Source: Gammaproteobacteria bacterium (lineage in GTDB: Bacteria > Pseudomonadota > Gammaproteobacteria > Steroidobacterales > PWYM01). From it: a stretch of DNA of 38,166 bases. Location: NCBI GenBank assembly GCA_007127715.1, contig SKYU01000211.1:1-38166 (forward strand), read 5' to 3'. The translations under genes and the position numbers were made by a program. Positions 1-38,166 of the stretch are shown here, in pieces (the first letter of the stretch is position 1; every line of letters begins with the position of its first letter). The notes below the pieces were generated by a model. The model had not been told where the DNA came from and did no database searches. It saw only the letters and a program-made list of their open reading frames with translations.

Positions 1-161
1 ACCTCCCGAAAGTCTTCACCGAAGTGTTCTTGAGAACTCAAGGCTACGACGTCCATGGCGGTTTGGCCAATGGATTCTTTACCGGGATGGGGATAGAGGG
101 CCTCTATCCCTGGCGAGGTGCGCGACGATGGCGCGGTGCGGCGTACTTCTTCCCGTTGGCG

Positions 162-476
162 TCAGTCCACGCCGTCCCGGTGCCGCTTGTCCCATAGTTC
201 CGCGGCGGAAAATCGCCCGGTATCGTAGGGATTGAAACCGTTGTCCTTGGGCTGCTCCATGGAGAGTTCGTCCGCGCCGAAATCCGGCGTGCTTTCCCTG
301 ACCTCACCATTCGGCCGTGCCGGGAGTTTCGGCCGGCCGGGCGGCGCCTTGGCCGCGCGCAGCGCCGGTGGTGCGGGCCGTGACCGCGTCAACACCTGGT
401 TCACGTCGATGGTGTTGGCCACCTGCGGGCCATCGTCGACACTCTTGCCGAACAGGGACTTGATCAATCGCTTCAT
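162..476 (-). CDS. hypothetical protein, about 104 aa (start at MKRLIKSLFGKS)
   Basis: ORF on - strand; internal ATG at 474-476 gives a plausible basic N-terminus; low-complexity Pro/Ala-rich middle; no family recognised. Confidence 0.45.
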   Translation of the reverse strand: MKRLIKSLFGKSVDDGPQVANTIDVNQVLTRSRPAPPALRAAKAPPGRPKLPARPNGEVRESTPDFGADELSMEQPKDNGFNPYDTGRFSAAELWDKRHRDGVD

Positions 477-620
477 GGCTTCATCCGGAACCCGGCCGCT
501 GCTGCCCGGGTCACGATGCTCGACGGGCAGGCGGACTGCAGCAGAACGCTCGAAAGATACCAGCAAATCCAGCCTTTCGGGATGGAAGCGCGCATTCGGA
601 TCAGCATTTTGCGAAGTGGA

Positions 621-989
621 TCACGTTTCCCGTGGAGGTTCGGCCGCGGCCGGGGCGGTATTCGGTGAGTCCGACCGGGAGGCCTGTCGGCTGCGGGACG
701 TCAGCGCGCCCTTCGCCATGCGCAGCAGGGTGATGACCAGGAAGGGCGACAGCACGAGCAGCCACGCACCGCGCTCGCCGCCGGCCAGGGCGCTGAAGAT
801 GGCGTCGAGGAAGCTGCCAGCGCCACCCGTGCCGCCCTCGTACGCGCCGAAGAACGCGGTGCCCACGTAGAACACGGCCAGCGGCAGCGCCACGAAACCC
901 ACGCCCAGCAGCAGCAGGGCGATGATCGATTCGCGCAGCAGTCGATGGTGCAGCCGTCCACGTTGGTACAGGCTTGTTGGAGTGGGCAT
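621..989 (-). CDS. small membrane protein, about 122 aa
   Basis: From internal start MPTPTSLYQRGRLHHR; two hydrophobic segments (SIIALLLLGVGFVALPLAVFYVGTAFF and AWLLVLSPFLVITLL). Confidence 0.55.
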   Translation of the reverse strand: MPTPTSLYQRGRLHHRLLRESIIALLLLGVGFVALPLAVFYVGTAFFGAYEGGTGGAGSFLDAIFSALAGGERGAWLLVLSPFLVITLLRMAKGALTSRSRQASRSDSPNTAPAAAEPPRET

Positions 990-1163
990 CGGTGATGCGG
1001 TCCCGAGAGTCGAGGTGATGAACCATACGCCGGCGTCAGGCCGCAGTATGCCATGGACGGGATGCCGCGAAAAAAAAGCCGGCGCGCCGCGACGTCGCGA
1101 GGCTCCACGGGTATGATTTCGCCGGTATGACCCGACTTGTCGATCTGGACTGACCCCGCATTC

Positions 1164-2258
1164 ATGGACACCATCAGGAATTGGCTGCGTCGATATCTCG
1201 GCGACCCGCAGGTCGTGGGCATGCTGCTGGTGCTCATCGCCCTGACGCTGATCATCCTGCTGTTGGGGCGGCAACTGGCCCCCGCGTTCGCAGCCATCAT
1301 CATTGCCTACCTGCTGTCCGGGGTGGTCAGCCGCCTGCGCCGTCTGGGGCTGCCTCACCTGGCGGCGGTCATCCTGGTATTCCTGTTGTTCATGACGGCA
1401 CTCGTGCTGACGATGTTCTGGCTCGTCCCGCTGTTCTTCCGGCAGCTGACCCAGCTGGTACAGCAGATGCCGGCGATTCTCTCGGATGCCCAGGCGCTGC
1501 TGCTGCGGCTGCCAGAACAGTTCCCCGGGGTCATCATGGAGCAGCAGGTCACGCAGCTGGTCAGCTCGATCGGCAGTGAGATCATGATGTCGGGCCAGCG
1601 TGTGCTGGCCTACTCCGTCAGTTCCGTCTTCGTGGCCATCACCATCATCGTCTATCTCATCCTGGTGCCCCTGATGGTGTTTTTCATGATCCGCGACCAG
1701 GACCGGATCCTCGCCTGGCTGGCCGGATTTCTCCCGCGGGATCGCCAGCTGACCGACACCGTGCTCGCCGAGATCAACGACCAGATCGGCAACTACGTCC
1801 GTGGCAAGGTCTGGGAAATTCTCATCGTCGGCAGTGTCACCTACGCAACGTTCACCTTCCTCGGGGTCCAGTACACGCTCCTGCTGGCGGTCGCCACGGG
1901 GCTGTCGGTGTTGATTCCATTCGTGGGCGTTGCCGTGGTGACACTCCCGGTGGCGGCCGTGGCCTATTTCCAGTTCGGTATCTCGGCCGAGTTCTACTAC
2001 GTGATGATCGCCTACGGCATCATTCAGCTGCTGGATGGCAACCTGCTGGCGCCGCTACTGTTCAGCGAGGTGGTCAACCTACACCCCATCGCCATCGTGG
2101 TCGCGATTCTCGTGTTCGGCGGTTTGTGGGGCTTCTGGGGCGTGTTTTTCGCCATCCCGCTGGCGACCGTGGTCAACGCCATCCTGCGGGCGTGGCCGCG
2201 CCCGGAGGTGTTCGCCAACGCCTCGGGCGGGAGTGGGTCGGGGCGGTCGGCGACGTGA
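1164..2258 (+). CDS. AI-2E transporter family (YhhT/PerM-like) permease
   Basis: About 364 aa polytopic protein; YHxxR-free but typical segments such as LIPFVGVAVVTLPVAAVAYFQFG and DGNLLAPLLFSEVVNLHPIAIVVAILVFGGLWGFWGVFFAIPLATVVNAIL. Confidence 0.9.
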   Translation: MDTIRNWLRRYLGDPQVVGMLLVLIALTLIILLLGRQLAPAFAAIIIAYLLSGVVSRLRRLGLPHLAAVILVFLLFMTALVLTMFWLVPLFFRQLTQLVQQMPAILSDAQALLLRLPEQFPGVIMEQQVTQLVSSIGSEIMMSGQRVLAYSVSSVFVAITIIVYLILVPLMVFFMIRDQDRILAWLAGFLPRDRQLTDTVLAEINDQIGNYVRGKVWEILIVGSVTYATFTFLGVQYTLLLAVATGLSVLIPFVGVAVVTLPVAAVAYFQFGISAEFYYVMIAYGIIQLLDGNLLAPLLFSEVVNLHPIAIVVAILVFGGLWGFWGVFFAIPLATVVNAILRAWPRPEVFANASGGSGSGRSAT

Positions 2259-2281
2259 GCGGGGGTGTGGACGGGACCGTC

Positions 2282-3307
2282 ATGAGCCGTCGGGGGCTGT
2301 TGGCGGCTGTGGTGACCGGGACCGCGGCGGCGCCTCTGCTGCGCTCTGCCGGGGCGCTTGCCGATGAACAGAGCCTGGCGCGACCGTGCGCCGTGCAGCC
2401 GGTGCCGCTGGCTCGGGAGACTGTCCGACTGGGTGTGCTCCAGCTGCCCGCTGCGCGGCCCGATGAGCCTCGCGAGCTGCCGCTGCGGCGGATGATCACG
2501 CTGCTCGAGCGAAGCGTCTCCGAGGGACAGCGGCACGATCTGGTCTGGTGTCCTGCCGACGCCTTGCTACCGCCGCCGGGCGCTCGTCCGGTCAAGGCAC
2601 TGCTGGCCGAGGCCCTGTCCCTGGATGGCCCGGAAATCGGCCGGCTCGCGGCCTGGGCCCGCCAGCATCGCTGTTACCTGGGCCTCGGGGTCCGACTCAG
2701 GCTGCCGGACTGGCCGGGCCGGGTGGTCGCGGCGAACCTCCTCCTGGACGATCGCGGCCGGCAGGTGGCGGTGCACTGGCAGGCCCGCCACGGCCGCGGC
2801 TACGACGGTGCCCTCAATGACCCCGGAGTCACGGTGGTCGAGGATGTGCTGCCGGGCTACCTCGAGCGCTATGGGCCCGAGGCGGTGCTGCCGGTGACGG
2901 CCACGCCGGTCGGTACGCTGGCCATGCACGCAGTCGAGGGTGAGCCCGAGCTGCTCCGGGTACTGGCCCTCCGCGGCTGCGAGCTCGTGCTGCGCAGTGC
3001 GCCGCGCCTGGCCGGTCATGTCGATATGGCTGCAGGCTCGCTCCACAACGGCATATTCACAGCGGTTGCGGCCTCGTCGGGTCCGCGGACGGCCGAACTG
3101 GCGCCAGACTGCCGCAGTGTCGTCGTCGGGCCTCGCGGCGAGTTGCTTGCCGCGGCCGGGACCGGTGGTTCGCAGTGCATGACTGTCCGGCTGCCCATGG
3201 CGGCTCTTCGTGCGCGCCGCCTGCCGGCCGATGCCAGCCCCCTGGTCGCGGCGGCAGCTCAACCCAGCGTTCGACCGAACCGCTCGTCCTCGTCGCGCTC
3301 TTCATAG
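2282..3307 (+). CDS. Tat-signal nitrilase-superfamily-fold protein, probably catalytically degenerate
   Basis: Start MSRRGLLAAVVTGTAAAPLL (RR leader); nitrilase-like layout VRLGVLQLP..., LDGPEIGRLAAWARQHRCYLGLGVRL..., AANLLLDDRGRQVAVHWQ; canonical Glu/Lys/Cys positions appear substituted. Confidence 0.65.
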   Translation: MSRRGLLAAVVTGTAAAPLLRSAGALADEQSLARPCAVQPVPLARETVRLGVLQLPAARPDEPRELPLRRMITLLERSVSEGQRHDLVWCPADALLPPPGARPVKALLAEALSLDGPEIGRLAAWARQHRCYLGLGVRLRLPDWPGRVVAANLLLDDRGRQVAVHWQARHGRGYDGALNDPGVTVVEDVLPGYLERYGPEAVLPVTATPVGTLAMHAVEGEPELLRVLALRGCELVLRSAPRLAGHVDMAAGSLHNGIFTAVAASSGPRTAELAPDCRSVVVGPRGELLAAAGTGGSQCMTVRLPMAALRARRLPADASPLVAAAAQPSVRPNRSSSSRSS

Positions 3308-4407
3308 CGGAACCGGCTTTCGCCGAAAACCACTTCGTCGCCGGACTGGAGACGCCGGCTGCGCACGAGTTCACCGTTCACCAGAACGCCGTTGCGACTG
3401 CCCATATCCTCCAGCGTGCAGCCATCAGGGTCGGTACGCAGCCGCGCATGCTGCCGGCTGACGAACTGGGTGCGCAGCTGGATGTCGCTGGCCGAACTCC
3501 TGCCAATCATCACCTCGCCGGTCGCAGGGAGGGGGTAACGCAGGCGACTGTTCGGCAGCAGCGCCACCAGTGCCCTGTCGGTGGTCGACTCGGTCGTCGA
3601 CGGCGGGGGTTCGTCGATGGGCGCTGGGCGGTGCTGACCGATCAGCGCCTGTTCCGTCTTCTCCAGCCGTCTGCGGTCGCGGATCTGCTGGCGCTCGCGC
3701 TGATCCAGTTCCGCTTCGAGTTCCGACAGGCGCTCGTCGCGCAGAGCCAGTTGCTGCTGCATCGCTGACCAGGCGTCGCGCCGCCGGTCCACGTAGGCGC
3801 GGAGGTCCTGGAGGGCCTCCGCGAGCCCGGCGGAAGCCGCTGCGTCCTGAGGCTCGGTCGTGGTGTGTACTGCCTCCCGGGCCGCCAGACGGCTTTCAAG
3901 GGCCTGCCGGGCGCTGGTGAGCGCCTGGATCCGCGCCGACTGTTCGTCCAGCTGGGCGGTCAGCGTCGCGCGTTCAGCCTCCAGACGCTCCGCGTTCGAG
4001 CGGGCCTCGGTCATCGCGCTGTCCCGCGAAGCGAGTTCTGCCTGCTGCAGCTCGGCATGGTTGCGCGCATCACGCAGTGCCACTTCGAGCCGGGCCACCG
4101 CCATCTCGCGATCCGCCAGCTTCTCGAGCGCCTCCTCGAGGGCCTCGCGCGTTTCTTCCATCGCCTTGCGCAGCCGTTCGCTCTCGGAGGCCTCGCCTCT
4201 CAAGGCCGCGAGCTGGTCGGGGTGGAAGACCGTCGTCCGCTCCAGTGGATCCGACGGTGCCAGCGCTGCGTCGCCGGACTCAGGTGGTCGGAAGATGTGC
4301 GTCCCGGTGTCTTCGAGGTCGTCCGTCCCGGTCAACTCGGGCAGCACCGGGAGCTGGTCGGTGTCCTCGTCGGCGTTGCCGGGGGAAGCGTGTCTGGATG
4401 ATGACAT
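3259..4407 (-). CDS. FHA domain protein with long central coiled coil
   Basis: C-terminal FHA motif IGRSSASDIQLRTQFVSRQHARLRTDPDGCTLEDMGSRNGVLVNG; heptad-rich centre; N-terminal Thr-containing TGTHIF and ERTTVF segments. Confidence 0.9.
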   Translation of the reverse strand: MSSSRHASPGNADEDTDQLPVLPELTGTDDLEDTGTHIFRPPESGDAALAPSDPLERTTVFHPDQLAALRGEASESERLRKAMEETREALEEALEKLADREMAVARLEVALRDARNHAELQQAELASRDSAMTEARSNAERLEAERATLTAQLDEQSARIQALTSARQALESRLAAREAVHTTTEPQDAAASAGLAEALQDLRAYVDRRRDAWSAMQQQLALRDERLSELEAELDQRERQQIRDRRRLEKTEQALIGQHRPAPIDEPPPSTTESTTDRALVALLPNSRLRYPLPATGEVMIGRSSASDIQLRTQFVSRQHARLRTDPDGCTLEDMGSRNGVLVNGELVRSRRLQSGDEVVFGESRFRYEERDEDERFGRTLG

Positions 4408-4480
4408 TGCAAGGGCGAAGGCTCGGACCAGTCGCCATCATAAGCGCTGCAGGCCGCGTGTGCAGCGACCGGGGTCACGC

Positions 4481-5971
4481 TCAGTCCGCGGGGACGGTGC
4501 GGTCCTCGGCCCACGCCCTCAGGGCGGCAACGCGTTCGCGCATCACGACGGACAACGGGCGTGTGCGCCGGAGCTCCGCGAGGATATGCCCCGGGCCCGG
4601 TGACTGGCCCAGGGCGTTGGCGGCGTAGAGTGCCGAGACCACGGCCTGCTCGAGTTCGGCGCCGGAGAATCCCTCGCAGGCCAGCGCCAGCCGCGCCGTA
4701 TCAAAGCGTTCGGGCGCCAGACCCCGGCGGGCGAGATGAATCTCGAGGATATCCTGCCTGACCTCGCGGCGTGGCAGGTCGACAAAGAACAGCTCGTCGA
4801 AGCGACCCTTGCGGACCAGTTCCGGGGGCAGGGCGGAGATGTCGTTGGCGGTCGCGACCACCATGACCGCGGCCCGGCGCTCGGCGAGCCAGGTCAGGAA
4901 GGTTCCAAGAATCCGCTGCGAGGTGCCGCTGGCATCGCCGCTGCCGCTTGCCAGGCCCTTTTCGATCTCGTCGATCCACAGCACACAGGGCGCCATCAAC
5001 TCGGCCATCCGCAGCGAGTCCCGCAGCCTGCGCTCCGACTCCCCGTGATAACGGTCGTAGACGGCGCCGAAATCCAGGGACAGCAGGGGTACGCCGTAGA
5101 CACCCGCTGTGGCTTTCGCCGCCAGGCTCTTGCCGCAGCCCTGGACACCCACCAGCAGCACGCCACGGGGTGGCTCGAGCGAAGCGGCCTCGGGTTCGCC
5201 CAGGAAAGCGGCCCGACGCTGTCCGAGCCAGGTCTTGAAGCGCGACAGTCCACCGAGATCGGCAAATCGGGCCGTGTCGTACTCGTAGCTCAGGACGCCG
5301 TCACGGTTGAGCAATTGGTATTTCGCCTGCATCACGCCGGGCAGGTCGGAGGCGGTGATGGCGCCGTCGACGATGATGGCGTTGCGCGCCAGGCGCTCGG
5401 TGTCCGCCGTGCTGAGTCCGGCGAGATTCCGCACCAGCAGCTCAAGCGCATGGGGGTCGATGTCTACCGGTCGGCCGGAGTCGGCGGCCCATTCCTCGGC
5501 GATGCGCTGGACGATCCGCGCCCGCTCTTCCTCGCCGGGCAGACTCATCTCGAAGCGTGCCGCCAGGCGTTCGAGCTCGGGCGGAAGCTTGAGCCTGTGA
5601 CTGACCAGCAGCACCGTCTGCCGGCGACGGCGCGCGGCCAGCGCGATATCCTTCAGCAGGCGCACGTGGACGGGGTCCCCGAGGTAGGGGTGGAAATCGA
5701 GCAGCGCGTAGATGCCGGGCTTGTCGACCGCCCGGATGTGACGCAGTGCGTCTCGCGGGTCCGCCGTGGTCGGCTGGGCCTCCAGGGCGAGGTCGAGCCT
5801 CTGCAGCCCGTCGGTGACGGCCCAACGGAACAACGGCCGGTACTCGTCGCGACGGGCCTGTGTGGCGATTTGCACCAGCATCTCCAGGAACCCGGGTTCA
5901 TCCCAGGTCTCCACCACGACCACGGGCGATCCGCCGGTCAGGACCAGCGCCAGGTCGGTGCGGTCGGGCAT
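4481..5971 (-). CDS. AAA+ ATPase, Ycf46-like
   Basis: Walker [13 protein letters not shown], Walker [32 protein letters not shown]-terminal non-catalytic region typical of Ycf46-like proteins. Confidence 0.88.
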
Positions 5972-6072
5972 CCTCGGTCTCCAATGCGGGGCTTCGGTAT
6001 GTTATGCGGCCGGCTGCATCGGGCACCGTGTCGCAACTCTCGCTTTGACGCCGGACAACCGGCCTGGGAATC

Positions 6073-6927
6073 ATGGGCAGTTTTGTTTTCGACGAAGATA
6101 CGGCCATCCGCCGGGTGGCCAATGGCGTCTGGTCCGGTAAGCTGAGTGATCGCTGGAATGCCGGTAGCGTGCCCAATGGGGGCTATCTCATGGCCATCGC
6201 GGGGCGCATGCTCTGCGCCAGCCTGGCCTGCCCCGATCCCCTGTCACTGACCGGCCATTATCTTCGGCCCGCGCAGCCCGGCGGGGTGACCGGGCAGATC
6301 GAACTTCTGCGACGGGGCCGGCGCATGAGTTTCGCGGCGGTCACGCTCAGCCAGCGAGGCGTGGGCGCCATCGCCCGGTTCACCGGAGTATTCGGGGACC
6401 TGGAGGCGCAGGTGGGCGAAACACGTCTGGAGGGCATGCCGCCCCCGCTACCGCCGCCGACGCAGTGTGTCCCGGTCGAGCCAGTGGCCATCGAGGTCGC
6501 CCGACGGTTTGAACGGCGGGTCGCGCCGGGGTGCGTGGACTGGCTGGGTCAGGGCCCCGACGCGCGTGCCGAGCTGTGTGCGTGGGTGCGTTTCGCAGAT
6601 GGCCGCGACCAGGACGTCCATGCGCTGGCCCTCACGGCCGACGCCCTGCCGCCCCCATTGCTTGCGGTCTATGGCGCCCGGGGCTGGGTGCCGACCCTGG
6701 AACTCACCGTGCAGGTCAGGGCACGCCCTTCACCAGGGTGGCTGCTGTGCCGTACGCGCACGCGCTACCTGACCCGGGGGCTGCTGGAGAACGACGGCGA
6801 GTTCTGGGACGCGCAGGGGCAACTGGTGGCCCTGGCGCGTCAACTGGCGCGTTTCGCCGAACCGGACCGTCCGGTGCTCGGGGACGGTGCAGAGGTCCAG
6901 GGGGATTCAGCGACCGTCAACGTGTGA
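6073..6927 (+). CDS. TesB-like acyl-CoA thioesterase family protein
   Basis: Hotdog-type N-terminus RWNAGSVPNGGYLMAIAGRML ... HYLRPAQPGGV; second half resembles the C-terminal hotdog domain. Confidence 0.75.
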   Translation: MGSFVFDEDTAIRRVANGVWSGKLSDRWNAGSVPNGGYLMAIAGRMLCASLACPDPLSLTGHYLRPAQPGGVTGQIELLRRGRRMSFAAVTLSQRGVGAIARFTGVFGDLEAQVGETRLEGMPPPLPPPTQCVPVEPVAIEVARRFERRVAPGCVDWLGQGPDARAELCAWVRFADGRDQDVHALALTADALPPPLLAVYGARGWVPTLELTVQVRARPSPGWLLCRTRTRYLTRGLLENDGEFWDAQGQLVALARQLARFAEPDRPVLGDGAEVQGDSATVNV

Positions 6928-7600
6928 GCTGGTCCTCAACGACCAGGAATTCCTGCAGTTGCTGGGCCAGGCCGCGGCAGGCGTTGGCCTGCGGCCGTGA
7001 AATGAACGGCAACGGGACGATGACCGCGGGAATCACCGACCGGCCGGTGACATCCGCGCTGATCAGCCCTGCCTGGTCGACGTGTTTGAGGTCCCATACG
7101 GCCGCTTCGTAGCGGGCATCCGTTTCCCACCAGGCCAGGCCGAAGCAGCCGGCTCCACCCGGGCCGGCAGCGCAGGAGAGGCTGCCGCCGCCATCGACGC
7201 GCTCGGTCATCCCGTCCATCCAGACGACATAGCGCACCCCGGTCTCGGCGAGCCGTTCGGCGACGCCCGGCCGTGCCAGCAGCGCCGGCAGTTCCTCCGG
7301 GTTCAACGGTGCGATGGCCGGTTCGAACCAGGGATAAAGTCCGTTGACGAAGTCACTGTGTGATGCGATTTCCAGACCGTTTGCCCCACGGCTGAGCGCG
7401 TTGCCCACGCATTCCACGAAGTCGAGCTCCGCTTCATGGGTGCTGTGGTGCTGACGGGCGAGAATCACCACGCGTTCGCCGCTGGCGATGCCTGTGCGGG
7501 AATGCTTGAGCTGCTCGATCTGCGCCGTGGAACAGCCCGTCGCCAGTATGGCTGCGGCCAGCACGGCAAGCAGACTGAGTGCGCGGAGTGTGCCGCCCAT
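6917..7600 (-). CDS. putative lipoprotein of unknown function, about 227 aa
   Basis: From MGGTLRALSLLAVLAAAILATGCSTAQ; lipobox LATGC; longer start also possible (ORF to 7846). Confidence 0.6.
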   Translation of the reverse strand: MGGTLRALSLLAVLAAAILATGCSTAQIEQLKHSRTGIASGERVVILARQHHSTHEAELDFVECVGNALSRGANGLEIASHSDFVNGLYPWFEPAIAPLNPEELPALLARPGVAERLAETGVRYVVWMDGMTERVDGGGSLSCAAGPGGAGCFGLAWWETDARYEAAVWDLKHVDQAGLISADVTGRSVIPAVIVPLPFISRPQANACRGLAQQLQEFLVVEDQLTR

Positions 7601-7667
7601 GGTGGATGCTGCTGCCGGTTTTGCACCGGCTGCGGTGACAGGGTGCGGGCGGCGGCTGGGAGTAAGC

Positions 7668-8393
7668 CTAGCCGTCGCCATTCTGGGCCGCATGAGGGGC
7701 ATGTCGGTTCTCCTGGAGCCAGTTGCGGACGTCCGGTTGAGAGGCGAATCGGACCGAGATGGTGGCGCCGGCCTCGCGCATGGCGCGCACGGCGGCATCG
7801 TGCAGGGCAGCGCGGGGCAGGGTGCCCGATGCGGCGCTCTTGCCATAGCCCGTCACAGGCCACTCGGCGATGGGTGTACCGTCCGGAGCGTAGACGAACA
7901 GCCGGTATTGCATCCATACCTCGGCAAAACGGCTGTCGCGGTGACGCGGGATGTCGAACTCGAAACGCTCCAGCCGGGGGGCGATGATCAGGTCGACGTG
8001 GGGGATCTCGCCGGGCTGCGGAGCCCGCTCGAGCGTCTCCACCTGCTGGAACAGGGCGCCGAACAGGGGGCGGAACAGGCTGAGGCTGGCCTGACCGAGC
8101 TCGAACTCCCACTGGGAATGTTGCGGAATGGTTTCGCTATGGGCGAACTGCCGCAGCGCATCTTCATAGTACACGGCGGCGCGCACGGGCAGCGGCTCAA
8201 CCAGAGGAGTCGGGAACTGCGAGGCGACCTCCACCCTGGCCGCCGAGGCACAGCCGGCAAGCAGGGCTACCGCGGCCGCCAACCAGAGACCGCGCCCCGA
8301 GAGGACGCGGGGTACGCCGGTGTTGCGGACGTCTGGGTGCGACGACAGGTTCACGACACCTCCAGGACTCGCATCGACCCTCCGGCGGACCAT
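7668..8393 (-). CDS. putative lipoprotein of unknown function, about 241 aa
   Basis: Hydrophobic leader GLWLAAAVALLAGCASA with lipobox LAGC; ordered soluble domain follows. Confidence 0.65.
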   Translation of the reverse strand: MVRRRVDASPGGVVNLSSHPDVRNTGVPRVLSGRGLWLAAAVALLAGCASAARVEVASQFPTPLVEPLPVRAAVYYEDALRQFAHSETIPQHSQWEFELGQASLSLFRPLFGALFQQVETLERAPQPGEIPHVDLIIAPRLERFEFDIPRHRDSRFAEVWMQYRLFVYAPDGTPIAEWPVTGYGKSAASGTLPRAALHDAAVRAMREAGATISVRFASQPDVRNWLQENRHAPHAAQNGDG

Positions 8394-8528
8394 GGATGGC
8401 CTCCGGGCAGTGCACTTCCCTGAGCCTGAACATAATCAGTGGCCGGGCCAATTGCAAATACCCGCAGCTCTGCGTCGGTCAGGCCCGCCCGCGCTGCCGT
8501 TCCGACAGCACCGGAAGGGCAGCGCAGA

Positions 8529-8556
8529 CTTGAAATCCGCGCACCGTGCCCCATTT
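8529..8556 (+). promoter_or_regulatory. sigma32 (RpoH) heat-shock promoter of hsp20
   Basis: CTTGAAA (8529-8535), 13-nt spacer, CCCCATTT (8549-8556); matches the consensus CTTGAAA-N13-ish-CCCCATNT, 66 nt upstream of the Hsp20 ATG. Confidence 0.88.
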
Positions 8557-8621
8557 ACCGGAGCATGGCGGCACGGTGCCGCCCGCGTGACAAGAGCCAG
8601 ACAGCATGGAGGAACACCGTC

Positions 8622-9065
8622 ATGACCATGGTGCGTTATGAACCTTTCGAAATGATGAACGACCTGCACGGTCGGCTGCAGCGGATGCTGGAAGGCCAGC
8701 TTCGGTCCGGCCAGGAGGAGAGCAGCGCGGCGACCGCCGACTGGGTGCCCGCGGTGGATATCCAGGAATTCGCCGACCGGTTTGTCCTGCAGGTGGATCT
8801 CCCCGGTGTGAACCCGGAGTCCGTTGATCTCACGCTGGACCGGGGTGTGCTGACGCTCAGTGGACAGCGCGAGCAGCGGGTGGGTGACGGCGAGCCGGTC
8901 CGCGAGCGCCGCGAGCGCGGTGTCGGCCGGTTCCATCGTCGTTTCATCCTGCCTGACACGGCGGACGCCGAGGGCGTGCGCGCGAGCGGCCGCCTCGGGA
9001 TCCTGGAAATCGAAATTCCGAAACAGGCGAAAGCCCAGCCACGGCGTATCCAGGTCGCGGCCTGA
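8622..9065 (+). CDS. Hsp20/alpha-crystallin small heat-shock protein
   Basis: MTMVRYEPFEMMNDLHGRLQRML; WVPAVDIQEFADRFVLQVDLPGVNPESVDLTLDRGVLTLSGQRE; SD GGAGGA upstream. Confidence 0.95.
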   Translation: MTMVRYEPFEMMNDLHGRLQRMLEGQLRSGQEESSAATADWVPAVDIQEFADRFVLQVDLPGVNPESVDLTLDRGVLTLSGQREQRVGDGEPVRERRERGVGRFHRRFILPDTADAEGVRASGRLGILEIEIPKQAKAQPRRIQVAA

Positions 9066-9096
9066 GGGCCTGCCGCGGCGCGCAGCCGGCGGACGG

Positions 9097-9118
9097 ACGG
9101 GGCCTCCGGGCCCCGTTT
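9097..9118 (+). terminator. candidate intrinsic terminator of hsp20
   Basis: ACGGGGCC-TCCG-GGCCCCGT stem-loop followed by a short TTT run, 32 nt after the hsp20 stop. Confidence 0.5.
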
Positions 9119-9286
9119 CCGTGAGCAGCCGCCAGGGCTCGATGCCCTGCGTCCCGGGCGGCCTGCCGGGTGCGATGGGGTATCATTCAACCAGCCGCCC
9201 CGCGGGGCACTGCGACATGGGGCGGGGCGGCGCAGGGAAGCGACGCCAGCTTGGAGCCACGCATCAGGACTGAGGATGTACAGATC

Positions 9287-11068
9287 ATGAGCTATACCGC
9301 GCCGATCAAGGATATGCGATTCGTCATCAACGAAATCGCCGGCCTGGAGCAGTTGAACGCCCTGCCCGCGTTCGAAATGGCAAGCCCGGACCTGGTCGAC
9401 ACCGTGCTGGATGAGGCGGGCCGTCTGGCCGCCGAAGTCCTCGCGCCGACCAACTGGCCGGGAGACCAGGCGGGGACCCGGGTCGAGAACGACGCGGTCG
9501 TCGTTCCCGAAGTGTTCCGGGAGGCCTACCGGCAGTTCCTTGAAGGCGGCTGGCCGGCGCTGCCCTGCAATCCGGAGTATGACGGCCAGGGCCTGCCGCA
9601 TGTCGTCGCCACCGCGGCGATGGAAATGTGGAAGAGTGCGAACCTGGCGTTCTCGCTATGCCCGATGCTGACCCACGGTGCTGTCGAGGCGCTCGAGGCG
9701 CATGGCAGCGACGAGCTCCGGCGCCTGTATCTCCCGAAGCTGATCAGCGGGGAGTGGACCGGCACCATGAACCTCACCGAGCCGCAGGCCGGCTCTGACC
9801 TCGCGGCCATCACCACCCGGGCGGTGCCTGAAGGGGATCACTACCGCATCACCGGTCGCAAGATCTACATCACCTGGGGCGATCACGACCTCACTGACAA
9901 CGTCATCCACCTGGTATTGGCCCGGCTGCCGGATGCGCCGGCGGGTGTGAAGGGGATTTCGCTGTTTCTCGTGCCGAAATTCCTGCTCGATGCCGAGGGT
10001 CGTCCCGGGGAACGCAACGATGTGAAACCCATCTCCGTCGAGCACAAGCTGGGTATTCACGGCAGCCCGACCTGCGTGATGAGTTATGGCGACGATGGCG
10101 GCGCCATCGGCTATCTGGTCGGCGAGGAAAACAACGGCCTGGCGTGCATGTTCACCATGATGAACCATGCCCGCCTGGCCGTCGGGGTCGAGGGGCTGTC
10201 CATCTCGGAGCGGGCCTACCAACTGGCACTGGCCTATGCGCGCGACCGGGTCCAGGGCTATCTCCCCGGCGAGGCCGAGCGTGTGCGGATCATCCGGCAT
10301 CCGGACGTGCGGCGCATGCTGCTGACGATGAAGGCCTCCATCGAGGCCATGCGTGCGCTGGCCTACGTCGCCTCGGCGTCGCTTGATTTCTCCCACAAGG
10401 CCGAGGATGCGGCGCTGAAGGCGCATCATCAGGCCCGCATCGACCTGCTCACGCCGGTGGTGAAGGGCTGGTGCACGGAACTCGGCCAGGAGATGGCCTC
10501 GCTCGGCGTGCAGATTCACGGAGGCATGGGCTATGTCGAGGAGACCGGTGCGGCACAGCATCTCCGGGACTCGCGCATCACGACAATCTACGAGGGCACG
10601 ACCGGCATCCAGGCCAACGACCTCGCCGGGCGAAAGATCGTCCGGGACGGGGGGCGCGCCATGGCGTCGCTGATTGCGGAGATGCGCGAAACCCAGGCGG
10701 AACTGGCCGCCGCCGGCGGGCCACATGCCGGAATCGCGACGCGCCTGGCAGAGGGGATCGACGCGCTCGAGGCCTCGGTCCAGTGGTTGCTGGATACCGC
10801 CGGGCGCGACCCCCACGCCATGGGCTCGGCCGGGGTCAATCTGTTGATGCTTGCAGGGACCGTGGCTGGCGGGTGGCTCATGGGTCGTGGTGCGCTGGCG
10901 GCGGCGCGTCGACTGGACCAGGGTGACAACGATCGCGAGTATCTCGAGGCGAAGCTCGTGACCGCAAGGTTCTACGCCGAGCATATGCTCCCGAGGGCGG
11001 GTGCGTATCGGCAGGCGATCCTGGCCGGTACCGAAAGCCTGATGGCGCTGACCGAAGAGCAGTTCTGA
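9287..11068 (+). CDS. acyl-CoA dehydrogenase, DmdC-like (3-methylmercaptopropionyl-CoA dehydrogenase family)
   Basis: Start MSYTAPIKDMRFVINEIAGLE; MNLTEPQAGSDLAAITTRA; GGMGYVEETGAAQHLRDSRITTIYEGTTGIQANDL. Confidence 0.9.
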   Translation: MSYTAPIKDMRFVINEIAGLEQLNALPAFEMASPDLVDTVLDEAGRLAAEVLAPTNWPGDQAGTRVENDAVVVPEVFREAYRQFLEGGWPALPCNPEYDGQGLPHVVATAAMEMWKSANLAFSLCPMLTHGAVEALEAHGSDELRRLYLPKLISGEWTGTMNLTEPQAGSDLAAITTRAVPEGDHYRITGRKIYITWGDHDLTDNVIHLVLARLPDAPAGVKGISLFLVPKFLLDAEGRPGERNDVKPISVEHKLGIHGSPTCVMSYGDDGGAIGYLVGEENNGLACMFTMMNHARLAVGVEGLSISERAYQLALAYARDRVQGYLPGEAERVRIIRHPDVRRMLLTMKASIEAMRALAYVASASLDFSHKAEDAALKAHHQARIDLLTPVVKGWCTELGQEMASLGVQIHGGMGYVEETGAAQHLRDSRITTIYEGTTGIQANDLAGRKIVRDGGRAMASLIAEMRETQAELAAAGGPHAGIATRLAEGIDALEASVQWLLDTAGRDPHAMGSAGVNLLMLAGTVAGGWLMGRGALAAARRLDQGDNDREYLEAKLVTARFYAEHMLPRAGAYRQAILAGTESLMALTEEQF

Positions 11069-11139
11069 GACAACGTGAGCGCGCTGCCCGGTCGGTCCGC
11101 GTGCCGGCTGCTGGGCGGCTCGCCCGGGGCCGCACCCGG

Positions 11140-11805
11140 TCAGCGTGGCGACATTCTGAGGACCGGCTGGCGGGGCGTGAGCGTCACCTGATCGGATTCG
11201 GTTGTGGTCTGCACGGTGACGTCCAGTCGCTGCAGGCCCGGGAAGGCGCTGAACAGCTGGGCACCGATCTGCGTGAGCTGGTCCGGGCGCTGGCAGAGAT
11301 AGACGTGGTGTACGTCGATCTCGGCCGGGGGGCGGGAGTCATCCTGCCCGTCCGCCTTGAGGGCAGAGCTCTCGTCATCGCCTGTCGGTTGCTGCGGAGC
11401 AGGATGTCCGCCCAGCGGCACGTCTCGCTGCCGCAGTTCACGCAGGCGCTCGCCAGGGCGCTGCCGGCTCACCAGCCCTGCCGCTTCCATCACCGTCCCT
11501 TCCACCCGCGTCTCCACCAGACGACAGGCCGCTGCGGGAGGCAGATGGAACAGGCTGCCGGCATCGCCAAGCAGTGCAGCACCGCTGCTCAGCACCTGCT
11601 GGCGATGATCCGCGTTTTGCAGCGCGGCCGCCGGGAATAGCGTGTCTGCCGGGCTGGTCAGACGCAACTCGACCCGGCCCTGCTCCCGCGTGACATCCAG
11701 TCGCGCAGTCTCGTCGGCCATGGCGCTTCCGCCTGACAGCGCGGCAGACACAAAAAAGGCCAGGAGGCCCAGGGTGTTGTGGCTTGAGCGGCTGTCGTTC
11801 GACAT
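11140..11805 (-). CDS. DUF2796 / ZrgA-like periplasmic protein
   Basis: Signal peptide; C-terminal VHHVYLCQRPDQLTQIGAQLFSAFPGLQRLDVTVQTTTESDQVTLTPRQPVLRM fits the DUF2796 pattern. Confidence 0.75.
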   Translation of the reverse strand: MSNDSRSSHNTLGLLAFFVSAALSGGSAMADETARLDVTREQGRVELRLTSPADTLFPAAALQNADHRQQVLSSGAALLGDAGSLFHLPPAAACRLVETRVEGTVMEAAGLVSRQRPGERLRELRQRDVPLGGHPAPQQPTGDDESSALKADGQDDSRPPAEIDVHHVYLCQRPDQLTQIGAQLFSAFPGLQRLDVTVQTTTESDQVTLTPRQPVLRMSPR

Positions 11806-12486
11806 TCAGCCCAGGCGTGTCCGGCCAACGTTGGTCAGGAATTCGGTGCGCGTCCGGGCATCACTGCGGAATGTTCCCAGCATCTGGCTGGTCACCATGG
11901 ACACCCCGGTCTTGTGCACGCCTCGGGTGGTCATGCACTGGTGCGACGCCTCGATGACGACACCGACGCCCTTGGGTTTCAGTACGTCCTGGATGCAGTT
12001 GGCGATCTGCGCCGTGAGTTTTTCCTGCACCTGGAAACGCCGCGCGAATGCATCGACCACCCGCGCGAGCTTGCTGATACCCACCACCTTGTTGGTGGGC
12101 AGGTAGCCGACATGCGCGTGCCCGATGATAGGCGCCATATGGTGCTCGCAGTGCGACTCGAAGCTGATGTCGCGCAGCACGATCATCTCGTCGTAACCTT
12201 CCACCTCCTCGAAGGTTCGGGCCAGGAACTCCACCGGATCCTGATCATAGCCTCCGAACCAGTCACGGTAGGCCTTGACCACGCGTTTCGGCGTCTCGAG
12301 CAGGCCCTCGCGATCGGGATCATCCCCGGCCCATCGCAGCAGTGTGCGCACCGCGTCCCGGGCTTCGTCTTCTGTCGGTCGTCCCTGACCTGTCTGCCGT
12401 GCGGCCTCTGTGCTGTCGCTCACGCGCCCTTCGCTCCCTCGATCACCCTGGCGGGTGCTTTGCCCCCGCCTGAAAACCATGCACAC
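11806..12486 (-). CDS. folE: GTP cyclohydrolase I (start may be the GTG at 12423, [10 protein letters not shown])
   Basis: [66 protein letters not shown]. Confidence 0.95.
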
Positions 12487-12630
12487 TGCCAGCCGCCGCG
12501 GGTAGCGTCAACGCGTCCGGATGAGCGCCCGGATGCGCCCCGGGGGCGTTAGTCATCCGTACGGGGCGACTTGACGTACGGATTCGACGTGGACGTCGAA
12601 GCTGATCAGTCACCAAGGGAGAGCCAGGTC

Positions 12631-13677
12631 TTGAGTATGTTGATCGAGTGGGCCGAACGCGGCCTGATTCCCGACCCGCTGTTGCGGTTCGGCATGCGTC
12701 GTCTCATGGGCGCGCGGCTCAGGGCGGAACGTGGCGATGGCGGTGAGGCCCAGTTCGCCCGTTACCAGGCCCGGCTCGCCGAGCTTCGTGAAGGCCCCGT
12801 GGCCCTGCACACCGATGCCGCCAACGACCAGCACTACGAGGTGCCGGCCGCATTTTTCGAGCACGTGCTGGGTCGTTACCTGAAATACAGCTGTGCCCTG
12901 TGGCCACTGGGTACCGAATCGCTGGACGATGCCGAGGCTGCCATGCTCGAGGTGACCTGCCAGCGGGCCGGCCTCACGGACGGACAGCGTATCCTCGAAC
13001 TCGGCTGCGGCTGGGGCTCGCTGTCGCTGTGGATGGCTGGCCGGTACCCGGGGAGCCGGATCACCGCAGTGTCGAATTCGGCCAGCCAGCGTGAATTCAT
13101 CGAGGCGCGTGCCCGTGCGGCGGGGATCGTCAACCTCGAGGTCGTGACAGCGGACATGAACGTCTTCGAGACCTCTGAGCGTTTTGACCGTGTCGTCTCC
13201 ATCGAGATGTTCGAGCACATGCGCAACTATCGCGAACTGCTGCGCCGCGTCAGTAGCTGGCTGGAGGCTGATGGACGGCTGTTCGTGCATGTGTTCTGTC
13301 ATCGCGAATTCCTGTATCCGTTTGAAACGGATGGCAGCTACGACTGGATGGCAGAGCATTTCTTTACCGGCGGGATCATGCCGGCGGAACAGATGTTTTC
13401 GTGGTTCCAGGAGGATCTTCGGCTCGAAGCCCAGTGGCGCGTGAACGGGATGCATTACGCCCGGACGTCGAACGCCTGGCTGGCCCGGATGGATGCGGCC
13501 GAGGATGAGATCCTGAGGGTTTTCTCGGAGGTCTATGGTGGGGCGGATGCGCGGCGCTGGGTGCAGCGCTGGCGGATGTTTTTCATGGCTGTGGCCGAAC
13601 TGTTCGGCTATGCGGGGGGGCGCGAATGGTTCGTCACCCATGCCCTGTTCACCCAGCGTGAAGCTGCAGAAGCCTGA
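12631..13677 (+). CDS. cyclopropane-fatty-acyl-phospholipid synthase-like SAM methyltransferase
   Basis: ILELGCGWGSLSLWMAGRYPGSRITAVSNSASQREFIE; YLKYSCALWP; FDRVVSIEMFEHMRNYRELLRRVSSWL; start TTG 12631 or ATG 12637 after AAGGGAGAG. Confidence 0.9.
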   Translation: MSMLIEWAERGLIPDPLLRFGMRRLMGARLRAERGDGGEAQFARYQARLAELREGPVALHTDAANDQHYEVPAAFFEHVLGRYLKYSCALWPLGTESLDDAEAAMLEVTCQRAGLTDGQRILELGCGWGSLSLWMAGRYPGSRITAVSNSASQREFIEARARAAGIVNLEVVTADMNVFETSERFDRVVSIEMFEHMRNYRELLRRVSSWLEADGRLFVHVFCHREFLYPFETDGSYDWMAEHFFTGGIMPAEQMFSWFQEDLRLEAQWRVNGMHYARTSNAWLARMDAAEDEILRVFSEVYGGADARRWVQRWRMFFMAVAELFGYAGGREWFVTHALFTQREAAEA

Positions 13678-13701
13678 CGCCGTCGCCGACTTTTCGCTGC
13701 G

Positions 13702-13738
13702 CTAAAAAAAACAGGGGCCGGCAATGCCGGCCCCTGTT
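13702..13738 (-). terminator. Rho-independent terminator for the HiPIP gene
   Basis: AACAGGGGCCGGC-AAT-GCCGGCCCCTGTT (13-bp perfect stem); on the - strand it is followed by a T-run (A-run 13704-13711 on +). Confidence 0.88.
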
Positions 13739-13778
13739 CCTGTACTCGGCAACCTGCGTAGGTCGCGCGAAGCGGTGT

Positions 13779-14111
13779 TCAGCCCTTGGCGACCCAGGCG
13801 CTGCACCAGCCCTCATTGGCGACCAGCTTGCCCGGGAAGATGGAGCAGGGGCGCCAGTCATCCTCCGCCGGGCCGGAAATCAGGCGACAGTTGCTGCACA
13901 GCTGCCCTTCCTCATAGCGCGGAAAGCGGGCCGTATCGACATCCGCAACATCATGCACGTAACCGAGGGCCACCGCGGCGGGATCACTTTCCTCGAGGCG
14001 GGGCAGGCCGTCCGGCACAGCGGCCGAGGCTGTACGCATGGCAGCGGCACCCGCGGGCAGGGCTGCGGCACCGATGGCTGCGACCTTCAGGAATTCACGA
14101 CGTGTCTTCAT
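13779..14111 (-). CDS. high-potential iron-sulfur protein (HiPIP), Tat-exported
   Basis: MKTRREFLKVAAIGAAALPAG leader; CSNCRLISG...WRPCSIFPGKLVANEGWCSAW four-Cys HiPIP pattern. Confidence 0.95.
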   Translation of the reverse strand: MKTRREFLKVAAIGAAALPAGAAAMRTASAAVPDGLPRLEESDPAAVALGYVHDVADVDTARFPRYEEGQLCSNCRLISGPAEDDWRPCSIFPGKLVANEGWCSAWVAKG

Positions 14112-14261
14112 CTTGCAAGCTCCGTTTCGTTGTACGCCTGTGCTGCAGGCACATCTGGCCTCCACCAGTACGGACAGTATAGCCTGCTGGATGTTTCACC
14201 CATAGGGGGATTTCGCTCTGCGGACACGACTGCGGCCGGGAGTGCCAGGTTCAGCAGGGGT

Positions 14262-14870
14262 TCAGGCAGAGCGTGCGGGGCTCCAGTACGCATGCAGGGC
14301 CACGGTGGACTGTGCGATCAGGTCCAGACCCTCGTCGCTCCAGAAGACTTCGGTCGGTCCGGTGACCTCGGATTCGAATTCGTTGCGCTCCACGGCGTGC
14401 GCCAGTATCGGCAACACCAGCAGCGCATCTTCCCGCGAGTCGAAAAGATCCTGCCAGGAATCGCGATCGACCAGCGTGCCGCGCACGAATCCCTCGCACC
14501 AGAACTCCGGCAGTACGATCTCTTCGCCGTCCTCCTCGGTGGCGGCGTGGATCGGCGCAAATTCTTCCGGCTGCTCGGCAAGTTGCAATGCGATGGAATT
14601 CATCAGCCGGAACAACAGGTGCATGATGCGGTTGGCCTCGGCCTCCGAGCTGAACAACGCCACCTCCGGTTCGAGGTCGCCCCAGATGCGTCCCAGCCAG
14701 TGTTCAGGGGGTGTCTGTGAGGGGCCGACGACGATCGCTGTCAGAAAACCGTGCAGTGTGGCCAACGACATGGTGTCTTCCGGCAGGGATTCCCGGTTGA
14801 GATAGTCTTCCAGCTCGTCGAGTTCCTGATCGTCGAGTGTCCGGGTGGCGTCGGGAGGATGGCTGCTCAT
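14262..14870 (-). CDS. UPF0149 (YecA/YgfB) family protein
   Basis: SLATLHGFLTAIVVGP...W...EFWCEGFVRGTLVDRDSWQDLF pattern; start MSSHPPDATRTLDDQELDELEDYL. Confidence 0.85.
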   Translation of the reverse strand: MSSHPPDATRTLDDQELDELEDYLNRESLPEDTMSLATLHGFLTAIVVGPSQTPPEHWLGRIWGDLEPEVALFSSEAEANRIMHLLFRLMNSIALQLAEQPEEFAPIHAATEEDGEEIVLPEFWCEGFVRGTLVDRDSWQDLFDSREDALLVLPILAHAVERNEFESEVTGPTEVFWSDEGLDLIAQSTVALHAYWSPARSA

Positions 14871-15018
14871 GGGTGGGGTCCAGGCGTTCGAATGGCGAGA
14901 CATTAACATCCGCATGGCCGGGCTGTCGCCCGCGGGAAACCGAAGCCCGCGCCGACGCTGTGTCCAGCATGCCACTGTCATACAATCGGCAGTACCCAGG
15001 TGGACCGGAACCTGACTG

Positions 15019-15849
15019 ATGAGCGAGCGTGCAGCCGACACCGATACAGGGCCCGGGGAGGGCCATGGTGATCCCTGGTGGTCACCCCGCAGCGTCGCGT
15101 GCGGTCAGACACTGGAAGCGCGGCTGGGCACCCTGGTGCTGAAGCTTGCGCACCATGAAGGCGAGTGGGCACTCGCGACGGAACAGCTCGATGAGGATTC
15201 CGCCGGACCCCGTGCCGAGTTCACGCTGCATGACCACCACGCCGACGCGGTCGTCGCCGAGCGGTTCATCGTCACTGGCGGGGATACCGTGGAACTCGTC
15301 CCCATGCTGGCCGACCGCCCGGTCGTCATCCGGCCCCGCAGCCCCGTGTCGCTGCTTCCGGGCTCGCAGACGACCATGTATCTGTCGACGCCTGTGACCC
15401 TGCGTATCCAGGTGCGGGGGACGCCGCCGCTGGTGTTGCGTGAGGTGCCGATGCTGCGACTGTCCGATACCTGGTTCGGACCCTCGACGCGCGAAGGGGA
15501 ACTCTGCTATGCGGGCAGGACGCATGCGCGACACGCGCTTGAGGAACTGCCCAGGCGAGTGCATCGCGTGATCACGGCCGTGCGTATCGTCAATCACGCA
15601 CCCAGTGCCCTGGCGCTCGAGCGGATAAGCCTGCCGGTTCCCGTGCTGTCCGTCTTTGGCGCCAGTGATGGCCGCCTGTGGACCCAGGCGGTATCGTTGC
15701 AGCGGAGCAGCGATACCGACATGGCAGCCCTCAGGATCGACGACAAGCCTCCGGCAGAAGCGGGTGCCGTCGAGCCGCTTTCGGGGCCTCGCCAGCAGCC
15801 CGAGCGCGGTGGCGTGGTCCGTGCATTCAGTCTGCTGTTCCGGGAGTAG
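15019..15849 (+). CDS. DUF432 family protein
   Basis: TVELVPMLADRPVVIRPRSPVSLLPGSQTTMYLSTPVTLRIQV; ends 3 nt before an MscS gene, the usual neighbour. Confidence 0.75.
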   Translation: MSERAADTDTGPGEGHGDPWWSPRSVACGQTLEARLGTLVLKLAHHEGEWALATEQLDEDSAGPRAEFTLHDHHADAVVAERFIVTGGDTVELVPMLADRPVVIRPRSPVSLLPGSQTTMYLSTPVTLRIQVRGTPPLVLREVPMLRLSDTWFGPSTREGELCYAGRTHARHALEELPRRVHRVITAVRIVNHAPSALALERISLPVPVLSVFGASDGRLWTQAVSLQRSSDTDMAALRIDDKPPAEAGAVEPLSGPRQQPERGGVVRAFSLLFRE

Positions 15850-15852
15850 CGC

Positions 15853-16755
15853 ATGGAGGAACTGCTGACAGGTCTCGTGGCCAGCGATCGTCTGGGGGCG
15901 TGGGTACGCGCCACGGTGCTGCTGACTCTGGGCGTGCTGCTTTCGGGGATCGCGTCACGGCTGGTCCGGCGGGCTGCGGCGCGGCATGTGTCGGCGCACA
16001 GGTTGCTGCTCCTGCGCCGGCTGGCCTTTTACCTGGTGCTCGCCCTGTTCGTGGCTTCGGCGCTGCGCGAGCTGGGTTTCAGTCTGGCGGTGCTGATGGG
16101 GGCGGCGGGCGTAGTCACCGTGGGGTTGAGTTTCGCCTCGCAGACTTCGGCGTCCAACCTCATCAGCGGACTGTTCCTGATCGGCGAGCGGGCGTTTTCC
16201 GTCGGTGACATCATCAAGGTCGGCGCGACCACCGGTGAGGTGCTCTCCGTCGATCTGCTGTCGGTGAAGTTGCGGACCTTCGACAACCTCTACGTCCGGA
16301 TCCCGAACGAGACGTTGATCAAGAGCGAAGTGACGACCCTGACCCGCTTCCCCATCCGTCGGCTCGACATGGTCCTCGGGGTGGCCTACAAGGAGGACAT
16401 CAACCGGGTACGCGATGTGCTGATGCAGGTCGCCGATCGCAATCTGCTTTGCCTGGATGAGCCGGCGCCGCTTTTCATCTTCACGGGCTTCGGCGATTCT
16501 GCACTGCAGATCCAGTTCTCTCTCTGGGCGCGGCGGGAAAATTTCCTGGCCATGCGCAACAGTATTGCCGCCGACATCAAGGCGGCGTTCGATGAGGCGG
16601 GCATTGAAATCCCCTTTCCTCACCGCTCGCTGTACACGGGCGAGGCGACACGCCCGTTTCCGGTGGTGCTGGTCGATGCTGCTGCCTCTGGTTCAGACCC
16701 GCGGGCAGCCGTCGGGTCGACCGACGATCAGTCTTCCGGCGGGGAGAGCCGGTAG
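15853..16755 (+). CDS. MscS-family mechanosensitive channel
   Basis: GAAGVVTVGLSFASQTSASNLISGLFLIGERAFSVGDIIKVGATTGEVLSVDLLSVKLRTFDNLYVRIPNETL. Confidence 0.95.
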   Translation: MEELLTGLVASDRLGAWVRATVLLTLGVLLSGIASRLVRRAAARHVSAHRLLLLRRLAFYLVLALFVASALRELGFSLAVLMGAAGVVTVGLSFASQTSASNLISGLFLIGERAFSVGDIIKVGATTGEVLSVDLLSVKLRTFDNLYVRIPNETLIKSEVTTLTRFPIRRLDMVLGVAYKEDINRVRDVLMQVADRNLLCLDEPAPLFIFTGFGDSALQIQFSLWARRENFLAMRNSIAADIKAAFDEAGIEIPFPHRSLYTGEATRPFPVVLVDAAASGSDPRAAVGSTDDQSSGGESR

Positions 16756-17351
16756 GCCACGTCTTCGGGCAGCGTGTAGCTCCAGGGCAGACCACTGTTG
16801 CGCCAGCCATTCAGCGCCCGCACACCGGCTGAATCGCCGTCGCGCAGACGTTCGCCCTCGAAGCCATCCACCACCGAATAGACGCGCGTAAAGCCGAGTT
16901 CGGTCAGGCGATCGGCGGCGGGTGCGCTGCGCGTCGCGCCGCTGCGGCAGATGACGATAATCGGCGCATCCCGGGCGACCTCGAGCGCCTGCAGTCGCTC
17001 TAGGATATCCTGGTCGAAACGCGGATTCCGCGACATCTCATAGCGACCATGCTCGGGACTGAAATGTCGTGGATCGACGATCAGCCAGGGGACGTGCACC
17101 TGGGTGGGATCTGCGAAGCCGGTGAACATGGCTTCGACCGGGTCGCGAACATCGACGAGTATGGCCGCAGGCTCGGTCTGCAGCAGTGACCATGCCTGTC
17201 GGGCCGTGACGTAGAGCCCGAGCTCCGTGCGCGCGCTGGGAGATTCGGGCTCTGGAGTCTGTTCGGCCCGCGCGCCGCACGCGATCAACGCCGTAGCCAT
17301 GAGTACAAGCACGGACTCCGGGATGAAGAGGCGGGTTCGAACTGGCGTCAT
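16728..17351 (-). CDS. exported rhodanese-like domain protein
   Basis: Signal peptide; AAILVDVRDPVEAMFTGFAD; active-site loop VICRSGATRSAPAADRL. Confidence 0.88.
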   Translation of the reverse strand: MTPVRTRLFIPESVLVLMATALIACGARAEQTPEPESPSARTELGLYVTARQAWSLLQTEPAAILVDVRDPVEAMFTGFADPTQVHVPWLIVDPRHFSPEHGRYEMSRNPRFDQDILERLQALEVARDAPIIVICRSGATRSAPAADRLTELGFTRVYSVVDGFEGERLRDGDSAGVRALNGWRNSGLPWSYTLPEDVAYRLSPPED

Positions 17352-17368
17352 TTGCGATGGTCTCCGTT

Positions 17369-18154
17369 TTATCGGCCTGGGTCACCGCCCAGCCTGGCCT
17401 GCTCCACGATGGTTCGCAGCCGCTCGATTCCCTCCAGCAGCCGGGGGCCCGGCCGGCCCAGCCAGGCTTCACTCACCGCGTGAATTCTGTTTTCGCGAAT
17501 GGCGGGGACTTCCGCCCAGCCGTCTCGCCGGCGGACCACTTCCGCCCGGTATTTCTCCTCGCGCACCCCGCACCAGCTCATGACCACGGCTGCCGGTGCG
17601 GCACGACATACGGCCTCGGCATTCACCGGGAGGCTCTCCGTGTCCTCGGCTTCCCAGGGATTGTAGCCGCCGGCGAGGCGCAGCATTTCGTTCACCCACG
17701 ACCTCCGACCGGGAACGATCACCGGTTTCGGCCACCATTCCACCAGTACGGGTACGTCCGCGGAAGTGGTGGCTGCCGGTGCGAGCAGCGCGTCGAAGCG
17801 CGCGGCCAGCGTGTCGGCCTCGTGCCTGGCATCGAGTGCCGCGCCGATGCGTCGGATGTCCTCGGCGACGCCGGCCAGCGACGTCGGTTGGGTGACCAGG
17901 TGGGGCAGGCCCGCATCGGCGATCCGCTCGACGCAGCGCTCATGTCCGGGCACGGTCAGTGAGGTGATCACGAGATCGGGTGCCAGCGCACGGATCCGAT
18001 CGACGTCCACATCGAGGTCGGCGCCGATGCGTGGCAGTGCCGACACCACATCCTCGGGGTGGTCGGAATGGTCATCGACACCGACGAGCCATTCTGCGCG
18101 ACCAAGCGCGCACACGATCTCGGTATTGGAGCAGGTATGGGCCACGATACGCAT
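17369..18154 (-). CDS. BtuF-like cobalamin-binding / periplasmic-binding-fold protein lacking an obvious signal peptide
   Basis: SNTEIVCALGRAEWLVGVDDHSDHPEDV...LPRIG; LAPDLVITS; MLRLAGGYNPW. Confidence 0.85.
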   Translation of the reverse strand: MRIVAHTCSNTEIVCALGRAEWLVGVDDHSDHPEDVVSALPRIGADLDVDVDRIRALAPDLVITSLTVPGHERCVERIADAGLPHLVTQPTSLAGVAEDIRRIGAALDARHEADTLAARFDALLAPAATTSADVPVLVEWWPKPVIVPGRRSWVNEMLRLAGGYNPWEAEDTESLPVNAEAVCRAAPAAVVMSWCGVREEKYRAEVVRRRDGWAEVPAIRENRIHAVSEAWLGRPGPRLLEGIERLRTIVEQARLGGDPGR

Positions 18155-18302
18155 GGTCCGAATGATGCCACAGGGGACAGATGCAGGCAGGCCCCATGCG
18201 GCATCTGCCGGCTTAGGTGTTTGAAATTGGCCCTCGTCTCTGTTTCCCTTCCATGGGCAGGAAACGGACTGTCAGGGTACGGCGGGCGACACGGCCAGTG
18301 AC

Positions 18303-21248
18303 ATGGATGTACAGGCAAAACACGGATTCGAAGCGGCACTGTTCGACATGGATGGTGTGGTCACCCGCACGGCATCGCTGCATGCACAGGCCTGGCAGGC
18401 GGCCTTTGACGAGACGCTTGCCGACCTGGCGGATGCCGGCGGCTCATCCGTGCCGCCGTTCGACCCTGTCCGGGACTACCTCGCGTGGGTCGATGGACGT
18501 GCCCGGGAAGCTGGTGTGCGGGCCTATCTGCAGGCCCGCGAGGTCCACCTGCCCGACGGTGGACGGGCGGCCGAGGATGCGGCCCTGGTGGCGCGCATCG
18601 GCGAGCGCAAGAACGCCCTGTTCGTCGGGCTGCTGGCCGAGCATGGCGTCGAACTCTATGACTCGACCCTGACCTTGCTGCGAAACCTGCGCGCCCAAGG
18701 TGTACGGACCGGGGTGGTGACCGCCAGCCGACACGGCCGTGCGTTGCTGCAGAAGGCCGGTATCGCGATGTTGTTCGATGCCCGCGTGGACGGCATGGAT
18801 GCCGCACGCGGGCGGCTCGCCGGCAAGCCCTTGCCCGAGACCTATCTGCGCTGTGCCGAACTGCTGGAGGTGCGCCCGTCGCGCAGTGTGGTGTTCGAAG
18901 ATGCCGTCGCGGGGGTGCAGGCGGCGCGTGATGGGGGCTTCGGCCTGGTGGTGGGCGTGGATCGTGGGGGCAATTCGCAGGCCCTGGCAGCAGCCGGTGC
19001 GGACCTGGTGGTCACGGATCTCGAGGAGGTCGACGTTGCCCGGCTCTCGCGCGCACTGTCCCAGCGGCGCGCCGGTGTGCTGGCCTGGCGCATCGAGCAG
19101 GAGGGTTTCGATCCGGCGCGCGAACACGCGATGGAAGCTCTGTTTACCGTGGCCAACGGCTATCTGGGCTTGCGCGGTGCCCTGGATCTGCCCATGCCGG
19201 GCTCCGACGACGATCTGTTCGTGGCCGGTATCTTTGACCGGAAACACCCCGAGCGTCCGTATTCCGAGCTCGAGTTCATGGATGTCGGTCGCGAGGACCC
19301 CTACGCGGAAAGGGTGTCTCTGCCAGGTCCGCTGCGGCTGTCGCTGGCAGTCGATGACGTGGCGCTGGATGTGCCGGGCGAGCGGTGCCGAGTGCATCGG
19401 AGACTGCTCCGACTGCAGGATGGGCTGCTCGAGGCCCAGCTGCTGTTCGATGTCCCCGATGGCGAATACCTCCGCCTGACGACCCGCCGTGCGGCCTCGC
19501 TCGATGATGCCCACCTGCTGCTGCAGGAGATCTGCCTTGAAACGGCGGGTCCTGTGGCCACGCTCATGTTGGACGCCAGGTCCGCCGACCCGGACCTGGC
19601 GGCCCGGCATCCCCATCTCGTTCCACTGGAACTCAGCGCGCCGGCGCCGGGCCTGGAACTGCAGCGGTTCCGTACCCGGGTCTCGGGTTTCGAAATCGTC
19701 ATGGTCTCTCAACTGTTCGACGGCAAGGGACGTCGGCCTCTTCGACTGCAGCGAAGCGCTCACCCTGGAGAACCACTGCGTTTCTGGCGCAGCGTCAGCG
19801 TATTCACCAGCCGCGATGTACCGGTGCCCCGCGAGGCTGCACTCGCGCATGCGGAGGCCGTAGCGCGTTCCGGCCCGGTCGAAGGATTGCGCGCACATTC
19901 AGCCCGGTGGCATGCGTACTGGCAGGCGTCCGACATCGCGATCGAGGGCAGCCCGGCCACCGAGCAGGCCCTGCGATTCAACAGCTATCACCTGCGGGCC
20001 GCTGCGGATCATGATCCGCGTGTCTCGGTCGGTGCGAGAGCGCTCAGCGGCCGCGCCTACGAGGGGCATGTGTTCTGGGACGTCGAAGTGTTCATGTTGC
20101 CGTTCTACATACATACCGCACCGGAGATTGCCAGAGCGTTGCTGGGATATCGCTACCACACGCTCGCGGGCGCGCGTCGCCGGGCGCGGGAACTGGGGGC
20201 GTCCGGTGCATGCTATGCCTGGGAGTCGACGGTGACCGGTGATGACGTGACGCCCCGCAAGCTGCTGCTGCGAACGACCGGCCGGGAGATCCCGATCTTC
20301 ACCGGAGCCCAGCAGCTGCATGTCACAGCCGGCGTGGCACTCGGCGTATGGCGCTACTGGGAGGCGACCCACGATGCGCGGTTCCTGAGGCAGCAGGGCT
20401 GCGAGATCCTGTTTGAAACAGCACGGTTCTGGATGACCCGGAGCGTGCTGGAGGGTGCGACGCGTCATCTGCGCGGCGTGGTCGGACCGGATGAGTATCA
20501 TCATGGTGTCGATGACAACGCCTATACCAACTGGATGGCGCGGTTCAACCTGGAGTGGGCGGCATGGGCAGCCGACTGGCTGGCCGATGACAGCCCCGGC
20601 GAGTTCGCCTCCCTCGCCGAACGCCTGGCACTTGATCACGGTGAGCCTGCCGCCTGGGCGCAGGCCGCCCGGGTACTGTTCTGTCCGCAGCCCCGTGGTG
20701 ACGGGGTGATCGAGCAGTTTGCCGGTTTCCACGCCCTGCCACGCCATGACATGCGGGAAGAGGAACGTTACCGGGCGCCGATCGACCGGCTGTTCGACTG
20801 GGAGCGGATCAACAGGCTCCAGCTGCTCAAGCAGGCCGATGTGCTCATGCTGCTGCACCTGTGTCCCGATCTCTTCCCGGAAGACGTCGTCACGGCGAAT
20901 TACCACTTCTACGAGCCGAGGACAGACCATGGCAGCAGTCTGTCGCCTCCCGTCCATGCGGCGATTGCTGCGAGAATCGGTGAGCGGGAGCCGGCGTGGC
21001 GATACTGGCGGCAGGCCCTGTGGTTCGACCTCGGGAACCTGATGGGCAACGGCGCGTTGGGTATCCATCCCGCCTGCATGGGGGCTGTCTGGCAGGCGCT
21101 GGTGTTCGGCTTTCTCGGTGTTCGTTTCGAGCACAACGGACCACAGATCCATGAATGCGCCCGGCACCGGTTACCACCGGAATGGCGTGCCGTGCGGGTC
21201 CCGCTTCGATGGCGTGGTCGCCGCTACCTGCTTGAGGCTCGGGCATGA
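18303..21248 (+). CDS. bifunctional HAD (beta-phosphoglucomutase-like) + GH65 glycoside phosphorylase fusion, 981 aa
   Basis: N-terminal DMDGVVTRTASLHAQAW and SRSVVFEDAVAGVQAARDGGF; C-terminal GH65 VVGPDEYHHGVDDNAYTNWMARFNL, YFWD-type GHVFWDVEVFMLPF. Confidence 0.93.
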   Translation: MDVQAKHGFEAALFDMDGVVTRTASLHAQAWQAAFDETLADLADAGGSSVPPFDPVRDYLAWVDGRAREAGVRAYLQAREVHLPDGGRAAEDAALVARIGERKNALFVGLLAEHGVELYDSTLTLLRNLRAQGVRTGVVTASRHGRALLQKAGIAMLFDARVDGMDAARGRLAGKPLPETYLRCAELLEVRPSRSVVFEDAVAGVQAARDGGFGLVVGVDRGGNSQALAAAGADLVVTDLEEVDVARLSRALSQRRAGVLAWRIEQEGFDPAREHAMEALFTVANGYLGLRGALDLPMPGSDDDLFVAGIFDRKHPERPYSELEFMDVGREDPYAERVSLPGPLRLSLAVDDVALDVPGERCRVHRRLLRLQDGLLEAQLLFDVPDGEYLRLTTRRAASLDDAHLLLQEICLETAGPVATLMLDARSADPDLAARHPHLVPLELSAPAPGLELQRFRTRVSGFEIVMVSQLFDGKGRRPLRLQRSAHPGEPLRFWRSVSVFTSRDVPVPREAALAHAEAVARSGPVEGLRAHSARWHAYWQASDIAIEGSPATEQALRFNSYHLRAAADHDPRVSVGARALSGRAYEGHVFWDVEVFMLPFYIHTAPEIARALLGYRYHTLAGARRRARELGASGACYAWESTVTGDDVTPRKLLLRTTGREIPIFTGAQQLHVTAGVALGVWRYWEATHDARFLRQQGCEILFETARFWMTRSVLEGATRHLRGVVGPDEYHHGVDDNAYTNWMARFNLEWAAWAADWLADDSPGEFASLAERLALDHGEPAAWAQAARVLFCPQPRGDGVIEQFAGFHALPRHDMREEERYRAPIDRLFDWERINRLQLLKQADVLMLLHLCPDLFPEDVVTANYHFYEPRTDHGSSLSPPVHAAIAARIGEREPAWRYWRQALWFDLGNLMGNGALGIHPACMGAVWQALVFGFLGVRFEHNGPQIHECARHRLPPEWRAVRVPLRWRGRRYLLEARA

Positions 21249-22117
21249 ACGGTTTTGCCTCGGTTCTCGTACCCCTGGATGGCTCTGCACGCGCCGCACG
21301 CAGCCTCGGCTGCGCAGTCTGGCTCGCTGAGCGTATGCAGGCCGAGCTTCGTCTGCTGCACGTGGGCCCGTCGGCGGAGTTGCCGGGGAACGAGCTGCCC
21401 GACGGCCTCAGTGAACGCTGCGTGCTGCATCATCGCCGGGGTGAGCCCGCTACCGTGATCCTGGACGATATCGCCCGCCATGGTGCCCGCTGTGTGGTGT
21501 TGAGCACGCGCGGCGCGGGCGCGGGCGGCGAAGGCGGGACGCTCGGGCTGCTGGGTCAGGTCAGCAGGGCCGTCGTGGAACACAGCCCGGCACCCGTGCT
21601 GCTGGTGCCTGAGCGCTACCAGGAACGGTTGCCGTGGCAGCGGCTGCTCGTGCCGGTCAGCGGTGAGCCGAGTGCCGAGCGGGCACTCGCCGTCGCCGTC
21701 GAGCTCGCCAACGATCTTGACTTGTCGGTCAGGGTGGCCCACGTTATTGACCCTGAGCAGGGCGATACGGTCGACGGCAGCCTGTTGGCGGCGGCACGAT
21801 ATGCCGACGCCCCGCATCACGAGTTGCCCGAGGCCCTCGAGGAGATGATCAGCCGCGCACTTCCTCAGTTTCCGTCGGAGGACAGGCGCTGCATACGACA
21901 GGTGTCCCTGTGTCACGGGGACATTGCCGCAGAGCTGCTCGAACTGGCGGCCCAGCCGGATGTCAGCGCGGTCGTGGTCGGCTGGAACGGTCGTTTTGCC
22001 CGCGGTCATGCAGCGGTGCTCAAGCGCCTGATCGAGGAGCTCGACTGCCCGTTGCTGCTGGTGCGTCCGCGCCCACGCATGCCGTTTCGCCTCAAGGTCG
22101 GTGAAGAGCTGGATTGA
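21245..22117 (+). CDS. tandem universal stress protein (two USP domains)
   Basis: SVLVPLDGSARAARSLGCAVWLAERM...; second domain RLLVPVSGEPSAERALAVAVELAND...; ATGA overlap with the upstream gene. Confidence 0.9.
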   Translation: MNGFASVLVPLDGSARAARSLGCAVWLAERMQAELRLLHVGPSAELPGNELPDGLSERCVLHHRRGEPATVILDDIARHGARCVVLSTRGAGAGGEGGTLGLLGQVSRAVVEHSPAPVLLVPERYQERLPWQRLLVPVSGEPSAERALAVAVELANDLDLSVRVAHVIDPEQGDTVDGSLLAAARYADAPHHELPEALEEMISRALPQFPSEDRRCIRQVSLCHGDIAAELLELAAQPDVSAVVVGWNGRFARGHAAVLKRLIEELDCPLLLVRPRPRMPFRLKVGEELD

Positions 22118-22145
22118 CGTTCAACCTTGGGTCCGAGGGTTTGAT

Positions 22146-22975
22146 ATGGACGCGCAGCCGGAGCGAGAGGAGCCTGAGGTCGATCGCCTGAACGCGAGGC
22201 TGGAGGCGCTGGGCCGGTGCCTGACACTCCGTGAACAGGAACTCGACGCGCTGTTCGAGGCGGCACCTGGGGTCATGTATCGCTGTCGTCTGAACGCCGA
22301 CTGGACGATGGATCGGATGTCGACGGCATCACTGCGCTTTCTCGGCTATCCGTCCAGTGACTTCATTGGCAATGCGGTGAGGTGCTTCGCAAGCGTCATC
22401 CATCCAGGCGATCGTCTGCGGGTCACGAGGGAGATCCGTGGCGCGGTCTGCAAGGGTGAGCGCTACGATGTCGAGTACAGGGTCATCCATGCGGATGGGA
22501 CTGTACGCTGGCTGAGGGACACCGGCGCACTGCTTCGGCAGGTGTCGTCGGAAAGCGAGGTGCTGATCGGGCGCTGACAGACATCACCCCGCAGGTGGAG
22601 GCGGAGGACGCACTGCTGCGGACCGAGGCGTTGTTCCGGTCCTTGTTCACGCTTTCGCCGGTTGGCATGTGCCTCAATGATCTTGAGACTGGTACGTTTC
22701 TCGACGTCAACGACGCCCTGGCGCGCACCACGGGCTATCTGACGGACGAGCTGCTCGGTATGCAGTACTTCCATCTGAGTGCACCCGAGTACGCGGAGCA
22801 GGACCGGGAACAACTCGAGATCATGCGCCGGCACCGACGGTTCGGGCCCTACCATAAGCAGTGTGCGCGCAAGGACGGCAGCCGCTTTCCGGCAGTCATC
22901 ACCGGTTTGTTGATGCGCGACAAGTCCGGCAGGCGCCTGGTGTGGTCGATCATCGACGATCGTTCGCCGGGCTGA
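22146..22975 (+). pseudogene. tandem PAS-domain protein interrupted by a -1 frameshift
   Basis: ORF 22101-22577 ends ...SSESEVLIGR*; next frame reads ALTDITPQVEAEDALLRTEALFRSLFTLSPVGMCLND. Restoring one G in the GGG at 22569-22571 joins them as VLIGALTDITPQVEAEDALL. Confidence 0.8.
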
Positions 22976-23021
22976 CGGGCGGCGGCTCCGCCGCGACGGC
23001 CGCCTGTCAGCCCGGCCGCTG

Positions 23022-24071
23022 CTACTTGTTGCAGTCAAGTATCAGCTTGCCCAGATGCTCAGCGCGGCCGAGTTCCTCAAGTGCAGCCGGGGCGTCGCTC
23101 AACGCCCGGGTGCCGGCGATGATCGGCCGGATATCCGCAGCATACTTCAGGCCCCAGCCGAGGATGCGTTCCAGCAGCGCTGGCTGCCGGAGTGGCCGGT
23201 AGATGGTGTAGCCGCGAAGCGCAAGATCCTTGATCATCACCTTGGCAATTGGCAGGGGCGTGTCCTGCCCGGTGATGAGCTCGTAGCTGACGATGCTGGC
23301 CCCGATGGCGGCCGAGGAGACCAGCGCCGGGTAGAAAGCCGCTCCGACCGGGTCTAGCGCGGCATCGAAGCCTGCTCCACCGGTGGCCTCGGCGATGCCC
23401 GCCGCCAGGCTGTCGCCATCGTGTGCCACGAAGGCCTGGTCGGCCAGTGTCGACAGCATGGAAATTTTAGCGGCACTTCGGCTGGTGGCCAGCGTGGTCG
23501 CGCCCCAGGCTCGCGCCAGCTTGAGGACCACGACACCCATGCTTGAACTCGCCGCTGTGACCAGCAGGGTCTTGCCGCGCGCGGTTTCCGGTGTGATGCC
23601 GGCCAGTTCCAGAGCGCCTCCCATGGTGAGCACGCCCATCCAGAGCGCTGCGCCCTCGGCGTCACTGTAGTCCTCGGGTACCGGCAGCAGCGCGTTCTGC
23701 GGATAACAGCCGACGTCCCGATAGGCGCCGGTGCTGCAGAGGTCGATCCTGCCGGGAAGCAGGGCGACCCGGGCACCGACCTCCAGCGGCGATTTGGACC
23801 AGGGCGCGGGACCGTCACCGCCGGGCGTACCCTGTGCAACGATCTCGCCGACGGCTTCCTGGCCAATGCAGCTGGGAAAGGCGCGTGCGGGCTGGTAGCG
23901 TCCCTGAACATAGTTGAATTCGGAGCGGTTCATGCCGATGGCGTGCAGCCGCACGAGCGCCTGCCCGGGACCGGGCGGTGAGAGGCTCTGCGGCCGCCAG
24001 TTCAAGACCTCGTCAGGCCGGCCGTAGCCGTCAAACTGCCAGGCGTGACTCGTGATCGTCTGTTCGCTCAT
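23022..24071 (-). CDS. zinc-type/MDR alcohol dehydrogenase-quinone oxidoreductase family protein
   Basis: GQALVRLHAIGMNRSEFNYVQGRY; LLVTAASSSMGVVVLKLARAWGATTLATSRS; GFDAALDPVGA. Confidence 0.9.
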   Translation of the reverse strand: MSEQTITSHAWQFDGYGRPDEVLNWRPQSLSPPGPGQALVRLHAIGMNRSEFNYVQGRYQPARAFPSCIGQEAVGEIVAQGTPGGDGPAPWSKSPLEVGARVALLPGRIDLCSTGAYRDVGCYPQNALLPVPEDYSDAEGAALWMGVLTMGGALELAGITPETARGKTLLVTAASSSMGVVVLKLARAWGATTLATSRSAAKISMLSTLADQAFVAHDGDSLAAGIAEATGGAGFDAALDPVGAAFYPALVSSAAIGASIVSYELITGQDTPLPIAKVMIKDLALRGYTIYRPLRQPALLERILGWGLKYAADIRPIIAGTRALSDAPAALEELGRAEHLGKLILDCNK

Positions 24072-24200
24072 CTGTCTGCTTCCTCGGTGGCATCGCGCCG
24101 CCGGTCATGGCCTGCGGCATTGGGGTCGCAGCCTACACCAGCACGGGCCGCGCGGGTGCTCACTGGGCGGACAGCAGGCCATGCGCCTTGGAGAAGCGGG

Positions 24201-25583
24201 TCAGAAGCTGCGTCCGTTCCGGCTGTCCTCGTACAAGCGGATCAGGAAGTTGCGCAGCGAATCTTCGGCTTCCGCTTGTGTCATCAGCCGTTGTTGTTCC
24301 AGGACCTGTGCCATGTCTTTCAGACTGCGGCGCCCGTCGATCAGCTCGAGCATGAATACGTGGATTCGGGAGGCCAGCGCCTGCTGGCGGAACTCGGGCA
24401 GTGCCGGCACGGCGCCACGCCCGGTTACCAGCCAGTCCGGGAGTGCCTTGTGACGGGGTGGCGCTTGAATGTCCTCGCGCTTGCGGGCCCCGAAGGCCAC
24501 CACGTGCTCGCGGCGGCCATGACGGCTTGCCGGTGAACACATGTAGGGGAGTTCTGCTTCCGTGACCGAAGGTCTGGCGAAACCGTGCTGCTCCACCAGC
24601 TCCAGCGTCTCCTCCAGGGAAAAGCCCAGTTTAGGGTCGGCAAAATTGAAGTTCAGCGAGCCGAAATTCAGCCATCTTCCCTCAGGGGCCAGCAGGCTGT
24701 TGATCCGCGCCATCTGTAGTCTGGGATCTTCCGGCAGGATGTCGATGACCCATGGCGTGATGATCGTGTCGAAGGACCCCGCCGCGCAGGGGGGGCGCAA
24801 TGCGTCGCCCATGACCGCGTGGAAGCCTGGACGTGTCGGCTCGGGTGCGGCCAGCGTTCGCAGGATGGCCTGTTCTTCGCTACGACGGGGTGCCAGCGGA
24901 AACTCGTAGAGCTCGATGGACTCGCCGCGCGCCAGACGGGCCAGCAACAGCATGAGCATCGGGTTGAAGTCGAGCGCGACGGTCGCCTCTGGCTCGAGCT
25001 GCTGGTGAATGTCCCACGCGAGGCGGCCTGCGCCGGCCCCGATCACAAGCGTACGACCGAACGCACCGCGGTCGGCCACGCGACGGATGAGGTCCAGACT
25101 GGCGGTGTTCTCAACCTCTCCCCATGCCCAGTCACGGTGAATGTTGGCGTAATAGCCGACCAGCGAAGCGTCCGGCGGCAGGCGGGTGCGCAGTGCCAGG
25201 TGGGTCTCCATCGAGGCGTTCCTGCGCGGCAGCGTCAGCGGTGACAGCAGGGCGCCAAGACGCGCTCGGTGGTCGACGGTCGCGGCGTGCAGCCGCTGCA
25301 CGCGCGTCTGCCCGGCAGGCGTCAGATCACCTGCGTCGATGGCTGCGGCAAGTCGTCCGGCATGCTGCTCGAGCTGTGCAAGCAGCAGATCGAGGCGATC
25401 CCGCCATTCGCCCAATGTGGCCACGGGTTCGGCGAACAGCGCGGGGACACCGTCGAGCAGGGGGAAGACGACCTGCCCCCCCTGATTCGTCAGGCCCTGC
25501 GCATGTGTGCGCAGCCTTTCCCCGGTCCGCGGGCAGGCGAGCAGGTCAAGCGGCAGAGGCGTGGTGGTCGTCATCCCCGCCAT
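24201..25583 (-). CDS. SAM-dependent methyltransferase with N2227/carnosine-N-methyltransferase-like features, Trm112-like N-terminus and PqqD-like C-terminus
   Basis: LLACPRTGERLRTHAQGLTNQGGQVVFPLLDGVPALF; VGYYANIHRDWAWGEVEN, LVIGAGAGRLAWDIHQQLEPEATVALDFNPMLMLLLARL; C-terminal IHVFMLELIDGRRSLKDMAQVLEQQ. Confidence 0.75.
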   Translation of the reverse strand: MAGMTTTTPLPLDLLACPRTGERLRTHAQGLTNQGGQVVFPLLDGVPALFAEPVATLGEWRDRLDLLLAQLEQHAGRLAAAIDAGDLTPAGQTRVQRLHAATVDHRARLGALLSPLTLPRRNASMETHLALRTRLPPDASLVGYYANIHRDWAWGEVENTASLDLIRRVADRGAFGRTLVIGAGAGRLAWDIHQQLEPEATVALDFNPMLMLLLARLARGESIELYEFPLAPRRSEEQAILRTLAAPEPTRPGFHAVMGDALRPPCAAGSFDTIITPWVIDILPEDPRLQMARINSLLAPEGRWLNFGSLNFNFADPKLGFSLEETLELVEQHGFARPSVTEAELPYMCSPASRHGRREHVVAFGARKREDIQAPPRHKALPDWLVTGRGAVPALPEFRQQALASRIHVFMLELIDGRRSLKDMAQVLEQQRLMTQAEAEDSLRNFLIRLYEDSRNGRSF

Positions 25584-25650
25584 TATGACCTGACCGCGAC
25601 GGGCTGTGCAGCGTCATCGCCGACAAGGGAGCGTCCGGGGCTCTGGCGGC

Positions 25651-27246
25651 TCAGATCGTACCGTTGACGATGGGCTGGAAGGCCGTCAGCTGGTCCCGGA
25701 GAGTCGGGCTGCCGAGCCCGTGGCCTGGGAACAGGCTCGGGAACTGGCCCTGCTCGCCGTGCAATGCGAGGTAGTTCAGTACCGTGAGTTCCACCAGCTG
25801 GTTGACGTTGTTTGCCGCCGGGCTCGAAGCGGTCTCCACTGAGCCATCCGGTCGGAACCAGCCGATCTGCTGGTGTCGCGCCTGCTGCTCCGGCGTGGCT
25901 CCCAGTAACTGCGGCCGCCCTCCAGGGTTATAGACCAGGAAAAAGGAGGCGGCCGTCGACTGGTTGTCGCTGGTCCATTCGCCCTTGCCTCGGCCCTCCT
26001 CGGAGTTATCGATGACACCGTTGCTCGACAGCGAACCATCACTGAAGACATACAGCATCAGCGGCACATTCAGACGGGCCGCATACTCCAGACAGGCGCC
26101 CATGCAGCGACCTGCGCGCAGATCGCGCACCTCACCGAGCGCCCGCCGCCCACCGTGGTAGTCGTAGCCCCCCATGGTGATGCAGCCGGCACCGGCGAAC
26201 CCGTTCATGACCAGCTTCATCACCGAGGCCGTTTTCCGGAACTCGCCGTCGCTGTTGAACTCCTGTTCACTGAAAATGCCGTTGGGACCCACGATGTCCG
26301 GGTCCAGTGCGGGGTTGAGCGAGGAGGGGTCGCCAAACCGGTCGGCGATATCCGCCGATCGGAGATAACCGCAACGTACCAGGTCCTTGATCACCGCGTC
26401 CCGCGTGATGAGTCCGGTATCGACCCGGTTCAGCTTGCGGTCGCTGAGCCGGTAGATGGACTCCATCACTGCGACAGCATCGTCCTGGTTCAGAAGTCCA
26501 ATCAGCTTGCCGGTATCCACCAGGCCGGTGACGTCCGTGGGACGATCGACCTTGGTCGGACGGACTTCAGGGTTGATCAGTCCAGCCGGGGCCAGCGAGT
26601 TGCCGCCGGACTCGGTCGGCCGGGAGCCGATCAGCGTCAGCAGCGAACCGTCCGCGCCCGCGCGGTGTATCCCGTAAAGCGGGTTGTGCGGGTTGTTGCC
26701 CGTGTCGTTTTCCGAGCGTGCAGGGATCAGTGCGCCGTTGACGTTGCCGAAGCGGCCAGCCTGAAGCTTGTCGACGATACCTCGCAGAAAGGCACTGTCC
26801 GAATGAAACGCGAGTCCAAGACTGTCATCGATGAAGGCCGCACCGGTCAACGGGTCGTTCAGGCGTGGCACCATGTCTCCCGGCAGGCCCTGGCGGCTGT
26901 AGCCCTGGGTGCTGATGAAATCCAGCTGCCCGCCCTGTCGTCCGCCAAGCACGTTTGATCCGACCATGTTGGCACCGCCAGCAAGGTCGAAACAGATGAA
27001 CGGGATCTTGCCTGCTCCCTGTACGGCAATACCGCAGCTCTCGCTCAGGGCGCGCAGATCTGGCGAAAGCTGCGCAAATGCCGCCCTGGGGTTGGCGAAC
27101 AGGCTGAAGAGTCCGGCGCCGGCGATGGTTGCGGCCCCGGTCATGAAGCCCTGCGCAATCAGCTGCCGGCGGGTGATGGGCCGCGGATGGTCGGGATGGC
27201 GCAGTGGCGCGTACCAGTCGTTGCCGTGCATGCGTCGCCTTGTCAT
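25651..27246 (-). CDS. Tat-exported DUF1501-like protein
   Basis: ITRRQLIAQGFMTGAATIAGAGLFSLFANPRAAFA leader; PFICFDLAGGANMVGSN; GGYDYHGGRR metal-site-like motif. Confidence 0.7.
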   Translation of the reverse strand: MTRRRMHGNDWYAPLRHPDHPRPITRRQLIAQGFMTGAATIAGAGLFSLFANPRAAFAQLSPDLRALSESCGIAVQGAGKIPFICFDLAGGANMVGSNVLGGRQGGQLDFISTQGYSRQGLPGDMVPRLNDPLTGAAFIDDSLGLAFHSDSAFLRGIVDKLQAGRFGNVNGALIPARSENDTGNNPHNPLYGIHRAGADGSLLTLIGSRPTESGGNSLAPAGLINPEVRPTKVDRPTDVTGLVDTGKLIGLLNQDDAVAVMESIYRLSDRKLNRVDTGLITRDAVIKDLVRCGYLRSADIADRFGDPSSLNPALDPDIVGPNGIFSEQEFNSDGEFRKTASVMKLVMNGFAGAGCITMGGYDYHGGRRALGEVRDLRAGRCMGACLEYAARLNVPLMLYVFSDGSLSSNGVIDNSEEGRGKGEWTSDNQSTAASFFLVYNPGGRPQLLGATPEQQARHQQIGWFRPDGSVETASSPAANNVNQLVELTVLNYLALHGEQGQFPSLFPGHGLGSPTLRDQLTAFQPIVNGTI

Positions 27247-27276
27247 GGACTTGCCTCGCGCGAGTGAATTGAGAGT

Positions 27277-29730
27277 TCAGTGGACCAGCGTGGCGGCACT
27301 GCCGAGCACAGCTGCGCATGTGGCCTTGCCGATGGTGACCGTACGGTCGGCCGGGCAACTGCCGCCGCAGGTGTCCAGACGATCGATGAGTGCGTTCAGC
27401 TCGCTGCGGATCTCCGTCTGTGTCGGCTGCTGCTCGAGTCCGAGGCCCACCATCCGTGAGACCAGTGGATCGATGAGCAGATCGCGACCAGCACCCGAGA
27501 GGGCCACCCCTGGGCTTGCCGAGAAGTCCAGTCCAGGGAAGTAGGCGCTTCGGCGTGCCGAATCCTCGAGCAGAGCATTGCAGTACTCGATCGCAAGCTG
27601 GGTGACGCCGATCTGGTGTGCAGACACGAAAGTGTCGATGGCATCGATCGAAGGCAGCTGCTGGCGGACCAGTCTGAACGTCTCCTGGACGTCAGGCGTG
27701 GTCTGCGGTACGCCAGTGACGACCGACATGGTGGCGTTGATCCGGTCAAAGGTGCGAATGCCGATCCGCGAAGAAGGCGCCCGGTCGACGACCGTAGGCG
27801 GCTGCGGTGCAGGCTGGACGATGAAATTGGTGCTCGACCCCAGCCGCTCGAAGCTCAGGAAGAACTCGTCGATATCCGGCCCGGACTCGAGGCCGATGAC
27901 CGCGGCCTGGGCCGAGAGCACCTGCCCCGTGCCCTCTTCGTAGTTCGTTCCACCCAGCTCCAGATCGAGTCTGGAAAACGCCTGGCCGACGTTCGCCACG
28001 TTCCCGTTGATTCCGATCCGGATCCCCTGCAGCGGTACACCGGCGGGTGCGCTGCCTCCGCCCAGCACGATGAACCTGGGTTCGGCGAACAGATAGGCGT
28101 AGCTGTCGAACTGGCTGACCTCCATCAGGATATAGCTGTCCGCCTGGCCAACGTGCTCGCTGACGTTGAACAGCAGGAAGAACTTCTCACCCACGCCGGC
28201 CTCGATGTTCTGAGCGATCTGCTCGGGGGTCAGGGCGCGGTTGTGGATTGCCGCCAGTCGGATCACCCCCTCCCATGGCCTGTCGCCGGAGGGTTCATTA
28301 CCCAACACGAAGGCGAAGCTGTCGTCCCAGTCGTTCAGGGTCCCGCCGCCGACGGGGTCGGTCATGACCACCAGGTTCCCGTTGACGTAGATCTGCCGAC
28401 CGCCCACAGGATCGAAGGTGACGACCACGTGCTGCAGGGTCGCCTGCAGGACCTCCTCGGCGTTCGGGGTAGATACAGCGGGCATGCCATTGGCATCCGT
28501 CGCGTCGCTGCGGTTAAGGAAATCATAGTTGTAGCGCGTCTGGCCGAGAGTGAAGTTTCGGGCCATGCTGCCAGCCGAATAGCTGATGATCGGTACATCT
28601 TCCTGGTTGACGTTACCCGGGACGACCCAGGCCTCGACGGAATACTCGCCGGTCGCACGGATCAGGTTGTGGAGTTTTCGGCTGGCGGCGACGCTGCCCT
28701 GCGCCTTGCCGCCACGCAGGTCGATACCCCAACCCCCAAACCAGTCGACCTCGCCACTCAAGGTCAGATCGAGGGCCGGCTGTACGCCGCTGGTGTCGAA
28801 TGCACGGGTTCCTCGTCCTTCCTTGAATTCCCAGAAGGCGATCTGCGCCGACTCGTAGCGGTTACCGCCGGCGGCGACGATACCCTCGGGGAGCGTCAGC
28901 GCGCCACTGAGCACCAGTGACGGATCGACCTGGGTGACCGGGATCATGTCCGCCATCGCGCTGATGGCATTCTCTATCGCCTCACCATCGGCGCGGCAGT
29001 CGCCGCTCCAGCAGTTGTGGAACTCGTCGCCTACACGCACGACGAAACGGGAGATGCCGGGGGTGTCGAGGTTGATCCTGTTACGTGCGGCAGCGTAGGC
29101 GGTCAGCACGTCGCCGTCAGCAAAAAACGGCGCGACTCCGTTCGCCGCAGCTCCGCTGTGACATTCCGCGCAGAAATCGCGGAGGATGGGAAAGACCGTC
29201 GTCTGGAAAGCCGCCGGGTCTGCAGGGAATACCCGACTGTCGCTGACGGTGCGCATGGCAGGTGGTACGAGTTCGATCTCGCGACCCTGGTTGCCGTCGC
29301 CCCCGGCCCAGTTGCCGATCCATGTGGTCATGATGTCCGCGCAGGCCTGCATGCTTTCCAGCCAGCAGTTGTGACCGTTGGCGACCATGCTCACCAGAAC
29401 CGATTCGCCCGGCGACGTCAGATTCACGAGGCCGCCTACATCTTGGTAGGCGAGGTTCACGTCGTCCGTACGGGCGAACGTGGGCAGCGTGCCCCCGGTG
29501 CCATGGCAATTCCCGCAGGTGTTGACCGTATTGACGTTTTCCCAGAGATGTGTGCGGAAGGCCTGTACTTCGGCCGTGGCTGGCGGCGGCCCGGAGTATC
29601 CTCCACCGCTTGGCGGCATCACGATCGGATTGCTCTGGGTTTCGACTTCGCTGCCACAGGCAGCAAGCAGGACCAGGGTGGCGCCGAGTGCGGCGGTGCG
29701 CAGTCGCGGTGCAAGGCTCATCGTGCTCAT
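27277..29730 (-). CDS. di-heme c-type cytochrome lipoprotein with LamG-like domain, about 817 aa
   Basis: MSTMSLAPRLRTAALGATLVLLAACGSE lipobox; CGNCH (29503-29517) and CAECH (29158-29172); LamG-like YSVEAWVVPGNVNQEDVPIISYS...HVVVTFDPVGGRQIYVNGNLV. Confidence 0.85.
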   Translation of the reverse strand: MSTMSLAPRLRTAALGATLVLLAACGSEVETQSNPIVMPPSGGGYSGPPPATAEVQAFRTHLWENVNTVNTCGNCHGTGGTLPTFARTDDVNLAYQDVGGLVNLTSPGESVLVSMVANGHNCWLESMQACADIMTTWIGNWAGGDGNQGREIELVPPAMRTVSDSRVFPADPAAFQTTVFPILRDFCAECHSGAAANGVAPFFADGDVLTAYAAARNRINLDTPGISRFVVRVGDEFHNCWSGDCRADGEAIENAISAMADMIPVTQVDPSLVLSGALTLPEGIVAAGGNRYESAQIAFWEFKEGRGTRAFDTSGVQPALDLTLSGEVDWFGGWGIDLRGGKAQGSVAASRKLHNLIRATGEYSVEAWVVPGNVNQEDVPIISYSAGSMARNFTLGQTRYNYDFLNRSDATDANGMPAVSTPNAEEVLQATLQHVVVTFDPVGGRQIYVNGNLVVMTDPVGGGTLNDWDDSFAFVLGNEPSGDRPWEGVIRLAAIHNRALTPEQIAQNIEAGVGEKFFLLFNVSEHVGQADSYILMEVSQFDSYAYLFAEPRFIVLGGGSAPAGVPLQGIRIGINGNVANVGQAFSRLDLELGGTNYEEGTGQVLSAQAAVIGLESGPDIDEFFLSFERLGSSTNFIVQPAPQPPTVVDRAPSSRIGIRTFDRINATMSVVTGVPQTTPDVQETFRLVRQQLPSIDAIDTFVSAHQIGVTQLAIEYCNALLEDSARRSAYFPGLDFSASPGVALSGAGRDLLIDPLVSRMVGLGLEQQPTQTEIRSELNALIDRLDTCGGSCPADRTVTIGKATCAAVLGSAATLVH

Positions 29731-29752
29731 GGCTGCGTGTCCTCGTTCCAGC

Positions 29753-30961
29753 TCAGTCGGCGCGGCAGTAGGCCGCCGCCTCCGCGAAAACCTGTCGCAT
29801 GCGGTAGTTCCCGCCACGGAAACTGGTCACCATGCTGGAGACCTGCTGGCGGTCCGCAGCGTCACTGGGCGGACGCAGGCAGACCGTCTGGAAAACTTTC
29901 TCCACCTGGCACTGCGCGAACGCCTCGCTGTTGGCCAGTTCCTCGCCCATCGACTTCGCGCCGTAACCCTGGCCAGGGCGCCCCGGGTCCCAGCCCAGCA
30001 AGGCGTTCTGCCCCTCACGCCAGTAGTTGGCCCAACTCGCGTCCGTAGTCACGAATCCCTGCGGGAACGTGTCGGCGTTGTTGAAGTACTTTGACCGAAC
30101 CTGGCCGGGTGAGTAGACGATGCGCCGCGCGCTTTCGTCCCAGTCGTAGTAGGCGTAGGCGCCTGCGAGCGGGTCCATGCCGGTGTGGCAGCTCACGCAG
30201 TTGTTCAGGAACAAGCGGCTGTCTCCACCCGGGCTGCGCGAGACATCCTGACGGATCCAGTCGGGTGACAGGGAGGTGTCCGCGACCTGCTCGAGGTCCC
30301 GGCACATATGCGCCATCAGCGTGAAGCGCAGCATCGCCCGGTTGGTCCCCGCGATGAAGAACGCTTCGGCGGCAGCCCTCGTGGTCATGACACCTGCGGT
30401 CGCCTCGGGCGGCAGATCAGTCATCGCCGACTGCGGGCGTTGTACCAGGTTTTCCATCAGGTTGATGTTGCGGTTCTCCAACGCCTCGTAGTGTGCATTG
30501 CTGGTCATCGAGAACGCTGGCACGCCCTGAAGGCCATCCCGACCCACGTAGATGATGTCGGCGGAGAGGAGCTGATTGAAGGGTACGTCGTCACGGACCA
30601 TTCCGATGACGGTGGCGATGTAGTCGTTCAGCGGAACGAAGACGTCTTCTTCACGGTTGGTCCAGGGTGCGGCCCAGTTTTTCAGGGTGACGTCGTAAAA
30701 GGCGCGATTCTCCATCGCGATGTAGGCGGCGCCGATGGCGTCGCCGTTGCGGACCAGGCCCTCCATCTGATCGAGCGTCGCGGCCGAGGGAGGCACGCCT
30801 GCGAGCCTGTCATGAATGCGACGCGCTTCGTCGCGCGGGCTCGCGAACGCCTGCACACTGAGAACAAGTGTGCACAAGAGGGCGATGGCCGATACGACCG
30901 TCGACAGTGTCTTGCCGGTCGATTCCAGCGGCTTCCGGAGATCATGCATGCCTGCTGTCAC
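29753..30961 (-). CDS. mono-heme c-type protein, DUF1592/DUF1588-like, about 402 aa
   Basis: Signal peptide; NNCVSCHTGMDPLAGAYAYYDWDE (heme motif 30185-30199) resembles CxxCHxxxDPLGxxLExxD of DUF1588; GTG start after GAGGTG SD. Confidence 0.75.
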   Translation of the reverse strand: MTAGMHDLRKPLESTGKTLSTVVSAIALLCTLVLSVQAFASPRDEARRIHDRLAGVPPSAATLDQMEGLVRNGDAIGAAYIAMENRAFYDVTLKNWAAPWTNREEDVFVPLNDYIATVIGMVRDDVPFNQLLSADIIYVGRDGLQGVPAFSMTSNAHYEALENRNINLMENLVQRPQSAMTDLPPEATAGVMTTRAAAEAFFIAGTNRAMLRFTLMAHMCRDLEQVADTSLSPDWIRQDVSRSPGGDSRLFLNNCVSCHTGMDPLAGAYAYYDWDESARRIVYSPGQVRSKYFNNADTFPQGFVTTDASWANYWREGQNALLGWDPGRPGQGYGAKSMGEELANSEAFAQCQVEKVFQTVCLRPPSDAADRQQVSSMVTSFRGGNYRMRQVFAEAAAYCRAD

Positions 30962-31194
30962 GTCGGGTCACCTCTTCGATGAATTGCGGCCTGCCGCAAG
31001 CTTGGGTCATTAGGCAAACGGAAGCGACCAGCCTTCTGTGACCCGGTTAACGTTTATTCGAGACGAGTCAGGCTTAAGTAAAACCACTGGTGCGGTAAGC
31101 GGTTCCTGCGGTTCAGACTTCAGTCGTCGGCAGATCGGTCGATAACCCTCAAGACTGCGAGGCACTGGCCATGAAGGGCATTTCGGGTGGGTCG

Positions 31195-33858
31195 ATGAAC
31201 CAGGCGTTATGGCAACGATTCGGTCTGCGATGCATGCCTGCGGTCATCGCGCTGGCGCTTGTGGGCTGCGGCGGCGATGATGGTATTGGCCCGGCGAGTG
31301 GGCAGGGCCCGGATCCGGTCGTCGTCGATGTGCCGATCGCCTATGTCGTACGTCCCGTGCCCGAGGGTGCGCAGGGCGTGTTGCCGACCACCGACGTACG
31401 CCGGTTGCTCGATCGTTTCGAGGTCGGTGCGGACCTGGTGATTCGTGAGCGGGCATCGCCTTCAGCGCCGGAGATCAACGTGACCTCCGCGTTGACCGAG
31501 GGGCAATACGATATCCGTGATGTCAGTGTGTCGTGGGATGGTGAACGTCTGCTGTTTTCGATGCGCGGACCCTTTATCGAAGGCGCGGACCCGGAAGACC
31601 AGCCGACCTGGAACATCTGGGAGTACCATCGCCTCGACGAGCGGCTTCGCAGGATCATCACCTCCGAGCTGACGGCGGAGCTCGGCCATGATCTGGCGCC
31701 ACAGTTCCTGCCGGATGGTCGCATCATCTTCACGTCCACCAGACAGCGTGGCAGCAAGGCCATGCTCCTCGATGAGGGGAAGCCACAGTTCGACGCGCTC
31801 GACGAGAATTTCAACGAGCCGGCGTTCGTGCTCCACGTCATGAACGACGATGGCAGCGACATCCGCCAGGTTTCGTTCAATCAGAGTCACGATCTTTCCC
31901 CAAGTGTGCTGTCGAACGGCCAGGTCGTGTTCAGTCGCTGGGACCGTTACGGCTCGCGTAACGAAATCAGCCTGTATCGCATGAACCCGGACGGGACGGA
32001 CCTCGAGCTGCTCTACGGTAAGAACAGTCGGCGCACGGGTCGCAACGGGACGGACGTACATTTCCTCCGTCCCAGGGAAATGCCGGACGGCCGGATCATG
32101 GTGCTGGCCCAGCCATTTCAGACGCAGTATCTGGGCGGTGACCTGGTACTGATCGATACGGCGAACTATGTCGAGAACACGCAGCCTACGGCGGCAAACG
32201 CAGGGGCGCTGAGCGGGCCTGCGCAGACCGCCGCGACGGCCAGCGATGTGGTTCCCGGCACGGGCATTTCACCCGGCGGGCAGTACAGTTCGGTCTGGCC
32301 CCTCGATGACGGGACGGACCGGATGTTCGTGAGCTGGAGCCAGTGTCGGCTGATCGAGAACGGCCGGATCGTGCCCTGCACGGACGAGCGGCTGGAGAAT
32401 CCGTCGGCCGTACCGGCGCCACCGTTGTACGGCATCTGGATTTACGATCGGCGTAACGATACGCAGCTTCCCGTGCTCCAGCCGCGTGAGGGCGTGGTGT
32501 ACTCGGAGGTGATCGCGATGCAGCCGCGCCGCCTGCCGAACATCATCTTCGATCAGCTGGCCAGCGGCCAGGCGGACAGCCGTCTTGCCGAGCAGGGCCT
32601 GGGGCTCCTGAACATCCGCAGCGTCTACGATGTGCTCGGTCAGGACATCTCCGGTGTTGGCATCGCAAACCTGGCTGATCCTGCGCAGGCGAGCTTTGCA
32701 GATCGTCCGGTGGCCTGGCTGCGTTTGCTGAAGGCGGTCGCGATTCCGGATGACGAGGTCCGCGATTTCAATCGCGGTGCGGCGTTCGGGGCCGCCGGTG
32801 CCCGCAGGGGCATGCGCGAGATCATCGGCTATGCGCCGATCGAGCCTGATGGCTCGGTCGTGGTGGCGGTCCCGGCGGACGTGCCCTTGTCCCTGTCCAT
32901 CCTCAACCGGGCAGGACATCGCACAAGGCCGTTGCATCAGAACTGGTTGCAGGTGCGGCCGGGACAGACGCTGAGCTGCAACGGCTGTCATCAGCCGGGC
33001 AGCGGTCAGTCCCACGGGCGGCGTGACGCGTTTGAAAGCGTCTGGGCGGGGGCAGCGTCCGCCAGTGTGCCCTTCCCGAACACCCGCGGTGAGCTGTTCG
33101 CGGATTTCGGTGAGACCATGGCGGAGGTCAAGGCCAGGCTCAGCTGCGGCATCGAGGACTGCGCGGCCATCCTGCCCAGTGTCGACGTGGTGTTCGAGGA
33201 TATCTGGACCGATCCTGAGGCTGCGGGCCGCGAACCCGACCCCTCGTTCGCCTGGCAATACGCCGATCTCGAGACGCCCGCGCCGGTGGCCGAGACCTGT
33301 ATGCAGCGGTGGACTGCGGCGTGCCGCACGATCATCAACTACGAAACCCATCTCCAGCCCTTGTGGGAGGTCGATCGAAGCATCATCGATGACGATGGCT
33401 TCACCGTCCTGGCCGATCGAACCTGCACGACCTGCCATTCGCGTACCGACGCGATGGGTGGGGCCCAGGTTCCGGCGGCTCAGCTCGAACTGACCGGTGA
33501 TCCCTCTCCGGCACAGGCCCTGCAGTTTCGCTCCTACCGGGAGTTGTTGTTCCCGGATCTGGAACTGGAACTGGTCGAAGGCGCACTGCAGATCCGTCTG
33601 GTCGAGCAGATCGATCCCGCTACCGGCCTGCCGGTGGTCGACGAGGAGACCGGCGAGCCTGTCCTGGTGCCGGTCCAGGTCCCGGCGTCGATGAGCGCGG
33701 GCGGCGCCAATGCCTCCAACCGGTTCTTCAGGGTGTTTGCGCCTGGGGGTGAGCATGACGGGTGGCTGACCCCGGCGGAGCTTCGTCTCGTGGCCGAATG
33801 GCTTGATCTCGGTGGCCAGTATTTCAACAACCCCTTCGACGCACCGGCAGAGGACTGA
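31195..33858 (+). CDS. HzsA-related (hydrazine synthase alpha-like) PD40-type propeller di-heme lipoprotein
   Basis: Lipobox ALVGCGGDD; PIAYVVRPVP; propeller-like repeats (FLPDGRIIFTSTR, VLSNGQVVFSRWD, RMNPDGTDLELLY); IGYAPIEPDGSVVVAVPADVPLSLSILNRAGHRTRPLHQNWLQVRPGQTLSCNGCHQPG; second heme CTTCH (33424-33438). ATG at 31171 is an alternative start. Confidence 0.85.
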   Translation: MNQALWQRFGLRCMPAVIALALVGCGGDDGIGPASGQGPDPVVVDVPIAYVVRPVPEGAQGVLPTTDVRRLLDRFEVGADLVIRERASPSAPEINVTSALTEGQYDIRDVSVSWDGERLLFSMRGPFIEGADPEDQPTWNIWEYHRLDERLRRIITSELTAELGHDLAPQFLPDGRIIFTSTRQRGSKAMLLDEGKPQFDALDENFNEPAFVLHVMNDDGSDIRQVSFNQSHDLSPSVLSNGQVVFSRWDRYGSRNEISLYRMNPDGTDLELLYGKNSRRTGRNGTDVHFLRPREMPDGRIMVLAQPFQTQYLGGDLVLIDTANYVENTQPTAANAGALSGPAQTAATASDVVPGTGISPGGQYSSVWPLDDGTDRMFVSWSQCRLIENGRIVPCTDERLENPSAVPAPPLYGIWIYDRRNDTQLPVLQPREGVVYSEVIAMQPRRLPNIIFDQLASGQADSRLAEQGLGLLNIRSVYDVLGQDISGVGIANLADPAQASFADRPVAWLRLLKAVAIPDDEVRDFNRGAAFGAAGARRGMREIIGYAPIEPDGSVVVAVPADVPLSLSILNRAGHRTRPLHQNWLQVRPGQTLSCNGCHQPGSGQSHGRRDAFESVWAGAASASVPFPNTRGELFADFGETMAEVKARLSCGIEDCAAILPSVDVVFEDIWTDPEAAGREPDPSFAWQYADLETPAPVAETCMQRWTAACRTIINYETHLQPLWEVDRSIIDDDGFTVLADRTCTTCHSRTDAMGGAQVPAAQLELTGDPSPAQALQFRSYRELLFPDLELELVEGALQIRLVEQIDPATGLPVVDEETGEPVLVPVQVPASMSAGGANASNRFFRVFAPGGEHDGWLTPAELRLVAEWLDLGGQYFNNPFDAPAED

Positions 33859-33865
33859 GCCGACC

Positions 33866-34627
33866 GTGACCGTGACACGTCTCAAGCCTCTGCACCTGCT
33901 GCTGATTACCGCAGCCGTTTTCTTGCACTTCGTCACACCAGTGCAGGCCCGCGATGCGCACTATGTTGTCGAGATCGTCGAGGCGTTTCTCGAACTGCAC
34001 AGCGGTCCCGGGCGAGGGTATCCACGTTTTCACATCGCCGAGCGTGGCGAGCGGGTAGAGGTGCTCAGCCGGCGTACCGACTGGTTCAGGGTGCGTACGA
34101 AGCAGGGTGTCGAAGGCTGGGCCAGTCGTGCACAACTCAGCCAGACCGTCCGACCATCGGGCGAGCCTGTGACTATCGCGCCGCCGAGCCGGCTCGACTA
34201 TCTGGATCGTCGGATCGAAGGCGGAGTGTTGCTGGGCGATTTCGGCGGGGCGGATGCGCTTTCGGCCTATGTGGCCTGGCACGCGACGCGGAATCTGTCG
34301 CTGGAGCTTGGAGGCGCTGATCTCAACGGCAGGTTCTCCAGCGGATGGTGGGCAGGGCTTAACCTGGTCCACCAGCCCTGGCCGGAGTGGCGGGTGTCGC
34401 CGTTCCTGGCACTTGGGACCGGGGTCATCCGGATCGAGCCGCGGGCGACTCTGGTCGACGTGGAGGACCGGACGGACCAGGTCGGTCATGCCGGACTGGG
34501 GCTGAGGATGCACGTGACGCGCAACTTCATGCTGCGGGCGGAATATCGGCGGTACGTGGTGTTTACCAGCCGCGATGAGAACGAGGACGTCAACGAATGG
34601 AAAGCGGGTTTCGGCTTCTTCTTCTGA
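33866..34627 (+). CDS. bacterial SH3 domain + outer-membrane beta-barrel protein
   Basis: GTG start; signal peptide; AFLELHSGPGRGYPRFHIAERGERVEVLSRRTDWFRVRTKQGVEGWASRAQL; barrel-like C-terminus ending FGFFF. Confidence 0.8.
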   Translation: MTVTRLKPLHLLLITAAVFLHFVTPVQARDAHYVVEIVEAFLELHSGPGRGYPRFHIAERGERVEVLSRRTDWFRVRTKQGVEGWASRAQLSQTVRPSGEPVTIAPPSRLDYLDRRIEGGVLLGDFGGADALSAYVAWHATRNLSLELGGADLNGRFSSGWWAGLNLVHQPWPEWRVSPFLALGTGVIRIEPRATLVDVEDRTDQVGHAGLGLRMHVTRNFMLRAEYRRYVVFTSRDENEDVNEWKAGFGFFF

Positions 34628-35265
34628 ACCTGTCTGCCGTCCTCGGCCTTGCCGTGCTGGCCAGCGGTTGCAGTCGGGTGGTGGATACGCTGGACGAGCC
34701 TGTTACGGCTGAACCGGTGATCGACCCACGCGTGGAGCGGCGCGATGTGCGCCGGCCGAAAATCGACACGGAGAACTTCGAGCTCGGCGCCTACACCGGC
34801 TTCATAAGTGTCGAAGACTTCGGCAGCAGCACGGTCGCCGGCGCACGACTTGCCTATCACATCACCGAGGGGCTGTTTGCCGAGGCGACCTATGGGCAGA
34901 CGACCGCGGGGCGCACCAGTTTCGAGACGCTGAGCGGGGCGGTCGAACTGCTTGCGCCCGGTGAGCGCAAATTCCGCTACTACGACCTCTCGCTGGGATA
35001 CAACCTGTTCCCGGGAGAAACCTTCATCGGTAGGAATCGTGCATTCACCTCTTCTTTGTACCTGCTGCTGGGCGCCGGCAGCACCGACTTCGCTGGCGAC
35101 AGTCGGTTCACGATCAGCTTCGGTGCAGGTTATCGCGTGTTGCTGAACGACTGGCTGTCCGCCCATTTGATGGTCCGGGATCACGTCTTTCGCACGGATC
35201 TCCTCGGCGAAGACAAGACCGTACACAACATCGAATTCGTGATCGGGCTCGGCTGGTTCTTCTGA
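34597..35265 (+). CDS. outer-membrane beta-barrel domain protein with lipoprotein-like leader
   Basis: MESGFRLLLLNLSAVLGLAVLASGCSR; alternating amphipathic strands; ends IGLGWFF; overlaps upstream CDS by 31 bp. Confidence 0.75.
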   Translation: MESGFRLLLLNLSAVLGLAVLASGCSRVVDTLDEPVTAEPVIDPRVERRDVRRPKIDTENFELGAYTGFISVEDFGSSTVAGARLAYHITEGLFAEATYGQTTAGRTSFETLSGAVELLAPGERKFRYYDLSLGYNLFPGETFIGRNRAFTSSLYLLLGAGSTDFAGDSRFTISFGAGYRVLLNDWLSAHLMVRDHVFRTDLLGEDKTVHNIEFVIGLGWFF

Positions 35266-35306
35266 CTGGTCGTGCCACCCCATTTCAGATCGACATCCAG
35301 GGAGCC

Positions 35307-35837
35307 ATGATGACCGACACCCCACGTATCGATCGCCGCAAGCTCTGTTCGCTGCTCGCCGCCGCACCGCTGGCTGCCGCGCCCATCTCCGGTGCGTTGG
35401 CCCGTTCCGCGCAAAGCGGTCCCGCGCCCGACTTCACGCTGCCCGTCCGCGGTGGGGGAAGCAAGACGCTCAGCGAGCTGCGTGGCGACGTGGTCATGCT
35501 GAATTTCTGGGCCACGTGGTGTCCGCCATGCCGCCAGGAGATGCCACTGCTGGACCAGATCTACCAGCGTTTCCAGCGGCTGGGGTTCACGCTGCTGGGC
35601 GTGAACGTGGAGCAGGAGAACCGTCTCATCGACCGGTTCCTTGCCGAAGTGCCGGTGAGTTTCCCGATCCTGCTGGATACCCAGGAAGAGGTGGGCGCGT
35701 TGTATGGGGTAGCCGCCATGCCGACCACGATCCTGGTGGACCGCAGCGGTCAGCTGAGGGATCACTTTTTCGGCTATCGGCCAGGTGATGAACAGAAATA
35801 CCAGGATGCGGTACGCGCCCTTGTGAGGGAGCGGTGA
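35307..35837 (+). CDS. TlpA/ResA-like thiol-disulfide oxidoreductase, exported
   Basis: VVMLNFWATWCPPCRQEMPLLDQIYQRF; RR-containing leader DRRKLCSLLAAAPLAAAPISGALA. Confidence 0.93.
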   Translation: MMTDTPRIDRRKLCSLLAAAPLAAAPISGALARSAQSGPAPDFTLPVRGGGSKTLSELRGDVVMLNFWATWCPPCRQEMPLLDQIYQRFQRLGFTLLGVNVEQENRLIDRFLAEVPVSFPILLDTQEEVGALYGVAAMPTTILVDRSGQLRDHFFGYRPGDEQKYQDAVRALVRER

Positions 35838-35839
35838 TC

Positions 35840-36070
35840 ATGCCCCTTCGCCTGCAGCGGACTCTGGTGGTTGCGGCGGTCTGCATGATCGCGGGCTGCG
35901 CCGGTATCGAGCCGTGGGTCCAGCCCTACGAACGCGACCGTCTCGCGGACCCCATCATGAGTTTCGAGCGCGACCCTGTCTCTGCAGCGTATCTGCAGAA
36001 ACTGTACGACATCCGTGAGGGTGCCCGTGGTGCCACCGGCGGCGCGGGTGGTGGTTGCGGCTGCAACTGA
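35840..36070 (+). CDS. DUF4266-type small lipoprotein
   Basis: MPLRLQRTLVVAAVCMIAGCAGIEPWVQPYERDRLADPIMSFERDP...; lipobox IAGC; C-terminal GGAGGGCGCN. Confidence 0.88.
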   Translation: MPLRLQRTLVVAAVCMIAGCAGIEPWVQPYERDRLADPIMSFERDPVSAAYLQKLYDIREGARGATGGAGGGCGCN

Positions 36071-36092
36071 GGTGGCTGAGGGGGCCAGCAGC

Positions 36093-37241
36093 ATGCGTTT
36101 TCCGATCATCGTGGTTACCGGTCTCATGGTCGTTGCCTCTGCAGGCCTCACTGCCGTCTCAGAGGCGGCAGTGCTGCCGGAGGAGCGGATCGACGTGATG
36201 TACCACTACTATGATGGTGGCGGCATCACGGTCGAGGGTCCGTCGGTGCTGGTTCGCAAGCAGTTCGGCGAGAGTTTCTCGGTGCAGGGCAAGTACCATG
36301 TCGACACGATCTCGGGTGCTTCGATCGACGTCATCACGACGGCGAGCCCCTATCGCGAAGAACGCACCGAAATCGCCGGCACGGTCGATTACCTGCGGGG
36401 CGACACCCTGTTGAGCTTCGGTGTGGTCCGCAGCGACGAAAACGACTACAAGGGCCGGTCGTTCAATATCGGCGTCAGCCAGGAAGTGTTCGCGGCGATG
36501 ACCACGCTCAGCATGGGCTATGTGCGGGGGTCGGACGAGATCGGCAGGACCGGTGAGCCGGACTTTCTGGAAGAACTGGACCGACACTCCTGGCGACTGG
36601 GTGTGACGCAGGTCGTGACCCGGAACATGCTGGCTGAGCTCTCGTTCGAGACCATTACCGACAAGGGGTTTCTCAACAACCCGTATCGGCAGGTCAGGTA
36701 TCTGGATCCTGAACCTGGCCGGGGGTATAGCTTCCAGCCTGAGGTCTATCCGCGGCGCCGGACCAGCAACGCGGTGGCCCTGCGTACCCGCTATCACCTG
36801 CCCTACCGGGCAGCTGTGCACGCGGAATACCGGTACTTCAGCGACGACTGGGGCATCGATGCGCATGCGGCCAGGATCGGCTACACGCACGCCACGCTGC
36901 CGCGGCTCATTCTCGACATCCAGTACCGCTATTACACCCAGGGGGCCGCGGATTTCTGGAGTGACCTGTATCCGTTCCGCAGTGCGCAGAATTTTCTGGC
37001 CCGGGACAAGGAACTCAGCCGCTATGACAGCCACGCGGTGCGTCTCGGGGTGAGTTACGACCTGCTGAGATCGCGCATGGCGTTCATCGAGCGCGGCACA
37101 GTGAATTTCGTCTATGACTGGATCACCGCGGACTACCGCGACTTCCGCGACCTTCGAGTCAGCGCCGAATCTCCCGGCGAAGAACCGACCTACAGCCTGT
37201 CCGCGAACGTGTTCCAACTGTACTTTTCATTCTGGTTCTGA
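36093..37241 (+). CDS. DUF3570 outer-membrane protein
   Basis: IDVMYHYYDGGGITVEGPSVLVRKQFGESFSVQGKYHVDTISGASIDVITTASPYREERTE; beta-rich, ends YFSFWF. Confidence 0.9.
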   Translation: MRFPIIVVTGLMVVASAGLTAVSEAAVLPEERIDVMYHYYDGGGITVEGPSVLVRKQFGESFSVQGKYHVDTISGASIDVITTASPYREERTEIAGTVDYLRGDTLLSFGVVRSDENDYKGRSFNIGVSQEVFAAMTTLSMGYVRGSDEIGRTGEPDFLEELDRHSWRLGVTQVVTRNMLAELSFETITDKGFLNNPYRQVRYLDPEPGRGYSFQPEVYPRRRTSNAVALRTRYHLPYRAAVHAEYRYFSDDWGIDAHAARIGYTHATLPRLILDIQYRYYTQGAADFWSDLYPFRSAQNFLARDKELSRYDSHAVRLGVSYDLLRSRMAFIERGTVNFVYDWITADYRDFRDLRVSAESPGEEPTYSLSANVFQLYFSFWF

Positions 37242-37255
37242 CCCGATCGCTTCAA

Positions 37256-37897
37256 TCAATCGCCCCACAGTTCGTTCAGCCGGCGGTCGCGGCCGCAGTT
37301 GAAGCGGTAGAAGCGGTATCGCACCGGGTTCTTGCGGTAATAGCCCTGGTGATATTCTTCGGCGGGATAGAAGGCGGTGCGATCTCGGATGGGGGTGACG
37401 ATGGGACGGTCGAATCGGCCCGAATCCTCCAGTTCTGCGAGAGAGGCTTCGGCCAGGGTGCGCTGTGCCTCGTCAGCCACGAAAATCCCCGTGAGGTACG
37501 CCTCGCCCCGGTCGCAGAACTGGCCGCCGTCATCCAGTGGGTCGACATTTCGCCAGAACACCTCGAGCAGGCGTGCGTAATCGACGACCGCAGGGTTGTA
37601 GACCACCTTGACCGCCTCTACATGGCCCGTGCCGCCGCGTACCACCTGCTGGTAACTGGGGTTGGAGACATGGCCACCGATGAAGCCCGAGGTAGTGGAG
37701 ATGACGCCATCCAGCGCATCGAACGGAGGCTCCATACACCAGAAACAGCCACCGGCGAAGACTGCGCTGGCGTGGGTCTCATCGGGCTGCGGGGTCGCGC
37801 TGCCCGAAGCTGACGGCAGGCTGGCACCCAGCATGAGCAGGCCGAGCGCGCCCGCGGCGATGACCAACCACTGTCTGACTGAGGGTCCCGTGATCAT
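37256..37897 (-). CDS. msrA: peptide-methionine (S)-S-oxide reductase, exported
   Basis: Hydrophobic leader QWLVIAAGALGLLMLGASLPSASG; AVFAGGCFWCMEPPFDALDGVISTTSGFIGGHVSNPSYQQV. Confidence 0.95.
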   Translation of the reverse strand: MITGPSVRQWLVIAAGALGLLMLGASLPSASGSATPQPDETHASAVFAGGCFWCMEPPFDALDGVISTTSGFIGGHVSNPSYQQVVRGGTGHVEAVKVVYNPAVVDYARLLEVFWRNVDPLDDGGQFCDRGEAYLTGIFVADEAQRTLAEASLAELEDSGRFDRPIVTPIRDRTAFYPAEEYHQGYYRKNPVRYRFYRFNCGRDRRLNELWGD

Positions 37898-38166
37898 CCG
37901 CGCAGCTCCGGCAGGGGCTGGTCGCCGGGTACGAACGTCAGTGCAACGCCATTATTGCACCAGCGCTTGCCAGTCGGTCGCGGTCCATCGTTGAACACGT
38001 GACCCTGATGGCCACCGCAGCGCGCGCAGTGGTATTCGGTTCTGGGGATGATCAGGCGGAAATCGCGTTTCGTGCCGATGTGAGCCTCGATGGCCGCCCA
38101 GAAACTCGGCCAGCCCGTGCCGCTGTCGTACTTGGTGGAGGACTCGAAAAGGGGCAGGTGACAGGC
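37894..38166 (-). CDS. msrB: peptide-methionine (R)-S-oxide reductase, partial (5' end beyond window)
   Basis: Translated - strand: ACHLPLFESSTKYDSGTGWPSFWAAIEAHIGTKRDFRLIIPRTEYHCARCGGHQGHVFNDGPRPTGKRWCNNGVALTFVPGDQPLPELRG*; ATGA overlap with msrA. Confidence 0.95.
   Translation of the reverse strand, partial: ACHLPLFESSTKYDSGTGWPSFWAAIEAHIGTKRDFRLIIPRTEYHCARCGGHQGHVFNDGPRPTGKRWCNNGVALTFVPGDQPLPELRG

Follow-up and report, generated by a model that had tools for sequence, protein, structure and literature searches.

A hydrazine synthase alpha-like diheme lipoprotein in a conserved envelope redox locus of Gammaproteobacteria, and its possible link to an Agl/Glt-type motor

Introduction

What does a relative of the hydrazine synthase alpha subunit (HzsA) do in a gammaproteobacterium, outside an anammox setting? 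In Kuenenia HzsA, Tyr591 ligates the catalytic heme alphaI, His587 of that CxxCH motif binds zinc, and heme alphaII is coordinated by two histidines (PMC12607021, PMC12758564). HzsA homologues outside anammox bacteria have been published and grouped as clades I-IV (PMC12758564). The original prediction for the window (the whole stretch of 38,166 nucleotides analysed here) placed a diheme lipoprotein gene at 31195-33858 and suggested that its product may be an enzyme related to HzsA but acting on another substrate.

Results and discussion

An intact member of the HzsA family

The gene, termed HZA here, is a single intact open reading frame as predicted. Its start lies at 31171, 31195 being the second ATG in the same frame.

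31171..33858, plus strand: HZA, HZS_alpha-family diheme propeller lipoprotein of 895 amino acids (PF18582 E 4.3e-14; Foldseek match 5c2v_A; invariant lipobox Cys33)
31267..31269, plus strand: lipobox cysteine C33, invariant in 73 homologues

Every motif quoted in the original prediction was found in the protein, namely the lipobox LVGC (C33), DGRIIF at residue 182, NGQVVF at 249, PDGTDLE at 273, the middle segment (VPADVPLS...CNGCHQPG) beginning at 567 and CTTCH at 752. The layout is therefore a lipobox followed by a PD40/TolB-like propeller, an HZS_alpha middle domain carrying CNGCH and a C-terminal CTTCH. The supposed likeness of the middle segment to the HZS alpha middle domain is borne out by PF18582 at 53.3 bits against a gathering cut-off of 26.6, and PD40 also scores above its Pfam cut-off. 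Among PDB sequences, 5c2v_A (hydrazine synthase alpha) was the only convincing match, with E 1.5e-8 for the single sequence and 1.1e-17 for a profile of 73 HZA sequences. An AlphaFold model built from the 73-homologue alignment (pLDDT 92.5, pTM 0.89) has 5c2v_A/D as its best PDB match in Foldseek over the whole length (E about 1e-28, 1.2e-28 for 5c2v_A), with about 960 alignment columns, TM 0.51-0.59 and 16-17% identity over the structural alignment. TolB propellers are the next-best fold, and the TolB model TIGR02800 matches the sequence at E 5.9e-5. HZA is a member of the HzsA family by both fold and sequence, with two c-heme motifs, and since a significant HZS_alpha match and the propeller-plus-two-hemes layout of HzsA are both present, the proposed relationship stands. 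A spurious frame or chance motif is excluded by the family match and by full-length homologues at 83-42% identity; shuffled controls of a chance origin gave a frame of 800 or more in 0/200 cases. The lipobox and the barrel-encoding neighbours described below would place HZA at the outer membrane, although the residue at +2 of the lipobox, Gly in 9/15 sequences, is Asp in 4/15, which speaks against this location in some relatives.

Heme ligands and the question of hydrazine synthesis

Alignment to 5c2v_A allowed the heme environments of HZA to be compared with those of Kuenenia HzsA.

32935..32937, plus strand: H589, invariant histidine ahead of the first heme motif (73/73; Ala in Kuenenia HzsA)
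32977..32991, plus strand: first heme c motif CNGCH, heme alphaI position, with no Tyr at the Tyr591 position
33013..33015, plus strand: H615 of an SHGR motif, second candidate axial ligand (71/71 of the two-heme type, absent from the three-heme type)
33424..33438, plus strand: second heme c motif CTTCH, heme alphaII position (motif and 5c2v_A alignment)
33754..33756, plus strand: H862, counterpart of HzsA His772, the distal alphaII ligand (aligned to 5c2v_A, 73/73)

The two heme sites fared differently in this comparison. The bis-His pair of heme alphaII (His689/His772 in HzsA) is retained as H756/H862, and H607, H756, H862 and H589 are each invariant in the alignment (73/73). The HzsA heme-alphaI ligand Tyr591, by contrast, is missing, as no Tyr occurs within +7 of the first CxxCH in any of the 73 HZA homologues. 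For the zinc ligand Cys303, the HZA family has no conserved cysteine column; the profile alignment to 5c2v_A stops one residue earlier, the adjoining residue being N285. Cys303 is not conserved across all anammox bacteria either (PMC12758564).

Shared family, fold and heme-alphaII ligands would be in keeping with HZA as a genuine hydrazine synthase alpha subunit, one that serves an anammox-like pathway not yet recognised. Against this, HZA reaches only 49.4 bits with the hydrazine synthase alpha equivalog NF052339 (cut-off 800), Tyr591 is missing in all 73 relatives, and the CCP_MauG profile, which covers the family of the gamma-type subunit (HzsC-like), had no match among the HZA neighbours or in the whole 90% complete genome, in a search whose control was positive. 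The earlier observation that no other hydrazine synthase subunit is visible holds, and for the gamma-type subunit it extends to the genome. A search for Multi-haem_cyto (the HAO family) was equally empty, but its control was also blank. On the equivalog cut-off, the heme ligands and the absence of a gamma-type partner, HZA was rejected as a true hydrazine synthase. It probably does not make hydrazine, and the anammox-like reading is extremely improbable.

Comparison with the published homologues shows a second distinction. The HZS_alpha proteins of clades I-IV (PMC12758564) resemble HZA in lacking the Tyr591 ligand, but they are paired with beta-gamma homologues and have no His772 where an alphaII site exists, while HZA keeps the His772 counterpart, has no gamma-type partner that could be found and sits in a different, gammaproteobacterial locus. 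The clade I proteins studied from outside anammox are reported to have lost His772 or never had it (PMC12758564), and in keeping its counterpart the HZA family differs from them.

Alternatively, HZA could still be an enzyme that uses an open heme-alphaI site for redox chemistry on a small molecule (hydroxylamine, peroxide or NO) or on a surface polymer. The heme-alphaI domain of HzsA is kept, and H222, H240 and M650 in the propeller and middle domain are additional invariant residues. Catalysis of this kind is nevertheless unlikely, as neither Tyr591 nor Cys303 is conserved, the NO-reducing gamma subunit family is missing from the genome, and the conserved H589 and H615 could occupy the sixth site and turn heme alphaI into a low-spin electron-transfer heme. 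Electron transfer or a structural function is no less likely than catalysis.

A conserved divergent locus around HZA

HZA heads a series of genes in one direction, in the order HZA, SH3-barrel, TIGR04565 barrel, ResA-like thioredoxin, DUF4266 and DUF3570, and faces a divergent arm of three genes, for a cytochrome of PSCyt/PSD2-like type, a diheme lipoprotein with a LamG domain and the Tat-exported protein Tat531. Five c-heme motifs are spread over three proteins of the locus.

25651..27246, minus strand: Tat531, Tat-exported protein with no Pfam match (Tat motif in 42/44)
27277..29730, minus strand: LamG-domain diheme lipoprotein (PF13385 E 3.8e-21)
29753..30949, minus strand: PSCyt/PSD2-type cytochrome c with one CxxCH (weak family matches; 55/56 loci)
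33866..34627, plus strand: SH3OMP, bacterial SH3 domain and outer-membrane beta-barrel (PF08239 E 2e-10, PF13505; 63/63)
34597..35265, plus strand: OMPmyx, TIGR04565 outer-membrane beta-barrel with lipobox (160 bits, cut-off 60; 63/63)
35307..35837, plus strand: ResA/TlpA-like thioredoxin with CPPC (PF00578 E 4.5e-28; 49/63)
35834..36070, plus strand: DUF4266 lipoprotein ending GGGCGCN (PF14086 E 2.4e-21)
36093..37241, plus strand: DUF3570 beta-barrel-like protein with an SGAS motif, ApbE substrate family (PF12094 E 5e-44)

In a survey of 80 named gammaproteobacterial loci, the left arm (PSCyt-like cytochrome, LamG lipoprotein and Tat531) was complete in 55 of the 56 loci with enough flank, and in the right arm SH3OMP, OMPmyx, DUF4266 and DUF3570 were present in 63/63 loci and ResA in 49/63. 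The HZA carriers surveyed include Woeseia, Thiodiazotropha, Steroidobacter, Peristeroidobacter, Aliiglaciecola, Paraglaciecola, Sedimenticola and tubeworm symbionts, and the nearest relatives of the window's locus are those of the MAGs T3Sed10_171R1 and DLM2.Bin61. HZA therefore sits in a conserved divergent locus in diverse Gammaproteobacteria, and the predicted non-anammox setting is that of a gammaproteobacterial envelope redox locus. As a fixed member of a large envelope gene set in many ordinary Gammaproteobacteria, HZA is probably not a hydrazine-making enzyme; its carriers include genera known as heterotrophs or sulfur-oxidising symbionts, lifestyles that also count against an anammox-like pathway. 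The HzsA relatedness and domain layout seen in the original prediction were supported. That HZA is an enzyme acting on another substrate is not shown, and simpler readings are available, because Tyr591 and Cys303 are absent, a gamma-type partner was not found and the gene is fixed in a multi-gene envelope redox locus.

Several features of the neighbouring proteins are equally constant. SH3OMP and OMPmyx overlap by 31 nt (window 34597-34627), an arrangement kept in 37/40 loci that perhaps serves translational coupling. DUF4266 ends in GGCGCN in 70/70 sequences. The putative acceptor motif of DUF3570 ([S/T]GA[S/T]) is SGAS in the window and SSAS in most relatives, with TTAS as a possible second copy; flavinylation has been shown for the DUF3570 family, which is paired there with thioredoxin and DUF4266 (PMC8238504). 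In the LamG lipoprotein, the two CxxCH motifs and the lipobox Cys are invariant in 26 homologues. Homologues of the PSCyt-like cytochrome match PSD2 in 24/26 cases and PSCyt3 in 13/26, with weak or marginal Pfam scores. Tat531 is perhaps a DUF1501-like protein of the alkaline-phosphatase superfamily, to which nearly all of its weak Foldseek matches belong; firm DUF1501 membership is unsupported, as the DUF1501 profile matched 0 of 44 family members and hhalign gave a probability of 23% (E 9e-4).

In the window's genus, genes for MsrA and an MsrB-like protein lie directly downstream (window 37256-38166), but MsrA is near in only 4/47 related loci. Elsewhere, window 18303-21248 encodes a HAD-type hydrolase fused to a glycoside hydrolase family 65 protein.

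HZA also occurs in a three-heme type (L033:9337-12348, L034:9709-12723) with an additional C-terminal CxxCH domain, which forms a separate clade with full support in the tree and whose loci have no left arm. Downstream of the three-heme gene comes a conserved lipoprotein gene (lipo173), whose 173-aa product belongs to no known family. In one complete genome (L158, G091:C1:1994000-2013900), the PSD2-LamGcyt-Tat531 arm is retained, the right arm is lost and HZA has decayed to two short fragments without heme motifs. Locus L161 (G092:C66) has both arms, together with the lipo173 gene known from three-heme loci, with HZA missing between the arms. A third class of HZS_alpha frames (1267-1459 aa; G138:C40:28900, G253:C96:86448, G257:C14:13177 and G121:C19:28551) gives weaker matches and sometimes shares a genome with HZA.

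A second module with an Agl/Glt-like motor

In relatives, many HZA loci are adjoined by genes for ApbE, a protein with no Pfam match (p179) and TPR proteins, in a module of the order p179-TPR-TPR-TPR lipoprotein-MotA/ExbB-ExbD-ExbD-GltG-like. The flanks in genomes G012, G018 and G032 contain the TPR lipoprotein, MotA/ExbB and two ExbD-like genes, with a GltG-like TonB-domain protein further along in G012 and G032, and in G012 a co-directional series of genes leads from DUF3570 straight into the motor genes. In the window's genome the module lies on another contig (C39), so its linkage to HZA there is by co-occurrence only. ApbE, adjacent to HZA loci in many relatives, is likewise on this other contig.

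C39 63046-64269, minus strand: ApbE
C39 62258-62875, minus strand: ResA-like
C39 61682-62251, minus strand: p179
C39 59812-61674, minus strand: TPR
C39 57020-59812, minus strand: large TPR
C39 56398-57036, minus strand: TPR lipoprotein
C39 about 55207-55980, minus strand: MotA/ExbB
C39, minus strand: ExbD-like, two copies (assigned through likeness to scanned relatives)
C39 53211-54170, minus strand: GltG-like

A core complex of AglRQS/Glt type, of unknown function and with one extra gene, has been described in non-gliding Gammaproteobacteria (Luciano 2011, PMC3169522). The HZA-linked module fits this complex. C39 and the relatives contain MotA/ExbB, two ExbD and a GltG-type C-terminal domain, the GltG-like protein of C39 reaching 66.8 bits with the AgmX/PglI C-terminal domain model NF033768 (cut-off 40). 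Further Glt homology comes from NCBIfam models only and stays below cut-off (GltE E 3.8e-13, GltC 0.003). TPR proteins and one extra conserved gene complete the likeness to AglRQS/Glt and to the Agl-Nfs system (PMC3858216). Redox neighbours including HZA find no mention in PMC3169522 under cytochrome, thioredoxin or hydrazine. The strongly conserved exported family p179 (G000:C39:61682-62251; L023:16556-17095), without a Pfam or NCBIfam match, could represent the extra gene reported for the gammaproteobacterial complex.

HZA co-occurs both with the Tat531 arm and with p179. Among 59 genomes of the order, the distributions of two-heme HZA and Tat531 are identical (24 with both, 35 with neither). 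In a sample of the class (n=274), HZS_alpha occurs in 39 genomes and Tat531 in 35, with 30 sharing both (p 5e-27), and p179, counting closely similar proteins, is found in 33/33 order genomes with any HZA versus 2/26 without (p 1.5e-14), p values that ignore shared ancestry and are indicative only. The HZA/Tat531 exceptions examined mostly carry three-heme HZA; the others are the decaying HZA of L158 (G091) and the cluster without HZA at L161 (G092).

A possible motor-coupled redox assembly

From these parts and their linkage we infer, with a probability of roughly 0.4, that HZA is the electron-carrying, TolB-like, outer-membrane-side part of a pmf-driven Agl/Glt-type envelope redox machine that makes no hydrazine. 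In this previously undescribed system of about 20 genes, HzsA-family and PSCyt/LamG cytochromes and a flavinylated barrel would be coupled to an AglRQS/Glt-type motor. The lipobox of HZA, its barrel neighbours and the flavinylation of the DUF3570 family (PMC8238504) suggest an outer-membrane redox assembly with c-hemes, a flavin barrel and a thiol branch (CxC/thioredoxin). The MotA/ExbB-ExbD-ExbD motor and its GltG-like arm would transmit force across the periplasm, by way of the TPR proteins, to the barrels in the outer membrane. On the outer side, HZA, the LamG-cytochrome, the PSCyt-like cytochrome, a putatively flavinylated DUF3570 barrel and DUF4266 may exchange electrons, in either direction, with a substrate at the cell surface; DUF4266, a lipoprotein with a CxC tail, may be re-reduced by the ResA-like thioredoxin. 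Speculatively, the propeller of HZA could dock on the arm of the motor, much as TolB docks in Tol-Pal. TolB, the second-best propeller fold, partners a TolQR-type motor but has no heme domains. Perhaps the surface substrate is a glycan, a possibility raised weakly by the presence of LamG and by the PSCyt-like partners (PMC5615132). Myxococcus has a sister machine that moves a carbohydrate polymer of the cell surface (PMC3858216).

It is also conceivable, though less likely, that the HZA locus (HZA, the PSCyt-like and LamG cytochromes, Tat531, DUF3570, DUF4266 and ResA) forms an outer-membrane redox pathway complete in itself, serving for instance extracellular electron transfer or the redox processing of iron or glycans, and that the Agl/Glt-like module is separate and often co-inherited. 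The separate contigs in the window's genome would agree with this, as would the Tat531 triple about 50-65 kb away from HZA in G259 and G270 and the DUF3570/DUF4266/thioredoxin clusters without HZA in other bacteria (PMC8238504), and the two order genomes with p179 and no HZA count against a single machine. However, p179 accompanies HZA in every HZA genome of the order, and the co-directional run in G012 and the module near HZA in other relatives tie the two gene sets together.

The proposed motor-coupled redox machine would combine elements of several known systems. With the clusters of PMC8238504 the locus shares DUF3570, the CxC tail of DUF4266, a thioredoxin-like protein and, through a gene on another contig of the genome, ApbE, and it adds the HzsA-like cytochrome, the PSCyt/LamG cytochromes and two other barrels. 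The PSCyt/PSD cytochromes of Planctomycetota and Verrucomicrobiota with DUF1501/DUF1552 partners (PMC5615132) correspond in their PSD2/PSCyt3 traces, the LamG module and the adjacent Tat-exported protein, although the Pfam scores in the HZA locus are marginal and Tat531 is only a candidate DUF1501 protein. From Kuenenia HzsA (5c2v_A), with which it shares the propeller, the HZS_alpha middle domain with a c-heme and the C-terminal c-heme with its His pair, HZA differs in having no Tyr591 and no Cys303, an extra invariant H589, a lipoprotein anchor and no gamma-type partner that was found. The protein family and the individual modules are already known, whereas their combination appears undescribed, as no report joining HZA, the flavinylation cluster and an Agl/Glt-like module was found in the open-access literature.

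Most HZS_alpha proteins sampled in Gammaproteobacteria fall in the HZA family, and HZS_alpha matches alone are a poor basis for calling anammox. With its intact alphaII His pair and no catalytic alphaI signature, HZA provides a family context for HzsA that is useful for tracing the origin of hydrazine synthase. The locus further ties together three orphan systems, the Agl/Glt-like core complex, the DUF3570/DUF4266 flavinylation cluster and the PSCyt/LamG cytochromes, in genera that can be cultured, Steroidobacter and Aliiglaciecola among them, which makes their function testable. If the motor-coupled reading is true, a core complex of unknown function would gain a redox role and the hydrazine synthase alpha subunit a family context outside nitrogen metabolism.
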